Assembly (NCBI GenBank): GCA_016195085.1
Contig: JACQAG010000061.1
Span: forward strand, 1-64,000
Reading direction: 5' to 3'
From: Pseudomonadota bacterium
Lineage (GTDB): Bacteria; Pseudomonadota; Alphaproteobacteria; SHVZ01
DNA length: 64,000 bases
This document shows positions 1 to 64,000 of the stretch, piece by piece. The position numbers and the translations under genes were made by a program. The notes beneath the pieces are model-generated. The model was not told the origin of the DNA. It did not search any database and worked only from the letters and a program-made list of their open reading frames with translations. Position 1 is the stretch's first letter. Every line of letters begins with the position of its first letter.

Positions 1-495
1 GCCGGCGAAGGTCGATCCGGCGCCCGGACTGGCCGTGAGCGTGACCGCCGTGCCCTGGTTGAACGACGCCGAGCAGGTGCCGGCGCTGCAATTGATGCCC
101 GCCGGACTGCTCGTCACCGTGCCCGAGCCGCTGCCGGCGAGTGTCACCGAGAGACTATTCTGCACCACGGCAAAGGTGATGGTGCAGGCCTTGTCCGTGT
201 CGAGGACGAGGGTGTAGTTCACCGCCACCGTTTGGAACCCGGTCGAGGAGCAGTCGCCGGTCGCTGCCGCCCAGGACGAGCCGGCTGCCGGGGTAAACAC
301 CAGCACCAGGCTAGTCAGCGTGGGGAAGGACGCACTGCAGGCGGAAGCGGGACAATTGATGCCAACCGGCACACTGGTCACCGAGCCGGTACCGGTGCCG
401 TTGAGCGCGACGGTCATGTTCTTCGTGAGCTGCGCCCAACCCGGCTCCGAACCAATGCTCAGAAGAGCCAGGATCACCAAACCCATCAACCGCAT
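1..495 (-). CDS. Secreted tandem-repeat protein, 3' end outside window
   Basis: The frame is open from an ATG at 495 to the window edge, giving 165 residues with no stop. The N terminus is a signal peptide: Met-Arg, a hydrophobic stretch LVILALLSIG, and a likely cleavage after Gly-Trp-Ala near residue 21. The mature part is rich in Gly, Ser, Thr and Val. It carries a unit of about 85-90 residues twice; the copies begin near residues 28 and 116 and share Val-x-Leu, GxGxGxVTSxPxGINC, CSASF and Pro-x-x-GS. This resembles the divergent InlB B-repeat / Listeria-Bacteroides repeat class of surface proteins. The paired cysteines suggest disulfides in the exported protein. No strong Shine-Dalgarno sequence precedes the start. 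Function is unknown; an extracellular or surface role is inferred from the signal peptide. Confidence 0.75.
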   Translation of the reverse strand, partial: MRLMGLVILALLSIGSEPGWAQLTKNMTVALNGTGTGSVTSVPVGINCPASACSASFPTLTSLVLVFTPAAGSSWAAATGDCSSTGFQTVAVNYTLVLDTDKACTITFAVVQNSLSVTLAGSGSGTVTSSPAGINCSAGTCSASFNQGTAVTLTASPGAGSTFAG

Positions 496-1083
496 GCCAA
501 GACCCCGGCGCGACGGGGCTCGATGCTTCTCTGACGCGATGGCGCTGTCCCCGCCTTGCTGCTGCGTTGAGATATATCTGTGGCCGGTGCCAAGAGCCGT
601 CAATAGGAAGGAACCCGGATAGCGCGGGGCGACAATTTCTTGTGGACTCGACGGCGCTACGATCTCCCTTGCACGGGCTCCGATTGGGCACCGCGACGGC
701 GCCCCGGCCCATGCCCGAAAGCCGAGGGTCGCCGCGTCGGCATGGCGGTGCCGAGGTGGAGAGCTGGACATGCTGGAGGCGCGCTGCGAGCTGTGCCAGC
801 CGAGCGATGCCTTGCTCGACCGGGCGCGGGCCGCCATCGCCGTCGGATACGCGCCGGACCGCTACAATAGCGGTCTCAATGTCGGCGAAACGGCGGGCCG
901 GCATCGCATGGATGCGCACGCGCAATCAATCCGGCGCCCGGCGAGGGTCGGGGAGGGGATGAATCGCCCCTTCCAAAGTCCATCCCCGGGGCGACTGGAC
1001 GATCCCGGCGGCAGCGTTCGCTGCGCTTTCGCCCGCAAGCCAGGCGCGTGAGCCGGGCCCGTGCGGCTGCTCGCGCGCCGGTC
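496..1083. other. Gap without a recognisable gene
   Basis: Several open frames cross these 588 bases on both strands. Their products are Arg/Pro-rich or of mixed composition and match no family I know. The longest plausible one (plus strand from 770) begins with ordinary codons but soon loses protein-like character. The part next to 495 must hold the promoter of the secreted repeat protein; an AT-rich GATATATC palindrome lies near 572. Confidence 0.5.
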
Positions 1084-1476
1084 TCAATGGTGGGTACGAT
1101 GCGAGGGAATGGGAGCGCCGCAGGCGTGGTCCAAGTCCCGGATTGCCTTTTGCCAGTTCCGCGCTTCCGCAAGCTGCGGACAGCTCAGAAACTTGGCGCC
1201 GTGGAGATTGGCGCCGTCGAGATCGGCGCCGGCCAAGACCGCCCGGAAGCAGTCGGCTCCCTCGAGGTTGGCGCCGATCAAGGAGGCGCCGGTGAGAACC
1301 GCGCCGCGCAAATCCGCATTGCTGAGATCGGCCCCGGAAAGATTCGCGTCGATGAGGTCCAATCCACACAAGCTCGCATGCGAGAGCTCCGGCCGCGTCT
1401 CCTTGTGGGTCTCCCGCCACGCATTCCATGCGCTGATACTTTCCAAGAGCACCGCCAGATGCGTCTTGTCCACCAT
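1084..1476 (-). CDS. Pentapeptide-repeat protein
   Basis: 130 residues. From about residue 30 to 95 the sequence follows the A(D/N)Lxx repeat, with roughly a dozen consecutive pentapeptides such as LIDAN-LSGAD-LSNAD-LRGAV, which folds as a right-handed quadrilateral beta-helix. The N-terminal 28 residues are helical and a short tail follows. The start is fixed by an AGGAGG ribosome-binding site 5 bases upstream of the ATG at 1476; longer in-frame starts would overlap hyfI. The gene is last in the run of minus-strand genes beginning with the hyfB homologue, separated from hyfI by about 100 bp holding an inverted repeat. There is no signal peptide or membrane segment. Such proteins may act as scaffolds or DNA mimics, and nothing here decides its partner. 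Confidence 0.85.
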   Translation of the reverse strand: MVDKTHLAVLLESISAWNAWRETHKETRPELSHASLCGLDLIDANLSGADLSNADLRGAVLTGASLIGANLEGADCFRAVLAGADLDGANLHGAKFLSCPQLAEARNWQKAIRDLDHACGAPIPSHRTHH

Positions 1477-1490
1477 CGGTTCCTCCTTTG

Positions 1491-1538
1491 CCGACCGTTC
1501 CGCCCCCTTCGGAAACCCCTGAGGCATTGAACGGTCGG
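1491..1538. repeat. Perfect 10-bp inverted repeat upstream of the pentapeptide gene
   Basis: CCGACCGTTC at 1491-1500 is repeated in reverse complement (GAACGGTCGG) at 1529-1538 with a 28-base spacer. It lies between the hyfI stop and the ribosome-binding site of the pentapeptide-repeat gene. It could be an operator or part of a leader hairpin. There is no T-run, so a simple intrinsic terminator is unlikely. Confidence 0.45.
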
Positions 1539-1580
1539 ACGTTGCGTGCGGAACGATCATCGCTCGCCCGTGGAATCTCC

Positions 1581-2111
1581 CTATCTTGGATTGCCAAGAG
1601 GCGGGTCTTGCAGCAGGGCGAGCAAGCCCTTGAGCAAGTCGAGCGGGCTGGGGGGGCAGCCGCGGATATGCAGGTCGACCGGCACGACCGCGGAGACGCC
1701 GCCGACGCAGGCATAGCTGCCGGCGAACATGCCGCCGTCGACGCCGCAGTCGCCCACGGCAACGACCCACTTCGGAGCGGGTGTCGCCAGATAGGTGCGT
1801 TCGAGCGCTTCACGCATGTTCTTGGTGACGGGACCGGTCACCAGGAGCACGTCGGCATGGCGCGGCGAGGCGACGAAGCGCAGCCCGAACCGCTCGACGT
1901 CATAGAAGGCGTTGTTGAGCGCGTGGATCTCCAGCTCGCAACCGTTGCATGAACCGGCATCGACCTGACGGATGGACAAGGTCCGTCCGAAACGTCGACG
2001 CGCCACCCGATCGAGCGCCGCCCCGACCTCGGCCAGAGCCGCCTCGTCGGCGGCGGGTGCCGGCTCCGTCAGGGGGCCGTGCACCAGGCTTTCCACGATG
2101 AGCTTCCACAT
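1581..2111 (-). CDS. hyfI: HyfI/NuoB-like iron-sulfur subunit
   Basis: 176 residues, the size of the 20-kDa subunits of complex I and group 4 hydrogenases, which carry the [4Fe-4S] cluster next to the catalytic or quinone site. All four expected ligands are visible: C55 and C58 in SCNGCE, C122 in GDCG, and C152 in RGCPPSP. The RGCPPSP signature is typical of the family. The ATG at 2111 sits 11 bases after the hyfG stop, and a GAGG motif overlaps that stop codon region; an upstream in-frame Met would lie inside hyfG. The intact cluster ligands imply a functional electron-transfer subunit, although the partner large subunit lacks the [NiFe] cysteines. Confidence 0.88.
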   Translation of the reverse strand: MWKLIVESLVHGPLTEPAPAADEAALAEVGAALDRVARRRFGRTLSIRQVDAGSCNGCELEIHALNNAFYDVERFGLRFVASPRHADVLLVTGPVTKNMREALERTYLATPAPKWVVAVGDCGVDGGMFAGSYACVGGVSAVVPVDLHIRGCPPSPLDLLKGLLALLQDPPLGNPR

Positions 2112-2122
2112 GCCGATCGCCT

Positions 2123-3646
2123 CTACAGATCGTGCCCCGAATAGGAGCAGTTGAAGGATTTGTTGCAAAGCGGGAAATCGGCGACGATGTTCCCCTCGAT
2201 CGCCGCCTCGAGGAGCGGCCATTGGAACCAGGACGGATCGCGCAGATGGCAGCGCTCGACCCGCCCGTCGCCGCCGAGCCTGAGCCAAACCAGGATGTCG
2301 CCGCGGAAGCCTTCAATGAGCGCAACGCCTTCGCGCACGCCGCCGGCGCTCGCGGGAACATCGGCTGAGATCGGCCCGGCGGGCAGCCGGTCCAGGATCT
2401 GCTCGACCAGCGACAGGCTCTGCTCGACTTCGCGGATCCGTATCCACACGCGTGCGTTGACGTCTCCGGCCTCGAGCACCGGGATCTCGAAGGCGAGCTG
2501 GTCGTAGGGCGGATATCCCGGCAGCCGGCGGGCGTCGACGTCGCGGCCCGAGGCTCGGCCGACATAGCCGCCCGCGGCATATTGGCGCGCCAGCGCCGGG
2601 TTGAGCACGCCCGTGCCCACGGTGCGGTCCTGCAGCGAAGCGGTGTTGTCATAGAGCCCGACCAAGGCGGGAAACCGGCGCCGCACCTCCTCGATGAGCG
2701 ACCGCAAGCAGGCGATGCGCTGCTCGTCGAGATCCACGCCAACACCGCCGGGCACGATGCGATCGCGCATCAGGCGATGGCCGAAGCTTGTATCGGCGGC
2801 ACGCAGCACAAGCTCGCGGAGCACGCCGCAATGGGTATGCATGAGGGAGAACGCCGCATCGTTGCAGATCGCCCCGATGTCGCCGAAGTGATTGGCCAGG
2901 CGCTCCAGCTCCGCCATCAGTGCCCGCAGCCAGACGGCGCGGGGCGGCACCTCGACGGCCAGAGCGGCCTCGGCGGCGCGGGCGAAGGCATAGGCGTAGG
3001 CGACGGTGCTGTCGCCCGAGGTACGCCCGGCCAGCCGCGCCGCGCGTGCCGGATCGGCGCCGGCCATCAAACCTTCAATGCCCTTGTGAACATAGCCCAG
3101 CCGCTCCTCCAGCCGGACCACGGTCTCGCCGTTCGCGGTGAAGCGGAAATGTCCGGGCTCGATGATGCCGGCATGCACCGGACCGACCGCGATCTCGTGC
3201 AGGCTCTCCCCTTCCGCCGGCAGAAATAGGTAAGGCGGCGCCGGCGCCGACGGCTCGCTTCGGCCGAGCGGATAGCGGATGCCCCACTGCCCGTGGTCGA
3301 GCCACGGCCGCAGGTCCGGCGAGGCGATCGGCTGCAGCCCGAACAGGTCGCGGATGGCCGCCTCCAGATGAAGAGCCGGCGGATGCAGCTGCGCCACCGA
3401 CGGGAACTGCCGATCGGCGCATTCCAGGCTGAGGATGCCGCTCGCCGCCGCCGCGTCGTCGGCGAGCGCCATATGGACGGCGTCCTTGTCGCCCCAGAGG
3501 CCGATGAGGAGCCAGCGCCGCGCCGCCAAGTGCATCCCGGCGAACTGCCATTGCTCGGCGCTGACGACCGCGCGCGGCCAGGGATGGTGATCCCGGACCC
3601 TGCTTCCCTGGCCCATCATCGCGGTGAGGTCGATCAGGGTCGGCAT
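2123..3646 (-). CDS. hyfG: HyfG/HycE-like large subunit lacking [NiFe] ligands
   Basis: 507 residues in the fused 30-kDa plus 49-kDa arrangement of HycE/HyfG: a NuoC-like part in about residues 1-110 and a NuoD/hydrogenase-large-subunit-like part from about 145. In true [NiFe] enzymes the first metal motif reads RxCGxC. Here the equivalent is R208-T-S-G-D-S213, with serines at both cysteine positions. The C terminus (C494 and C500 in LCNKSFNCSY) does not form the usual DPCxxC. It therefore cannot bind a normal NiFe site and fits the energy-converting-hydrogenase-related (Ehr) proteins. The gene follows hyfF by 3 bases and precedes hyfI by 11, implying cotranslation. The family is certain; the reaction catalysed is unknown. 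Confidence 0.88.
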   Translation of the reverse strand: MPTLIDLTAMMGQGSRVRDHHPWPRAVVSAEQWQFAGMHLAARRWLLIGLWGDKDAVHMALADDAAAASGILSLECADRQFPSVAQLHPPALHLEAAIRDLFGLQPIASPDLRPWLDHGQWGIRYPLGRSEPSAPAPPYLFLPAEGESLHEIAVGPVHAGIIEPGHFRFTANGETVVRLEERLGYVHKGIEGLMAGADPARAARLAGRTSGDSTVAYAYAFARAAEAALAVEVPPRAVWLRALMAELERLANHFGDIGAICNDAAFSLMHTHCGVLRELVLRAADTSFGHRLMRDRIVPGGVGVDLDEQRIACLRSLIEEVRRRFPALVGLYDNTASLQDRTVGTGVLNPALARQYAAGGYVGRASGRDVDARRLPGYPPYDQLAFEIPVLEAGDVNARVWIRIREVEQSLSLVEQILDRLPAGPISADVPASAGGVREGVALIEGFRGDILVWLRLGGDGRVERCHLRDPSWFQWPLLEAAIEGNIVADFPLCNKSFNCSYSGHDL

Positions 3647-3649
3647 CGT

Positions 3650-5101
3650 CTATCCAAGCAGCCGGGCAACATGCTGGAACCACGCCACCAGCGGCAGCGG
3701 CAGGTAGAGGCCGGCGCCGAGCACGAGCGCCAGATGCGCATAGAGGGGCACGTACGAGGCCTTGGCCGGCTGGGTGCTGCCGACGGGATCGCCGAAGGCG
3801 ATACTGTTGACGCGGAGCAGAAGCGCGCCGAACGCCACCAGGAGCCCGCCGACGAGCGGAATCGCCAACAGCGGCTGGCGCGCGAAGGTCGAGCTCACGA
3901 CCAGGAACTCGCTCATGAAGATCCCGAGCGGCGGCATTCCCGCGATCGCGAACACGCCGAGGATGAGGCCCCAGCCGAGCATCGGATGCGTCTCGGTCAA
4001 CCCGCGGATGTCGGCCATCCGCTGCGAGCCTTTGACCTGGGCGATGTGGCCGACGGCGAAGAAGATCGCCGACTTCGTTAGGCTGTGCATGGTCATGTGC
4101 AGGAGGCCGGCGAAATTGGCGAGCGGGCCGCCCATGCCGAAGGCGAAGGTGACGATGCCCATATGCTCGATCGAGGAGTACGCGAACAGGCGCTTGATGT
4201 CGCGGCGGCGGTACAGCATGAACGCGGCGAAGATCAGCGAGCCCAGGCCCATCGCCGCCATGAGCGGGCCGGGCGCGATCGCCTCGGCGTTCGCGGCCAG
4301 CAATATCTTGAACCGCAACACGGCGTAGAGCGCCACGTTGAGGAGCAGCCCGGACAGCACGGCGGAGATCGGCGTCGGGCCTTCGGCGTGGGCGTCCGGG
4401 AGCCAGGCGTGCAGCGGCGCCAAGCCGACCTTGGTCCCGTATCCGAGCAGGAGGAAGATGAAGGCGACGTTGAGGAGCGCTGGATCGAAGCGGGCGGCGC
4501 GCTCGACGAGAAGCGTCCACAGCATGGCATCGAGGCCGCCGCCCATGACAGGTTGCGCGGAGAGGTAGATCAGGATCGTGCCGAACAGCGCCAGCGCGAT
4601 GCCGACGCTGCCGAGGATGAAATACTTCCACGCGGCTTCGATCGCCTCGTGGGTCCGATAGATGCCGACCATGAGGATCGTGGTCAGCGTCGCCAGCTCT
4701 ATCGCGACCCACATGAGCCCGATGTTGTTGGCCGCGAGCGCCAGATTCATGGCGAACATCAGCACCTGGTACATCGCATGGTAGAAGCGGAGATGGGCGG
4801 GAGTGAGGCGGCCGATCTCCAGCTCATGGCCGATGTAGGTGGCGCTGAACACGCTGGTGGTGAAGGCGACGAACGTGGTGATGACGATGAAGACCACGTT
4901 GAGATCGTCGACCAGCAGGTATTGTCCCGGTTCCGGCCGCTCGGAGACGAGCAGCGACAGCGCCGCCGACAGCGTGAGCAAGGTCGCCAGCACGTTGAGC
5001 CGCGCGGTGATCCGATAGCCCGGCAGCAGCGCCAGAAGTACGGCGGTCCCCACCGGGATCAGCAAGATGGCGCCCACCGCGTCGAATGCCGGAATGCTCA
5101 T
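3650..5101 (-). CDS. hyfF: HyfF-like proton-translocating membrane subunit
   Basis: 483 residues, almost entirely hydrophobic, with the antiporter-type fold shared by NuoL/M/N and Mrp subunits (Proton_antipo_M). Conserved family features include a Glu in WVAIELAT, a Lys in AAWKYFILGS, and the LLGYGTKVGLAPLHAWLPDAHAEGP signature near residue 225. The ATG at 5101 overlaps the hyfE stop as ATGA, which decides the start against longer frames inside hyfE. The subunit should pump ions when the complex turns over. It is the second antiporter-like subunit in the operon, the other being HyfB. Confidence 0.92.
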   Translation of the reverse strand: MSIPAFDAVGAILLIPVGTAVLLALLPGYRITARLNVLATLLTLSAALSLLVSERPEPGQYLLVDDLNVVFIVITTFVAFTTSVFSATYIGHELEIGRLTPAHLRFYHAMYQVLMFAMNLALAANNIGLMWVAIELATLTTILMVGIYRTHEAIEAAWKYFILGSVGIALALFGTILIYLSAQPVMGGGLDAMLWTLLVERAARFDPALLNVAFIFLLLGYGTKVGLAPLHAWLPDAHAEGPTPISAVLSGLLLNVALYAVLRFKILLAANAEAIAPGPLMAAMGLGSLIFAAFMLYRRRDIKRLFAYSSIEHMGIVTFAFGMGGPLANFAGLLHMTMHSLTKSAIFFAVGHIAQVKGSQRMADIRGLTETHPMLGWGLILGVFAIAGMPPLGIFMSEFLVVSSTFARQPLLAIPLVGGLLVAFGALLLRVNSIAFGDPVGSTQPAKASYVPLYAHLALVLGAGLYLPLPLVAWFQHVARLLG

Positions 5102-5760
5102 CGTCGATCTCCGCGGAAGAGATCGAGCGCGTGCACGTCGACCGTGTCGAAGCGCTCGCGGATGCGGAACAGGAAGATGCCAATCACGATGAACGCGATG
5201 AGGATCGAGAAGGCGACGCTGATCTCGACCACCAGCGGCATGCCCTTGGCGCCGGTGGCGGCCAAGACCAGCCCGTTCTCCAGCGACATGAAGCCGATGA
5301 CCTGGCTCACCGCATTGCGCCGGGTCACCATCATCAAGAGCCCGAGGAGAACCACGGAGAGCGCCAGCGCCACGTCCTCGCGCGCGAGGCGGTCGGCCTC
5401 GGCGGTGACGCGCAGCATGACCACCATCGCCAGCGCCACCAGACCGATGCCGAACAGCATGGTGAGCCCGACGCCGACGACGGTCTCGATCTCGCGATGG
5501 ATGCCGAGGCGCTGGATGATGCGATGGAGCGCCACCGGAATGATCACGCCTTTGAAGACGATGGCGATCGTCGCCGTGATGTAGAGGTGAGGCGCATCCT
5601 GGATATAGGCCTGCCATCCCACCGAGAACGCCAGGACGACGGCGTGCAGCGCAAAGACGTTGAGGAGGGCGTAGAGACGGTCCTGGTAGAGCATCATGAA
5701 GCTGACCAGCACCAGTCCGCCGGCGAAGAGATGCGCGATATCGTAGACGAGCCCGTCCAC
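5098..5760 (-). CDS. hyfE: HyfE-like membrane subunit
   Basis: 220 residues with about six or seven hydrophobic helices. The C-terminal half (NAVSQVIGFMSLENGLVL...) carries the conserved Glu of NuoK/MrpC-type subunits; the N-terminal part is specific to hydrogenase-4-like complexes. It starts at a GTG (5760) directly after the hyfC stop codon, with AGGAG about 7 bases upstream, and ends in a 4-base overlap with hyfF. Tight coupling on both sides indicates stoichiometric production. HyfE proteins form part of the proton path in the membrane arm. Confidence 0.9.
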   Translation of the reverse strand: MDGLVYDIAHLFAGGLVLVSFMMLYQDRLYALLNVFALHAVVLAFSVGWQAYIQDAPHLYITATIAIVFKGVIIPVALHRIIQRLGIHREIETVVGVGLTMLFGIGLVALAMVVMLRVTAEADRLAREDVALALSVVLLGLLMMVTRRNAVSQVIGFMSLENGLVLAATGAKGMPLVVEISVAFSILIAFIVIGIFLFRIRERFDTVDVHALDLFRGDRR

Positions 5761-6717
5761 CTAGAGGCTCCTCGAGATGAACATGAGCAGCGCCCCAAGC
5801 AAGCCGAGCATCAAGGCGACGCTGAGGAAATTCGCGACCCTGAACACCCGCATCTTGGCAATCACGGTCTCAAACAGCGCCAAGAGCGCGCCGCCGACCG
5901 CGAGCTTGGCCACAAAGGCGGCGACACCGAAGAGATAGGCTGCCGGTTCGGCGCCGGCCTCAACCAAGCCCCAAGGCGCGAAGATGCAGGATATGAGCGA
6001 AAGATACAGGAGCAGCTTCAGCGAGGCCGCGAGCTCGATCACCGCCAGATGCCGACCGGAATACTCCAGCACCATGGCTTCGTGCACCATTGTGAGCTCG
6101 AGATGCGTGGCCGGATTGTCGACGGGAATGCGGGCGTTCTCGGCGATGGCGACGATGATCAGGCCGACCAGCACCAGGCCGAGCGAGATGCGCAAGCCCA
6201 CATGCGCCGACAGCATCACGGTCGAAATGGTGGAGAGCTGCGTCGACCGGGCGATCAGCGCCAGGGTGAAGATGATCATCAGCATCGCCGGCTCGGCCAG
6301 CGAGGCGATCATCATCTCGCGGCTGGAGCCGATGCCGCCGAAGCTCGTGCCCACGTCCATGCCGGCGAGCGCCAGGAAAAAGCGAACGCTGCCAAGGAGG
6401 GCGGCGATGGCGATGAGGTCGGCGGCCCAGCTGAACATGAGGCCTCTGGCGAAGGTCGGCACCAGAGCCGCCGCCACCCAGGTCGCAGCGAAGATCAGGT
6501 AGGGTGTCACCCGGAAGAGCCATGAAGCGTTGTCGGCGAGCACGACCTCTTTGTTGAGCAGCCGCACGAGATCCAGATAGGGCTGAACCATCGGCGGGCC
6601 CTGCCGGCGCAAGAGACGCGCCTTGACCTTGCGGATAAAGCCGGTGAGCAGCGGCGCCAGCAGGAGCACCAGGAACATCTGGGCGCCCTGGACGGCGAGG
6701 TCGACGATCACGGCCAT
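5761..6717 (-). CDS. hyfC: HyfC/HycD/NuoH-like membrane anchor subunit
   Basis: 318 residues with about eight hydrophobic segments. NuoH/HycD features are visible: RLLRRQGPPMVQPYLDLVRLL near residue 36, ENARIPVDNPATHLELT near 200, and the following MVHEAM. This subunit links the peripheral redox arm to the membrane arm, and in complex I it forms the quinone entry channel. The ATG at 6717 overlaps the end of hyfB by 10 bases; much longer in-frame starts would lie wholly inside hyfB and are rejected. The acidic residues of the channel region are retained, so ion coupling is plausible. Confidence 0.92.
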   Translation of the reverse strand: MAVIVDLAVQGAQMFLVLLLAPLLTGFIRKVKARLLRRQGPPMVQPYLDLVRLLNKEVVLADNASWLFRVTPYLIFAATWVAAALVPTFARGLMFSWAADLIAIAALLGSVRFFLALAGMDVGTSFGGIGSSREMMIASLAEPAMLMIIFTLALIARSTQLSTISTVMLSAHVGLRISLGLVLVGLIIVAIAENARIPVDNPATHLELTMVHEAMVLEYSGRHLAVIELAASLKLLLYLSLISCIFAPWGLVEAGAEPAAYLFGVAAFVAKLAVGGALLALFETVIAKMRVFRVANFLSVALMLGLLGALLMFISRSL

Positions 6718-8717
6718 AGCCCGACCACCAGGAGGAGCACGATGAGGGCGGCGAAGACGAGGCTGAGGTAGCGGCGGATGGTCTGGAACTGCAGGTAGTT
6801 GAGGCGATCGGCGATGGCGCTGACGCCGGTCGCCACCGGCGCGTAGAGCGCGTCCCAGACGAGGTCTCTCAGATCGACATGCATCCGCGCCGGCCGGCGA
6901 TCGCCGGGGGGCGCCATTTCCACGTGCTCGCGGGCCCGAAAGACGACCGTGCCGAACACGCGCCGGATCGGCTGGGCGAAGCTGCCCGAGGTGTACTGCG
7001 TGATTGGGCCGGTCCCTGGATAACCGCAACCCCACGCAGCACCACGGCGGAGCGCGTGCGAGGCGATGCGGTGGATGGCATAGATCGCGAACGAAGCCGA
7101 CACGGCGATGAACACAAAGACGAGCAAGCCGTTGTAGGAGCTGCGGGCCTCGGCGATCGGCACGATCGAGAGCCACGGCACCACGCTCTGGACCGGCATC
7201 TGATCGCCGACGAGGGCCTGGATGACCGGCCTCAGGCCGTCGATGACGAGGCCCGGCAGAACGCCGGCAAAGAGGCAGAGTGCCGCAAACGCGTACATGG
7301 CGGCGAGCGAGAACCGGTCGACCTCATGTGCCTCGGCGGCTGCCGGCGTTCGCGGCCGGCCGAGAAAGGTGACGCCGAACGCCTTGACGAAGCAGGCCGC
7401 GGCCAAGGCGGCCGACAGCGCCAACAGCGCGCCGACGGCGGGGACCAGCACCTTGAGGCCCCACTGCGGCAGATCGGGACTCTGCAGGATCGCCTGGAAC
7501 GTCAGCCATTCCGAGACGAAACCGTTGAGCGGCGGCAGGGCTGAAATGGCCACGCAGCCGACCAGAAACGCGAAGGCCGTGTGTGGCATCCGGTGGATGA
7601 GGCCGCCGAGATGCTCCATGTCGCGCTCGCCGGTTGCCGTCAGCACCGCACCCGAGCCGAAGAAGAGCAGGCTCTTGAAGATCGAGTGGTTGAATACGTG
7701 GAAGAGTGCCGCGGTCAGAGCGAGGGCCGCCGCCCAGCCCACGTGGTTTGCCTCGAAGGCCAAGGTGAGACCGAGGCCGATATAGATGATGCCGATGTTC
7801 TCGACCGTATGGTAGGCGAGCAGGCGCTTCAGGTCGTGCTGCATGAGGGCGTAGAGAACGCCCAGCGCCGAGGTGGCACCGCCGAGCGCCAGCACGACCA
7901 TCGCCCACCACCATTCCGGCGGTCCGAGAAGGTCGAGGACGATGCGCACGAACCCGTAGACCGCGACCTTGGTCATGACGCCGCTCATCAAGGCCGAGAC
8001 GTGGCTGGGTGCGGCCGGATGGGCGAGCGGCAGCCAGACATGGAGGGGCACCAGGCCCGCCTTGGAGCCGGCGCCGAGGAGGACCAGCGCCAGCACCAGC
8101 CCCGAGAACGCCGGGGCGAGATGGTTGGCGCGCATCTGGGTGAAGTCGTAGGCGCCTTCCGGGCCGGCCAGGAGCCCGAAGGCGAGCAGGAGGCAGAGCG
8201 TGCCGAAGCTCGCCATGAGGAGATAGATGTAGCCGGCCCGCGCGTTCTCGCTGACGCGGTGGTGGGTCATCACCAAGGCCCAGGACGTGAGCGACATGAA
8301 CTCCCAGGACATGAGGAACGTGAACGCATCGTCGGCCAGGACGACGAGGTTCATGCCCGCGAGGAATGCCGGAAAGAACGGCAGCACCCGGTGCGGAGCG
8401 GTCTCGTGGCGCCCGTAGCCGAGCCCGTAGAGGCTGGCCGCGGCGCTGCCGAGATCGACCACGATCAGGAAGAAGGCGGCGAGCGCGTCCAGACGGAAAT
8501 GCGCGCCCTGCCAGGGGAGGCCCAGCGGCAGGACCAGCCCTGCCTCAGGCGCATCGCCGAGGAGGTGAGCGAGTGCCGCGGTGCCGGCGAGCGCGCAGGC
8601 AAGGAAGCTCGCCCCATAGACGATCGGCCTCGCAACGGCCGATCGCCCGATCGCCACGGCCGATGCCGCAACGCCCAGCATGACCGCCACGCACGACAAT
8701 ACGACCACGGCCGACAT
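6708..8717 (-). CDS. hyfB: HyfB-like antiporter-type membrane subunit
   Basis: 669 residues, the first gene of the six-gene operon. It has an NuoL-like core: SWEFMSLTSWALV near residue 150 with the conserved Glu, LLGAGSKAGLVPLHVWLPLAHP near 232, and KSLLFFGSGAVL near 370, plus the C-terminal extension typical of HyfB/HycC. The ATG at 8717 was chosen because longer in-frame starts run into the inverted-repeat element upstream. Operon order B-C-E-F-G-I matches hydrogenase-4 clusters, but hyfA, hyfD and hyfH (ferredoxins and the third antiporter) and maturation genes are absent. The promoter must lie in or beyond the element at 8728-9051. Confidence 0.9.
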   Translation of the reverse strand: MSAVVVLSCVAVMLGVAASAVAIGRSAVARPIVYGASFLACALAGTAALAHLLGDAPEAGLVLPLGLPWQGAHFRLDALAAFFLIVVDLGSAAASLYGLGYGRHETAPHRVLPFFPAFLAGMNLVVLADDAFTFLMSWEFMSLTSWALVMTHHRVSENARAGYIYLLMASFGTLCLLLAFGLLAGPEGAYDFTQMRANHLAPAFSGLVLALVLLGAGSKAGLVPLHVWLPLAHPAAPSHVSALMSGVMTKVAVYGFVRIVLDLLGPPEWWWAMVVLALGGATSALGVLYALMQHDLKRLLAYHTVENIGIIYIGLGLTLAFEANHVGWAAALALTAALFHVFNHSIFKSLLFFGSGAVLTATGERDMEHLGGLIHRMPHTAFAFLVGCVAISALPPLNGFVSEWLTFQAILQSPDLPQWGLKVLVPAVGALLALSAALAAACFVKAFGVTFLGRPRTPAAAEAHEVDRFSLAAMYAFAALCLFAGVLPGLVIDGLRPVIQALVGDQMPVQSVVPWLSIVPIAEARSSYNGLLVFVFIAVSASFAIYAIHRIASHALRRGAAWGCGYPGTGPITQYTSGSFAQPIRRVFGTVVFRAREHVEMAPPGDRRPARMHVDLRDLVWDALYAPVATGVSAIADRLNYLQFQTIRRYLSLVFAALIVLLLVVGLWP

Positions 8718-8727
8718 CGCGCCCCAC

Positions 8728-9051
8728 CCTAGCCAGTATTTCTCCCACGGATCGGGAGCAGCGTCGCGCTGCGCGAGGCGCCCCGCAAGGAGCGGGTCGA
8801 AAAGCGTAGCAGAGCTACGGTTGAGACCCGCGACGATGTCGGGCGCCCCGCGCGGCGCGACCCGAAGGGATGGGCTCCTGAGCTCACATGCCGCGTCAAG
8901 CCGCTCGCCGGGGGAGGAGCGAGGAGGGGGTGGTCTCCACCCCCTCCTAAATCCCACCCCCGATGCTGGGCATCGCTCTTCGCGGCTTTCCTCGCCTGTG
9001 AGCTCATGAGTCCCATCGCTGCCCCGATCCGTGGGAGAAATACCGGCTAGG
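8728..9051. repeat. About 320-bp element with 35-nt terminal inverted repeats
   Basis: Positions 8728-8763 and the reverse complement of 9017-9051 agree over about 35 nt with one substitution (A versus G at 8735) and one single-base length difference. A second nested pair lies inside: 8872-8888 against 8997-9014. A third structure is a perfect 12-bp hairpin with a TCT loop at 8922-8948. No convincing gene lies inside, and I saw no clear target-site duplication. The right arm overlaps the stop codon of the XRE gene and the left arm ends about 10 bases before the hyfB start. It looks like a non-autonomous, MITE-like or REP-like element. Confidence 0.6.
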
Positions 9052-9355
9052 CCGCTCGATGCACCGGCACCTTCTTGCTTTTAGGTTTGTTGGTCTTCCG
9101 GCCCGGAGCCGGCGACTGCAGCCGCACTCCGCGGCCGCCGCCCTGGCTCGCGGCCCCTTCGTTGATGAGCTCGATCCCGGCGGCATCGAGTGCGGCGACC
9201 AGCTTCATCAGCGAGTCGACGTTGCCGCGGATCACGCCGTTGCTGGCTTCCATGCGTTGAATCGTCGGCACCGAAAGGCGCGACAACTCTGCCAGTTCTC
9301 GCTGGTCGATGCTCAGCAAGGCTCGAGCGGCACGTAATTGACCGGCACTTATCAT
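9047..9355 (-). CDS. XRE-family helix-turn-helix regulator
   Basis: 102 residues. An XRE/Cro helix-turn-helix occupies about residues 3-56 (QLRAARALLSIDQRELAELS, then VPTIQRMEAS as recognition helix). A short helical part with Ala-Gly-Ile-Glu-Leu follows, then a basic, Pro/Lys-rich tail. This architecture is common in alphaproteobacterial one-domain regulators. The gene is upstream of and codirectional with the hyf-like operon and back-to-back with sdhC, so it could control either. Its stop codon lies within the right arm of the inverted-repeat element. No operator is obvious. Confidence 0.8.
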   Translation of the reverse strand: MISAGQLRAARALLSIDQRELAELSRLSVPTIQRMEASNGVIRGNVDSLMKLVAALDAAGIELINEGAASQGGGRGVRLQSPAPGRKTNKPKSKKVPVHRAA

Positions 9356-9653
9356 GCTTGGTCGAAGCCGTTTGATGTGTTCAGCCTACGATCTTATGGG
9401 CTAGATATCCATATTCATGGCTGGACGCCCAGCTCGGATGACCCAACGAGGCTCACGGCGCGCTCACCTCCGTGTCCGTCCTCGGCAGCGGCGGCGGTCG
9501 AAGCGCCGGTGCGACCGCCTGTCGGCGGCGACGGCGACGGCCTCGATCGGCTCTGCATTGCCGGCGTTGACTTGGCGCCGGCCCGGGTCTAACTCTGAGC
9601 CGGTCCGCCCATCCCGAGCCGAATTCCTGCGCAATTCCATAAGGTAAACGGCC
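9356..9653. other. Divergent promoter gap between XRE gene and sdhC
   Basis: About 300 bp without a supported gene. It must contain the XRE promoter on the minus strand and the sdh promoter on the plus strand. No confident -35/-10 pair, riboswitch or palindromic operator could be picked out. AAGG seven bases before the sdhC start is the only clear signal. Confidence 0.5.
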
Positions 9654-10052
9654 ATGCCTCCCGCCCAGCGGCCGCTGTCGCCCCATTTGCAGATCTACAA
9701 GCCGCAGCTCACTTCGGTGCTCTCCATCATCCATCGTGGGACCGGCATCGCCTTGACCGCTGGAACGCTGCTCCTGGTCTATTGGCTGCTGGCGGCCGCA
9801 CTCGGTCCGGAGAGCTTCGCCGACGCCCAGGCGCTGATCGGCTCGTGGTTCGGCTATCTCGTGCTGTTCGGCTGGTCCCTCTCGTTGTTCTTCCACCTGG
9901 CGAACGGCATCCGCCATCTGTTCTGGGATGCGGGCTTCGGCTTCGAGCTGGATCAGGTCTACGCCTCGGGCTGGGTGGTGGTGGGTGCGGCGGTCGGCTT
10001 GACCGTGCTCGCCTGGGTGGTCGGGCTCGTCGCCCTCGGAGGCAATCTATGA
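9654..10052 (+). CDS. sdhC: Succinate dehydrogenase cytochrome b556 subunit
   Basis: 132 residues with three transmembrane helices. SdhC signatures are present: RPLSPHLQIYKPQLTS at the N terminus, SIIHRGTG (quinone-site region) and FHLANGIRHLFWD, where H81 is the likely haem b ligand by comparison with E. coli SdhC His84. It anchors complex II in the inner membrane and, with SdhD, forms the ubiquinone site. First gene of sdhCDAB, 13 bp before sdhD. Confidence 0.95.
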   Translation: MPPAQRPLSPHLQIYKPQLTSVLSIIHRGTGIALTAGTLLLVYWLLAAALGPESFADAQALIGSWFGYLVLFGWSLSLFFHLANGIRHLFWDAGFGFELDQVYASGWVVVGAAVGLTVLAWVVGLVALGGNL

Positions 10053-10065
10053 GCAGAGGCAACGC

Positions 10066-10446
10066 ATGAGCATGCGCACCCCGCTCGGCCGCGCGCGCGG
10101 CCTGGGTTCCGCCAAGCGCGGCTTCGAGCATTGGTGGGCGCAGCGCCTGACCGCCGTCGCCCTGGTGCCGCTCACCCTCTGGTTCGTGGCGGGCGTGGTC
10201 TCGCTCGCCGGCGCCGGCCATGACGCCACCGTCGACTGGCTGTCGCAGCCCTTCGTCGCGGTCGCCATGGTGCTGCTGATCGGCGCCACCTTCTATCATG
10301 CCGCCCTCGGGCTCCAGGTGGTGATCGAGGACTACGTGCACCACGAGGGTACCAAGCTGGCGCTCGTCGTCATCGAGAAATACGCCTGCGTGGCGCTCGC
10401 CGTCACGGCGCTCTACGCAGTGCTCAAGATCGCGTTCGGAGGCTGA
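10066..10446 (+). CDS. sdhD: Succinate dehydrogenase membrane anchor subunit
   Basis: 126 residues with three hydrophobic helices. EHWWAQRLTAVALVPLTLW marks the start of the first helix. YHAALGLQVVIEDYVH near residues 77-92 is the family motif with the haem-side His78 and the Asp-Tyr pair that contacts ubiquinone. It pairs with SdhC to bind haem and quinone. Translation is probably coupled: sdhA begins three bases after its stop, and the GGAGG for sdhA lies within the last sdhD codons. Confidence 0.94.
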   Translation: MSMRTPLGRARGLGSAKRGFEHWWAQRLTAVALVPLTLWFVAGVVSLAGAGHDATVDWLSQPFVAVAMVLLIGATFYHAALGLQVVIEDYVHHEGTKLALVVIEKYACVALAVTALYAVLKIAFGG

Positions 10447-10449
10447 GAC

Positions 10450-12240
10450 ATGGCGCCTTCCTACAACATCATCGAGCACGACTACGACGTGGTCGTGGTC
10501 GGCGCCGGCGGCGCCGGCTTGCGCGCCACTCTCGGCATGACCATCGAGGGCCTGAAGACCGCCTGCATCTCCAAGGTGTTTCCGACCCGCAGCCACACGG
10601 TCGCCGCCCAGGGCGGCGTCGGCGCCGCGCTCGGCAACATGGATGCCGACGACTGGCGCTATCACATGTACGACACGGTCAAGGGCTCGGACTGGCTCGG
10701 CGACCAGGACGCGATCGAGTACATGTGCAGGAACGCCATCCCAGCGGTGATCGAGCTGGAGCATTACGGCGTGCCGTTCAGCCGCACCGAGGCGGGCAAG
10801 ATCTACCAGCGGCCCTTCGGCGGCCACACGCTCAACTACGGTGCCGCTCTCGCCAAGCGCGCCTGCGCAGCCGCCGACCGCACCGGCCATGCCATCCTGC
10901 ACACGCTCTACCAGCAGAGCCTGAAGCACGGCGCCGAGTTCTTCGTCGAGTATTTCGCCCTCGACCTCATCATGGACGAGGACGGCGCCTGCCGCGGCGT
11001 GATCGCCTGGAACCTGGAGGACGGCAGCATCCACCGCTTCCGCGCGCACCAGACCGTGCTCGCCACCGGCGGCTACGGCCGCACCTATTTCTCCTGCACC
11101 TCGGCGCATACCTGCACCGGCGACGGCAACGCCATGGTGCTCCGTGCCGGGCTGCCGCTGCAGGACATGGAGTTCATCCAGTTCCACCCGACCGGGATCT
11201 ACGGCGCCGGCTGCCTCATCACCGAGGGTGCGCGCGGCGAGGGCGGCTATCTCACCAACTCCGAGGGCGAGCGCTTCATGGAGCGCTACGCGCCCACGGC
11301 CAAGGATCTGGCGTCGCGCGACGTGGTCAGCCGCTCGATGACCGTCGAGATCAATGAAGGCCGCGGCTGCGGGCCCGAGAAGGACCACATCCTCCTGCAT
11401 CTGGAGCACTTGGATCCGAAGGTGCTGCATGAGCGGCTGCCCGGCATCTCCGAAACCTCGCGCATCTTCTCCGGCGTCGATGTGACCAAGGAGCCGATCC
11501 CGGTCCTGCCGACCGCGCATTACAACATGGGCGGCATCCCCACCAACTATCACGGCGAGGCTCTGCGCCCGACCAAGGACAATCCCGATGCGGTCTGTCC
11601 AGGGCTGATGGCGATCGGCGAGGGGGCTAGCGTGTCGGTGCACGGCGCCAACCGGCTCGGCACCAACTCGCTCCTCGACATCGTCGTCTTCGGCCGCGCG
11701 GCGGCCTATCGCGCCGCCGAGCTGGTGAAGCCCGGGACCCAGCACAAGCCGTTGCCGGCGGGCGCCGGCGATGCGGGTCTGGCCCGGCTCGACCGCTTGC
11801 GCAACGCCAAAGGCCCGCTCAAATCCGGCAAGATCCGCCTCGACATGCAGCGCGCCATGCAGACCCACGCCGCCGTCTTCCGCGACGAAAAGACGCTCCG
11901 CGCCGGCATCGCCAAGGTCGGCGAGGTCGCCGCCAGCATGGCCGATCTCGGCGTCGGCGACCGCTCGATGATCTGGAACTCCGACCTGGTCGAGACCCTC
12001 GAGCTCGAGAACCTCATGGCGCAAGCCATGGTGGCGCTAGTGTCCGCGGAGGCCCGCCACGAGAGCCGCGGCGCCCATGCGCGCGAGGATTTTCCCAGCC
12101 GCGACGACGTCAATTGGATGAAGCACACTCTGTCCTGGCAGGATGCGAGCGGCAAGGTCCGGCTCGATTACCGCCCGGTGCACATGTACACGCTGTCGAA
12201 CGAGGTGCAGGTCTTCCCGCCGAAGGCGCGGGTGTACTGA
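10450..12240 (+). CDS. sdhA: Succinate dehydrogenase flavoprotein subunit
   Basis: 596 residues, full family length. An N-terminal FAD dinucleotide fold ([12 protein letters not shown]) is followed by SHTVAAQGG, in which H49 is the expected covalent FAD attachment site. The capping domain with the substrate-binding HPTGIYGAG region and the [12 protein letters not shown] motif follow, with the helical and C-terminal domains complete. It oxidises succinate to fumarate in the TCA cycle and passes electrons to SdhB. No anomalies were seen. Confidence 0.97.
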
Positions 12241-12285
12241 TCAGGGATCAGATGTCAGAAATCAGGGGTCAGGATCCTTAGCAAC

Positions 12286-13068
12286 ATGGCCGAATTCACG
12301 CTGCCGCAGAATTCCCGGGTGACCGAGGGCAAGGCCTACAAGGCGCTTGCCGGCGCCAAGCGGCCGAAGACCTTCCGCATCTATCGCTGGGACCCGGAGG
12401 CCGGCGCCAACCCCAGGCTCGACAGCTACGAGATCGACCTCGCCGATTGCGCGCCGATGGTGCTGGACGCGCTCATCAAGATCAAAACCGAGATCGACAC
12501 CACGCTCACCTTCCGCCGCTCCTGCCGCGAGGGCATCTGCGGCAGCTGCTCGATGAACATCGACGGCACCAACACGCTGGCCTGCCTGAAGCCGATCGAT
12601 GAGGTGAAGGGCGACGTCAGGGTCTATCCGCTGCCCCACATGCCGGTGATCAAGGATCTGGTGCCCGATCTCACCACCGTCTACGCCCAGTACACGTCCA
12701 TCAAACCGTGGCTCACGACGGAATCGCCGCCGCCGCCCGACCGCGAGCGCCGGCAGAGCGTCGAGGAGCGGGCCAAGCTCGACGGGTTGTGGGAGTGCGT
12801 CCTCTGCTTCTGCTGCACCACCTCGTGCCCCAGCTACTGGTGGAACGGCGATCGTTATCTCGGCCCCGCGGTGCTGCTGCAGGCCTATCGCTGGATCGCC
12901 GATTCCCGCGACGAGGCGACCGGCGAACGCCTGGACGCGCTCGAGGATCCGTTCCGCCTCTATCGCTGCCACACCATCATGAACTGCACCAAGACCTGCC
13001 CCAAAGGCCTCAACCCCGCCCGCGCCATCGCCGAGATCAAGAAGCTGATGGTGGCGCGGCAGGCCTAG
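12286..13068 (+). CDS. sdhB: Succinate dehydrogenase iron-sulfur subunit
   Basis: 260 residues. The [2Fe-2S] ligands C80, C85, C88 and C100 lie in [10 protein letters not shown] and LAC. The C-terminal domain has [12 protein letters not shown] and [17 protein letters not shown] for the [4Fe-4S] and [3Fe-4S] centres. It carries electrons from SdhA FAD to quinone. The 45-bp gap after sdhA holds a short TCAG-rich direct repeat (TCAGGGATCAG / TCAGAAATCAG / GGGGTCAG) and no promoter-like sequence, so it is read as the last gene of the operon. Confidence 0.97.
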
Positions 13069-13093
13069 GCGCGCGATCTGCCTCCCGTGATTT

Positions 13094-13194
13094 GCCCCCA
13101 CCCTAACCCTCCCCCACATGCGTGGGGGAGGGAACCGAAGCTTCGTGCTCGTGCTCCCTCCCTCGCGAAAGCGGGGGAGGGCCGGGGTGGGGGC
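13094..13194. repeat. Compound hairpin repeat (REP-like), copy 1
   Basis: An outer stem GCCCCCACCC (13094-13103) pairs with GGGTGGGGGC (13185-13194). It encloses two hairpins: an 11-bp stem with loop ATGC at 13107-13132, and CCCTCCCTCGC-GAAA-GCGGGGGAGGG at 13156-13181 with one mismatch. The design recurs at 31978-32030 and 37121-37209. It follows sdhB and could also stabilise or end that transcript. Confidence 0.65.
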
Positions 13195-13219
13195 CTCGAT
13201 CCACCGATACCGCTGTGAG

Positions 13220-14422
13220 ATGACTCCCGCCTCACCGCCATCCGCCACCGATTGGCGCATCGTCTGGCTCACGGTCGCCGCCGGCGTGGTCGCCGCCTTT
13301 CAGATCGGCAAGGTGCCGGCGGCGTTGCCGGTCCTCCGCGAGGAATTCGCCCTCGGTCTCGTCGGCGCCGGCTGGGTGCTGTCGATCTTCAATGTCATCG
13401 GCGTCTTCGGCGGCATGGTGCTGGGGGCCTTCATCGACCGCGCCGGCCACCGCCGCATGATCATCGCCGGCCTCCTGCTCATCGCGCTCGCCGGCGTCTT
13501 GGGCGCGCTGGCCCCGGCTGCGCCGCTCTTGTTCGCCGGCCGCTGCCTCGAAGGGCTCGGCTTCACCATTGTCGTCGTCGGCGGTCCGGGCGTGCTGGTG
13601 CGCGCGGCCACGCCCCGCGACCTCCGCCTCGCCTTCGGCCTCTGGGGCAGCTACATGCCGACGGGCATGGCGAGCATGCTGGTGGCCTCGCCCGCCCTCA
13701 TCGACCTTATCGGCTGGCGCGGCCTGTGGCTCGTCAATGCCGCGCTGATGACGATCTTTGCCATCGTGCTTGCGGCCTCGACTCGCGGCCTCGGCCGCGG
13801 CGGCAGTACGGCGGATTGGTCCGGCCTGGCGCTCACCTTGAAGGCGCGCGGGCCCTGGCTTCTGGCCCTCGGCTTTGCCGCCTATACCCTGCAATTCCTC
13901 GCCGTCATGGGCTTCCTTCCGATCATCCTCGCCGACGAGGCCGGCGCCTCACCGGCTCTCGCCGCGGCGCTGACCGCGCTCGCGGTCGCCGTCAACGTGA
14001 TCGGCACCTTGCTGGGCGGCTGGCTCCTCTACCATCACTGGCCGCGTTGGCAGCTGATCGCCGGCACGTCGGTGCTGATGGCGGTTGCCGCCCTGGCGAT
14101 CTACTCACCCTTCCTCTCGGTCACCTGGCGTTATCTCGCCTGCCTTGCCTTCTCCGCCATCGGCGGCGTGCTGCCGACGGCAGTCCTCTCCGGCTCGGCC
14201 CCGCACGCGCCCCGGCCCAATCTCGTCGCCACCACCAACGGGCTCATCATGCAAGGCTCGAATCTGGGCCAGTCCCTGGGTCCGCCCGCGGTGGCCGCCC
14301 TGGCGACGGCGACGGGAAGCTGGACCTGGTCGCCCGCCGTGCTGATCGCCAGCGCCGCCGTCTCGATCCTCTTCGCGCTGGCGCTCCGGCGGCTGGAGAA
14401 TGCTCCGGGGAGGACCCATTGA
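13220..14422 (+). CDS. MFS transporter
   Basis: 400 residues from the ATG at 13220; an earlier in-frame start would lie in the hairpin repeat. About twelve hydrophobic helices are visible, with a loop of the MFS type after helix 2 (GAFIDRAGHRR) and a second half beginning near residue 210. It resembles CynX/NimT-type or sugar-phosphate-type MFS permeases of about 400 residues, but the substrate cannot be read from sequence. It stands alone between the sdh operon and the toxin-antitoxin genes. Confidence 0.82.
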   Translation: MTPASPPSATDWRIVWLTVAAGVVAAFQIGKVPAALPVLREEFALGLVGAGWVLSIFNVIGVFGGMVLGAFIDRAGHRRMIIAGLLLIALAGVLGALAPAAPLLFAGRCLEGLGFTIVVVGGPGVLVRAATPRDLRLAFGLWGSYMPTGMASMLVASPALIDLIGWRGLWLVNAALMTIFAIVLAASTRGLGRGGSTADWSGLALTLKARGPWLLALGFAAYTLQFLAVMGFLPIILADEAGASPALAAALTALAVAVNVIGTLLGGWLLYHHWPRWQLIAGTSVLMAVAALAIYSPFLSVTWRYLACLAFSAIGGVLPTAVLSGSAPHAPRPNLVATTNGLIMQGSNLGQSLGPPAVAALATATGSWTWSPAVLIASAAVSILFALALRRLENAPGRTH

Positions 14423-14455
14423 GTCCTCAGCCGCGCCTGTGGCATCGGTTGACTC

Positions 14456-14479
14456 GAACGTACCACAGATGGTACGTTC
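14456..14479. promoter_or_regulatory. Palindromic operator of the higBA-like operon
   Basis: GAACGTACC (14456-14464) and GGTACGTTC (14471-14479) are perfect 9-bp arms around a 6-base spacer, about 45 bp upstream of the toxin start. TTGACT at 14449 with TACGTT 18 bases later could be the promoter, in which case the palindrome covers the spacer and -10. That is the usual site for autorepression by a toxin-antitoxin pair. Confidence 0.65.
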
Positions 14480-14523
14480 ATTCCGACATTGCCGAATAAT
14501 CGCCGCGAACGCTGGCTCCCCCG

Positions 14524-14874
14524 ATGAAACGGGTCCCCGCAATCTTCTATCGGACGGAGGCCGGAAACGAGCCGGTCCGCGATTGGCTGAAGGCGATGAG
14601 TGCGGAAGATCGGCGGCGCATCGGCGAGGACATCAAGACGGCGGAGTTCGGCTGGCCGATCGGTATGCCGCTGTGTCGACCGATGGGCGCCGGATTGCAT
14701 GAGGTGCGGACGGTTCTTTCCGGCAACCGGATTGCGCGCGTGTTCTTCTACATCGATCGACGTCAGCGCTTGGTGCTGCTGCACGGCATGGTTAAAAAGA
14801 CGAGACGGACGATGACGGCAGATTTGAGCCTTACGCGATCGAATCAGCGCAAGCACGCAAGGAGCCTCGCATGA
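14524..14874 (+). CDS. higB: RelE/HigB-like toxin (Gp49 family)
   Basis: 116 residues of the phage Gp49-like / HigB class: FYRTEAGNEPVRDWLKAM at the N terminus, GWPIGMPLCRPMGAGLHEVR in the middle, and RIARVFFYI ... LLHGMVKKTRRT at the C terminus, which includes the conserved Arg and Lys of the presumed mRNA-cleaving site. Toxin precedes antitoxin, as in higBA, and the two overlap by ATGA. The ribosome-binding site is weak. Expected activity is ribosome-dependent mRNA cleavage in the cytoplasm; this is inferred from the family. Confidence 0.85.
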   Translation: MKRVPAIFYRTEAGNEPVRDWLKAMSAEDRRRIGEDIKTAEFGWPIGMPLCRPMGAGLHEVRTVLSGNRIARVFFYIDRRQRLVLLHGMVKKTRRTMTADLSLTRSNQRKHARSLA

Positions 14875-15182
14875 GAACGAAGCAGAAAGCGCGAGCGAAG
14901 AACTTTAGTGGTTCTTCCCTGGACAGCCTGCTCGCCGAGGAAGGCATCCTCGAGGAGGTCGAGGCCGCTGCCATCAAGCGGGTGATCGCTTGGCAGCTGA
15001 TCGAGGCGATGCGGGCACAGCACATTACCAAGACTCGAATGGCCCGGCTGATGCGCACGAGCCGTTCGCAGCTCGACCGCCTTCTCGATCCGGAGAACCC
15101 GGCGGTTCACCTGGAAACGATCGCACGGGCTGCGCGCGTCGTCGGCAAGAAGATTCGCCTGCAAATGATCGATGCTGCCTGA
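14871..15182 (+). CDS. higA: XRE-family antitoxin of the HigB-like toxin
   Basis: 103 residues. The basic N-terminal region is followed by a helix-turn-helix in about residues 55-85 (KTRMARLMRTSRSQLDRLL) and a C-terminal LETIARAARVVGKKIRLQ segment typical of antitoxins paired with Gp49-type toxins. It overlaps the toxin gene by four bases. It should neutralise the toxin and bind the palindrome at 14456-14479. Confidence 0.87.
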   Translation: MRTKQKARAKNFSGSSLDSLLAEEGILEEVEAAAIKRVIAWQLIEAMRAQHITKTRMARLMRTSRSQLDRLLDPENPAVHLETIARAARVVGKKIRLQMIDAA

Positions 15183-15199
15183 GAGGGAGGTGCGTGCCG

Positions 15200-15472
15200 A
15201 TGACCGCCTACATCGCCCTCTTGCGGAAAGATCCTGATACCGACTACGGCGTGGACTTCCCGGACTTTCCTGGATGCATCACCGCAGGGTCGACGCTCGA
15301 GCAGGCGCGAACGATGGCTGCCGAGGCGCTCGCCTTTCATGTTGAAGGCATGCTCGCCGATGGAGAGGCCTTGCCCGAGGCGAGCACGCTCGACCGGATC
15401 ATGGCTGACCGGTTCAACCGCGATGCAGTTCCTTTTCTGGTCGAAGCGGCGCGCGAGGCGTTCAAGGCGTAG
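15200..15472 (+). CDS. hicB: HicB-family protein without HicA
   Basis: 90 residues of the HicB fold: YIALLRKDPDTDYGVDFPDFPGCITAGSTLEQA, then AEALAFHVEGMLADGEALPEAS. It starts at the ATG at 15200 behind a GGGAGG, 17 bp after higA, so it is probably the third gene of that operon. No HicA toxin reading frame is present on either side. No C-terminal DNA-binding domain is seen, which fits short HicB proteins. Its stop abuts the stop of the opposing methyltransferase gene. Confidence 0.82.
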   Translation: MTAYIALLRKDPDTDYGVDFPDFPGCITAGSTLEQARTMAAEALAFHVEGMLADGEALPEASTLDRIMADRFNRDAVPFLVEAAREAFKA

Positions 15473-18355
15473 TCAGGTTGCCTTGCCGGCGCGCGCCTGG
15501 TTGAGGGCGAAGAGACGCGCCAGGATCTCGTCCTCGGAGAGATCGGCCGGCCAGCCATAGGCGGACGCCACCGCTTCGTCCAGCGCGCGGTGCAGGTTCG
15601 CAAGCCATGTCGGGCGCTGGTTGTAGAGATTGGTCAGGGTCCGTTTTTTGAGCTCGGCCGCCGCCTTCGTATCGACCGGCAGAATCCGATCGGGAAATCC
15701 CGGCACCACTTCGGGCTCGCGCCGCACCAGCTCGGGCGGATTCAGCCAGAGGTCAGGTTTTTCCACGAGGGCGCGTGCCGCTTCGGCGATGCGCTTCGCG
15801 CGTGGGTCGTCAGCGTATGCGACTGCGGGGACGTTCGGGGTCAATCCTTCTGGGAAAGGAAATGTACCAAAACACGATTGAGCGTTGTACGTCGGGTCAT
15901 TCCCTTTGCCGTGCCATGAGCATGTCGCGAGGCTCCAAATCTCATGCAATTGGGAGTGCAGAACACCAAATGTCGTATCGTCATCTTTTGCAATTGCGTA
16001 AAGACGACTGTCGGGCATAACCGATCTATCTTGCCAAACAAATATCCGGTGTTTGGATACGCGGGGCGTGAGGATGAAGCGAGTGAGTGATCTTAGCGAT
16101 TGTCGCATACCAGTCCGAGCTTCGACGAATCGCCACCACACCTGTCGATATGCTTCTCGACGGTTTTGCGCGCGCTCTGGCTGAACCTCACGCCGTACAT
16201 GTTCAAAGGGCGCTTCGTAGAGTGCCGCTGTCGATTCGGCCATGTCAGTGCCAAAGTCGACAATCCATTTGTCTGATGGCCGACGAACTAAATCCATTCC
16301 GTTCACCCACGGTCTCACCACATCACTGTTCGGCCGGGCATTTGGGTTTTTTGGGAGAAGAAGCCAACGGCGCGCTATATCTCCGGGCACATCAAATGCC
16401 CCGCCTTTCGTCGTTCCCATGAAAATAAACTTGTCATTTCCATCGATGGGTACCGTCATCGTAAGATCTATTGCATTGCCGCCGGCAGAACTCGACAAAT
16501 CAGCATAGATTTCGTCCACGAGCTTACCGTCGACGTGCGCTTGATCCCCGCATTGCTTTGGCGCAACGCAAATCATTGAGACACGAACAGCAGCCCCGTC
16601 CAGCACCCAAGGCTCATCTGACCACGCCTCGAAGATGAAGCCCGTGTCGCGAACACGCTCAAGTACCTTGCGGTTGGCTCCCTGACGGATTGCTTGAGTT
16701 GCGACAAGACCAGCGCGCTTAGTTACGCCCGACTCAATCGCGCTTCGCGCCTTCTCGAACCAATAGCAGACGAGATCCACACCGGCCGGTACGCGCCCGT
16801 CGAAGGCTTCTCGCACCCGTGTAGCCGCAGCCTCTCCCATCGCCGCGATCATCCGCTTGTTGCCGACGAAGGGCGGGTTGCCGACGATGAACTCCGCTTC
16901 CGGCCATTCGGCTTCGCTGCCGTCCCCGCTGACGAGCGCGTCTCGGCACGCGATCTGATCGAGCGGCCGGAGGATCGGCGTGCGGTTGAGGCCATAGAAG
17001 TGGTCGAGCATCCACTGGATCTCGCCGATCCACACGGCAACTCGTGCGAGCTCTGCTGCGAATGGATTGATCTCGATTCCAAACAGAGCCTCGGGGCCGA
17101 TTCTCGGTTCCTGATGCGGCATGGCGAGCGCACGCGCCTCGTTGATGACCTTGTGCTCCAGCTCCTTGAGGCCGCGGAGAGCCAAATAGAGGAAATTGCC
17201 GGAGCCGCAGGCGGGGTCGAGCACGCGCACACGGGCCAAGCGGTCACGGAACTTCGCGAACACGTCTCGGGCTTGGCTCACGAGCTTTGTCGCAGCTCCG
17301 GAGCTTTTCGCCGCTTTCGTCTTGCGCTGAAGATCCTCGATCTCCGCCTTGACGACCTCCCACTCTGCGTGGAGCGGACGCAAAATCACCGGCTCGACGA
17401 TCTTCATGATCGTGCCGGGATCGGTATAGAACTTGCCCAGCTCCTTGCGCTTATTGGGATTGAGGCCACGCTCGAACAAGGTGCCGAAGATCGACGGCTC
17501 GATATGGCTCCAGTCGAGATCCGAAGCGTCGAGGACGAGCTTGATGTCCGCGAGCCGCAGCGGCAGCGCCTCATCGTCGTCGAATAGCTTGCCGTTGAAC
17601 CATTTGATGCGGTCGGTGCCGAACCAGCCGCCGCCCTGGGTGCCCATGGCCTTGAACAGCTCGCGCGCCCGGCCCTCGAACTGCTCGGCCTCGTAGCGGC
17701 AGCTCTCCAGGAGCCGGGACACGAGCTTGCCCGGCAGCAAGCCGATGTCCTCGGCGAACATGCAGAACAGCAGCCGATGGACGAAATGCGCTACGCGCTC
17801 CGCATCGTAACCGCGCTCGCGAAGCTGCTCGGCGAGCTCGGCAAAGCGCGTGGCGGCGGCCTCGGTCAGCGTTTCCCGTGTCAGGTCCGGCTTGAGCGAG
17901 TTCGGATCCTTGAAGGCGAGCCGAAGCCAGCGGAGATTCTCCGGCGCGCGCATTTCGGCCAAGCGGAAGCGCTGGACGACCCGCGGCGTGTTGGTGAAGC
18001 TGGTGTAGATGGCGAATCGTTTGGTATCGCAGACGATGAGCAGCGGCGGATTGTCGAGATCCGGCGCATACTCCGCGAGCTGCGCATAGGCCTTGGTGAG
18101 ATCGGCGCCGGGCCCCTTGTATTCGACGGCGAAATGCCCGCGCTTCCAGACGTCGACGAAGCCGGCGCTGCCGACGGTCTTGGTCACATGCTTCTGGAAG
18201 CAGTAGTCGACCCCGTCGGCATCGACCTCGGTCGGGGCCTTCTCGCCAAGAACGGCGCACAGATCAATGAAGTGCGACTGGTAGGCGGCCGTCTCCTTGA
18301 GTTCAGATAGCCGCCACTTCTCGATGAATTCTTCGAGATCCAACCAACCCCCCAT
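15473..18355 (-). CDS. MmeI-like fused restriction-methylation enzyme
   Basis: 960 residues from the ATG at 18355; a TTG four codons upstream is possible. The N-terminal domain holds a PD-(D/E)xK-type nuclease signature: D68, then E78-x-K80 in AVEYKGP. A helical spacer follows, then an N6-adenine methyltransferase of the gamma class with motif I DPACGSG (380-386) and motif IV NPPF (493-496). The C-terminal 400 residues should contain the target-recognition domain. Size and order match type IIL/IIG MmeI-like enzymes, where one chain cuts and methylates. The genomic segment for about residues 530-840 is visibly poorer in G+C than the rest (27 of 60 at 15841-15900). No separate specificity or helicase gene is present. 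Confidence 0.85.
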   Translation of the reverse strand: MGGWLDLEEFIEKWRLSELKETAAYQSHFIDLCAVLGEKAPTEVDADGVDYCFQKHVTKTVGSAGFVDVWKRGHFAVEYKGPGADLTKAYAQLAEYAPDLDNPPLLIVCDTKRFAIYTSFTNTPRVVQRFRLAEMRAPENLRWLRLAFKDPNSLKPDLTRETLTEAAATRFAELAEQLRERGYDAERVAHFVHRLLFCMFAEDIGLLPGKLVSRLLESCRYEAEQFEGRARELFKAMGTQGGGWFGTDRIKWFNGKLFDDDEALPLRLADIKLVLDASDLDWSHIEPSIFGTLFERGLNPNKRKELGKFYTDPGTIMKIVEPVILRPLHAEWEVVKAEIEDLQRKTKAAKSSGAATKLVSQARDVFAKFRDRLARVRVLDPACGSGNFLYLALRGLKELEHKVINEARALAMPHQEPRIGPEALFGIEINPFAAELARVAVWIGEIQWMLDHFYGLNRTPILRPLDQIACRDALVSGDGSEAEWPEAEFIVGNPPFVGNKRMIAAMGEAAATRVREAFDGRVPAGVDLVCYWFEKARSAIESGVTKRAGLVATQAIRQGANRKVLERVRDTGFIFEAWSDEPWVLDGAAVRVSMICVAPKQCGDQAHVDGKLVDEIYADLSSSAGGNAIDLTMTVPIDGNDKFIFMGTTKGGAFDVPGDIARRWLLLPKNPNARPNSDVVRPWVNGMDLVRRPSDKWIVDFGTDMAESTAALYEAPFEHVRREVQPERAQNRREAYRQVWWRFVEARTGMRQSLRSLTRFILTPRVSKHRIFVWQDRSVMPDSRLYAIAKDDDTTFGVLHSQLHEIWSLATCSWHGKGNDPTYNAQSCFGTFPFPEGLTPNVPAVAYADDPRAKRIAEAARALVEKPDLWLNPPELVRREPEVVPGFPDRILPVDTKAAAELKKRTLTNLYNQRPTWLANLHRALDEAVASAYGWPADLSEDEILARLFALNQARAGKAT

Positions 18356-18405
18356 GCCGCGATACAAGCATAGATGGCAGCCGCGTTAGCCGCCAGCCTG
18401 ACGGG

Positions 18406-18588
18406 CTACTCGACAGGCTCGGGCGGATCCATCGGATAGTGCTCCGCCTCATAGGCGTCGATGAGCGTCGCCAAGGCGTTCAAGCGATCGCCGTCTGGCG
18501 TTCCGCTCTTGCTTCCCCAAAGGCGCCCGGCCTCAGCCAGCGCCCTTTCATACTGCGACTTCGCGCGAATCGGTCTCAGGTCAGCCAT
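18406..18588 (-). CDS. HigA-like N-terminal fragment
   Basis: 60 residues from an ATG at 18588 with AGGACG just upstream; a 72-residue start at 18624 is possible. The sequence RPIRAKSQYERALAEAGRL ... GTPDGDRLNALATLIDAYEAEHYPMDPP is the N-terminal module of COG5499-type HigA proteins. Those normally continue into a helix-turn-helix after Asp-Pro-Pro-(D/E)-Pro. Here a stop codon follows PPEPVE, so the DNA-binding part is missing. No toxin gene is adjacent. It lies 50 bp upstream of the restriction gene on the same strand. It may be a genuine short protein or a truncated remnant. Confidence 0.6.
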   Translation of the reverse strand: MADLRPIRAKSQYERALAEAGRLWGSKSGTPDGDRLNALATLIDAYEAEHYPMDPPEPVE

Positions 18589-18696
18589 CGTCCTGGTCTC
18601 CGACGACATTCTACCAGCATTCATCCGCCGCTTCCCCGCCCCCTCCGTGCGGCGCTAAGCTATAGACGAACAGCGCAAATCCGGGAGCGGCACCCC

Positions 18697-19497
18697 ATGC
18701 AGCTCAGCGATGCCCAATTGAAGCAATTCGACGAGGAAGGCTACGTCTTCCTGGCGAACCTGTTCCGGCCGGAGGAGGTGGCGATCCTCAAAGCCGAGGT
18801 GCCGGCGCTGTTTGCCGAGCGCCGGCAGGAGAATGTGCGGGAGCGGACCGGCGACGTGGTGCGCACCAGCTTCGCCGCCCACACCTACAACCCGGTCTAC
18901 GGCGCGCTCGCCCGCCATCCGCGCCTCGTCGGTCCAGCCATGCAGATGCTGGCCGGTCCGATCTACATCCATCAGTTCAAGATCAACGGCAAGGCCGCCT
19001 TCGACGGCGACGTCTGGCAGTGGCACCAGGATTACGGCACCTGGGCCGCCGACGACGACATGCCGGCGCCGCGGGCGATGAACCTCGCACTCTTCCTGGA
19101 CGAGGTGAACGAGTTCAACGGCCCGCTCATGTTCATCCCGAAGAGCCACCGGGTCGGCAAGCTGCCGGCGGGCCACGACGTCACCACCACCAGCTATCCC
19201 TTATGGACCATCGAGCAGGCGACCATTCGCCGTCTCGTCGCCGAGGGCGGCATCGTCGCCCCCAAGGGCCCCGCCGGGTCCGGCCTCTTCTTCCATTGCA
19301 ATCTGGTGCATGGCTCGACCAGCAATATGAGCCCCTGGGATCGGCTGATCGTCTACATCTCCGCCAACCGCACCGACAACGCGATCCGCCGCTTCAAGCG
19401 GCCGGAGCACATCGCCCATCGCGACTTCCGGCCGATCCTGGCCTTGGGAGACGATTGCTTGACGCAATTTGCGGCCAAGCCCGCCGCGGCGGAGTAA
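18697..19497 (+). CDS. Phytanoyl-CoA dioxygenase / EctD-like oxygenase
   Basis: 266 residues of the PhyH family of Fe(II)/2-oxoglutarate dioxygenases. The metal triad is visible as H110-x-D112 in WQWHQDYGTW and H205 in CNLVHGS, with R216 positioned to bind 2-oxoglutarate. The WHQDYGTWAADDDMP and LALFLDEVNEFNGPLMFIPKSH segments resemble ectoine hydroxylase EctD, but no ectABC genes are near. It begins an operon with a SAF-domain dehydrogenase (4-bp gap) and an SDR, so a small hydroxylated metabolite is the likely substrate. The identity of that substrate is unknown. Confidence 0.85.
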   Translation: MQLSDAQLKQFDEEGYVFLANLFRPEEVAILKAEVPALFAERRQENVRERTGDVVRTSFAAHTYNPVYGALARHPRLVGPAMQMLAGPIYIHQFKINGKAAFDGDVWQWHQDYGTWAADDDMPAPRAMNLALFLDEVNEFNGPLMFIPKSHRVGKLPAGHDVTTTSYPLWTIEQATIRRLVAEGGIVAPKGPAGSGLFFHCNLVHGSTSNMSPWDRLIVYISANRTDNAIRRFKRPEHIAHRDFRPILALGDDCLTQFAAKPAAAE

Positions 19498-19501
19498 GGC
19501 C

Positions 19502-20881
19502 ATGAACCTCCATCGCATGCTCATGGAGCGCGACGCGGCGAAGCGGAAGCTGCGCGTCGGCCTCATCGGCGCCGGCAAGTTCGGCTCGATGTTCCTGGCC
19601 CAGGTGCTGACCACGCCCGGCCTGCACCTCGTCGGCATCGCCGATTTGAGCAGCAGCCGGGCCGCGGCGGCGCTGGCGCGGGTGGGCTGGCCGAAGGAGC
19701 GCACCCAGGCCAAGAGCTTTGCCGATGCGCTCGCCCACGGCACCACGCATCTCTGCGAGGACGCCGATGCGCTCATCAAGGCCGAGCCCATCGAGATCGT
19801 GATCGATGCGACCGGCAGCCCGCCCGCCGGCATTCGCCATGCGCTGGCCTGCGCCGGCGCCGGCAAGCATATCGTCATGGTCAATGTCGAAGCCGATGCG
19901 CTGGCCGGGCCGAAGCTGGCCGAGGCAGCCAGGCGCGCCGGAATCGTCTACAGCCTCGCCTATGGCGACCAGCCCGCCCTCATCGCCGAGATGGTGGACT
20001 GGGCCAGAGCGTCGGGCTTCCGCGTGGTGGCCGCCGGCAAGGGCACCAAGTATCTCCCCGCCTATCACGCCTCCACGCCCGACACGGTGTGGGGCCACTA
20101 TGGATTCACCCCCGAGCAGGTGGCCGCCGGCGACTTCAACGCGCAGATGTTCAACTCCTTCCTCGACGGCACCAAGTCGGCGATCGAGATGGCGGCAGTA
20201 GCAAATTCAACCGGCTTGGCCGCACCCGAGGAAGGCTTGGGCTTCCCGCCCTGCGGCGTCGATGCGCTGGCGCAAGTGCTGCGCCCGCGCGCGGCCGGAG
20301 GCAGCCTCGAGCATGACGGCCAGGTCGAGGTCATCTCCTCGCTCGAGCGCGACGGCAGGCCGGTTGAGCGCGATCTCCGCTGGGGCGTCTATGTCGTCTT
20401 CGAGGGTGCCAGCGCTTATGTGCAGGACTGCTTCAAGCAGTACGGGCTGGTGACCGACAGCTCCGGGCGCTACACCGCGCTCTACAAGCCCTTCCATCTC
20501 ATTGGTCTCGAGCTCGCCATCAGCGTCGCCTCGGCCGGCTTGCGCGGCGAACCCACCGGCCAGCCCACGGGGTTCCGCGCCGATGCGGTGGCCACTGCCA
20601 AGCGCGACCTCAAGGCCGGCGACACGCTTGACGGCGAGGGCGGCTACACGGTCTGGGGCAAGCTCATGCCGGCGTCCCGCTCGCTCGCCTTGGGCGCGCT
20701 GCCGATCGGGCTCGCCCATGGCCTCAAGCTGACCCGGCCGGTCGCCGCCGGCAGCACCCTCGCCTGGGCCGATGTCGCCGTCGGCGAAGCGAAGGCACCG
20801 CTCGCCGCCGCCATCGCCTTTCGCCGCGCCATGGAGGAGGAGGCCCGCCTCTCCTCGACCACGGCACGCGCCGCGGAATGA
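19502..20881 (+). CDS. NAD(P)-dependent dehydrogenase with C-terminal SAF domain
   Basis: 459 residues. The N-terminal Rossmann fold (RVGLIGAGKFGSM, residues 18-30) and the middle domain resemble homoserine dehydrogenase and Gfo/Idh/MocA enzymes. The last 90 residues (AVATAKRDLKAGDTLDGEGGY ... GLKLTRPVAAGSTLAWADV) form a SAF/antifreeze-like domain. This matches COG4091, predicted homoserine-dehydrogenase-like proteins with SAF, whose reaction is mostly unknown to me. It is coupled by ATGA overlap to the following SDR. Confidence 0.82.
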   Translation: MNLHRMLMERDAAKRKLRVGLIGAGKFGSMFLAQVLTTPGLHLVGIADLSSSRAAAALARVGWPKERTQAKSFADALAHGTTHLCEDADALIKAEPIEIVIDATGSPPAGIRHALACAGAGKHIVMVNVEADALAGPKLAEAARRAGIVYSLAYGDQPALIAEMVDWARASGFRVVAAGKGTKYLPAYHASTPDTVWGHYGFTPEQVAAGDFNAQMFNSFLDGTKSAIEMAAVANSTGLAAPEEGLGFPPCGVDALAQVLRPRAAGGSLEHDGQVEVISSLERDGRPVERDLRWGVYVVFEGASAYVQDCFKQYGLVTDSSGRYTALYKPFHLIGLELAISVASAGLRGEPTGQPTGFRADAVATAKRDLKAGDTLDGEGGYTVWGKLMPASRSLALGALPIGLAHGLKLTRPVAAGSTLAWADVAVGEAKAPLAAAIAFRRAMEEEARLSSTTARAAE

Positions 20882-21624
20882 CCGGAACCCTGGTCGTCAC
20901 CGGCGGCAGCCGCGGCATCGGCGCCGCCACCGCGCTGATCGCCGCCAAGCAGGGCTGGGCGGTCGCCGTCAACTACAATGCGAGCGCCAACGCCGCCGAG
21001 ACCTTGGTGCTCCGCATCAAGGAGGAGGGCGGCCGGGCGCTCGCGGTCAAGGCCGACATGGCGCGGGAGGCCGACATCGTCTCCCTCTTCGAGACGGCCG
21101 AACGCGGGCTCGGTCCGCTGGGCGGGCTCGTCAACAATGCCGGGGTCACCGGCCCCATGAGCCGCGTGGATGGAGTCGACGGAGCCATGCTGGCAGAGCT
21201 CATGGCGATCAACGTGGTCGCCCCCTTTCTCGCCGCCGGCGAAGCGGTGCGTCGGCTGTCGACGGCAAAGGGCGGCAAGGGCGGAGCAATCGTGAATGTG
21301 TCCTCGGCCGCCGCCCGGCTCGGCGGCCCGGGTGAATGGGTGCACTACGCCGCCTCGAAAGGCGCCATCGATACCTTCACAATCGGGCTGGCCAAGGAGG
21401 TGGCCGCCGAGGGCATCCGCGTGAACGCGGTCCGCCCCGGGCTGATCGAGACCGAAATCCATGCCAGCGCCGGCGACCCGAACCGGCTCCAGCGGCTGGC
21501 GCCCCTGGTGCCGATGCGCCGCGCCGGAACGCCCGAGGAGGTGGCGGAAACCATCGTCTGGCTGCTGTCGCCGGCCTCCTCCTACCTGACCGGCGCGCTC
21601 ATCGACGTGTCCGGCGGGCGCTAG
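20878..21624 (+). CDS. Short-chain dehydrogenase/reductase
   Basis: 248 residues, classical SDR. The coenzyme motif TGGSRGIG lies near residues 8-15, NNAGV near 86, a Ser in NVSSAAA, and the catalytic Tyr/Lys in YAASKGAID. The C terminus SSYLTGALIDVSGGR is typical of FabG/glucose-dehydrogenase-like SDRs. The start codon overlaps the stop of the SAF dehydrogenase, so the two are translated together. An Asn-Tyr-Asn-Ala after the second strand hints at NADP preference. It should act on an alcohol or ketone made by the operon partners. Confidence 0.87.
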   Translation: MTGTLVVTGGSRGIGAATALIAAKQGWAVAVNYNASANAAETLVLRIKEEGGRALAVKADMAREADIVSLFETAERGLGPLGGLVNNAGVTGPMSRVDGVDGAMLAELMAINVVAPFLAAGEAVRRLSTAKGGKGGAIVNVSSAAARLGGPGEWVHYAASKGAIDTFTIGLAKEVAAEGIRVNAVRPGLIETEIHASAGDPNRLQRLAPLVPMRRAGTPEEVAETIVWLLSPASSYLTGALIDVSGGR

Positions 21625-21733
21625 ATTCAATCGATTGGTGGCCCGCCTATCCCTGAAATTCGCTGACGATTTTCGGGGGTGGGACACGAGCGGCCCTTCA
21701 CCAATGCCCGGCTTTCCGCTATAGGCGAGCCCG

Positions 21734-22873
21734 ATGCAAGCAACCAATGACCACGCCGCCGGACCGTTCGCCGTCTGGCAGGCGCAGGTAAGGGCGGGTG
21801 GGCTCCACGCCGACACGGCGCAGGAAGAGGCCGCCCGTCGCCTCGACCGGCTGCACCAGAACCTCATCGGCTACACGCCCGCCGCCGCCCAATCGGGCTG
21901 GCGTCAAAGCCTCCATCTCGGCAAGCGTCCGGCGAGCGTGCCGTCCGGCGTCTATCTCCATGGCGGCGTCGGCCGCGGCAAATCCATGCTCATGGATCTG
22001 TTCTTCGCCGGCGCCACCGTGGCCAAGAAGCGGCGGGTGCATTTCCACGAATTCATGCAGGAGGCGCATCAGCGCATCCACGCCTGGCGCCAGACCAACA
22101 AGGTGAGCAAGACCTCCGAGCCGATCCGGCCCTTGGCCCGCACCATCGCCGACGAGGCCTCGCTGCTCTGCTTCGATGAGTTCCAGGTGCAGGACATCGC
22201 CGATGCGATGATCCTCGGCCGGCTCTTCTATGCTCTCTTCGAAGTGGGCGTGGTGGTGGTCGCCACCTCCAATCTGCAGCCGGACGATCTCTACAAGGAT
22301 GGCCTGCAGCGCGAGCTGTTCCTACCTTTCATCGGCCTATTGAAGCAACGACTGGAAGTCTTCGGCCTCGATGACGGGCGCGACTACCGCCTCCAGCGCA
22401 TCGCCGGCCAGCGCGTCTTCCACACGCCCTTGGGGGCCGACTCCGCCCAAGCCTTGGATCGTGCCTTCCAGACGATGGCCGACGGCCAGCGCCCCGGCCC
22501 GGAGACGCTTACCGTCATGGGCCGGGCGCTGGCGGTGCCGCTGGCGGCGCGCGGCGTCGCCCGCTTCGGCTTCCAGGATCTCTGCGGCGCAGCCCTCGGC
22601 CCCGGCGACTACCTCGCCATCGCAAGGCACTATCACACCGTCGTGCTCGCCGACATCCCGCTGCTGTCGCCGGAGAAGCGCGACGAAGCAAAACGCTTCG
22701 TCACCCTCATCGACACGCTCTATGAGCGCCGCGCCAAGCTGATCGCGTCGGCCGCCGTGCCGCCCGACGCGCTCTATCCCTTAGGCGATGGCACCTTCGA
22801 GTTCCGCCGCACCGTCTCGCGCCTCAACGAAATGCAATCGGCGGATTACCTCGAGCTGCCGCACCTGGCCTGA
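21734..22873 (+). CDS. zapE: Cell division ATPase ZapE (AFG1 family)
   Basis: 379 residues, the usual size for ZapE. Walker A GGVGRGKS spans residues 77-84, Walker B is LLCFDEFQVQDIADA, and the AFG1 motif ATSNLQPDDLYKDGLQRELFLPFI follows. In E. coli ZapE associates with the Z-ring under stress, and mitochondrial AFG1 has a protein-quality role. The gene stands alone and converges with the msr gene, leaving one base between the stops. Confidence 0.93.
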   Translation: MQATNDHAAGPFAVWQAQVRAGGLHADTAQEEAARRLDRLHQNLIGYTPAAAQSGWRQSLHLGKRPASVPSGVYLHGGVGRGKSMLMDLFFAGATVAKKRRVHFHEFMQEAHQRIHAWRQTNKVSKTSEPIRPLARTIADEASLLCFDEFQVQDIADAMILGRLFYALFEVGVVVVATSNLQPDDLYKDGLQRELFLPFIGLLKQRLEVFGLDDGRDYRLQRIAGQRVFHTPLGADSAQALDRAFQTMADGQRPGPETLTVMGRALAVPLAARGVARFGFQDLCGAALGPGDYLAIARHYHTVVLADIPLLSPEKRDEAKRFVTLIDTLYERRAKLIASAAVPPDALYPLGDGTFEFRRTVSRLNEMQSADYLELPHLA

Positions 22874-22874
22874 G

Positions 22875-23393
22875 CTAACGGGTGAGCTGCGCCAACGCGC
22901 CGGGATGGCGCCGGTGATGCTGCAGAAACACTTCGACCAAACGCTCGCAACCGGCCTGATCCACGGCATCGAAGCGCGCCGTCCGCGGACTGTCGAGGTC
23001 GAGCACGCCGATGAGCTCGCCCGCCTCGATCAGCGGCACGACCAGCTCGGCATTGGAAGCGGAATCGCAAGCGATGTGGCCGGGGAAGGCATGCACGTCC
23101 TCGACCATGACCGAACGCCGGCGCTCCGCTGCCGTGCCGCACACGCCCTTGCCGAGGGCGATGCGGATGCAGGCAGGCTTGCCCTGGAAGGGCCCGAGCA
23201 CCAGCGTGCCTGCCTTCATGAAATAGAACCCGGCCCAGTTGAGCTCCGGCAGCCCATGATAGACGAGTGCCGCCATGTTCGCCGCATTGGCGATGGCATC
23301 GCCCTCGCCTTCCATCACCGCGGCAAGCTGGCGGGCGAGATCGCCATAGAGCGACGTCTTGTTGCCGGCCTCGGATGCTTTCAGCGCGAACAT
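22875..23393 (-). CDS. msrC: Free methionine-(R)-sulfoxide reductase (GAF domain)
   Basis: 172 residues forming a single GAF domain. The three conserved cysteines are C75, C85 and C109, with spacings of 10 and 24 identical to C84, C94 and C118 of E. coli fRMsr. Motifs IRIALGKGVCGTAA and HIACDSASNAELVVPL are characteristic. The enzyme reduces free Met-R-sulfoxide in the cytoplasm, using thioredoxin or a similar donor. It lies downstream of the SPFH operon on the same strand, about 94 bp away, and may have its own promoter. Confidence 0.92.
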   Translation of the reverse strand: MFALKASEAGNKTSLYGDLARQLAAVMEGEGDAIANAANMAALVYHGLPELNWAGFYFMKAGTLVLGPFQGKPACIRIALGKGVCGTAAERRRSVMVEDVHAFPGHIACDSASNAELVVPLIEAGELIGVLDLDSPRTARFDAVDQAGCERLVEVFLQHHRRHPGALAQLTR

Positions 23394-23486
23394 CCCGTGT
23401 CCCTCGATCGATGCAGTGGCTGGGTCATTCTAGCCCAGGATTAGTCGCGCGAAACCAGCGTGGGTGGCATCGGTCTCAGGCTTGCA

Positions 23487-23630
23487 TCAATGCACATCGG
23501 TCCAGGGACTTCTACGCCGGTCGTAGGACGGATCGTTGTCGTCGAGGCGGCGTCGGAACTTGCTGCCCCCGAGCCGGATCAACAGAAGGGCAATGAGGAC
23601 TAGGAAGCCGACGAGATAGACCGTGTCCAT
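23487..23630 (-). CDS. 47-residue membrane protein downstream of SPFH gene
   Basis: A complete reading frame from ATG (23630) to TGA (23487). One hydrophobic helix spans residues 5-18 (YLVGFLVLIALLLI). It is followed by a basic patch (KFRRR, 24-28) and a hydrophilic tail with DDNDPSYDRRRSPW, predicting an N-out, C-in single-pass topology. AGGA lies about 9-12 bases upstream of the start. It is 25 bp after the SPFH gene on the same strand, so probably cotranscribed. I know of no named family. A partner of the SPFH protein is inferred, much as NfeD proteins accompany other slipins. Confidence 0.65.
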   Translation of the reverse strand: MDTVYLVGFLVLIALLLIRLGGSKFRRRLDDNDPSYDRRRSPWTDVH

Positions 23631-23655
23631 CGCAGCGGTTCCTGTGAGGCTTCTC

Positions 23656-24558
23656 TCACCCTGCCACGGTCGCAGCCTTCGGTGCGGTGGCGGCGACCAA
23701 GCCCAGGACCGAGCCGGGGTTCATGCTGTCGACCATGGATGAGGGGATGAGGATGGTGGCGCCGCGCTCCTTGGTGGTTTCGTAGATGATGTTCATGGCG
23801 CGGAGCTGGAGCGCGATCGGATTGCTGCCGTAGAGCACCGCCGCATCGACGAATTTCTGCGCCACCAGCACCTCCGAGGAACCGAGGATGACGCGGGCCT
23901 CCTTTTCCCGCTCGGCTTGCGCCTGGCGGCTCATGGCGTCCTGCAGCCCGGCCGGGATGCGCACGTCGCGGATCTCGACCGAGATCACCGCGACACCCCA
24001 TTCGGCGATCTTGTGGCCGATCACCTCCTTCAGCTGCTCATCCGCCTGCTTGCGCTCGGACAACAGCGCCGAAAGCGGCGAGGCGCCGATCATCTCGCGC
24101 AGCGACGTCTGCGAGACCCTGATGATGGCGCCGGCATAGTCCGCGATCTCGAGGGCGGCGCGTTCGGCGTCGTGCACCTGCCAGAAGACGATGGCATCGA
24201 CATTGACCGGCACCGTGTCCTTGGTCAGCGTCTGCTCGGCGTTGAACTCGATGGTTTGGATGCGCTGGTCGATCCTGATCGCCACCGCATCGACGAAGGG
24301 CACGATGAGGAAGAGCCCGGGTCCGCGGATCGCGTAGAGCTTGCCCAAGCGCAAGACGATCGCCTTCTCCCATTGGTTGGCGATCATCAGCGAGAGCGGG
24401 ACGAGCCAGGCCAGCACCAGCAGAAGCCCGGCCAGGACATAGGCCGACGAAGCGCCCAGATAGTAGCCGAGACCGCCCGCGGCCGGGGCCGCCAGCAGCA
24501 AGAGGGAGGCGAGCACGCGGGCCAGCGGGTTCGTCCCCCGTGGGATCAATCCTCTCAT
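23656..24558 (-). CDS. SPFH/Band-7 membrane protein (slipin-like)
   Basis: 300 residues. Two hydrophobic segments at about residues 13-35 and 39-58 precede the SPFH domain (EKAIVLRLGKLYAIRGPGLFLIVPFVDAV, then IQTIEFNAEQTLTKDTVPVNVDAIVFW). A helical coiled-coil-prone region follows (QAQAEREKEARVILGSSE). It should oligomerise on the inner membrane and organise microdomains or protect membrane proteases. The start overlaps the GntR stop (ATGA). NfeD, the common partner of slipins, is not present; a 47-residue membrane protein is downstream instead. Confidence 0.9.
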   Translation of the reverse strand: MRGLIPRGTNPLARVLASLLLLAAPAAGGLGYYLGASSAYVLAGLLLVLAWLVPLSLMIANQWEKAIVLRLGKLYAIRGPGLFLIVPFVDAVAIRIDQRIQTIEFNAEQTLTKDTVPVNVDAIVFWQVHDAERAALEIADYAGAIIRVSQTSLREMIGASPLSALLSERKQADEQLKEVIGHKIAEWGVAVISVEIRDVRIPAGLQDAMSRQAQAEREKEARVILGSSEVLVAQKFVDAAVLYGSNPIALQLRAMNIIYETTKERGATILIPSSMVDSMNPGSVLGLVAATAPKAATVAG

Positions 24559-24962
24559 TGTCCACCTGCCTTTTTCGCTGCGATGTCGATGATGCGCCGC
24601 CCGAGCCTGGCCGGATCGACGCCCAGGGCGGCGGCGCCGGCGATCGCTTGATGGGCAAGGTCGTTCAGCCTTGCGGCTTCCCGGATCGGATCGAGCGGCG
24701 GCGGTCGCTCGGCGACGAAGCTTCCCCGCGCCCGCAAGATGGTGATGGCACCCGCCCGCTCGAGCTCGTCATAGGCGTGGCGCACCGTGTTGAGATCGAC
24801 CCGGAGTGCGACGGCGACCTGGCGCATGGTCGGCATCTGCTGGCCCGGCTGCATGCGGCCGGCGCCGATCGCCCGCAGCATCTGCTCGCGGATCTGCACA
24901 TAGATCGGCACGCCGCTGCTCTCCAGCCGGAAGGTGTCGAGAATTTGCTGGTCTGTATGCAT
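24555..24962 (-). CDS. GntR-family regulator (short YtrA-like type)
   Basis: 135 residues. A winged helix-turn-helix occupies about 12-84 (IYVQIREQMLRAIGAGRMQPGQQMPTMRQVA, NTVRHAYDELERAGAI, RGSFVAE). A short C-terminal helical part without a large effector domain follows, as in YtrA/YhcF-type GntR proteins. The ATG at 24962 falls within a perfect palindrome. Longer starts would extend into the arsO promoter and add non-conserved residues. First gene of an operon with the SPFH gene, so it probably regulates that operon itself. Confidence 0.85.
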   Translation of the reverse strand: MHTDQQILDTFRLESSGVPIYVQIREQMLRAIGAGRMQPGQQMPTMRQVAVALRVDLNTVRHAYDELERAGAITILRARGSFVAERPPPLDPIREAARLNDLAHQAIAGAAALGVDPARLGRRIIDIAAKKAGGQ

Positions 24963-24973
24963 ACATGCATACA
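24954..24973. promoter_or_regulatory. Palindrome over the GntR start codon
   Basis: TGTATGCAT (24954-24962) and ATGCATACA (24965-24973) are perfect 9-bp arms with a 2-base spacer, and the GntR start codon lies within the left arm. Symmetry and position suggest the operator for autorepression. No good Shine-Dalgarno sequence precedes the start, so the mRNA may be leaderless or nearly so. Confidence 0.6.
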
Positions 24974-24992
24974 GTGAGCTCAAACTTATGCA

Positions 24993-25022
24993 TTGACAAA
25001 TCGAAATCCATCGATGTATTGT
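24993..25022 (+). promoter_or_regulatory. Promoter and possible ArsR site before arsO
   Basis: TTGACA (24993-24998) and TATTGT (25017-25022) are separated by 18 bases. The spacer holds an imperfect inverted repeat ATCGA ... TCGAT, of the kind bound by ArsR/SmtB proteins. It lies 28 bp before the GTG start of the arsO-like gene, which is followed by arsR, so arsenic-responsive control is likely. Confidence 0.55.
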
Positions 25023-25050
25023 TGGATGCATAACACCGAGGAGTTTCCCA

Positions 25051-26394
25051 GTGACTACGCCCGCTTCGCGCATCGCCATCATCGGCGCCGGTCCCATCGG
25101 TCTGGCTGCGGCCGCGCATGTGCTCGCCACGGGCGGCCGGCCGATCGTGCTGGAGCGCGGGCGAGCGAGTGGCGCCTCGGTCAGGGATTGGAGTCATGTC
25201 CGCATCTTCTCGCCCTGGTCCTACAACATCGATCCGGTGGCGCGTCGCCTGCTCCTCGCCTCGGGTTGGCGGGAGCCGCATGCCGAGGATTTTCCGACCG
25301 GCGGCGAGCTGGTGCGGCACTATCTCGAGCCGCTGTCGAAGCTGCCGGCGCTGGCAACCCATCTCCGCTTCGGCCATGAGGTCACCGCCGTCGCCCGCCG
25401 GGGCGTCGATAAGCTGAAGACGCAGGGCCGCGGCGAACGCCCGTTCACGTTGCGCGTGCGGCGGCAAGATGGGGCCGAGGAAGAGATCGAGGCGGACGCC
25501 GTCATCGATGCCAGCGGCACCTGGACCGAGCCCAGCCCGCTCGGCGGCGACGGTTTGCCCGCGATCGGCGAGGATCGGCTGAAGCAGCGGCTCAGCTACG
25601 GCATTCCCGATGTGCTCGGCGCCGATCGCCGGCGCTATGCCGGCAAATCCGTTGCCGTTGCCGGCGCCGGACATTCGGCTATCGGCACGCTGGTCGATCT
25701 GGCAACGCTCGCCAAGGAGGAGGGCAGCGGACGCATTCGCTGGCTCATCCGCAGCGCCAATCCGACGCGCGCCTATGGCGGCGGCGACGCCGACGCGCTC
25801 CCAGAGCGGGGCGCGCTGGGCAGCCAGATCCGTCTTCTGGTCGAGGCAGGTCAGGTCGAGCTGGTGCCGTCGTTCCGGGTCGAGAAGGTCGACGCGGCGG
25901 GCGATGGTCTGGCGCTGACAAGCGCCGACGGCCGGCGCATCGACGCCGATCGCGTGGTGGTCGCGACCGGCTTTCGCCCGGCCTTGTCCTTCCTCTCCGA
26001 GCTGCGCCTGGCGCTCGATCCGGCCCTGGAATGCCCGTCGGCGTTGGCGCCGCTCATCGATCCCAATGTCCATAGCTGCGGCACCGTGCCGCCGCACGGC
26101 GCCGACGTGCTCGGCCATCCGGAGCCGGGCTTCTTCGTCGTCGGCATGAAGAGCTATGGCCGGGCGCCGACCTTCCTCATGCGCACGGGCTATGAGCAGG
26201 TGCGCTCGGTGGTGGCGCATATCATGGGCGACCACGAAGCCGCCCGGCGCGTGGAGCTCACCTTGCCGGCGACCGGCGTCTGCTCCGGCCCGGCGCCGAA
26301 GGCGGAGGCGGCGGGCTGCTGCGCGCCCAGCTGCTGCGATGCCGGCGCCGCGGTCGAGGCCACGCCGTCGAAGGTGCTGGAGCCGGCGCAATGA
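25051..26394 (+). CDS. arsO: ArsO-like FAD/NAD(P)-binding flavoprotein
   Basis: 447 residues from a GTG with GAGGAG 7-12 bases upstream. An N-terminal FAD fold (IAIIGAGPIGLAAAAHVL) and a second nucleotide fold (VAVAGAGHSAIGTLV) identify a flavin-dependent monooxygenase-like protein. The C-terminal tail has a CCAPSCC cysteine cluster that could bind arsenite. Flavoproteins of this type (ArsO) occur in ars operons of many proteobacteria; their reaction is not firmly known. The gene overlaps arsR by ATGA. Confidence 0.8.
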   Translation: MTTPASRIAIIGAGPIGLAAAAHVLATGGRPIVLERGRASGASVRDWSHVRIFSPWSYNIDPVARRLLLASGWREPHAEDFPTGGELVRHYLEPLSKLPALATHLRFGHEVTAVARRGVDKLKTQGRGERPFTLRVRRQDGAEEEIEADAVIDASGTWTEPSPLGGDGLPAIGEDRLKQRLSYGIPDVLGADRRRYAGKSVAVAGAGHSAIGTLVDLATLAKEEGSGRIRWLIRSANPTRAYGGGDADALPERGALGSQIRLLVEAGQVELVPSFRVEKVDAAGDGLALTSADGRRIDADRVVVATGFRPALSFLSELRLALDPALECPSALAPLIDPNVHSCGTVPPHGADVLGHPEPGFFVVGMKSYGRAPTFLMRTGYEQVRSVVAHIMGDHEAARRVELTLPATGVCSGPAPKAEAAGCCAPSCCDAGAAVEATPSKVLEPAQ

Positions 26395-26729
26395 CCGGCC
26401 CGCACGCCGCCGCCGATCTCGCCTTCAAGGCGCTGTCGGATCCGATCCGGCTCAAGATCCTCGACTATCTGATGACCGCCGATCGTAGCTGCTGCGCCGT
26501 TCCCGGCCATGTCTGCGCCTGCGACATCGAGAAGATCGCCCAACTGTCGCAGCCGACGGTGAGCCATCACATGAAATGCCTGCAGCAGGCCGGCCTGGTT
26601 GCGGCCAAGAAGTCCGGCCGCTGGATGTATTACAGCCTGTCGCGCGCGGCCTTCGCCGAGCTCCAGCGCTATCTCGCGCCCTTCGCCGACGACACGCCCA
26701 CGGACGGCACGACCGCTCGGGCAGCCTGA
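26391..26729 (+). CDS. arsR: ArsR-family repressor, CxC type
   Basis: 112 residues. The winged helix is seen in AFKALSDPIRLKILDYL, then LSQPTVSHHMKCLQQAGLVAAKKSGRWMYYSL. The metalloid site differs slightly from the R773 consensus CVCDLC: here it is C42-A-C44-D-I-E, with extra cysteines C34, C35 and C63 that may serve as the third ligand. It should repress the arsO promoter in the absence of arsenite. It is coupled to arsO by ATGA overlap and lies 9 bp before the MFS gene. Confidence 0.9.
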   Translation: MTGPHAAADLAFKALSDPIRLKILDYLMTADRSCCAVPGHVCACDIEKIAQLSQPTVSHHMKCLQQAGLVAAKKSGRWMYYSLSRAAFAELQRYLAPFADDTPTDGTTARAA

Positions 26730-26738
26730 GCCGGGCGG

Positions 26739-27992
26739 GTGGTTTCCGGCGCCGCTTCGATCCACGGGCCTCAGCCGAAGGAGCCGCACCGAATCCGTGT
26801 CGTCTCCGTTCTCGGCGCCGGCCAGATCCTGGCCTGGGGCTCCTCCTACTATCTCGTGGCGGTCTTGGCGAAGCCGATCGGAGAGACGATGGGCTGGCCA
26901 CCTGGCTGGATCGTCGGAGGTCTCTCCCTCGGCCTGTTGACCTCCGGACTGATCTCGCCCCGCGTCGGCCGCACCATCGAGCGATGGGGCGGCCGGCCGG
27001 TACTCGCGTTCAGCGCCCTTCTGCTCGCGATCGGTCTTGTCGGCCTGTCGCTTTCGACGCATATCGCTTTCTACGTCGGCGCTTGGCTTGTCGTGGGTCT
27101 GGGCATGGGCGCCGGCCTCTACGATGCCGCTTTTGCGACCCTCGGCCGGATCTATGGCGAGACCGCACGGAGTGCGATCGCCGCCTTGACCCTGTGGGGC
27201 GGCTTCGCCAGCACGGTGTGCTGGCCTCTGAGCGCGTTCCTCGCCAATCACTTTGGCTGGCGCGGCGCCTGCCTCGTCTACGCGGCGCTGCTTTTCTTCT
27301 TGGTGATGCCGTCCTACCTCTTCCTGCTGCCGCGCGAAGCGGAACGCCCGAACCGGCCCGTGGCAAAGGCATCAGCCATTGCCGGCGACACACCGCCCGG
27401 TGCGAGGGCGAGTGGCGCCGATGCAGCCGTGCTGTTCGTGCTGCTCGCCCTATCGCTCACGCTCAGCTACACGATCTCCTCGGTCATCAGCGTGCATCTG
27501 CTCACGATCCTCGAAGGAAGCGGCATCGCGTTCTCTGCCGCGGTGGCGCTGGGCGCGATCGTGGGGCCCGCGCAGGTTGGCGCGCGGCTCATCGAGATGC
27601 TGATCGGCCGCTACCATCACCCGATCTGGACCATGATCGCATCCGCCCTCTTCATGTCCACTGGCCTGGCGATTCTGGCCCTCGGCCTGCCCCTCCTGGC
27701 CTTGGGGTTGGTGATCTACGGCGCCGGCATCGGCATCGAGTCAATCGCGCGCGGTACCGTGCCGCTGGCGCTCTTCGGCGCGGAAGGATATGCGGGCCTC
27801 ATGGGTCGGCTGGCAATGCCAAGCCTGATTGCCCAGTCGATCTCGCCGACTATCGGCGCCTTCCTGCTGCAGCAGGAAGGCGCGGACGTGCTGCTGGCGG
27901 CCCTGACCGCTCTGGCGGTCTTCAAGGTTGCGCTGGTCGTGAGCCTATGGTGGCGCCATCGCTCGTCGGCGAACGCGAGGCCTGCGGCATAG
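26739..27992 (+). CDS. MFS transporter in the ars operon
   Basis: 417 residues from a GTG at 26739; no ATG exists near the N terminus. About twelve hydrophobic helices are present, beginning VVSVLGAGQILAWGSSYYL, with the loop SPRVGRTIERWGG after helix 2. Its place as third gene of arsO-arsR-MFS suggests arsenical export, perhaps like ArsK or ArsJ, but the GAPDH partner of ArsJ is absent and I cannot assign it from sequence. Its last 71 bases overlap the end of the convergent aquaporin gene. Confidence 0.75.
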   Translation: MVSGAASIHGPQPKEPHRIRVVSVLGAGQILAWGSSYYLVAVLAKPIGETMGWPPGWIVGGLSLGLLTSGLISPRVGRTIERWGGRPVLAFSALLLAIGLVGLSLSTHIAFYVGAWLVVGLGMGAGLYDAAFATLGRIYGETARSAIAALTLWGGFASTVCWPLSAFLANHFGWRGACLVYAALLFFLVMPSYLFLLPREAERPNRPVAKASAIAGDTPPGARASGADAAVLFVLLALSLTLSYTISSVISVHLLTILEGSGIAFSAAVALGAIVGPAQVGARLIEMLIGRYHHPIWTMIASALFMSTGLAILALGLPLLALGLVIYGAGIGIESIARGTVPLALFGAEGYAGLMGRLAMPSLIAQSISPTIGAFLLQQEGADVLLAALTALAVFKVALVVSLWWRHRSSANARPAA

Positions 27993-28677
27993 ATCCCCGC
28001 GGTTCGCTCGCCGCGGCATCGGCGGAAAGCCGCTTCGACAAGAAGATCACGATGAGCGTCGCCAGGATTTGCGCGGCGATGAAGCCCGGAGCGTCGGCCG
28101 GACGGATGCCGGAGAAGGTGTCGGTGAGGGAGCGGCCAATGGTCACCGCCGGGTTTGCGAAAGAGGTGGAGGCGGTGAACCAATAAGCTGCCGCGATGGT
28201 GCAGGCGACGACGGCGGGAACCGAAGGCGGCCGGTATCGCGCGGAAAGACAGATGGCCGCCAGGAGCCCGACCGTGGCCACGATCTCGCTCCCCATCATC
28301 GCAAGCCCGCCGCGATCATGGGTCGAGGGGACGAAGACGGGCAGCTCGAACATGAGATGGGCTGCGGCCACACCGATCAGCGCGCCCACGATCTGCGCCA
28401 GCACATAGGCCGGCACCTCGCTCCAGGGGAGCTCGCGGCGCACCGCCATGAAGCAGGTGACGGCGGGGTTGAAATGCGCACCCGACACCGGCCCGAGGCA
28501 GACGATGAGCGCAAACAGCGCCGCCGCCGTCGCCGCCGTGTTGGCGAGCAGCGCCACCGCCGCATTTCCCGCCGCCAGGCGCTCGCCCATGATCCCGGAG
28601 CCGACGATGGCCGCGAGCAAAAAGGCCGTGCCGACGCCCTCGGCAAGGACACGGATTCTCAGGCTGAGCTCGCTCAT
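27922..28677 (-). CDS. aqpS: AqpS-like aquaglyceroporin
   Basis: 251 residues, MIP family with six helices and two half-helices. Both NPA boxes are intact: HFNPAVT (70-72) and FANPAVT (175-177), followed by the selectivity-filter Arg R182. Next to arsC and arsR it matches the Sinorhizobium meliloti arsR-aqpS-arsC arrangement, in which arsenite made by ArsC leaves the cell through AqpS down its gradient. The C-terminal tail of about 40 residues is variable and is encoded opposite the end of the MFS gene. It starts 9 bp after arsC. Confidence 0.88.
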   Translation of the reverse strand: MSELSLRIRVLAEGVGTAFLLAAIVGSGIMGERLAAGNAAVALLANTAATAAALFALIVCLGPVSGAHFNPAVTCFMAVRRELPWSEVPAYVLAQIVGALIGVAAAHLMFELPVFVPSTHDRGGLAMMGSEIVATVGLLAAICLSARYRPPSVPAVVACTIAAAYWFTASTSFANPAVTIGRSLTDTFSGIRPADAPGFIAAQILATLIVIFLSKRLSADAAASEPRGSMPQASRSPTSDGATIGSRPAQP

Positions 28678-28686
28678 GGATGCCGC

Positions 28687-29193
28687 TCAAGCCTCTATGC
28701 GGTTCTTGCCGATGGCGTCCAGCTCGCGCTTGAGCTTGAGGCGATCGAGGGAGTCGACGCGGAGGCTGGTGAAGATCTTGATGCGCGCGTCGAGCTCGAG
28801 CCAGGCCCGATGGAATGCCTTCCGCTTCTGCTCGTCGCTTCCGGCGACCGCGGCCGGATCCGGCATGCCCCAATGGGCGGTCATCGGCTGACCCGGCCAG
28901 ATTGGGCAAACCTCGCCTGCGGCCTGATCGCAGACGGTGAAGACGAAATCCATTACCGGCGCATCTGGTGCGGCGAACTCATCCCAGGGCTTGCTGCGCA
29001 ATCCGTCGCCGGAAAGCCCCATCCGCCGGATCTGCGCCAAGGCCATGGGATGCACCGCGCCGCGTGGATGGCTGCCGGCGCTGTAGCCCTGAAACCGCCC
29101 CTTGCCCCAATGGTTCAGCAGAACCTCGGCCATGATGCTGCGCGCGGAATTGCCGGTGCAGAGAAACAGCGCGTTGTAGATCTTGCTGCTCAT
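28687..29193 (-). CDS. arsC: Arsenate reductase, low-molecular-weight phosphatase type
   Basis: 168 residues. The catalytic P-loop C12-T-G-N-S-A-R18 is present. C88 and C95 have the seven-residue spacing of the C82/C89 relay in the thioredoxin-coupled S. aureus ArsC. The aspartate in GMPDPAAV completes the active site. It reduces arsenate to arsenite in the cytoplasm. The ATG at 29193 overlaps the arsR stop as ATGA, which decides the start against one nine codons upstream. Confidence 0.93.
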   Translation of the reverse strand: MSSKIYNALFLCTGNSARSIMAEVLLNHWGKGRFQGYSAGSHPRGAVHPMALAQIRRMGLSGDGLRSKPWDEFAAPDAPVMDFVFTVCDQAAGEVCPIWPGQPMTAHWGMPDPAAVAGSDEQKRKAFHRAWLELDARIKIFTSLRVDSLDRLKLKRELDAIGKNRIEA

Positions 29194-29540
29194 GGGCACG
29201 GGCGATCGGGAGGAGGGCAAGCCAGCGAGGCGACCAGCGAGCCGCAGATCTCGGGACGCCCTTGGCAGCAGTCCCGGGTGAGGAAGCCGAGCAGCGCCCG
29301 CATGCCGTCAAAATCGGCGACATAGATGAGCCTGCGGGATTCGCGCCGAAAGCTGACCAGCCCGGCATGGCGAAGCTGGGTCAGATGAAACGACAAGGTC
29401 GCCGGCGGGGTGCCGAGCCGCTCGGCGATCGCGCCCGCGGCCAAACCGGCCGGCCCTTGCTTCACCAGAAGCCGGAAGACGCCGAGACGCGTCTCCTGGG
29501 CGAGGGATGCCAAGGCGGCGACCGCGTTTTCTATTTCCAT
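29190..29540 (-). CDS. arsR: ArsR-family repressor with C-terminal Cys cluster
   Basis: 116 residues. The winged helix is recognisable (LAQETRLGVFRLLVKQGP, GTPPATLSFHLTQLRHAGLVSFRRE). There is no CxC in the recognition helix region; instead C91, C92 and C99 sit in DCCQGRPEIC. This recalls ArsR proteins such as that of Acidithiobacillus ferrooxidans, which sense arsenite with a C-terminal Cys-Cys...Cys set, although the last spacing is one residue longer here. It heads the arsR-arsC-aqpS operon and has a palindrome directly upstream. Confidence 0.9.
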   Translation of the reverse strand: MEIENAVAALASLAQETRLGVFRLLVKQGPAGLAAGAIAERLGTPPATLSFHLTQLRHAGLVSFRRESRRLIYVADFDGMRALLGFLTRDCCQGRPEICGSLVASLACPPPDRPCP

Positions 29541-29541
29541 C

Positions 29542-29559
29542 TTTCGATAATAATCAAAA
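29542..29559. promoter_or_regulatory. ArsR operator upstream of arsR-arsC-aqpS
   Basis: TTTCGA-TAATAA-TCAAAA is a near-perfect palindrome with one mismatch between the arms, ending two bases before the arsR start codon. The AT-rich character contrasts with the surrounding GC-rich sequence, and the position is typical of ArsR/SmtB autoregulation. Confidence 0.6.
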
Positions 29560-29598
29560 TATATTGCAGGACAATGACAATTGCCGCCCTTTCAGCGG

Positions 29599-29925
29599 TC
29601 AGCCGGTGCGATGCCCGAGCACGATGACGGCCGCCCCGATGATGGACAGGCTCACGCCGGCCAGGTCCCACCGGTCCGGCACCGTGTCTTCGACGAGCCA
29701 CAGCCAGACCAGCGAGGCGCCGATATAGATGCCGCCATAGGCAGCAAAGGCGCGGCCGGCGAACGCCACCTCGCTCCGGGTCAAGGTGAACGCGAACAGC
29801 ACCAATACCACGACGCCGGCGGCGGCCCAGAAGGGCGAGCGGTCGAGGCGGAGCCAGGCCCAGAAGGCAAAGCAGCCGCTGATCTCGGCCAGCGCTGCGA
29901 AGAGATAGAGGCCGAGTGTGGTCAT
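29599..29925 (-). CDS. ynfA: YnfA/UPF0060 family membrane protein
   Basis: 108 residues, the standard length. Four hydrophobic helices are seen, with [21 protein letters not shown] at the start, [21 protein letters not shown] in the middle, and a final [10 protein letters not shown]. The family is related to small multidrug-resistance transporters and often lies near metal or arsenic resistance genes. It is 58 bp upstream of arsR on the same strand and could share the cluster's control. The ATG at 29925 matches family starts. Confidence 0.88.
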
Positions 29926-29992
29926 GGCTGTTCGCATCCTACGCGACAATCGCCGGCCGCGGCGCCATGGCGATTGCCGGCCCACGGATCAC

Positions 29993-30018
29993 GCGATATA
30001 TCCAATATGACATATCGC
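29993..30018. promoter_or_regulatory. Palindrome in the ynfA/TSUP divergent gap
   Basis: GCGATAT (29993-29999) and ATATCGC (30012-30018) are perfect 7-bp arms around a 12-base AT-rich spacer, 13 bases before the TSUP start. An ArsR/SmtB-type or similar dimeric repressor site is possible, but no cognate regulator can be named. Confidence 0.4.
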
Positions 30019-30030
30019 TTGGGGTCACCG

Positions 30031-30840
30031 ATGCCGCGCACGCTGTCCTGCCCGTATTTCCGCAAGGCCGTTCTTTGGTGCATTCCCATCGGCGGCTTGG
30101 GCGGGCTCATCGGGCTCGGCGGCGGCGAGTTTCGCCTGCCGGTGCTGATGCAGGCGATCGGCTTCGAGGCCAAGGCCGCCATTCCCCTCAACCTCCTGGT
30201 GAGCCTGATCACGCTCGCCTTCGCCATGATCGTCAGGAGCCAAAGCATCGCGGTCGTCCAGATCGTCCCCTATCTGCCGGAGGTGGTGGGGCTGGCGCTC
30301 GGCGGCGCGGCCAGCGCCTTCTATGGCGCGGGCCTGGTCAGATCCATCAGCTCCAAGCGCCTGGTGCTCGTGATCGCGATCCTGCTGGCGGTCCTTGGTG
30401 CCCTCTTGATGACGGAAGCGGCCTCGCCCTTCCAGCGCCTGGACCTGCTGCCGGAAAGCCCGGCCGTCCGCCTTGGGGCGGGTGCCGGCATCGGCCTTGC
30501 CATCGGCCTCGTCAGCAGCATGCTGGGTGTCGCCGGCGGCGAATTGCTGATCCCGACGCTGATCTTCCTCTTCGGCGCCGACATCAAGACCGCGGGCTCG
30601 GCCAGCATCCTCATCTCCCTTGGGGTGGTGGCCATGGGCTTGTGGCGCTATTGGCGCTTGGACGCCATTCCCCGCTCCCGGGGTGCCCAGCGCATGACCC
30701 TGGCCATGAGTGCCGGCTCGATCCTGGGCGCCCTCATCGGCGGCTTGGCCGTCGCCTATGCGCCGATCGGGTTTCTCAAGCTTCTGCTGGGAATGGTGCT
30801 GATCGCGGCTGCCCTCAAGACCATGTTCGCCAATCGCTAA
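30031..30840 (+). CDS. TauE/SafE (TSUP) family permease
   Basis: 269 residues from ATG 30031; an in-frame ATG at 30007 would add eight residues, but GGGG lies suitably before 30031. Two homologous halves with four helices each carry the Gly-rich family motif: GGLIGLGGGEFRLPVLM near residue 27 and SMLGVAGGELLIPTLIF near 165. TSUP proteins export or import sulfite, sulfoacetate or other organosulfur anions. Being next to the arsenic genes suggests an anion efflux role, but the substrate is unknown. Confidence 0.85.
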   Translation: MPRTLSCPYFRKAVLWCIPIGGLGGLIGLGGGEFRLPVLMQAIGFEAKAAIPLNLLVSLITLAFAMIVRSQSIAVVQIVPYLPEVVGLALGGAASAFYGAGLVRSISSKRLVLVIAILLAVLGALLMTEAASPFQRLDLLPESPAVRLGAGAGIGLAIGLVSSMLGVAGGELLIPTLIFLFGADIKTAGSASILISLGVVAMGLWRYWRLDAIPRSRGAQRMTLAMSAGSILGALIGGLAVAYAPIGFLKLLLGMVLIAAALKTMFANR

Positions 30841-31920
<1,080 letters not shown>

Positions 31921-31977
31921 GAAATCATTCGGCACGCGCGTGCACGATGTCCTCTCTCCTTTGCTCTCCCCAGCAAA

Positions 31978-32030
31978 GCCCCCACCCCTTCCCTCCCCCA
32001 GCAAGGCTGGGGGAGGGTGAGGGAGGGGGC
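31978..32030. repeat. Compound hairpin repeat (REP-like), copy 2
   Basis: Outer arms GCCCCCACCC and GGGAGGGGGC pair with one mismatch and enclose a perfect 12-bp hairpin CCCTCCCCCAGC-AAG-GCTGGGGGAGGG (31991-32017). A 6-bp hairpin TTTGCT/AGCAAA (31960-31977) stands in front. It fills the mdh-sucC gap and ends just before the sucC ribosome-binding site. Confidence 0.6.
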
Positions 32031-32041
32031 AAAGGCACTCC

Positions 32042-33211
32042 ATGAACATTCACGAGTACCAGGCAAAGCAGCTCTTGGCGAAGTTCGGCGTGGCGGTGCC
32101 CCGGGGCGGTGTCGCCTACACGCCCGAGGAGGCGGAGAAGGTCGCCCGCGAGCTGGGCGGGCCGGTCTGGGTGGTGAAGGCGCAGATCCATGCCGGCGGC
32201 CGCGGCAAGGCCGGCGGCGTCAAGGTGGTGAAGTCGGTCGAGGATGTGCGCACCACCGCCGCCAAGCTCCTGGGTGCCACCTTGGTCACCAAGCAGACCG
32301 GACCCGCCGGCAAGGAAGTAAAGCGGGTCTATGTCGAGGAGGGCTGCGACATCAAGCGCGAGCTCTATCTCGGCATGCTGCTCGACCGTGCCGTCTCCCG
32401 CCTGGTGATGATGGCGTCCACCGAAGGCGGCATGGAGATCGAGGAAGTCGCCGCCAAGCAGCCGGAGAAGATCCTGCGCGTCGCCATCGATCCCGCGTCG
32501 GGCATCGAGCCCTTCCATGCCCGCAAGCTCGCCTTCGGCCTTGGGCTCCAGGGCAACCAGGTGGGCGCGGCGGTCAAGTTCATGCTCGGCATGTACCAGG
32601 CCTACACCAAGCTCGACTGCTCCATCGTCGAGATCAACCCCTTGGTGGTGACCGGCGCCGGCGCGGTGCTGGCGCTCGATGCGAAGATGAACTTCGACGA
32701 CAACGCGCTTGACCGTCATAAGGACGTGGCCGAGCTCCGCGACGAGGACGAGGAAGACCCCTCCGAGCGCGAAGCCGCCAAGCACGGGCTCAACTACATC
32801 AAGCTCAACGGCAATATCGGCTGCATGGTCAACGGCGCCGGTCTCGCCATGGCGACCATGGACATCATCAAGCTCTATGGCGGCGAGCCGGCGAACTTCC
32901 TCGATGTCGGCGGCGGCGCCACCAAGGAGCGGGTGACCACCGCCTTCAAGCTCATCCTCTCCGACCCGAACGTCGAAGGCATCCTCGTCAACATCTTCGG
33001 CGGCATCATGCGCTGCGATGTCATCGCCGAGGGCGTGGTTGCGGCGGCCCGCGAGGTCAGCCTGCACGTGCCGCTGGTGGTGCGGCTCGAAGGTACCAAT
33101 GTCGATCTCGGCAAGAAGATCCTGGCGAACTCCGGCCTTCCCATCATCTCCGGCGAGAATCTTGCGGACGCCGCGGAGAAGATGGTGAAGGCGGTGAAGG
33201 AGGCGGCCTGA
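32042..33211 (+). CDS. sucC: Succinyl-CoA synthetase beta subunit
   Basis: 389 residues. The N-terminal ATP-grasp domain starts [16 protein letters not shown] and contains [16 protein letters not shown]. The C-terminal CoA-ligase domain has [18 protein letters not shown] and [13 protein letters not shown]. With SucD it makes succinate, CoA and nucleoside triphosphate from succinyl-CoA. The stop codon overlaps the sucD start by one base (TGATG). AAAGG lies 8 bases upstream of the start, directly after the repeat. Confidence 0.97.
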
Positions 33212-34086
33212 TGGCGGTCCTGGTCGACAAGAACACCAAGGTCATCTGCCAGGGCTTCACCGGCGCCCAGGGCACCTTCCACTCCGAGCAGGCGATCGCC
33301 TACGGCACCAAGATGGTGGGGGGTGTCACCCCCGGCAAAGGCGGCACCAAGCATCTGGGCCTGCCGGTGTTCGACACCGTGGCCGACGCGGTTGCCAAGA
33401 CCGAGGCCGACGTCTCGGTCATCTACGTGCCGCCGCCCTTTGCCGGCGATGCCATCCTGGAGGCGATCGACGCCGGGATCCGGCTCGTCGTCTGCATCAC
33501 CGAGGGCATCCCGGTTCTGGACATGCTGCCGGTCAAGCGCGTGCTCGCCGGCTCCAAGACCCGGCTCGTCGGACCGAATTGCCCGGGGGTGATCACCCCC
33601 GAGGAGTGCAAGATCGGCATCATGCCCGGCCACATCCATCGCCGCGGCAAGATCGGCATCGTCTCGCGCTCGGGCACGCTGACATACGAGGCGGTGGCGC
33701 AGACCACCGCTGCCGGCCTCGGCCAGACCACCTGCATCGGCATCGGCGGCGATCCGGTCAACGGCACGAATTTCATCGATTGCCTGGATCTCTTTCTCGG
33801 CGACAAGGAGACCCAGGGCATCGTCATGATCGGCGAGATCGGCGGCTCGGCCGAGGAGGATGCCGCCCTCTTCCTCAAGAAGAGCAAGGTCAAGAAGCCG
33901 GTCGTTGGCTTCATCGCCGGGCTGACCGCACCGCCGGGACGGCGCATGGGCCATGCCGGCGCCATCATCTCCGGCGGCAAGGGCGGGGCCGGCGACAAGA
34001 TCGAGGCGATGCGCTCGGCCGGCATCACCGTTGCCGACTCCCCGGCGACCCTCGGCTCGTCCATGCTGAAGGTGATGAAGGGCTAG
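33211..34086 (+). CDS. sucD: Succinyl-CoA synthetase alpha subunit
   Basis: 291 residues, full length. The CoA-binding fold is at the N terminus ([19 protein letters not shown]). [10 protein letters not shown] and the phosphohistidine H248 in [14 protein letters not shown] are intact. It carries the phosphate-transfer step of succinyl-CoA synthetase. Translation is coupled to sucC by the one-base overlap. Confidence 0.97.
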
Positions 34087-34226
34087 CCGCTCCGGTGGCC
34101 CTGCCCGGGACGCGGGGGGACGGTCGGGAAGCCGGCATGCGGCCAGTGCATGTAAGCGTGAAAGTCGCCGGCGAGGCGATATATTAGCAATGCATCACCA
34201 GGGCGGCGCGGGCGAACCCCACGCCG

Positions 34227-37085
34227 ATGACGATCATGGCCGCTCCAAGCGAACCGACCTTCCTTAACGGCGCCAACGCGCCCTTCATCGCCGAGCTCTA
34301 CTACCGCTACCTGGAGAATCCAGGTGCGGTCGATCCGAGCTGGCAGGAGTTCTTCCGGGGCTTGAGCGACGAGAAGGGCGCGGTCGAGGGCGATCTCCAG
34401 GGCGCCAGCTGGCGGCCGCGCACCGAGCGGATCATCAACGGCAGGGCGCAGCAGGAGGCGGGCGTGATCGGCGCCGGCGCCAGCGAGGCCGAGATCCGCC
34501 GGGCGGCCCTCGACACCGTGCGCGGCCGCCTGATCGTGCGGGCGCACCGGGAGCGCGGGCATTTCCTCGCCAATCTCGACCCCTTGGGGCTGGAGAAGCC
34601 GACCCCGCACCCCGAGCTGGAACCCTCGACCTACGGCTTCGGGCCGGAAGACATGGACCGGCGGATCTTCATCGGCGGTCCGCTCGGCATCGAGGTCGGC
34701 ACCGTGGCGGAGATCTTCGCCGCTGGCCGGGCCACCTATTGCGGCCATGTCGGCGTGGAATACATGCACATCACCGACCCCGCTCGCCGCAACTGGATCC
34801 AGGACCGCATCGAGGGCGAGCGCAACCACACCGATTTCACCTCCAGGGGCAAGCGGGCGATCCTGGAGCGGCTGACCGCGGCCGAGATGTTCGAGAAGTT
34901 CCTCGGCATCAAATATGTCGGCACCAAGCGCTTCGGGCTCGACGGCGCCGAGAGCCTGATCCCGGCGCTCGAGCAGATCCTCAAGCGCGGCAGCCAGCTC
35001 GGTCTCAGAGAGGTGGTGCTCGGCATGCCGCATCGCGGCCGCTTGAACGTGCTCACCAACTTCATGAAGAAGCCGTTCAAGGCGCTGTTTTCGGAATTCC
35101 AGGGCAACCCGGCCACGCCCGAGGAGGTGCAGGGTTCTGGCGACGTCAAATACCATCTCGGCACCTCGTCGGACCGGGAGTTCGACGGCAACACCGTGCA
35201 CCTCTCCTTGACCGCCAATCCCTCGCATCTGGAGGCGGTCAACCCGGTGGTCGAGGGCAAGGTCAGGGCCAAGCAGCAGCAATTGGGCGACAGCGAGCGG
35301 AAGGCGGTGATGCCGCTCCTGATGCACGGCGATGCCGCCTTCGCCGGCCAGGGTCTGGTGCCGGAGACCATCGGGCTCTCCGAGCTGCGCGGCTACAAAA
35401 CCGGCGGCACCATGCACTTCATCGTCAACAACCAGATCGGCTTCACCACCTCGCCCCGCTTCTCGCGCTCTTCCCCCTACCCTTCCGATGTGGCGAAGAT
35501 GGTCGATGCGCCGATTCTCCACGTGAACGGCGATGATCCGGAATCTGTCGTCCATGTCGCCCGCATCGCCACCGAGTATCGCCAGCAATTCGGCTCCGAT
35601 GTGGTCATCGACATGTTCTGCTATCGCCGCTTCGGCCACAACGAGGGCGACGAGCCCTCCTTCACCCAGCCTCTGATGTACCGGGCGATCGCGGGTCACC
35701 CGACCACGCGCGAGATCTACGCCAAGCGGCTGGTCGATGAAGGCACCATGACCCAGGAGGAGGCGGACAAGATGTCCGCCGACTTCCGCCACTCCCTCGA
35801 GCTCGAATTCGAGGCCGCCACCAGCTACAAACCCAACAAGGCCGATTGGCTCGAGGGCAAGTGGGCGGGCTTCGAGGTCGCCTCGGGCGACGAGCGCCGC
35901 GGCGAGACCGCGGTCAAGATCGAGACCCTGAAGGAGATCGGCAGCAAGCTCGCGCACTATCCCGAAGGCTTCCACATCCACCCGAAGCTGGTGCGCCAGC
36001 TCGAGGCGAAGCGGCGCATGTTCGAGACCGGCGAAGGGATCGACTGGGCGACCGGCGAAGCCTTGGCCTTCGGTGCGCTCCTCATCGAAGGCAATCCGGT
36101 CCGGCTCTCGGGCCAGGATTCCGGCCGCGGCACCTTCAGCCAGCGCCACGCCATCCTCGTCGACCAGGTGACCGAGGACCGCTACGTGCCGCTCGCCGAT
36201 CTCAAGCCGGACCAGGCGAAGTTCGAGGTCATCGACAGCCCGCTCTCGGAAGCGGGCGTGCTCGGCTTCGAATACGGCTACACCCTGGCCGAGCCCAACG
36301 CGCTCGTCCTCTGGGAGGCGCAGTTCGGCGACTTCGCCAATGGCGCGCAGATGATCATCGATCAGTTCATCGCCTGCGGCGAGATCAAGTGGCTGCGCAT
36401 GTCGGGCCTGGTCATGCTGTTGCCGCACGGCTATGAGGGCGCCGGGCCCGAGCACTCCTCGGCCCGGCTCGAGCGCTATCTGCAGCTCTGCGGCGAGGAC
36501 AACATGCAAGTGGTGAATATCACCACCCCCGCCAACTATTTCCATGCGCTCCGCCGCCAGCTTCGCCGCGCGTTCCGCAAGCCGCTCATCGTGATGGCGC
36601 CGAAGTCGCTCTTGCGGCACAAGCTCGCGGTCTCGAAGCTGGCCGAGATGCAGACCGGCACCACCTTCCACCGGGTGCTCTGGGACGACGCGCAGCAGCT
36701 ACCCGACGAGAAGATCAAGCGGGTGGTCCTGTGCTCGGGCAAGATCTACTTCGATCTCTTTGAAGAGCGGGCGAAGCGCGGCATCAAGGACGTATACCTG
36801 ATGCGCGTCGAACAGCTCTATCCGTTCCCGTTCAACGTCATGGCGAAGGAGCTGAAGCGCTTCCCGAAGGCGGAGATCGTCTGGTGCCAGGAGGAGCCGC
36901 AGAATACCGGCGCCTGGAACTTCATCGACCGCCGCATCGAGGAGTCGATGGCGACCGCCGGCTCGAAGTCGAAGCGCGTGCGCTATGTCGGCCGGCCGGA
37001 AGCGGCGGCGACCGCGACCGGGCTCTTGCGCCGGCACAATCGCGAGCAAGCGAAAATCGTCGGCGAAGCGCTGACCGTGGATTGA
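34227..37085 (+). CDS. sucA: 2-oxoglutarate dehydrogenase E1 component
   Basis: 952 residues, typical for SucA. The N-terminal segment FLNGANAPFIAELYYRYLENP is the family E2-binding part. The thiamine diphosphate site is seen in MPHRGRLNVL, HGDAAFAGQG and GDDPESVVHV ... DMFCYRRFGHNEGDEP; the C-terminal transketolase-like domain includes RGTFSQRHA and LLPHGYEGAGPEHSSARLERYL. It decarboxylates 2-oxoglutarate and transfers succinyl to SucB. The start has no strong ribosome-binding site; an ATG three codons later is possible. The 140-bp gap after sucD may hold a separate promoter. Confidence 0.97.
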   Translation: MTIMAAPSEPTFLNGANAPFIAELYYRYLENPGAVDPSWQEFFRGLSDEKGAVEGDLQGASWRPRTERIINGRAQQEAGVIGAGASEAEIRRAALDTVRGRLIVRAHRERGHFLANLDPLGLEKPTPHPELEPSTYGFGPEDMDRRIFIGGPLGIEVGTVAEIFAAGRATYCGHVGVEYMHITDPARRNWIQDRIEGERNHTDFTSRGKRAILERLTAAEMFEKFLGIKYVGTKRFGLDGAESLIPALEQILKRGSQLGLREVVLGMPHRGRLNVLTNFMKKPFKALFSEFQGNPATPEEVQGSGDVKYHLGTSSDREFDGNTVHLSLTANPSHLEAVNPVVEGKVRAKQQQLGDSERKAVMPLLMHGDAAFAGQGLVPETIGLSELRGYKTGGTMHFIVNNQIGFTTSPRFSRSSPYPSDVAKMVDAPILHVNGDDPESVVHVARIATEYRQQFGSDVVIDMFCYRRFGHNEGDEPSFTQPLMYRAIAGHPTTREIYAKRLVDEGTMTQEEADKMSADFRHSLELEFEAATSYKPNKADWLEGKWAGFEVASGDERRGETAVKIETLKEIGSKLAHYPEGFHIHPKLVRQLEAKRRMFETGEGIDWATGEALAFGALLIEGNPVRLSGQDSGRGTFSQRHAILVDQVTEDRYVPLADLKPDQAKFEVIDSPLSEAGVLGFEYGYTLAEPNALVLWEAQFGDFANGAQMIIDQFIACGEIKWLRMSGLVMLLPHGYEGAGPEHSSARLERYLQLCGEDNMQVVNITTPANYFHALRRQLRRAFRKPLIVMAPKSLLRHKLAVSKLAEMQTGTTFHRVLWDDAQQLPDEKIKRVVLCSGKIYFDLFEERAKRGIKDVYLMRVEQLYPFPFNVMAKELKRFPKAEIVWCQEEPQNTGAWNFIDRRIEESMATAGSKSKRVRYVGRPEAAATATGLLRRHNREQAKIVGEALTVD

Positions 37086-37120
37086 GACCAGAGGCCGACT
37101 TGGAAAGGTCGTGGCACGCA

Positions 37121-37209
37121 GACCCTCACCCTCCCGCGCGATGCGCGGGTCCCTCCCTCTCCCGCAATGCGGGAGAGGGTGCCGAGCGTCAGCGAGGCGG
37201 GTGAGGGTC
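37121..37209. repeat. Compound hairpin repeat (REP-like), copy 3
   Basis: Outer arms GACCCTCACC (37121-37130) and GGTGAGGGTC (37200-37209) are perfectly complementary. Inside are CCCGCGC-GAT-GCGCGGG (37133-37149) and CCCTCTCCCGC-AAT-GCGGGAGAGGG (37155-37179). The design matches the copies after sdhB and mdh. It lies in the sucA-sucB gap. Confidence 0.65.
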
Positions 37210-37264
37210 GGAATGTCGCGAACCCGCCGTTACTGACCTGTGCGAATGAGCTAGGGGAGACAGC

Positions 37265-38488
37265 ATGGCGAGCGAGATCAGGGTTCCGGCCCTCGGCGAG
37301 TCCGTGAGCGAGGCGACCGTCGCCAAATGGCTGAAGGGAGTGGGCGATGCCGTCGCCCAGGACGAGCCTTTGGTCGAGCTCGAGACCGATAAGGTAACCC
37401 TCGAGGTGAATGCGGCGAGCGCCGGCACCTTGGCCGAGATCGCCGCACCCGTCGGCAGCAATGTCGCGGTGGGCGGGCTCTTGGGCTCGATCGCCGATGG
37501 CGGCGGTGCCGGCGCAGCGAAGCCGGCCGCCGCGGCGAGGCAAGCGGCCGCCGCCGCGCCGGCGAAACCGGCCGCCCCGCCCAGGCCCGCGCAGCAGGCT
37601 CCCGCCCAGCAATCGCTCTCGCCCGCGGTGCGCAAGCTCGCCGAGGAGACGAAGCTCGACGTCTCCAAGCTCCCCGGCACCGGCAAGGACGGGCGGGTGA
37701 CCAAAGGCGATGTGCTGACGGCGCTCGAAAAGCCGCAGCCGAGCCCGCCTGCCGCCCCCGCTGGCCCGCATGCGCCCCGCGCGCTCGGGGCCCGCGAGGA
37801 GCGGGTCAGGATGACACGCCTCAGGAAGCGCATCGCCGAGCGGCTCAAGGCTGCACAGAACACCGCCGCCATGCTCTCCACCTTCAACGAGGCGGATATG
37901 AGCCGGGTGATGGCGATCCGCGAGTCGCACAAGGAGGCCTTCGACAAGCGCCACGGAGTCAAGCTCGGCTTCATGTCCTTCTTCGTGAAAGCCTGCATCG
38001 CCGGGCTCAAGGAGATACCGGCTGTCAATGGCGAGATCGACGGCGACGACATCATCTACAAGAACCACTACGACATCGGTGTCGCCGTCGGCACCGAGCA
38101 GGGCTTGGTGGTGCCGGTGGTGCGCGATGCCGACCAGCTCGGCTTCGCCGGCATCGAGAAGGCGATCAACGAGCTCGGCCGCAAGGCGCGGGACGGCAAG
38201 CTCACGCTGGAAGACCTCACCGGCGGCACCTTCACCATCTCCAATGGCGGCATCTACGGCTCGCTGCTGTCGACGCCGATCCTGAACCCACCGCAATCGG
38301 CCATCCTCGGCATGCACAAGATCCAGAAGCGGCCGATGGCGGTCGGCGACACGGTGGAAGTAAGGCCGATGATGTATCTCGCGCTCAGCTACGACCACCG
38401 CATCATCGACGGCCGCGAGGCGGTGATGTTCCTCGTGCACGTGAAGGAGGCGATCGAAAACCCCGGCCGGCTCCTCTTGGAGATCTAG
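37265..38488 (+). CDS. sucB: Dihydrolipoyl succinyltransferase (E2 of 2-oxoglutarate dehydrogenase)
   Basis: 407 residues. The lipoyl domain (residues 1-78) has the lipoylated lysine K43 in ETDKVTLEV. An Ala/Pro-rich linker is followed by the peripheral subunit-binding domain ([32 protein letters not shown]) and the catalytic domain with H378 in [12 protein letters not shown]. It moves succinyl groups from E1 to CoA. The start has GGGGAGA about 6 bases upstream. The stop directly precedes the lpd ATG. Confidence 0.97.
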
Positions 38489-39907
38489 ATGACGATGGCA
38501 AGCGCGGAATCCTACGACGTCGTCGTCATCGGCAGCGGGCCCGGCGGCTATGTCTGCGCCATCCGCGCCGCCCAGCTCGGCATGAAGGTCGCTTGCGTGG
38601 AGAAGCGCGAGCGCTTGGGCGGCACCTGCCTCAACATCGGCTGCATCCCTTCGAAGGCGCTGCTGCAGTCCTCGGAGAAATACGACGAGGCGCGCCATTC
38701 GCTCTCCGAGCACGGCGTCGAGCCGGGCGAGGTCAGGCTCGACCTCACCCGGATGCTGGCGCGCAAGGACAAGGTCGTCGACCAGAACACCAAGGGTGTC
38801 GAGTTCCTGTTCAAGAAGAACAAGGTCGCCTGGATCGCCGGCGCGGCACGGATCAAGGCGGCAGGCACGGTCGAAGTGGCGCTGGCGGCCGGCGGCAGCC
38901 AGACGCTGGCGGCAAAGCACATCATCATCGCCACCGGCTCGGATGTGATGCCATTGCCCGGCATCGCTATCGACGAGAAGCAGATCGTGTCGTCCACCGG
39001 GGCGCTCACCTTGGCCAAGGTGCCGAAATCCATGGTGGTGATCGGCGGCGGCTATATCGGCCTGGAGATGGGCTCGGTGTGGCGGCGGCTGGGATCCGAG
39101 GTGACGGTGGTGGAGTTCCTCGACCGCATCGTGCCGGGCATGGATGGCGAGATCGGCAAGCAGTTCCAGCGCATCCTCGGGCGCCAGGGCATGACCTTCA
39201 AGCTCTCGACCAAGGTGACGCAAGCGAAAGCGAACAAGAAGGGCGTCAGCCTCACCCTCGAGCCCGCCGCCGGCGGCAACGCGGAATCCATGGAAGCCGA
39301 GGTGGTGCTGGTGGCGGTGGGCAGGCGGCCTTACATCGAGGGCCTCGGCCTCAAAGAGGCCGGCGTGGCGCTCGACGAGAAGGGCCGCATCAAGACCGAT
39401 CCGCATTTCACCACCAGCGTGCCGGGCATCTATGCCATCGGCGACGTCATCGCCGGAGCCATGCTGGCGCACAAGGCCGAAGACGAAGGTGTCGCCTTGG
39501 CCGAGCTCCTGGCGGGCCAGGCCGGGCACGTGAACTATGAGGCCATCCCCGGCATCGTCTACACCTGGCCGGAGGTGGCCGCGGTCGGCAAGACCGAGGA
39601 AGAGCTGAAGAACGCCGGAACCGCCTACAAGGTCGGCAAGTTCCCCTTCACCGCCAATGCCAGGGCGCGGGCCAACGCCAACACCGACGGGTTCGTGAAG
39701 ATCCTGGCCGACGCCAAGACCGACCGCGTGCTGGGCGTGCACATCCTCGGGCCCGATGCCGGCACCCTCATCCATGAATGCGTCATCGCGATCGAGTTCG
39801 GCGGCTCGGCTGAAGACATCGCGCGGACCTGCCACGGCCATCCGACCTTGAACGAGGCGGTCAAGGAAGCGGCGCTCGCCGTCGATGGGCGGACGATTCA
39901 TCTGTAG
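38489..39907 (+). CDS. lpd: Dihydrolipoyl dehydrogenase (E3)
   Basis: 472 residues. FAD motif GSGPGG (15-20), redox disulfide C47-x4-C52 in GGTCLNIGCIPSKALL, NAD fold VVIGGGYIGLEMGSVW, and the C-terminal interface motif CHGHPTLNEAVKEAAL carrying the catalytic His are all present. It reoxidises lipoyl groups of SucB with NAD. It abuts sucB without spacing, so the two are translated together. As the only lpd in the window it may also serve other 2-oxoacid dehydrogenases. Confidence 0.97.
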   Translation: MTMASAESYDVVVIGSGPGGYVCAIRAAQLGMKVACVEKRERLGGTCLNIGCIPSKALLQSSEKYDEARHSLSEHGVEPGEVRLDLTRMLARKDKVVDQNTKGVEFLFKKNKVAWIAGAARIKAAGTVEVALAAGGSQTLAAKHIIIATGSDVMPLPGIAIDEKQIVSSTGALTLAKVPKSMVVIGGGYIGLEMGSVWRRLGSEVTVVEFLDRIVPGMDGEIGKQFQRILGRQGMTFKLSTKVTQAKANKKGVSLTLEPAAGGNAESMEAEVVLVAVGRRPYIEGLGLKEAGVALDEKGRIKTDPHFTTSVPGIYAIGDVIAGAMLAHKAEDEGVALAELLAGQAGHVNYEAIPGIVYTWPEVAAVGKTEEELKNAGTAYKVGKFPFTANARARANANTDGFVKILADAKTDRVLGVHILGPDAGTLIHECVIAIEFGGSAEDIARTCHGHPTLNEAVKEAALAVDGRTIHL

Positions 39908-39969
39908 GCGACGCGTCGCTCGAACGCATCTCATCGTCACGGCCGGGCTTGACGGAAAAGAGAGGCGCA

Positions 39970-40063
39970 CCACGGAAACACAGAGGGCACGGAGAAGAGA
40001 CAAACCATTCGCGCGGAGCGCACCACAATCAGCATCTTCTCCGTGTCCTCTGTGTCTCCGTGG
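39970..40063. repeat. 29-bp inverted repeat with ACACAGAGG core
   Basis: Positions 39970-39998 (CCACGGAAACACAGAGG...) and the reverse complement of 40035-40063 agree at 27 of 29 bases, separated by 36 bp. It lies in the 265-bp gap between lpd and the first gamma-glutamyltransferase gene. No gene is inside. Similar CCACGGAGACACAGAG-type sequences occur as dispersed repeats in several bacterial genomes, from memory. Confidence 0.6.
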
Positions 40064-40172
40064 CGAAACTCCTAAATCGTCATTGCCGGGCATGACGCTG
40101 TGTGGTTGCAGCGGTTCCCTCCTCATTGGGAGATCGTTAGGCTAAAGAGCCCTCCGAAGATCGGATGCTGCG

Positions 40173-41855
40173 ATGACCTTGCTTCGGCTGCTGCTGGCGC
40201 TTTTTCTTCTCCTCCCGGCGTCGGCGGGAGCCCAGCCGGTTACCGCGAAGAAGCACATGGTGGCGACCGCCAACCCGATGGCGAGCGAGGCCGCGCTCTC
40301 CGTGCTCCGCGACGGCGGCAGCGCCGTCGATGCGGCGATCGCGGCGCAGATGGTTCTGGCGGCGGTGGAGCCGCAATCCTCCGGCTTGGGCGGCGGCTCG
40401 CTGCTCATGGTTTGGGACGCCGCTAGGAAGGCGCTGCTTTTCTATGAGGGGCTCGCCAGCGCGCCGGCCGCGGTCCCGGCGGAGCTCGGCCGGGCGGCGG
40501 ATGGCAGCACCATTCCGCTGAAGGCGCTCGAGCGCAGCGCCCGCGCCGTCGCCGTGCCCGGCACGCCTCGGGTGCTGGCGATGGCGCATGCGGCGCATGG
40601 AAAGCTGCCCTGGGCGCGGCTGTTCCGGGACGGCATCCGGCTGGCCGAGGACGGATTTCCGATGCCGCCCTATCTCCACGGCGTCCTGGCGGCCCGGCCG
40701 GAGCTGGCGGAGAAGCGCTCCTTGGCGGTGCTCTACTTCGCCAATGGCAAGCCGCTGGCGGTCGGTGCCACCGTCCGCAATCCGGTGCTGGCGATCGCCT
40801 TGCGTGGCCTTGCCGGCGAGGGCGTCGGCGCCTTCTATACCGGCCGCCAAGCCGAGCACATCGTCGGCGCCATCGGCGGCTCGGCCTATCCCGGCAGCAT
40901 CACCTACAGCGATCTGGCGAGATACGAGGCCAAGCGGCGCGAGCCGGTTTGCGCGACCGTCTTCCAGCACCGGATCTGCACGGCGCCGCCTCCGGTCTCC
41001 GGCGGCATCGCCTTGCTGCAGCAGCTGATGATCCTGGAGCGCGCCGGCTATGCCGATCTTGCCCCGGAGAGCGCCGGCTCCGCGCATCTCTTCATCGAGG
41101 CGGCAAGGCTGTCGCAAGCCGATCGGCGAAGCTGGCTCGGCGATCCGGACCAGGTGTCGATCCCGGTGGCCGGCCTGATCGAGGCGGACTATATCGCCGC
41201 GCGCGCCCGGCTCATCGAGCCCGGACACGCAATCGCCAAGGTCGAGCCGGGGTCACCGGCAAGACGCCAAGGGGCCTTGCCCGTCTCCGATCCGATCGCG
41301 CTGCCCGCCACCACCCATGTCTCGGTGGTCGACGATTGGGGCAACGCCGTCTCTTTCACCACCACGATCAACCTCAACTTCGGCTCGGACATCTTGGCCG
41401 GCGGCGTGGTCTTGAACAACGCGCTCACCAACTTCGCCGAGAAGAGCGAGGTGGACGGCAAGCGCGTCGCCAACGCGATTGCGCCGGGGAAGCGGCCGAT
41501 CACCGCCATGGCACCCACCATCGTCTTCGGCGAAGGCGACGCGCCGCTCCTGGTCGTGGGTGCGGGCGGCGGCGCCCGGATCATCGATTCGGTGGCGCTC
41601 ACCATCCTCGGCGTCATCGTCTGGAACATGGACGTCGCCACCGCGATCGAGCAGCCGCGCATCGGCGGGCAGAACCGCGAGGAGGAGTTGGAGGCCGGCA
41701 CGCAGGCGGCATCTCTGGCGGACGCACTCCGCACGATGGGGCACACGCCCAAGATCCTGGAGATGAATGCCGGCGTGCAGGCGATCCACATCACCGCCAA
41801 CGGCCTCGAAGGCTGGGCCGATCCCCGGCGCGACGGCGTGGCGCTCGGCGATTAG
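40173..41855 (+). CDS. ggt: Gamma-glutamyltransferase, exported
   Basis: 560 residues. A signal peptide ends at about residue 20 (ALFLLLPASAGA), so the enzyme is periplasmic. The heterodimer is made by self-cleavage before T380 in PATTHVSVVDDWGN, the counterpart of Thr391 in E. coli GGT. The N-terminal HMVATANPMASEAALSVLRDGGSAVDAAIA and the GGGARIIDS substrate region are conserved. It hydrolyses or transfers gamma-glutamyl groups, for example from glutathione. A ridA remnant follows 28 bp downstream. Confidence 0.93.
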   Translation: MTLLRLLLALFLLLPASAGAQPVTAKKHMVATANPMASEAALSVLRDGGSAVDAAIAAQMVLAAVEPQSSGLGGGSLLMVWDAARKALLFYEGLASAPAAVPAELGRAADGSTIPLKALERSARAVAVPGTPRVLAMAHAAHGKLPWARLFRDGIRLAEDGFPMPPYLHGVLAARPELAEKRSLAVLYFANGKPLAVGATVRNPVLAIALRGLAGEGVGAFYTGRQAEHIVGAIGGSAYPGSITYSDLARYEAKRREPVCATVFQHRICTAPPPVSGGIALLQQLMILERAGYADLAPESAGSAHLFIEAARLSQADRRSWLGDPDQVSIPVAGLIEADYIAARARLIEPGHAIAKVEPGSPARRQGALPVSDPIALPATTHVSVVDDWGNAVSFTTTINLNFGSDILAGGVVLNNALTNFAEKSEVDGKRVANAIAPGKRPITAMAPTIVFGEGDAPLLVVGAGGGARIIDSVALTILGVIVWNMDVATAIEQPRIGGQNREEELEAGTQAASLADALRTMGHTPKILEMNAGVQAIHITANGLEGWADPRRDGVALGD

Positions 41856-41883
41856 TGTTCCGGATAACGCTAAGGAGGCAACA

Positions 41884-42019
41884 ATGGCGGGACGGATCGA
41901 GACGAGGCTGGCCGAGCTGGGGCTCACGCTGCCGCCGGCCGGCGCCCCGCTTCGCCATCGGCACCATCGGCCCCATGGACTTCGCCTGCTCGGTCGAAGC
42001 GGTGTTTCTGGTGGAATAG
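41884..42019 (+). pseudogene. Internally deleted ridA-like remnant
   Basis: A perfect AAGGAGG precedes an ATG that begins MAGRIETRLAELGLTLPPAG, the N terminus of a RidA/YjgF-family protein. After residue 21 the reading moves to another frame, PRFAIGTIGPMDFACSVEAVFLVE followed by TAG, which resembles the end of the same family. The middle of roughly 100 residues is missing, and the two ends are out of frame by one base. The intact family member would be an enamine/imine deaminase next to the ggt gene. Confidence 0.7.
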
Positions 42020-42157
42020 GTGCTGCAGCACCATCTGCGGGTATTCGGGAGCGTATGACCGTTACCCATTGCGGACTTGTCCCTCCGGTGCGGCAATGAC
42101 CGTCTTGGGTGGGGAGCTGCCATATCGTACCGATGATCACGCAGACATCGCCTGCAA

Positions 42158-42655
42158 TCAGTCGAGCTGCTCGCCTTCCCAGAAGCCCATCGGTACCAAG
42201 CGACCTCCTGCGCCAAAGGTCGCATTCTCTCGATGGTGGCCGGTCGCGCCGATGTCGATGCGGATGCGGCCGCTGTCGGGATACTCCACCACGTCGGCAT
42301 TGGTGTTGTTGGAGAATCCAAGATACCGGAGCGGAACGTCACCGGTGTTGATGATCTGGTGACCCTCGCCCGGAGCAGGAGCCCCGAGGCAGTCCCACTC
42401 TTTGATGGGAAGTCGGGCATCGCCGTAACGGTAGATACCGGTGCCCGACAGCACCAAGAACATCTCGTCGGAGGTGTGATGCCGGTGGAAGGGCGACGCC
42501 GTCTTGCCTGGCGGCACTTCATGGAGAGTCGCGCCCAGCCCAAAGAGACCCAGCTGCACGCCGAATATTGTCGTACTCACCTCAAATCTCGAGCCCGCTT
42601 GCGAGTGCTCGAGAGGCAGTTCCAGAAGATTGATCTTGGTCTGGGCTGCAGTCAT
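42158..42655 (-). CDS. Cupin-domain protein
   Basis: 165 residues from an ATG at 42655 with GGGAGG 4-9 bases upstream; a longer start nine codons earlier lacks such a site. A single cupin barrel shows metal ligands H57, H59 and E64 in PFHRHHTSDEMF and H99 in GEGHQIINTG. The C-terminal region VVEYPDSGRIRIDIGATG is typical of small-molecule-binding cupins of unknown function. It stands alone, convergent with the ridA remnant. Substrate unknown. Confidence 0.8.
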   Translation of the reverse strand: MTAAQTKINLLELPLEHSQAGSRFEVSTTIFGVQLGLFGLGATLHEVPPGKTASPFHRHHTSDEMFLVLSGTGIYRYGDARLPIKEWDCLGAPAPGEGHQIINTGDVPLRYLGFSNNTNADVVEYPDSGRIRIDIGATGHHRENATFGAGGRLVPMGFWEGEQLD

Positions 42656-42988
42656 GGCCCCTCCCTTCGGATACGTTTCCACCGGTCCGTTGCGCGCATT
42701 CTTTACAGCAAAGATCGTAGTTCAGGAACCGGCCTACGCGTCAATGCGGCGATGAGAGGCGCATCCGGACAAGGTCCGGATCGGGTCGAAACGAGACCTT
42801 CTGCTTGTGGTCGCAACAGTCCCATGGCACAGAGCCGCCGTAAGAAGCGGGACTCTCGATGTCGGCTATCCCGGGCAGAGCGGACCAAGCTTCAATAGGG
42901 TCGCGAATGCTGCTCTGACCCAAGGCGGAACTTCCGGGTGTCCGCAATTTCAGGGTTAGGCCGGCTGGCAGATCGCCAAGCTCGGTTG
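42656..42988. other. Gap between cupin and LysR genes
   Basis: About 330 bp with no convincing gene; short frames on both strands code for Arg/Ser-rich peptides. It should contain the cupin promoter and the end of the lysR transcript. No hairpin terminator was recognised. Confidence 0.5.
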
Positions 42989-43870
42989 TTAGGCAAAAAT
43001 TTCGGCTAGAAAATCAATGAAGACCCGAACCTTGGTCGCCAGCCGCCGCCCTGCAGAATGGACCGCGCTGATCGAGAGCGGCGCCGGCTCGTAGTCACGC
43101 AGCACGAGACGCACGGCACCGGACGCGATCTCCGGCGCGAAAAGCCAGCCGGGCGTGTGCGCCAATCCAAGATCGGAGAGGACGGCCACGCGGATCTGAT
43201 CCGCGTCGTTGGTCCGGAAATTGCCTTTCGGCGGATAGTCGATGTCTCCGAACTTGCCTTTGAACCCCCACGCTCTGGGCACGCCTTGCGGCGCGAAGAC
43301 CACACAGCGATGTTCGTCCAGTTCGCTCGGGCTCGCCGGCTCGCCATGCTTCTTCAGATAGGAGGGGCTGGCGACCGTGATGATCGGCGTGGTCGCGATC
43401 TTTTTGACGATCAGGGTCGAATCCTTCAACTCACCATTATGGATGGCGAGATCAATGCCCTCCTCGACGAGATTGACGATGCGATCAGCCACCACGAGTT
43501 CGACGATGAGATCCGGGTAGTGCGCGAAGAATTCCTGGAGCCGTGGCACCAGATAAAGCCGACCGAACACGGGTGCCACGGTCACGCGGATCAATCCCGA
43601 TGGCGACGTCTGGCCACGCCCCACCCGGGACTCGGCGGCTTCCAGATCGTCGATCAATCGCACCGCCGATTCATAGAAGTCCTGCCCCGCTTCCGTAAGG
43701 CTGAGGCTGCGGGAGGTTCGCCTCAGAAGCTGGGCGCCGAGATGCGCTTCGAGCGCCGTGATCTGCTTGCTGACGGCGGGCTGGCCAACGCCGGCCTCAC
43801 GCGCGACGGCAGAAAAGCTGCCGCTTTCGACCACCCTTACAAACATTCGGATCGCGGCGATCTGGTCCAT
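42989..43870 (-). CDS. LysR-family transcriptional regulator
   Basis: 293 residues. The N-terminal helix-turn-helix is canonical: MFVRVVESGSFSAVAREAGVGQPAVSKQITALEAHLG, then RRTSRSLSLTEAG. The substrate-binding domain follows with GLIRVTVAPVFGRLYLVPRL and a VVADRIVNLVEEGIDLAIHNG region of the CrgA/AaeR-like subgroup. It is divergent from the NTF2-like and DUF1330 genes, which it probably controls from the 130-bp gap. The effector is unknown. Confidence 0.92.
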   Translation of the reverse strand: MDQIAAIRMFVRVVESGSFSAVAREAGVGQPAVSKQITALEAHLGAQLLRRTSRSLSLTEAGQDFYESAVRLIDDLEAAESRVGRGQTSPSGLIRVTVAPVFGRLYLVPRLQEFFAHYPDLIVELVVADRIVNLVEEGIDLAIHNGELKDSTLIVKKIATTPIITVASPSYLKKHGEPASPSELDEHRCVVFAPQGVPRAWGFKGKFGDIDYPPKGNFRTNDADQIRVAVLSDLGLAHTPGWLFAPEIASGAVRLVLRDYEPAPLSISAVHSAGRRLATKVRVFIDFLAEIFA

Positions 43871-43916
43871 GGATCGGCTCCTCGGGCGTACCCATCAGCG
43901 CATTATGCCGCTTACA

Positions 43917-43933
43917 GGAATAGATTGTATTCC
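43917..43933. promoter_or_regulatory. Candidate LysR operator
   Basis: GGAATA-gattg-TATTCC is a perfect 6-bp inverted repeat in the divergent gap, 47 bases before the lysR start. ATTG ... CAAT arms also occur at 43965-43988. Either could be the regulator's site; the evidence is positional only. Confidence 0.35.
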
Positions 43934-44001
43934 GACTGGTTGTCTACTAGCCGCTGCGGAGAATTGATAGGTCTAGCGCCACCAATCAAGGAGGCAAGCC
44001 A

Positions 44002-44361
44002 GTGACCCTGTCCAAGCTTTCCCAGCCCGTGTCGGCCTTTATCGCTGCAACCAACAATTTCGATATCGAAGCGCTCATGGCGACCTTCGCCGACGACGCG
44101 CTCGTCAACGATCATCGCGACGAATTCGACAGCCGGGACGCGATTCGCAATTGGGCCCAGCGCGAGATCGTTGACGACCGTGTGACCATGCAAGTCACCG
44201 GCTCGACCTGTCGCGGCGATACCGCGGCGATCACCGCCAACATCGACGGCAATTTCGACAAGACCGGTCTGCCCCACCCGCTTGTGCTGACGTTCTACTT
44301 CTCGGTCAGCGGCGAGCGAATCGTCCAGCTCATCATTGTTCACAACAAACCGGCGACCTAG
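44002..44361 (+). CDS. NTF2/SnoaL-like protein
   Basis: 119 residues starting at GTG 44002 with AAGGAGG 8-14 bases upstream. The pattern VSAFIAATNNFDIEALMATFADDALVNDHRDEFDSRDAIRNW is the N-terminal half of SnoaL/NTF2-like domains, and the strand-rich second half ends VQLIIVHNKPAT. Such cone-shaped barrels act as isomerases, cyclases or stress proteins; no catalytic set can be assigned. It is probably cotranscribed with the DUF1330 gene 32 bp downstream. Confidence 0.82.
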   Translation: MTLSKLSQPVSAFIAATNNFDIEALMATFADDALVNDHRDEFDSRDAIRNWAQREIVDDRVTMQVTGSTCRGDTAAITANIDGNFDKTGLPHPLVLTFYFSVSGERIVQLIIVHNKPAT

Positions 44362-44393
44362 CGCTCGCCTAGTCTGCCCAAACGGAGAAAGCC

Positions 44394-44720
44394 ATGCCCG
44401 CTTATTTCGTCTACGTGTGTCAGGAAGTTGTCGACCGGAAGGAGCTCGAAACCTACTGGTCGAAAGTCGGTCCGACGTTGGAAGGCTATCAACCCAAGAA
44501 GCTCGCTGCCTATACGCCTTTCGAGCAGCTCGAAGGCGACAAAGTGGAAGGCGTCGCCGTTGTCGAGTTTCCATCGGTTGAGGTCGCCAAAGCGTGGTAC
44601 GACAGCCCGGCCTACCGCGCGATCCGGCATCATCGCGAAATCGGCGCGCGGTACATCGGGTTGCTGGTCGAAGGTGGCGCGCTGCCGCCGGAGCTGCGCA
44701 TGCCGCACACTAAGATCTAA
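44394..44720 (+). CDS. DUF1330 family protein
   Basis: 108 residues of a ferredoxin-like alpha/beta barrel. AYFVYVCQEVVDRKELETYWSKVGPTLE at the start and VAVVEFPSVEVAKAWYDSPAYRAIRHHR in the middle are the family hallmarks. Its function is not known. Placement behind the NTF2-like gene and across from lysR suggests an inducible pair. A GGAGA precedes the ATG. Confidence 0.87.
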   Translation: MPAYFVYVCQEVVDRKELETYWSKVGPTLEGYQPKKLAAYTPFEQLEGDKVEGVAVVEFPSVEVAKAWYDSPAYRAIRHHREIGARYIGLLVEGGALPPELRMPHTKI

Positions 44721-44885
44721 TGCTCTGTTTGCTGATCGCTGTGAGAACTCGCCCGAGCCGGTGGCGCACGGATGATGGCCCCGAGCCACCGATCGCGGTT
44801 AAGAGCCGATGCCTACGTGCGGGCATGATCCCGATGTCCGGAACCGGCACATTTCGGACCCAGGCGGTCCCAAATCGACAACGAA

Positions 44886-45602
44886 CTATCTCGGTTGGTT
44901 GCCTCCGAGGGTCATCGTCGACATCGGGTAGTGGGATACGGGTCCGCTGAATGGCGGCAAGTTGTGAAAATCCGCCCGCATCTCGTGCCGCACCGGCGAG
45001 TTGAGCGCCGCCGTGAGTGCGGCTGCATCATCGAAGACCACCTTATTCCGCTGCATGCAATCGGCGCGACGCCACGGCAGAGCGCTGCACCAGTCGATCC
45101 GAGTGTAGATCTCGATCTGCCGGATCCCTGGGAACCGCGCCATGATCGGGGGGTGATGCCGGATGTAGTAGCCAAGCCAGGCATTGAGGTCGTCTGCCGG
45201 CCCATCATAGGCGACTAGATAAGTGCAGGGCGATGCCGCCGGCGGCGTGCGAAACTCTGGATCGGGAACGGGGAGGATGCGGGTCAACATCGCCTGCTGG
45301 CTAGCCTCGGCATCGAGGAGACTGGGCAAGTCTCGCGCCGAGGTGAGATGCTGCAGAGAACCGGATGGAACCAGCGTTGCTTCGAGGTCGGCGATCTCAT
45401 CGAAATAGAGTTGCAGGGCGAGGAGAGGCGGCGGCCCGTCATCGAGGTAAGGGTCGTGCGCTCGTTCGGGGGTGAAGATCAGTGCCTTCCGCAAACCCGA
45501 TGCGGATCCGACGATCTCAGCCGCGTGTGCAATCTCGGTCTCGCTGAGGCGCGCCGCGGGCCTTGTGGGGTGCCGAAATACGAGAAACAAGGAAATTGTC
45601 AT
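44886..45602 (-). CDS. EthD-like dimeric alpha/beta-barrel protein
   Basis: 238 residues with two ferredoxin-like halves. The first half begins SLFLVFRHPTR. The second has LGYYIRHHPPIMARFPGIRQIEIYTRIDW and ends FHNLPPFSGPVSHYPM, a pattern seen in EthD-type proteins that handle small or hydrophobic compounds. It is last in the run of minus-strand genes with the hydrolase, sulfatase and binding protein (36-bp gap upstream). Function is inferred only from fold resemblance. Confidence 0.6.
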   Translation of the reverse strand: MTISLFLVFRHPTRPAARLSETEIAHAAEIVGSASGLRKALIFTPERAHDPYLDDGPPPLLALQLYFDEIADLEATLVPSGSLQHLTSARDLPSLLDAEASQQAMLTRILPVPDPEFRTPPAASPCTYLVAYDGPADDLNAWLGYYIRHHPPIMARFPGIRQIEIYTRIDWCSALPWRRADCMQRNKVVFDDAAALTAALNSPVRHEMRADFHNLPPFSGPVSHYPMSTMTLGGNQPR

Positions 45603-45638
45603 CGCGATCGGCCTGTTCGTCCGCCGGGCGCCGGCCGC

Positions 45639-46712
45639 CTACATCGCGCGCCGAGGGACCGTCTGCAGAAGGTCCTGCACCTGCTGCTTCCAGAACTTCG
45701 CCATGCCGGTGGTGCCGTGGCCGCGGGTCTCCTCGCTGGCTTGGATCAGGTACAGCTTGCCGCTCTTCACCCGCTTGAGCTCGCGCTCCATGATGCCGGT
45801 TTCCGGCGGATTGCGCTCGTCGTCCGCCGAATTGATCGCCAGCAGCGCCGCCTGGATGCGCTCGAGGCCAGGGGCGGCGTTGTAGTCGCGCGAGGAATCC
45901 CACTGATAGAGGGTGTCGTTGGCATCGGCGGTGAACGGCGGCGCCAGGCGGTCGTCGAGCAGCTTGTCCGCCAGCTCGCGCGTCGGAGCCAGCTTCTGGT
46001 AGGCCAGCGTGCCGCCGCTGCTGGCGATGCCGTAGAACACGTTGGCCGCCCGCAACCCCCGGGGCTGTGCGGCATAGTTGCCGTTGTTCCACTCCGGATC
46101 GGTGCGGATCGCATCGATGATCAGGCGCCGCATCATCCAGTTGCGGCTGGACATGGCGGTGGGTTGCGCGGCCATGGGCACCAAGGCGTCCATGAAATCC
46201 GGATAGGCGACACCCCAGATCCAGGTGTGCATGCCGCCCATCGAGTTGCCCAGCACCAGACGCACGTGGCGGACGCCGAGGCCCTCGGTTACCAGCATGT
46301 GCTGGGCCGCGACCATGTCGTCGTAATTGTATTGCGGGAACTTGGCGCGCATGCCGTCGGAAGGCTTGGATGACTTTCCGTGGCCGACGGCGTCCGGCAG
46401 GATGATGAAGTACTTGCTCGCATCCAGCGGCTGGCCGGGGCCGAACAGCTCGCCCGCGAAGGCGGGCGTCAGCATGCTGGCGGCCGAACCCGTCGTGCCG
46501 TGCAGGATCAGCACGGGTTGGCTCGAGGGATCGCCGAGCGTGGTGTAGTGCAGGCGCAACTCGGCCAAGGTCTCGCCGGTGTGAAACTTGAAGTTCCGCG
46601 CGACCCAATCGCCTTCCTTCGGCTGGGGATAGCCTTGCGCCGCAGCCGCAAACGCGGCGAGGGCCAGCGCCACACTCGTGGCCGCGAGGAAAAGCAAGTC
46701 ACGGATTTTCAT
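45639..46712 (-). CDS. Exported alpha/beta hydrolase, MetX-like
   Basis: 357 residues. A signal peptide covers about residues 1-25 (LLFLAATSVALALAAFAAAAQG). The hydrolase fold has the oxyanion region LILHGTTGSA, the nucleophile S157 in LGNSMGGMHTW, and a final His in TRGHGTTGMAKFW. It resembles homoserine O-acetyltransferase-family proteins in layout, but the signal peptide indicates a periplasmic hydrolase. It lies 20 bp after the sulfatase gene. Substrate unknown. Confidence 0.83.
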   Translation of the reverse strand: MKIRDLLFLAATSVALALAAFAAAAQGYPQPKEGDWVARNFKFHTGETLAELRLHYTTLGDPSSQPVLILHGTTGSAASMLTPAFAGELFGPGQPLDASKYFIILPDAVGHGKSSKPSDGMRAKFPQYNYDDMVAAQHMLVTEGLGVRHVRLVLGNSMGGMHTWIWGVAYPDFMDALVPMAAQPTAMSSRNWMMRRLIIDAIRTDPEWNNGNYAAQPRGLRAANVFYGIASSGGTLAYQKLAPTRELADKLLDDRLAPPFTADANDTLYQWDSSRDYNAAPGLERIQAALLAINSADDERNPPETGIMERELKRVKSGKLYLIQASEETRGHGTTGMAKFWKQQVQDLLQTVPRRAM

Positions 46713-46732
46713 TCTGACCTCCCTAATCGACG

Positions 46733-47986
46733 TTATGGCCGGGCGAGCGACGCGATGACTTGATCGCCAATGGCGATGCCTTGGCGATCGTCGATGGCGG
46801 CGGCTGCCTCCTGCAATTTGTGAGCATAGTCCCGGGCGACGACCGCGTGACTGGGCTCGTTCTTGAACCGGCTGTATTCATCCTCGCGCGGCAATTCGAA
46901 CAGGTCCAATTCCTCCTCCGGATCGCGCGCTAGATCGTAGAGGCTATGCGGCCCGTTGAGGCTGGCGATGAGCTTCCAGCGTTCGGTGCGGTAGCAACGC
47001 TGCTGGAGCCGGCGCTTGTGCGTGGTGTTCTGAATATAAACATGATCCGGCCAAGCGACGGCCTCGCCTCGGGCCAGCCCCAAGGCGCTACGGCCATGCG
47101 CCGATTCCGGCACCGTGCCGCCTGCAAGCTGAACGACGGTCGGCAGGAGGTCGGCAAGCGTGATTGGCTGGCTGACGACGCGGCCCTCCGGCAAGTGCTT
47201 CGGCCAGGTCATGAGGAACGGGATGAGGATCGCTTCCTCGAAGCACACGAACTTGTGCTCGCCGTCTTCGCGATAGAAGAAGGTGTCGCCGTGGTCGGCA
47301 AAATAGAGGATCGCGGTGTCATCGGCTTGCTGGGTGTCCTCGAGTGCCGCCAGCAAGCGTCCGACTTCATGGTCGAGCGCGGTGACCGCGGCGTAGTAGC
47401 CGGCGCAGTGGATGCCGCGGCCGCGATAGGGTGCGTAGAAACGTTGCGGCGCGGTATAGGGATCGTGCGGCGGGTAGAAGCCCTGGACGATGAGGAATGG
47501 CGCATCCCCGGGCTTGCGCCCACGCAAGAACTCGATGGCGCGATCGGTCTGCAGCTCCGGCCGGTACTTGCCGCTGTCGAGCCCACCCACCCAATGATGC
47601 ACCCGCGAGTTGAACGAGGCTTCCCAGACATCGAAATAGTCGGGTTTGGCCTCGCCCAAATGCCACTTGCCGAAATGCGCCGTCACATAGCCCAAGCGCT
47701 TCAAATGATGAAAGAGCGTAGTGCGGACCTTGGCCACGGACTGGAAGGCATCGGGGATGCCGTAGACATTTTCGATGAGTCCGTGGGCATGCGGATAGAC
47801 GCCGGTCCACATGGTGCCGCGAGCGGGCGTGCACACCGGCCAGTTGGTGAAGGCGCGCGTGAAGCGCACGCCTCCTCGTGCCAACCGGTCGAGATGCGGG
47901 GTTACCGTGAACATATTCCCGTAGCAGGCGAGCGAGTCGGCGCGCTGCTGGTCGGCCATGATGAGGATGATGTTCGGCTTGGTCAC
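46733..47986 (-). CDS. Sulfatase (formylglycine type)
   Basis: 417 residues from a GTG with AGGAG about 9-13 bases upstream. The N-terminal PNIILIMADQQRADSLACYGN supplies the metal-binding aspartate. C52-T-P-A-R56 is the CxPxR motif whose cysteine is converted to formylglycine. HFGKWHLGEAKPDYF and the phosphodiesterase-like DHGDTFFYREDGEHK region complete the site. There is no signal peptide, so it should act in the cytoplasm on an imported sulfate or phosphonate ester. A formylglycine-generating enzyme is not seen in the window. Confidence 0.92.
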   Translation of the reverse strand: MTKPNIILIMADQQRADSLACYGNMFTVTPHLDRLARGGVRFTRAFTNWPVCTPARGTMWTGVYPHAHGLIENVYGIPDAFQSVAKVRTTLFHHLKRLGYVTAHFGKWHLGEAKPDYFDVWEASFNSRVHHWVGGLDSGKYRPELQTDRAIEFLRGRKPGDAPFLIVQGFYPPHDPYTAPQRFYAPYRGRGIHCAGYYAAVTALDHEVGRLLAALEDTQQADDTAILYFADHGDTFFYREDGEHKFVCFEEAILIPFLMTWPKHLPEGRVVSQPITLADLLPTVVQLAGGTVPESAHGRSALGLARGEAVAWPDHVYIQNTTHKRRLQQRCYRTERWKLIASLNGPHSLYDLARDPEEELDLFELPREDEYSRFKNEPSHAVVARDYAHKLQEAAAAIDDRQGIAIGDQVIASLARP

Positions 47987-48012
47987 GGGGGGGCGCTCCT
48001 CCGGGGCTCGCG

Positions 48013-49575
48013 CTACTGCAACGACACGCCCCAGGCGCGCGGCACACGGTAGGGCTTGAAGCCCGCAAGCTCGCTTCGCGCCGCCTGCAGCATCCCATTG
48101 TCTCCGAGCTTCACCGCATACACCTGGTCATACACGCGCGCATAGAACCGGTTGCCGGCCTCCTGGCGCTCCTTAAGCGACGACTTCGACTTGAGGTCGG
48201 TAAAAATCGCATCCAGCTCGGGATCGCTCTTCTTCTGCCAGTTCTTCGCGCCGGTCCAGAAGTTGGGCAGACCATAGGGTCCGAGCCAAGGGGCGAGGCC
48301 GAACTCGCCGACATAGATGCCCCAGCCTTCGCTTTGCTCGGCGCGCGCGATGTAGGTCGGCGTGTCGGAGACCTCGACGCGCGCATTGATGCCGGCGGCC
48401 TTGAGCTGCTGGGAGACGATGACGGCCTGAGGATTGATTTGGGCTTCCTGCGAATTCGACAGGATGACGATCTCCTCGCCCTTATAGCCGGCCTCGGCCA
48501 AGAGCGCCTTCGCCTTGGCCCGGTCGGCTCGGTTGTAGCGATCCTTGCCGATGTCGCCGTTCCAATACTGGCTTTCGGGATAGTTGAAGCCGTGGTCCAG
48601 GCGATAGACGCCGTCGGTGCTGATATCCATCACCTCATCGGCGTCGATGGCGATCTGGACGGCGCGGCGCACGGCGAGGTTTGCGGTCGCACCATGGCCG
48701 GCATTGAGGATCATGATGGCCATGCTCCAGGGAACCATCGGCATGATCTTGACGTCCCGGCTGTCCTTGAGCCGCTTGGCCGCCTGGTTCGGAATCTGCT
48801 CGGAGAAATGCGCCGCCTTGGTCTCCAGCGCGGCCACCCTGGCATTCGCTTCCGGCATGGTGCGGAATGTCACGCTGTCGACATAGGCGACTTTCTTTCC
48901 CGCGAGTCCGTCGATGCCTTGATAGGCGGGATTCGGCACGTAGCCATCGAAACGCTTGAGCTTGACGTGGGAATCCGGCAACCACTCGACGAGCTGGAAC
49001 GGCCCGGTGCCGATGATCTCGAGCTTGCCCGTGTCGCTGCCTGCCTGCTCGGCCGGAATGACCACCATCGGTGCCCTGGGCGAGCTGATCTGCTCGATGA
49101 AGCTCGGCACGCGGCGTCTGAGCGTCACGCGAAGGGTTTGCGGGTCCGTCGCCGTGACCTCCGCGATCGTGGAGAAATCCTGGCGGTCGAAGCCGACGCG
49201 GCCATAGCGCTCGAAGGTGCCCTTCGCATCCGCGGCTGTCATCGTCTTGCCGTTGTGGAACTTGACGCCTGAGCGCAGGCGAAACTCGTAAACCAGGCCG
49301 TCGCCGCTTTCGCTGAAGCTCGTCGCGAGATCCGGTACGGGATTGGCACCCTCGTCGCGGGCCACCAGCATCTCGAAGACGTTCATCGCGATGTTGCGCG
49401 TGGCCTGCTGGGTCGAGGTCATCGCATCCAGCGTCGGCGGGGTCGATTGCTGCAGGTAGACGAGATCGCCACCCTGCCGCTGCGCTTTAGCATCCGTGGC
49501 CGCGGCCAGGGCGGCGGCGATCGAGGCGACAGCGACGGCCGGAAACCGCAACCAACAACGACGTCGGCGCACCAT
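48013..49575 (-). CDS. Periplasmic binding protein, family 5 (peptide/nickel type)
   Basis: 520 residues from ATG 49575 with AGGGAGG 7-13 bases upstream. A signal peptide ends near DAKAQ at residue 31. The SBP_bac_5 fold is seen in GDLVYLQQSTPPTLDAMTSTQ, YEFRLRSGVKFHNGKTMTAADAKGTFERY and RAVQIAIDADEVM. It would deliver oligopeptides or similar ligands to an ABC importer, but no permease or ATPase gene is adjacent. It heads the operon with the sulfatase, 26 bp downstream, and is divergent from the second gamma-glutamyltransferase gene. Confidence 0.9.
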   Translation of the reverse strand: MVRRRRCWLRFPAVAVASIAAALAAATDAKAQRQGGDLVYLQQSTPPTLDAMTSTQQATRNIAMNVFEMLVARDEGANPVPDLATSFSESGDGLVYEFRLRSGVKFHNGKTMTAADAKGTFERYGRVGFDRQDFSTIAEVTATDPQTLRVTLRRRVPSFIEQISSPRAPMVVIPAEQAGSDTGKLEIIGTGPFQLVEWLPDSHVKLKRFDGYVPNPAYQGIDGLAGKKVAYVDSVTFRTMPEANARVAALETKAAHFSEQIPNQAAKRLKDSRDVKIMPMVPWSMAIMILNAGHGATANLAVRRAVQIAIDADEVMDISTDGVYRLDHGFNYPESQYWNGDIGKDRYNRADRAKAKALLAEAGYKGEEIVILSNSQEAQINPQAVIVSQQLKAAGINARVEVSDTPTYIARAEQSEGWGIYVGEFGLAPWLGPYGLPNFWTGAKNWQKKSDPELDAIFTDLKSKSSLKERQEAGNRFYARVYDQVYAVKLGDNGMLQAARSELAGFKPYRVPRAWGVSLQ

Positions 49576-49752
49576 TGTTTCCTCCCTATTTCTATTTTGA
49601 TTGGGCAAGTCGCCAGACACGTCGGAAATAGCTTATCACAGGGCGCATCCGGCGCTGGGATTGCGTGGACAGCGGCGCGAATCCCCTGCACGGACGCATA
49701 TATTGCGGGTTAGGATGGACCCGCCCACCCCATCGACCCGATCCGAGGCCCC

Positions 49753-51375
49753 ATGCGATCCTCTCCCCGATCCTATCGTCCGCTCATCATGGGACGTCGC
49801 GGTGCGGTTGCGACCAACCATCCGCTCGCCACCCAGGCTGGTTTCGACGTGCTGCGCGACGGTGGCAATGCGATCGATGCCGCGGTGGCGATCTCGTTCG
49901 CCCTGGGGGTGGTCGAGCCAATGAGCTCCGGCATCGGCGGCGATGGCTTCTACCATGTCGCCCTCGCCGGTTCTTCCCAGAGCATCGTCTACAACGGCAC
50001 CGGTGCTGCGCCGGAGGGAGCGACCGTCGAGCGCTACCGCAAGGAGGGCGGCATCCCCGAGCATGGGCCGCTCAGCACCTCCATCCCTTGCACGGTCGCT
50101 GGCGTGGGCATGATGCACCGGGCGCATGGCAAGCGTCCGTGGTCGAAGCTGCTCGATGCGGCGATCGAGCATGCCCGCAACGGCTTCGCCGTGACCCATG
50201 CCTACGCGAGCTCCGCCGGCGATAACCGCAAGATCCTCTCCGACGATCCCAGAAGCCGGAAGGTTTTCCTTGACGCAAAGTCCGGCGATGCGCCGGCGCC
50301 GGGCGCCGTTGTCGTGCAGCCGGATTTGGCCCGCAGCCTGGAAGAGATCGCCGCCGACGGCGCCGAGACGATGTATCGCGGCCGGCTCGCCAAGCGTCTG
50401 GCCGCCGCTTGCCAGGCCCGAGGCGTGCTCTTGTCGGAGCGCGACCTCGCCTCCTGCCAGGCCGAGAGGCAAGCGCCGGTCGCCATCGCCTATCGCGGCT
50501 ACGAGGTCAGGCAGACCCCGCCCAATTCGACCGGCTTTGTGCTGCTGCAGGAGCTGAAGATCGCCGAGCGCTTCGATCTGAAGAGCTTGCGGCCGGGTTC
50601 AGCCGAGCTCGTCCACATCATGGTGGAAGCGCGAAAACGCGCGTTCCTCGATCGCGAGCGCTACGGCACCGATCCGCGCCACGGAGATGTGCCGCTCGAC
50701 CGGCTGCTGTCGGATGCCTATGCCGATGAATGCGCCGCGGCGATCGACAGGAACCGCGCCGAGCCGACGCTCCGCTTCGCTGCCGCCGGCGGCGATACCA
50801 CCTACTATTGTGTCGTCGATGGCGAGGGCAACGCCGTCTCGGCGATTCAGAGCATCAATTCCGCCTTCGGCTCCGGGGTCACCGCGGGCGACACCGGCAT
50901 CCTCTTGAACAACCGCATGGCCTATTGGCATCTGGAGGAAGGCCACGCCAACCGGCTGCAGCCGGGCAAGCGTGTGCGCCACACCATGAACGCGCCTTTG
51001 GTGGTCAAGGACGGCAAGACTTGGTGCGTCTTCGGCACACCTGGGGCCGACAATCAGGTGCAGGTGAATTTTCAGGTGCTGATCGCCATGATCGAGCATG
51101 GCTACGATCCCCAGCAGGCCCTCGAGATGCCGCGCTGGACCTCGATGCAGCCGGGACAGGCCGCCAATTATCCGCACACCGGCGAGGATGCGTTGGTGAT
51201 GGAAGGCCGCTTCGCCAAGGAGACGATCGAGGCGCTCAAGACGAAAGGCCATCCCGTGCGCGTGGTGGGCGATCTGGACGGCCCCTGCAGCGTCGAGGCG
51301 ATCTGCGTGCTGGAGAACGGCGTGCGCATGGCCGGATCCGATCCGCGCCGCGACGGCTGGGCGCTCGCCTATTAG
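49753..51375 (+). CDS. Gamma-glutamyltransferase-family protein, cytoplasmic paralogue
   Basis: 540 residues without a signal peptide. The processing and catalytic threonine is T349 in GGDTTYYCVVDGEGN. The N terminus GRRGAVATNHPLATQAGFDVLRDGGNAIDAAVA is family-typical. The usual small-subunit region is present with FGTPGADNQVQVN. It is divergent from a peptide-type binding protein, so a role in gamma-glutamyl compound or peptide use is plausible. Several such paralogues act as acylases or hydrolases, and the exact substrate is not deducible. Confidence 0.88.
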   Translation: MRSSPRSYRPLIMGRRGAVATNHPLATQAGFDVLRDGGNAIDAAVAISFALGVVEPMSSGIGGDGFYHVALAGSSQSIVYNGTGAAPEGATVERYRKEGGIPEHGPLSTSIPCTVAGVGMMHRAHGKRPWSKLLDAAIEHARNGFAVTHAYASSAGDNRKILSDDPRSRKVFLDAKSGDAPAPGAVVVQPDLARSLEEIAADGAETMYRGRLAKRLAAACQARGVLLSERDLASCQAERQAPVAIAYRGYEVRQTPPNSTGFVLLQELKIAERFDLKSLRPGSAELVHIMVEARKRAFLDRERYGTDPRHGDVPLDRLLSDAYADECAAAIDRNRAEPTLRFAAAGGDTTYYCVVDGEGNAVSAIQSINSAFGSGVTAGDTGILLNNRMAYWHLEEGHANRLQPGKRVRHTMNAPLVVKDGKTWCVFGTPGADNQVQVNFQVLIAMIEHGYDPQQALEMPRWTSMQPGQAANYPHTGEDALVMEGRFAKETIEALKTKGHPVRVVGDLDGPCSVEAICVLENGVRMAGSDPRRDGWALAY

Positions 51376-51403
51376 CGCTCGGCGGGTGGGAGTAGCACCT
51401 CGG

Positions 51404-51709
51404 ATGAGCGACATCGTTTCCGCGCCACGCACCAAGGTTCGGCCGAAAACGGAACGGCCGCGCCTGCACAAGGTCATTCTGGTCAATGACGATTATACGC
51501 CCCGGGAGTTCGTCGTCACGGTCCTGAAGGCGGAATTCCGAATGAATGAGGATCAAGCCTATCGCGTGATGATAACGGCGCACAAGCGCGGCACCTGTGT
51601 TGTTGCCGTCTACACGAGGGAGGTTGCCGAGACCAAGGCGACGAGAGCAACGGAGGCGGGTCGGAGCAAGGGCTATCCGCTCCTGTTTACGACCGAGCCG
51701 GAGGAATAG
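51404..51709 (+). CDS. clpS: ClpS adaptor of ClpAP protease
   Basis: 101 residues from ATG 51404. The N-degron pocket motif VNDDYTPREFVV and the histidine in ITAHKRG are conserved, as are VAVYTREVAETKATRATEAGRSKGYPLLFTTEPEE at the end. ClpS delivers proteins with destabilising N-terminal residues to ClpA. The extended basic N terminus and lack of neighbouring clpA resemble the second ClpS (ClpS2) of alphaproteobacteria. Confidence 0.92.
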   Translation: MSDIVSAPRTKVRPKTERPRLHKVILVNDDYTPREFVVTVLKAEFRMNEDQAYRVMITAHKRGTCVVAVYTREVAETKATRATEAGRSKGYPLLFTTEPEE

Positions 51710-51751
51710 GCCGCCCGACGCCCCCTGAACCAATGAATGGAGCCGGATCCC

Positions 51752-52504
51752 ATGCCATCCCTTGCCGGGAGAACCGCACTCGTCATCGGCGCCGCCACCG
51801 GAATTGGTCGCGCTGTATCGGAGATCTTCGCTGCCGAGGGTGCCGCGGTCGTGGTGGCGGATCATGGGCATGAGGATGAGCGGGCCCGGCTGGTTGCACG
51901 CTTGCGAGAGCGCGGGGCCGATGCAATCGACATAGAATGCGATGTGCGCGAAGAAGCCCTGGTGGCGGCGGCGATCCATGCAACGCTCGAACGCTTCGGC
52001 AAGCTCGATATCCTCGTCAACAATGCCGGCGTCGGCAGCGCCGCGCAGCCGTTCTACGAGCAGGACTGGGGTGGCTGGGATCGAATCTTCGACATCAACC
52101 TCAAAGGTGTGGCCTACGGAATGAAGCATGGCCTGCCGCCGATGCTCCAACGAGGCTACGGCCGGATCGTCAACACCGCCTCCCAGCTCGCCCACAAGCC
52201 CGCGCCGTTCTGCGGCGCGTATTGCGCCTCGAAAGCCGCGGTCGTGGCGCTCACCGTCTCGGTCGCCATGGAGGTCGCCGAGAAGGGCATTGCCGTCAAC
52301 TGTGTGTGCCCCGGCCCCACCGACACGGCGATGTGGCGCGCGAGCGATCCAGCGTGGAATGCGTGGAAAGAGGCGCAGCTCCCGATCAAGCGTGTCGGCA
52401 GGCCCGAGGAAGTTGCTGCCGCCTACGCCTTCCTCGCATCCGAGCAGGCCTCCTACATGATCGGCCAGAGCGTCTCGCCCAATGGCGGCGATGTGATGTG
52501 GTGA
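51752..52504 (+). CDS. Short-chain dehydrogenase/reductase
   Basis: 250 residues. ATG 51752 has GGAG about 10 bases upstream, while the one five codons earlier has none. Motifs ALVIGAATGIGRAV, NNAGVG, and the catalytic Tyr/Lys in YCASKAAV are present; NCVCPGPTDTAMW and SYMIGQSVSPNGGDVMW close the fold. A His after the second strand (VVADHGHEDERA) suggests NAD-type binding. It is a lone gene after clpS; substrate unknown. Confidence 0.87.
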   Translation: MPSLAGRTALVIGAATGIGRAVSEIFAAEGAAVVVADHGHEDERARLVARLRERGADAIDIECDVREEALVAAAIHATLERFGKLDILVNNAGVGSAAQPFYEQDWGGWDRIFDINLKGVAYGMKHGLPPMLQRGYGRIVNTASQLAHKPAPFCGAYCASKAAVVALTVSVAMEVAEKGIAVNCVCPGPTDTAMWRASDPAWNAWKEAQLPIKRVGRPEEVAAAYAFLASEQASYMIGQSVSPNGGDVMW

Positions 52505-52801
52505 TTGGCTCGGCGCGGATACCATGGAGCGCAGAAAACCACTCCTTAGAGACTCGCGCGCTGGCTTATTCGCAATCAATACTCACCGCTGGATATCAGC
52601 CAGCAGGCAGCAATTTGCGCCGGCGCGAGCCATTCGATCGTTATGCGGTCAAGAGCGATGGAGGGGAGGAACGCGTCCTAATGCCCGGAATACGGGAGCC
52701 GTCCTTTCCTGGAACCTGGATTCTCAAACAACTCAGAGAGCGGTCATCACGCACGATCGATCGGTCGCGATGATCGATCTCCTATCGGGGATCGCCGCAA
52801 C
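52505..52801. other. Gap between convergent SDR and oxidoreductase genes
   Basis: About 300 bp between two stop codons. No gene, repeat or terminator hairpin was recognised; short open frames have no family resemblance. Confidence 0.5.
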
Positions 52802-53797
52802 CTAGCGCATCACCGGGATCGCCTTGCCGATCACCTGGCTGGCCTCCAGCATCTGGTGGGCGCGCGCCGCTTCGGTGAATGGTACGGTCACGCCGACCAC
52901 GGGCTTGACGCGGCCGCGCTCGATCAACGGCCAGACGCGCTTCTCGACCGCCTCGATCAGCCGGCCCTTTTCGGCGATCGGCTGGTGACGCAGATTGACG
53001 CCGGTGATCTTGAGGCGGCGCATTGTCACTTCGCGCAAGTCGACGGTCGCCGCATGACCCTCGGGGAAGGCGACGTAGCACAGGCGCCCGGCGATCTTTA
53101 AGAGCGCGATGTTACGCGCGGCGTAGCTGGCGCCGACCATGTCAAGGATGACGTCGACGCCCTGGCCCGCGGTGTGAGCCCGGACCGCCGCCACGAATTC
53201 CTCGGCATGGTAGTTGATGGCGAGCTCCGCCCCGAAGCCGAGGCAGGCGGCGCAGCGTTCGGCCGAGCCGGCAGTCGCGATTACCGGCGAGCCATAGGCC
53301 GACGCGATCTGGATCGCCATGCTGCCGACGCCGCTGGCGCCGCCGTGGACCAGCAGCGTCTCGCCGGTTAGAAGCTGGGCCTGCTCGATGACCGAGATCC
53401 AGACGGTCAGCACGACCTCGGGCAGAGCCGCCGCCTCGACCAGGCTGAGCTGCGCCGGCACCGGTAGGCACTGGACCGCCGGGGCGATGCAGTACTCGGC
53501 ATAGCCGCCGTCGAACACCAGCGCGCAGACACGGTCGCCGACCTGCCAGCGCGCAACCCCGGCCCCGCAGCCGGCGACCACGCCGGCGACCTCGAGCCCG
53601 GGCACCGTGGTGGCTGTCGGCGGCATCGGATAGGTCCCGTAGCGCTGCATCACGTCGGCGCGGTTGACCCCGGCCGCGTGGACCTCGATCAGCACCTCAT
53701 GGGCCGCCGGAAGCGGCATCGGCCGCTCGGCCAGCACCAGTGCGTCCAGCCGGCCGTTGGCAACCGGGATGTCGATCACGCGGTGTGTCGATGGCAT
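52802..53797 (-). CDS. NAD(P)H:quinone oxidoreductase-like (MDR family)
   Basis: 331 residues from ATG 53797 with GAGGAGG 6-12 bases upstream. The N-terminal GroES-like domain has VLIEVHAAGVNRADVMQRYGTYP and PGLEVAGVV. The Rossmann domain has LVHGGASGVGSMAIQIA. Structural and catalytic zinc ligands are missing, as in quinone oxidoreductase / PIG3-type medium-chain reductases. It probably reduces quinones or enones with NADPH. It is a single gene. Confidence 0.88.
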   Translation of the reverse strand: MPSTHRVIDIPVANGRLDALVLAERPMPLPAAHEVLIEVHAAGVNRADVMQRYGTYPMPPTATTVPGLEVAGVVAGCGAGVARWQVGDRVCALVFDGGYAEYCIAPAVQCLPVPAQLSLVEAAALPEVVLTVWISVIEQAQLLTGETLLVHGGASGVGSMAIQIASAYGSPVIATAGSAERCAACLGFGAELAINYHAEEFVAAVRAHTAGQGVDVILDMVGASYAARNIALLKIAGRLCYVAFPEGHAATVDLREVTMRRLKITGVNLRHQPIAEKGRLIEAVEKRVWPLIERGRVKPVVGVTVPFTEAARAHQMLEASQVIGKAIPVMR

Positions 53798-54325
53798 GTT
53801 TCCTCCTCTGCCGCGGCGCACCAGCCGCCATTGGCACGGCCGCGATCCGTGACGTGGCGTGCGGTTCCGGATCCGCGCCGGCACCCGGCATGCCCGCGAA
53901 AATCTTGACGGACGCCGAGCTAGAATCTGCGCCGGCCTCCAACAAGCGCTCCGTGAATGTCCGCTTCTGATGGCACGAGGCTGGAGAACTGCCGGAATGA
54001 GGGTTTTTCCGCTTTTTGGAGTCAAGCAGTCAAACCAGAAATGTCGGTCGATCAACGCTCATTACCCGAAGCGGTCATTAGGCCGGTCGGGTAACCCATC
54101 CGACGCAGCCTCAGACGCCGACATCCGTCCATAGGCGCTTTCGTGGGGCGGTTCGTAGAGCGGAACGTTGAGGCGAATTCGCTCTGCAGTGTGATCCTCG
54201 TCACAACGCATTTCAAACAAACCATATTAAAATTTAGCAATTGGTCGCGTTCCTTCAGGTGTTCATTGGCCGGCATAGCTCAATCGAAAACCGGAGCGGC
54301 AGCGGCGCGGCATATTGATCATGCA
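53798..54325. other. Gap before the secreted GWG-repeat gene
   Basis: About 530 bp. Small frames exist on both strands without family resemblance. An AT-rich stretch near 54220-54240 (ACCATATTAAAATTTAGC) could belong to the promoter of the gene at 54326. The coding frame of that gene is open upstream to 54143, but those residues are not conserved-looking and the signal peptide starts at 54326. Confidence 0.5.
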
Positions 54326-56086
54326 ATGGCGTGGCTGCGGCGGCGTTCATGCCTGGTCGTCGTGGTTCACATGCTACTCGTCCTCGCGGCCTTTCCGCGT
54401 GCCGTGCTGGCTCAGAATTATTCCGACATATGGTGGGATCCTTCCGAAGGCGGCTGGGGCTTGAGCCTGGCGGATCACGGGACGCAGCTTTCGGGTGTCT
54501 TGTATGCTTACGGCCCCAACGGTCGGGCCACCTGGTACCTGATTCCGGCTGGAACGTTCAGCCAGGATAAGCGCTTTTTCTCCGGCGATATCTACTACAC
54601 CTGGGGATCGCCATTAACCGCACCGCGCAATCCCAATCAGGCGTCGATCTTTAGATACGGCTCCGTGACCCTGGATTTCATGCCGCCCGGTTTGCCGCCA
54701 GGGACGGCGCTCTTCAACATCACGCTGTCGGGAATCAACTATACGAAAACGGTTCAGCGCTTCCCATTCGGCAACGCGCCCGCGAATTGGGGTTCAGACT
54801 ATACCGACCTGTGGAGCAGCCAAACTCGGTCGGACTGGGGAATTGCGCTGGCTCAGCACGGCGACGCAGTCTTCGGCGTCTGGTACAGCTACGGCGCCTA
54901 TGGCAGCCCGGACTGGTATTTCTTTCCCGGTGCGGCCCTTTCCGGAGGGAGCAGTTTTTCGGTGCCGCTCTATTTCTCGGGCGGGCCTTATGTTCCCAGC
55001 TCGCCGTTCGATTCGAGCGGGGCTACCTCGTCGATGGTCGGCAATGTCACGGTCGACGCCAGCCACGATCAAGCGACGCTCATATCGACGCTGAACGGAG
55101 CAACGAAGCAATGGACCATCGCTCCACTGCAATTTGGCGATGGGCCGCTGGCGGTTTTCTGCGCCGCCCCTCAGATCGCCGCCGCTCCGACGGTCCTCAC
55201 CGCTTCGCCGATCAACCCGAATGCGATTCGATGGATCACGCCGCTCGGCAATCTCAATCCGCCCCACCATGCCTTGCCGACGGATCATATCTATTTCTAT
55301 ATCGCCGATCCCGACGAGCGGGAATCTCCGATCGATTTGCGCACTGAGGTCGTGGCCCCTGGTGCCGGTACCGTGAGCGCAATCATCCGGGACCTTTCGG
55401 GCGTGCCCGATACCGGGATCTATGTCTCCGTCAGTGCCGACATCACCTATTATCTCGGCCATGTGATACCCGATATTCAGATCGCCATCGGCACCGTCCT
55501 GCAGGCTGGACAACACATCGGCACCACGGGCACCGCTTATGCGATGGACCTAGGTGTGATCAATCGGAACGTGACGCAGAGTTTTGTGAATCCGTCGCGC
55601 TATATCGACAATACCCTGCATGCGGACGGCCCTTTGAAATATTACGGCGGCGTGCTTCAAAGCCTGCTTTATCTGAAGACCCACCGCCTCCAGCCGGAAT
55701 GCGACGGTAAGATCAACTACGATATCGCCGGGCGGCTGAGCGGAAACTGGTACACGATTTCCGGCACTACGACGCTCTCCTTTGTCGGCGACACCTACGA
55801 CCCGACACAGATACGCTTGTCTGTTCCCTTTGGCATGAAACCCGGCGTCGAGGGTGGCGTTGCCTCCGTAGATCCCGGCGATCCGCAGCCAAGCGACATA
55901 TCGGCGGCTTCCGGGCCGATTGTCTATACGCTCACCAGCGCCCGAACGAATTTGCCTGCTGTGGGCGCGCCGCTCGGTTACTTGCTCGTTCAGATGCTGG
56001 ACGATACCCATGTCAAGGCCGAGCCGTTTGGGATCAACGACTATCCGCGCGGCTTCACAGCCGGGGCGTTGGCGTTCTCCCGTTGA
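54326..56086 (+). CDS. Secreted protein with two GWG-type repeats and degenerate M23-like domain
   Basis: 586 residues from ATG 54326, which puts the signal peptide at the N terminus (LVVVVHMLLVLAAFPRAVLA, cleavage near 29). Two repeats follow: residues 34-150 (DIWWDPSEGGWGLSLADHG ... ATWYLIPAG) and 160-275 (DLWSSQTRSDWGIALAQHG ... DWYFFPGA). From about 302 the pattern ITPLGNLNPPHHALPTDHIY, APGAGTVSAI, ITYYLGHV, VLQAGQHIGTTG resembles an M23/LytM peptidase core. Where M23 enzymes have the HxH of the zinc site, AMDLGVI is found, so zinc catalysis is doubtful. Exported; a role at the envelope is inferred. Confidence 0.75.
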   Translation: MAWLRRRSCLVVVVHMLLVLAAFPRAVLAQNYSDIWWDPSEGGWGLSLADHGTQLSGVLYAYGPNGRATWYLIPAGTFSQDKRFFSGDIYYTWGSPLTAPRNPNQASIFRYGSVTLDFMPPGLPPGTALFNITLSGINYTKTVQRFPFGNAPANWGSDYTDLWSSQTRSDWGIALAQHGDAVFGVWYSYGAYGSPDWYFFPGAALSGGSSFSVPLYFSGGPYVPSSPFDSSGATSSMVGNVTVDASHDQATLISTLNGATKQWTIAPLQFGDGPLAVFCAAPQIAAAPTVLTASPINPNAIRWITPLGNLNPPHHALPTDHIYFYIADPDERESPIDLRTEVVAPGAGTVSAIIRDLSGVPDTGIYVSVSADITYYLGHVIPDIQIAIGTVLQAGQHIGTTGTAYAMDLGVINRNVTQSFVNPSRYIDNTLHADGPLKYYGGVLQSLLYLKTHRLQPECDGKINYDIAGRLSGNWYTISGTTTLSFVGDTYDPTQIRLSVPFGMKPGVEGGVASVDPGDPQPSDISAASGPIVYTLTSARTNLPAVGAPLGYLLVQMLDDTHVKAEPFGINDYPRGFTAGALAFSR

Positions 56087-56441
56087 TGGGCTTGACAAGT
56101 TAGCTGCCGCCACGCTCTTTGCATTGGCAATTGTGCCATACGCCGCCCCCGTATCCGTTATGGCGGCCTGATGCTCCTGGCCGCATCTGCGCTCGCCGAC
56201 GAGGCGCTCGAGCAGATGCTGTTCGGCAATCCCCAGAAAGTCATCGAGCCGTTTGCGCATGAAGGCAAGCACTTGGGGATCGGGTGAAGGCGTGAACGCG
56301 CGCTGGCAATCTCGACCCGGAACGGATTTCTGACCATCGCTGGGCGGGTCTCGGCAGCTCTGTCGATTTGCCTGTCCATTCAGCCTCGTCGGTTAGGGTA
56401 GATTGCCGGCACGCTGGTCCGGACCCTGGGAAGGACGCGCC
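56087..56441. other. Gap after the secreted protein
   Basis: 355 bp. A 38-codon plus-strand frame at 56171-56287 and opposite frames look codon-like but match no family; they could be the remnant of a decayed gene. GGGAAGGA before 56442 is the ribosome-binding site of the next gene. Confidence 0.45.
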
Positions 56442-58862
56442 ATGAAGTCGCATTATCGGGTGGTCGTCATCGGCGGCGGTGTTGTCGGTTGCTCGGTCCT
56501 TTATCATCTGGCCAAGCTCGGTTGGGCCGATATCGCGCTCATGGAGCGCAGCGTGCTCACGTCGGGCTCGAGCTGGCACGCCGCCGGCGGCTTCCACGCG
56601 CTCAACGCCGATCCCAACATCGCCGCACTCCAGGATTACACGATCAAGCTCTACAAAGAGATACAGGCGGAGTCGGGTCAGGACATCGGACTCCACATGA
56701 CCGGTGGCATCAATGTGGCGAGCGCGCCCGAACGCTGGGAATGGCTCAAGGCCGCTTATCGAATCTTTCAGACAATGGGCATCGAGACGGCTCGCCTGGT
56801 AACGCCGGACGAGATCAAGGACAGGTGCCCGATCATGGACGTGTCCGGCGTTCTCGGCGGACTCTACGACGTCAATGAAGGTCATCTCGATACCTACGGC
56901 GCCGTCTATGCCTATGCCGGAGCCGCCCGCAAGCGCGGCGCCGAAATTTTTGAGCGCAACCGGGTGCTGGAGCTCCAGGCAAAAGCCGGCGGGTCGTGGG
57001 AGGTCGTGACCGAGAAAGGCACGATCGTTGCCGAGCATGTGGTCAATTGCGGCGGACTCTGGGCGAAGCAAGTTGGCCTCATGGCCGGTATCGATCTCCC
57101 GGTGACGCCGATGGAGCATCACTATCTCTTGACGGAGACGATCCCCGAAGTCGCAGCGATGGATCGGGAGCTGCCGCTGATGGTCGACCTCGAGGGGTTC
57201 ACCTATATGCGCCAAGAGGGCAAAGGCATCCTCCTTGGCATCTACGAGACCAACTACAAGCACTGGCACATGGAAGGGGCGCCTTGGGACTACGGCATTG
57301 AACTCAATCAGGAGGACATCGATCGCATCGGGCCGGAGCTGGAGATGGGGTTCAGGCGGTTTCCCTGCCTCGAGCGGACCGGGATCAAGAAATGGGTCAA
57401 TGGCTCCTTCACATTCACGCCGGATGGAAACCCGCTGGTGGGACCCATTGCCGGCGTGCCCAACTATTGGGCGGCCTGCGGCGTCATGGCCGGGTTCCTG
57501 CAGGGCGGCGGCGTCGGCCTAAGCCTGGCGCAGTGGATGATCGAAGGCGAGCCAGGGGCCGACATCTACGGCATGGACATCGCGCGCTACGGCAAATTCG
57601 CCGCAAATCGTGAATATCTGAAGCAGACGACCGGCCAGTTCTACTCGCGTCGTTTCGTCATGACCTACCCGAACGAGCAGCTCCCGGCCGGACGAGCCCT
57701 GCGGACTGCACCTGCCTACGAGGCGATGACGGGGAATGGCAGTCGCTGGGGCGTGAGTTGGGGCCTCGAGGTTCCGATTTATTTCGCGCCGTCCACGAAC
57801 TTCGTGGAGAACCCGACGCTCAAGCGATCGAACGCACACGACATCGTCGGCGCCGAATGCCGGCGGGTCCGCGAGGGCGTCGGGCTCCTCGATATCTCCG
57901 GCTTCTCGCGCTACGAAGTGACAGGGCCGAAGGCCGGCGCGTGGCTCGACCATGTGCTGGCTTCACGCATTCCAGCACCCGGCCGAGCCGCTCTGGCACC
58001 CATGCTGTCGCCCTCGGGTAAGCTCAAGGGAGACCTGAGCGTCTTCAATTGGGGTGACGGCAACTATTGGATCATGGGGTCCTACTATCTGCGCCAATGG
58101 CATATGCGCTGGTTTGCCGGTCTTTTGCAGGATGGCGTTGCGGTCCGGGATATCTCCGATGACTGGGTGGGCTTCTCCCTCGCGGGACCGCGATCGCGCG
58201 ACGTCCTGGCCGCGGTCGTCCGCAACGCAGATGTGTCGAATACGGCGCTCCGCTTCATGTCCTGCCGCGAAATGGACGTCGGCATGTGCCGGGCCAAGGT
58301 GGGCCGCCTATCCGTGTCCGGCGAGCTCGGCTTCGAGATAAACGTGCCGGCGGCGGAGCATCTCACCCTCTACCGAACGCTGAAGCAGGTGGGTGCCGCG
58401 CACGGCATGCACGAATATGGTTTCAATGCGCTCCTCAGTCTGCGCATGGAAAAATCATTCGGCATCTGGTCACGCGAGTTCACGCAAGCCTATACGCCCG
58501 GGATGACCGGGCTCGACCGATGGATTGCGTTCGACAAAGTCGAGTTCATCGGGCGCGAAGCGGTATTGCGGGAGCGCGATGTGGAAGCAGCGCCGCGGCG
58601 CTTGGTCACCCTGGACATCGCGGCGGACGATGCCGATGCGTCTGGCTACGAGCCGGTCTGGCACAAGGGCAACCGGGTCGGCTATGTGACATCGGGGGCC
58701 TATGGGCACTGCCTGGGCAAGAGTTTGGCGCTAGCCTTGGTCGACAAGCATCTATGCAATCCAGGCACGGAACTCTCGGTGCATGTCGTCGGTGTCGAGC
58801 GCAAAGCGCAGGTTATTGCCCCATCGCCTCACGACCCAGCAGGCCGCCGCATGCGAGCGTAA
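56442..58862 (+). CDS. Dimethylglycine/sarcosine dehydrogenase-like flavoprotein
   Basis: 806 residues in the order DAO-type FAD domain, FAO_M-type linker domain, GCV_T folate-binding domain, and GCV_T C-terminal domain. The FAD fold is VVVIGGGVVGCSVL, and H46 in SGSSWHAAGGFHAL corresponds to the covalently flavinylated His of DMGDH. The folate-type part begins near residue 460 (NPTLKRSNAHDIVGAECRRVREGVGLLD). The enzyme would oxidatively demethylate an N-methylated glycine or betaine relative and pass formaldehyde to tetrahydrofolate. No glycine-betaine genes are adjacent, so the substrate is open. Confidence 0.88.
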   Translation: MKSHYRVVVIGGGVVGCSVLYHLAKLGWADIALMERSVLTSGSSWHAAGGFHALNADPNIAALQDYTIKLYKEIQAESGQDIGLHMTGGINVASAPERWEWLKAAYRIFQTMGIETARLVTPDEIKDRCPIMDVSGVLGGLYDVNEGHLDTYGAVYAYAGAARKRGAEIFERNRVLELQAKAGGSWEVVTEKGTIVAEHVVNCGGLWAKQVGLMAGIDLPVTPMEHHYLLTETIPEVAAMDRELPLMVDLEGFTYMRQEGKGILLGIYETNYKHWHMEGAPWDYGIELNQEDIDRIGPELEMGFRRFPCLERTGIKKWVNGSFTFTPDGNPLVGPIAGVPNYWAACGVMAGFLQGGGVGLSLAQWMIEGEPGADIYGMDIARYGKFAANREYLKQTTGQFYSRRFVMTYPNEQLPAGRALRTAPAYEAMTGNGSRWGVSWGLEVPIYFAPSTNFVENPTLKRSNAHDIVGAECRRVREGVGLLDISGFSRYEVTGPKAGAWLDHVLASRIPAPGRAALAPMLSPSGKLKGDLSVFNWGDGNYWIMGSYYLRQWHMRWFAGLLQDGVAVRDISDDWVGFSLAGPRSRDVLAAVVRNADVSNTALRFMSCREMDVGMCRAKVGRLSVSGELGFEINVPAAEHLTLYRTLKQVGAAHGMHEYGFNALLSLRMEKSFGIWSREFTQAYTPGMTGLDRWIAFDKVEFIGREAVLRERDVEAAPRRLVTLDIAADDADASGYEPVWHKGNRVGYVTSGAYGHCLGKSLALALVDKHLCNPGTELSVHVVGVERKAQVIAPSPHDPAGRRMRA

Positions 58863-58865
58863 TGC

Positions 58866-59678
58866 CTAGCGCTTCATAGCCTCGAAGACGATCGCCTGCA
58901 GCGTCATGCGGCCGGGATCGCGGCCGAATGCGGCAATGAGCGCATCGGTCACTGCCTTGCGTACTTGTTCGGCCTCGACGCCGCCGCGCTGGTTGATCTG
59001 CTCGATCACCGGGTTGCCGAAGACCAAGCCGCGGGCGAACTGGGCCGCTTCGGGGATCTCTTTCTCCACCGTGACCACGCTGGCGCTGAGGCCGGTGAAC
59101 CCGGCGGCGAGCAGGGACTCCTTGATCGGGTCGATCGCGTGGTAGCCGAAGGGCACGCGGTAGAATCCGGGCGGATCGGCAGGAAAGAAGCTGCCGATCG
59201 TCTCATGCGCGATGCGGGCGTAGGCATTGTAGCGGTGCGCATCCCACACATTGAAGAGATAGCGGCCGCCCGGCGCCAGGACGCGCTGCACCTCGCGGTA
59301 GGACTTGTCCTTGTCGGGAAAGAACATCACGCCGAACTGGCAGATGACGGCATCGAAGCTCGCATCGGCAAACGGTAGCTGGGTGGCGTCCGCCTGCTTG
59401 AGCTCGACCTTTTCTCCGGCTCGGAATTTTCCGCGCGCGACTTCGACCATCGGCGGATTGAGGTCGGTCGCGGTCAGCTGCGCGGCGGCCGGCAATAGAT
59501 CCCGGAGCTTGCGGGTGACGATGCCGGTGCCGCAAGCGGTCTCGAGCACCCGGGCGGGTTTCGATGCGGCGGCCCGCTTTGCCATGTCGAGGGCGTAGTC
59601 GACGAAGATCATCGGCCCGAGGCCGCGGTCGTAGTTCTCGGGAATGCTGCCGACGAAGCTCGCGACTTGCCCGCTCAT
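58866..59678 (-). CDS. Class I SAM-dependent methyltransferase
   Basis: 270 residues. Motif I is VLETACGTGIVTRKL near residue 44, followed by ATDLNPPMVEVAR (acidic loop) and QADATQLPFADASFDAVICQFGVMFFPD (motifs II-III). This is the UbiE/Methyltransf_11 type acting on small molecules. It is convergent with the DMGDH-like gene, 3 bp apart, and 24 bp downstream of xerC on the same strand. The substrate is unknown. Confidence 0.85.
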   Translation of the reverse strand: MSGQVASFVGSIPENYDRGLGPMIFVDYALDMAKRAAASKPARVLETACGTGIVTRKLRDLLPAAAQLTATDLNPPMVEVARGKFRAGEKVELKQADATQLPFADASFDAVICQFGVMFFPDKDKSYREVQRVLAPGGRYLFNVWDAHRYNAYARIAHETIGSFFPADPPGFYRVPFGYHAIDPIKESLLAAGFTGLSASVVTVEKEIPEAAQFARGLVFGNPVIEQINQRGGVEAEQVRKAVTDALIAAFGRDPGRMTLQAIVFEAMKR

Positions 59679-59702
59679 GAAGCCCTCCTCCGATCCGGAC
59701 TC

Positions 59703-60653
59703 TCAGCCTCTGGCGCGCGGATGCGCGACGCGATGCACCTCGATGAGCCGGCCCAGATCGACCGCGGTATAGCGCTGGGTGGTGGACAGCGAGCTATGGC
59801 CCAAGAGCTCCTGGATCGCCCTCAGATCGGCCCCTTCGGCCAAGAGATGAGTGGCGAAGCTGTGCCTGAGGGCATGGGGCGTGGCCGAGTCGGCCAAGCC
59901 CAGACCGGCGCGCAGCTTTGCCATGGCACCCTGCACGATGCGCGCATTCAGCCGCTTGCCGCGGACGCCGACGAACAGCGGATCCTTAGGCCCGAGCCCG
60001 ATCGGACAAAGCCTGAGATAGGCCTCGATCGCATTCGCCACCACCGGCAGCACCGGCACCATCCTTTGCTTGTTGCCCTTGCCGGTGACGGTCATCGCCG
60101 GCGGGTGCGGTGCTTGGCCGCGATTCAAGGCCAAGGCCTCGCCGATACGCAACCCAGCACCATAGAGCAAGGTCATGATCGCCAGATCGCGGGCACCGAC
60201 CCACTCCTCGATCGGGAGCAACGCAGCTTCGTCCAGCGTCCGCTCCGCCTCGCCCACGCTCAAGGCCTTGGGCACGGAGCGGGGCAGACGCGGCGTGCGC
60301 ACGACACCCAAGGCCGGGCTCTGGGCTAGCCCGCGACGCTCCAGGAACCGGATGAGATTGCGCAGGCTGGCGAGCGCGCGCGCGGTCGAGCTGCGCTTCA
60401 GCCCGTCGGTCGCGCGCCTGGCGAGATAGGCGCGGTAATCCGCCGGCTTCAAGGCCGAGAGGTGCTGGAGACCGGGCATCTCGCCCAGATGCTGGGTGAG
60501 GAAATCGAGGAAGCCGGCGATGTCGCTGGCATAGGCAGACAGCGTATGGAGAGACGCGCGCCGCTCGCTTGCAAGCCAGGAGCGCCAATCGCCGATCGCT
60601 GCGGTCAGCCGCTCATCGGCCGAAAAGCCGATTACGCCGGCAGATCCAGCCAT
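59703..60653 (-). CDS. xerC: Tyrosine recombinase XerC
   Basis: 316 residues. The N-terminal SAM-like DNA-binding domain covers about 15-110. The catalytic set is complete: R169 (GAGLRIGEAL), K192 (GKGNKQR), H260 and R263 (HALRHSF), H286 (LGHSS) and nucleophile Y295 (TTQRYT). It resolves chromosome dimers at dif with XerD. It overlaps the DUF484 gene by 22 bp, a pairing common in proteobacteria. Confidence 0.95.
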   Translation of the reverse strand: MAGSAGVIGFSADERLTAAIGDWRSWLASERRASLHTLSAYASDIAGFLDFLTQHLGEMPGLQHLSALKPADYRAYLARRATDGLKRSSTARALASLRNLIRFLERRGLAQSPALGVVRTPRLPRSVPKALSVGEAERTLDEAALLPIEEWVGARDLAIMTLLYGAGLRIGEALALNRGQAPHPPAMTVTGKGNKQRMVPVLPVVANAIEAYLRLCPIGLGPKDPLFVGVRGKRLNARIVQGAMAKLRAGLGLADSATPHALRHSFATHLLAEGADLRAIQELLGHSSLSTTQRYTAVDLGRLIEVHRVAHPRARG

Positions 60654-61363
60654 GTCCGGATCGAGAACTCGAGGGCCCGGGCAAGAAAGCCCAGAAGCTC
60701 GGTGCCCTGGCCGGGATGGAAGGCGCCTTCGCGCCTGGAGCCGAAGGCGACCAGCCCGGCCGGCGCCCGGGAACTCACCCGGAGCCGGACCAGCGCATCG
60801 GAGCGCACCAGGCTCGCCGCCGCCCCGAAGATGCTGGCGTCGCCCTCGGTGATCGAACGCAGCATGACCTCGCGGTTCGGGCCCATGAAGCCGTCGACCG
60901 CATGCGGGGGTAGCCTAACGATGCCGGCGGCGCGCGCGCCCGGCAGCATGGTGCCATTCGCCTCGACGCAGAGCGTCACCACGTCGACGTCGAGGACGAC
61001 CGCGAGGTCGGTGGTGATGATCTGCAGCAGATGATCGCAGCTGGTGGCAGTGAGCAGCGCCAGCACGGCCGCATGCACCCGGCTCTGGTTCTGCAGGTTG
61101 ACCCGCGAGGTGGCGATCAGCTTCCTCTGGGTGGCCTTGAGCCGGGTCACCTCGGCGCGAATCCGATCCAGGAGGAAGGTCTGCAGATCGACCACCCCCT
61201 CGCCGATCTCGCGCTCCGGCGGCCTGAGCGCCAGGACCGCGTCGGGATGCTTCAAGAGGAAATCCGGGTGCAGGCGCAGATACTCCGTCACCGTCTGGGC
61301 GTCGAGCTCGTCCTCGGGCGGAACGATGGCGGGCTTTTGCGGGTCCATGGGCGTGCGGGTCAT
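60632..61363 (-). CDS. DUF484 family protein (GAF-like)
   Basis: 243 residues. LDAQTVTEYLRLHPDFLLKHPDAVLAL is the family N-terminal signature, followed by VVDLQTFLLDRIRAEVTRLKATQRKLIATSRVN as a helical linker and a GAF-like domain to the C terminus. The function is unknown; it is regularly linked to xerC. An alternative start at Met-6 is possible. Confidence 0.9.
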   Translation of the reverse strand: MTRTPMDPQKPAIVPPEDELDAQTVTEYLRLHPDFLLKHPDAVLALRPPEREIGEGVVDLQTFLLDRIRAEVTRLKATQRKLIATSRVNLQNQSRVHAAVLALLTATSCDHLLQIITTDLAVVLDVDVVTLCVEANGTMLPGARAAGIVRLPPHAVDGFMGPNREVMLRSITEGDASIFGAAASLVRSDALVRLRVSSRAPAGLVAFGSRREGAFHPGQGTELLGFLARALEFSIRTWLDLPA

Positions 61364-61410
61364 AGTGCTGCCAGGGTCATGGGGTGGCCAAGTCTAGAGG
61401 ATCGCCGTGC

Positions 61411-62067
61411 TCAAAGGATTGACTGTCCGGTCTTCTTCCAATCGGCAAGAAAGGCATCGAGCCCTTTGTCGGTGAGCGGATGCTTGAACATCTGCTTGAG
61501 CACGGCAGGCGGCAAGGTCGCAACATGGGCGCCGAGCTTGGCCGCCTCGATCACGTGAATCGGATGGCGCACCGAGGCGACCAGCACTTCCGTGCGGATG
61601 TCCTCGTAATTGTCGTAGATCTCGACGATTTCGGCGATGAGCTGCATGCCGTCCTGGCCGATATCGTCGAGGCGGCCGACGAAGGGGGAGATGAAGCTCG
61701 CCCCGGCCTTGGCGGCGAGCAAGGCCTGGGCCGCGGAAAAGCACAAGGTGACGTTGACCTTGGTGCCTTCCTGGGAAAGCGCCCGGCAGGATTTGAGTCC
61801 GTCGGGGGTGAGCGGCACCTTGACCGTGACGTTCTTGGCGATCTTGGCGAGCTTGCGTCCCTCGGCCAGCATCGTGGCATAGTCGGTCGCGGTCACCTCG
61901 GCCGAGACCGGGCCGGGCACCACGGCGCAGATCTCCTTGATCACCTCCAGCATCGGCCGGCCGCTCTTCTGGATCAGGGACGGGTTGGTGGTGACGCCAT
62001 CGAGGAGGCCGGTTGCCTCGAGCTCGCGAATCTCCGCCACGTCGGCGGTGTCGATGAAGAACTTCAT
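61411..62067 (-). CDS. fsa: Fructose-6-phosphate aldolase / transaldolase (MipB/TalC family)
   Basis: 218 residues, the short transaldolase-like class. [36 protein letters not shown] opens the barrel, and the Schiff-base lysine is K83 in [23 protein letters not shown] and [17 protein letters not shown] are conserved. It performs transaldolase or fructose-6-phosphate aldolase chemistry in the cytoplasm. It is divergent from priA with 49 bp between the starts. Confidence 0.93.
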
Positions 62068-62116
62068 GAGAAAGCTGCCGAACCTGGCCTCGAAAACATA
62101 CTAGCAATTGTAGCTG

Positions 62117-64000
62117 ATGACGGCAGAAGACGCCAGAGATGCGACCGAGTCGGAGATGGGGCAGCGCCGTGTGAGCGTGCTCCTGCCGCTGCCGCTCGCC
62201 GGCGCTTACGACTATTTGGTGCCGCCGGAGCTGGCGCTCGAGCCCGGCGATTTCGTCGCCGCTCCCTTGGGTCCGAATGAGTTCCTGGGCGTGGTCTGGG
62301 GCGAGGCCAGCGGCGAGGTGCCGGTCGCCCGCCTGAAGGCGATCATCGACCGGCTCGACGTGCCGCCGCTCTCCCAGGTGCAGCGGCGTTTCGTCGATTG
62401 GGTGGCGCAGTACACGGTGAGCCCGCCCGGTGCGGTCTTGCGCATGGCGATGAGCGTGTCGGCAGCGCTCGAGCCGAAGCGGCCGATCCTGGCCTATCGC
62501 CGGACCGATGAGCCGCCCGGCACCATGACCGTGACGCCGGCCAGACGCCGCGTGCTGGCGCTCCTGGCCGACGGCCCGCCCCGGCCGATGGGCGAGATTG
62601 CGCGGGAGGCCGGAGTCGGTACCTCGGTCGTCAAAGGACTGGTGGCGCTGCACCAGCTCGAAGCCGTCGAGCTGCCGCCGCCGCCTTCCTTCCGCGAGCC
62701 GGATTGGCGCCACCCCGGCCCCACCCTATCGGCCGACCAGGAAGCGGCGGCCACCGCGTTGCGCCTGCTCCTCGACAGGCCCGGCTTTGCCGTCACTCTC
62801 CTCGATGGCGTCACCGGCAGCGGCAAGACCGAAGTATATTTCGAGGCGATCGCCGCCGCCCTCGCCCAAGGCAAGCAGGCGCTGGTGCTGCTGCCGGAGA
62901 TCGCGCTCTCGGCCGAATGGCTCGCCCGCTTCGAGAGCCGGTTCGGCGTCGCACCGGCCGCCTGGCATTCCGATCTGACCCAGGCGGAGCGGCGCGTGAC
63001 CTGGCGGGCGGTGGCCGAAGGGGTGGCCAGGGTCGTGGTCGGCGCCCGCTCGGCCCTCTTCCTCCCCTATCCGGAGCTGGGGCTCATCGTCGTCGATGAA
63101 GAGCACGATGGCGCCTTCAAGCAGGAGGACGGCGTCATCTACCACGCCCGCGACATGGCGATCGTCAGAGCGCAATTGGGCCAGCATCCGGTGGTGCTGA
63201 GCTCGGCCACGCCGTCCTTGGAAAGCCTGGTCAATGTCGAGAGCGGGCGCTATCGGCGCCTTGGCCTGCCCGATCGCCACGCCGGCGCGTCGCTCCCCAC
63301 GATCGAAGCCATCGACATGCGCGGCATCCGCATGCCGGCAACCCAATTCCTGTCGCCGCCCCTCCGCCAGGCCGTGGCCGACACGCTGGCCCAGGGCGAG
63401 CAGGCGATGCTCTTCCTCAATCGCCGCGGCTATGCGCCGCTGACGCTCTGCCGGACCTGCGGCCATCGCCTGAACTGCCCCAATTGCTCGACCTGGCTGG
63501 TGGAGCACCGGCTGGCCGGCAGGCTGCAATGCCACCATTGCGGCCGCATGGAGAGGCTGCCCCTGCAATGCCCGGCTTGCGGCGCCGAAGGCTCGCTTGC
63601 CGCCTGCGGGCCCGGGGTCGAGCGTCTGGCGGAGGAGATGCGGGCGCTGGCGCCGGCGGCACGGCTGGCGGTCATGGCGAGCGACACCATCGGCGGGCCG
63701 GCCGAGGCGGCCGAGATCGTGCGCTCGATCCGCGAGCACGAGGTCGACATCGTCATCGGGACCCAGATGGTGGCCAAGGGCCACAACTTCCCCATGCTGA
63801 CCCTGGTGGGCGTGGTCGATGCCGATCTTGGGCTTGCCGGCGGCGATCTCCGCGCCAGCGAGCGCACCTATCAGCTCCTGCACCAAGTCGCCGGCCGTGC
63901 CGGGCGCGCCGAACGCCCGGGGCGCGTGCTGATGCAGACCTATCAGCCGGGCGAGGCGGTGATCGCCGCCCTCATCGCCGGCGACCGCGACCGTTTCATC
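62117..64000 (+). CDS. priA: Primosomal protein N' (PriA), 3' end outside window
   Basis: 628 residues are visible and the frame is open to the window edge. The N-terminal DNA-binding domain ([19 protein letters not shown]), a winged helix, then the helicase core with Walker A GVTGSGKT (231-238) and DEEH (327-330) are present. A zinc-binding stretch of paired cysteines follows ([13 protein letters not shown] ... CHHCG ... CPACG), then the [10 protein letters not shown] motif and [14 protein letters not shown]. PriA restarts stalled replication forks. A start 13 codons later is possible. Roughly the last hundred residues should lie outside. Confidence 0.95.

Follow-up and report, generated by a model that had tools for sequence, protein, structure and literature searches.

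The junction between an XRE/HTH regulator gene and a hyfB-like gene in the window (the whole stretch of 64,000 nucleotides analysed here) is occupied by a gene-free copy of a mobile DNA, best bounded as CTAG...CTAG (322 bp, 8729-9050) and about 270 bp long without a second repeat nested in it. The DNA is present in multiple copies with defined ends, orthologous sites without it exist, and the same fold recurs in distant bacteria with compensatory base changes in most pairs, conserved bases in the internal loops and a symmetry between its two arms. It is probably a non-autonomous mobile element, which would insert mostly at YTAR sites (here CTAG) and would be moved by a transposase acting in trans on its terminal inverted repeats.

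The fold of positions 8720-9060 has a predicted energy of -240.7 kcal/mol, compared with -152.4 +/- 6 for 100 dinucleotide shuffles (z = -14.7), and is therefore far beyond chance. Most of the architecture given in a preliminary description of this DNA is borne out, including the 35-nt inverted ends, whose ungapped core spans 29 nt (8728-8756/9023-9051) with 97% complementarity, a second inverted pair inside (8872-8891/8994-9013, 85%), which forms the base of arm 2, and a perfect 12-bp hairpin. The absence of a gene from the element was also correctly noted, as it contains only open reading frames of the mechanical kind. The nested palindromes reported there exist too, but that account did not recognise that part of them, including the 12-bp hairpin, makes up a second, independent repeat. 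A covariance model of the element matches the interval 8729-9050 on both strands, and the parts are listed in Table 1.

Table 1. The element, its parts and the two adjoining genes (window coordinates).
Feature	Position	Strand	Basis
hyfB-like gene, downstream of element	6708..8717	-	similarity to annotated hyfB
Whole element	8729..9050	.	own-genome copies, alignment, covariance model match
Left CTAG junction (target; TA or CTAG duplication)	8729..8732	.	junctions of sister copies
Terminal stem, left half (terminal inverted repeat)	8729..8762	+	inverted-repeat and pairing analysis
Arm 1, long hairpin with purine-rich internal loops	8763..8861	+	fold, pairing in copies
Small CC-GAA-GG hairpin between arms	8862..8868	+	pairing in copies
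Arm 2, like reverse complement of arm 1, holds nested repeat	8869..9017	+	
Nested 52-nt palindromic repeat, separate family	8908..8959	+	absent from five sister copies; solo elsewhere; flipped in C59
Terminal stem, right half; its TAG is the XRE stop codon (minus strand)	9018..9050	+	
XRE/HTH regulator gene, ends at element edge	9047..9355	-	Pfam HTH_3 just below cut-off; annotated Rhizobium homologue

A BLAST search of the own genome (95 contigs) with the 324-bp unit of the preliminary description returned 51 matches, which fall into two sets, one for the unit at large and one of about 30 short matches confined to about bases 179-235. The covariance model resolves 21 rows at 12 places, six of which hold full-length copies (C61, the window copy, and C55, C5, C47, C75 and C71), and the remaining six, among them C5:8248-8453, are partial or rearranged. 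The further copies that the preliminary description proposed to look for thus exist. Its reading as an inserted element holds, given these copies and the element-free orthologous junctions described below; the case named there as refuting, a sequence present here in every relative and absent elsewhere, does not apply. Two of the partial places, at contig edges of C55 and C6, share one set of variant ends and probably represent the two halves of one copy split by the assembly. Assembly breaks inside the element are seen at L111:1-165, at L114:1-276 and at contig ends of genome G309 (L229-L233), and copy numbers in draft genomes are therefore probably too low.

The 52-nt inner hairpin is a second repeat of a separate family, nested in the element. 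It is missing from the five other full copies, which read CTCG-ACCGATGC at this point, occurs solo at numerous further sites (66 rows, counting those on the reverse strand), and is inverted in copy C59. By eye, many further copies lie at the centre of other palindromic repeats, such as cgtcATGCCCGG...CCGGGCATcca, which resemble the CGTC-tagged REPs described in the available excerpt of PMC3733652. At least two other types of palindromic repeat have the 52-nt unit at their centre (L017-L030 and L064-L084, by eye), including a ccctctccc...gggagaggg repeat and CGTC-tagged REP-like units, as though the unit favoured hairpins for its target. A third module, a further hairpin of about 24 nt, GGTCCGACGAGGGTAGGAACCCTCGTGGAC, is found in arm 1 of some own copies (L113, L111, L114, and L096 from about 2898), where others have GACGACGTC.

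BLAST initially suggested a species-specific element, as the 324-bp unit was found in three of 60 genomes including the own one, the other two matches scoring 40-41 bits, but this is contradicted by covariance searches of the class and the phylum. An exact two-ended pattern, run against a genome collection described as covering 84,980 species, located one further organism, MAG PL23b_bin.38, whose 273-bp copy has the same overall fold with many stems changed. The model built from this copy and five own copies matched 40 of 385 alphaproteobacterial genomes (own included), distributed over 34 of 276 genera and, by our own count, 28 numbered families. The match spans positions 1-270 in 38 of these 40 genomes; G189 and G338 have partial matches only, and the evidence is weak in G251 (E 2.8e-9) and G338 (8e-6). 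In a draw from the phylum, 20 of 398 genomes were matched, ten of them outside Alphaproteobacteria; the two draws overlap and stricter filters were used, so that these counts are lower bounds. Members also reside on plasmids of Pseudomonas aeruginosa PA83, Azotobacter chroococcum, Halomonas sp. PA16-9 and Nitratireductor rhodophyticola, and on the P. aeruginosa plasmid (L287:2500-2770) the element lies between two same-strand genes and adjoins the end of the first. By sequence, plasmids yielded nothing for the own body or for L150, short pieces for L147, and most of the length for L175 and L183. No match was found in phages with L175 as the only query, nor in viral contigs with the exact two-ended pattern. 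The end pattern was found 38 times in G309 and 32 times in G188, which suggests some twenty copies in each.

Copies of the element fold as one terminal stem with two arms, and the pairing is maintained through extensive sequence change. In the own genome, 29 of the 111 pairs predicted for the six full copies are changed on both sides in some sequence, and 27 of 112 show at least two Watson-Crick types by our own count. In a model-fitted alignment of 31 loci on both strands (61 rows), which leans towards its own fold, 93.3% of cells are paired, 109 of 110 pairs are changed on both sides, and the covariation score is 0.896; shifting the partners by 1-3 columns lowers it to 0.10-0.12. With one strand per locus, a plain MAFFT alignment of these 31 loci gives two-sided changes in 82 of 87 pairs. 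The element is also reverse-complement symmetric: the model is matched from end to end (1-270) by all 31 loci, on both strands in 30 and on a single strand in L160, and when arm 1 is set against the reverse complement of arm 2, 62% of unpaired positions agree across 29 loci, compared with 33% for shuffled columns. G and A predominate among the conserved bases of the loops and could pair with each other as G·A.

Pairing of this kind might in principle persist unselected, if template switching or gene conversion copied one arm onto the other and the compensatory changes were mutational in nature. Long near-perfect inverted repeats are known substrates for arm-to-arm correction, and the own copies contain blocks of adjacent changes matched on both arms; even so, we regard this explanation as unlikely, though one to be taken seriously. 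It does not account for the greater conservation of unpaired than of paired columns (0.675 vs 0.578, p 0.002, in the fitted alignment of both strands). Nor does it agree with ten recent copies in G309, where nine of the 14 pairs that vary do so on a single side, one pair occurs as A-T in three copies, as G·T in six and as G-C in one, and one copy mixes the arms of two types. To judge from their sequences, the G309 copies recombine, and the one-sided changes together with the mixed-arm copy indicate that the arms are not corrected at once. Long-term pairing is thus best read as selection, with arm-to-arm correction possible at a low rate.

Selection might act on a transcript that folds, with a role such as RNase III cutting or protection of an upstream mRNA, as proposed for other bacterial MITEs. 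The strong fold, the conserved internal loops, and the location between same-strand genes both here and on the P. aeruginosa plasmid are in keeping with a structured RNA. However, if RNA were the paired form and only one strand were used, G·U should be tolerated far better than A·C, and here the former is hardly commoner than the latter, an argument that insertion in both orientations would weaken. Across 31 loci, one strand each, there are 3054 Watson-Crick, 124 G·T, 92 A·C and 120 other combinations, and in the plain unfitted alignment 2374 Watson-Crick, 106 G·U, 71 A·C and 137 other; the strand was picked by model score, which favours G·U and makes the slight G·T excess hard to read. This near parity points to pairing kept in DNA or for both strands. 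Rfam 15 likewise contains no counterpart: ten matches in window positions 8500-9300 had E values of 0.02 or worse and were all below gathering scores, and searches of 20 member loci returned only a flanking tRNA and a flanking mmgR, with none for the element. An RNA role is accordingly doubtful. In the reading of the DNA as a mobile element, the terminal stem and the two mirror-image arms would instead be filtered by selection as a structure of DNA or of both strands, and the fold would be kept because copies that lose it do not spread in the long run.

The terminal repeats provide the link to a candidate transposase. In the full own copies the ends are about 24 nt long, vary between copies and match within a copy, apart from one substitution in the window copy; element copies read CTAG followed by CCCnnATTTCTC. 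The preliminary description had suggested looking for a transposase with matching ends, and a pattern search allowing two mismatches revealed a 1648-bp insertion sequence in the own genome (L085:1954-3601), ended by CTAG followed by CCCGGATTTCTCACACTG, which encodes a 457-aa IS1380-family transposase (NF033539, 405 bits; PF13701). Three of six IS1380-family insertion sequences on named plasmids are ended by CTAG followed by CCCGCATTTCTCA (L134, L137 and, with a single left-end mismatch, L132); no inverted repeat was obtained for another of the six, L133. The remaining two, IS1380A copies of Acetobacter, have TCGA followed by CGCGGATTTCTCACA at their clearer end, and the left end of an element copy in a genome of the same family (L143) shares 22 nt with the own insertion sequence. 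The similar ends of the own and the plasmid insertion sequences indicate that the local type of element carries IS1380-like ends, which an IS1380-family enzyme may recognise. Five other IS1380 matches occur in the own genome, two of them over the cut-off, and no element-like ends were seen in the three loci scanned. Two further repeat ends were observed in passing. One, CTAGCCCG(T/C)ATTTCTCAGTGCGCCCC, is IS-like, is common to the end of L089 and the start of L092, and probably belongs to a multi-copy insertion sequence missing from the assembly; the other is a high-copy repeat end in G284, represented by eight near-identical single ends, seven of them identical (TAGAGCAATTCCGATCCAACGTGAA).

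IS1380-type terminal repeats were found for the local end type only, and other lineages carry other ends. Junctions are CTAG/CTAG in five of the six full own copies and TTAG/CTAA in C5a, and TTAG...CTAA also occurs at L156, L157, L160, L162, L175 and L180. Such junctions are as expected if TA is duplicated at TTAA; a direct repeat of 4 bp does not fit. The available excerpt of PMC3281130 gives repeats of 5 bp for IS1247, an IS1380-family element, and of 2 bp for the IS5/IS427 group, so that the mobilising enzyme may not be of the IS1380 family. Different junctions altogether are seen at L168, L169, L184 and L185. The presence of an IS1380 transposase was considered as a predictor of end type and rejected, as no correlation emerged: a transposase over the cut-off is present in the own genome, in two of eight other genomes with CTAGCCC ends and in six of 18 with AGAGC-like ends, counted in drafts that may miss copies. 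None of 13 scanned IS1380 loci (10 from genomes with AGAGC-like ends) carries an end of the AGAGC type; six have a TAGCCC/TAACCC-like end on one or both sides, two have another end and five have none. The AGAGC type is thus probably served by something else. A search for AGAGC ends in 10 genomes, eight of which have them, listed element-sized pairs and no pair at the 1-2.5 kb expected of an insertion sequence, and the window contains no pattern of this type. A mobiliser of the IS630 type was also considered and set aside; the own genome encodes one DDE_3 protein.

The similarity of its ends to those of IS1380 insertion sequences might suggest an ordinary MITE, formed when an IS1380 element lost its interior, in which the palindrome has no importance. 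This is improbable, since a related body is found with several unrelated end types. When members with other ends are compared with the own copy, unpaired inner positions are common at 0.60 (shuffled columns 0.28) and paired positions at 0.48 (null 0.29), a comparison in which a crude rule placed L157 in the IS1380 group though its ends differ; the body is therefore related regardless of the ends. Moreover, none of the 51 listed BLAST matches falls inside the own IS1380 copy (C46:15453-17100).

Homologues of the XRE and hyfB genes are adjacent in Rhizobium plasmids and in two further genomes. At four junctions that lack the element (L116, L117, L129 and L130), which supply the empty sites that the preliminary description had proposed to look for, the XRE stop and the hyfB start share 4 nt, the start codons in two of the four being our own reading of the sequence. 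As the genes overlap in these relatives and stand apart here, insertion appears to have parted them, and entry would have been at the XRE stop codon. The motif CTAG is palindromic, and the relatives are too distant for a base-exact empty site. The preliminary description held that one arm covers the XRE stop and the other reaches the hyfB start; the former is correct, the stop being the TAG of the right CTAG, but the left arm ends 11 nt short of the hyfB start, whose ATG is preceded by GGTGGGG. The effect of the element at this junction is most likely incidental. Its position exactly between XRE and hyfB might suggest a local regulatory structure of this operon, an explanation that is hardly tenable and effectively ruled out by eleven other places in the genome and by its absence from the four orthologous junctions.

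A special targeting of stop codons was also considered and rejected. Ten of 18 element loci (eight copies, the split one counted once, the own insertion sequence and nine single ends) end a gene at TAG by our own reading of the surroundings, compared with about 8-9 of the 29 other CTAGs in the window. The whole window contains 31 CTAGs, where 202 are expected from base composition (about 6.5 times rarer), and since the motif is rare and often tolerated at stops, the excess represents no clear difference.

Descriptions of bacterial MITEs have usually been based on sequence and confined to one genus at a time. The present element behaves as a MITE and is closest in kind to ERIC, NEMIS and bcr1, together with CIR among alphaproteobacteria. 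In the open-licence literature searched, neither an IS1380-ended MITE nor the two-arm fold was found described. According to the available excerpts of PMC2229807 and PMC3733652, ERIC, NEMIS/Correia, bcr1 and RUP are likewise small, gene-free, multi-copy and mostly intergenic, often with TA ends, and the whole unit forms a strong hairpin. The MITEs in the excerpt of PMC2229807 are about 100-200 bp long and named for particular genera, whereas the present element is about 270 bp, consists of two mirror-image arms on a stem, and is found in 28 numbered families as well as outside the class. CIR elements of Caulobacter and Brucella are also alphaproteobacterial and intergenic and have two stem-loop arms, but as presented in that excerpt they are about 110 bp long, with linker-joined arms that lack end-to-end pairing and with a GANTC mark; the 270-bp unit with its terminal stem is set apart from them by description.

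The CGTC-tagged REPs in the excerpt of PMC3733652 are mainly alphaproteobacterial palindromes, and arm 2 of the element has a conserved unpaired CGTC beside a hairpin. The same text mentions REP dimers inside longer palindromes in A. variabilis and H. neapolitanus. REPs are, however, 20-40 bp long with 8-9 bp stems, and that excerpt describes no terminal-repeat system with a conserved two-arm fold; the arms here measure about 100 nt without the nested repeat, and the unpaired CGTC is a resemblance only. MITEPye1 of Paracoccus yeei is an alphaproteobacterial MITE with terminal repeats of an insertion-sequence family and a strong predicted fold, but in the portion of PMC11578231 available it has IS1182-type ends, belongs to one species and comes with no report of covariation. 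Part of the IS1380 family shares the terminal CTAG and CCCnnATTTCTC of the element, which differs in its length of about 270 bp and in having no transposase.

Beyond the mobile nature of the individual copies, it is conceivable, and we propose it tentatively, that the members form a superfamily across Pseudomonadota, in which a two-arm body is selected as folded DNA readable from either strand and the terminal repeats have been swapped repeatedly for those of different transposase families. If so, the element would live at the expense of insertion sequences, constant in shape but variable in the ends by which it is moved. If the fold is selected, its members would provide a large natural set of compensated variants for determining which DNA shape a transposase or host factor reads, and for asking whether unrelated transposases can move one and the same body. 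Whereas a sequence search of 59 related genomes yielded only two very weak matches, the structure model located the element across the class and beyond, and the present case suggests that gene junctions in operons, such as that of this hyf operon, can hold such inserts unannotated.
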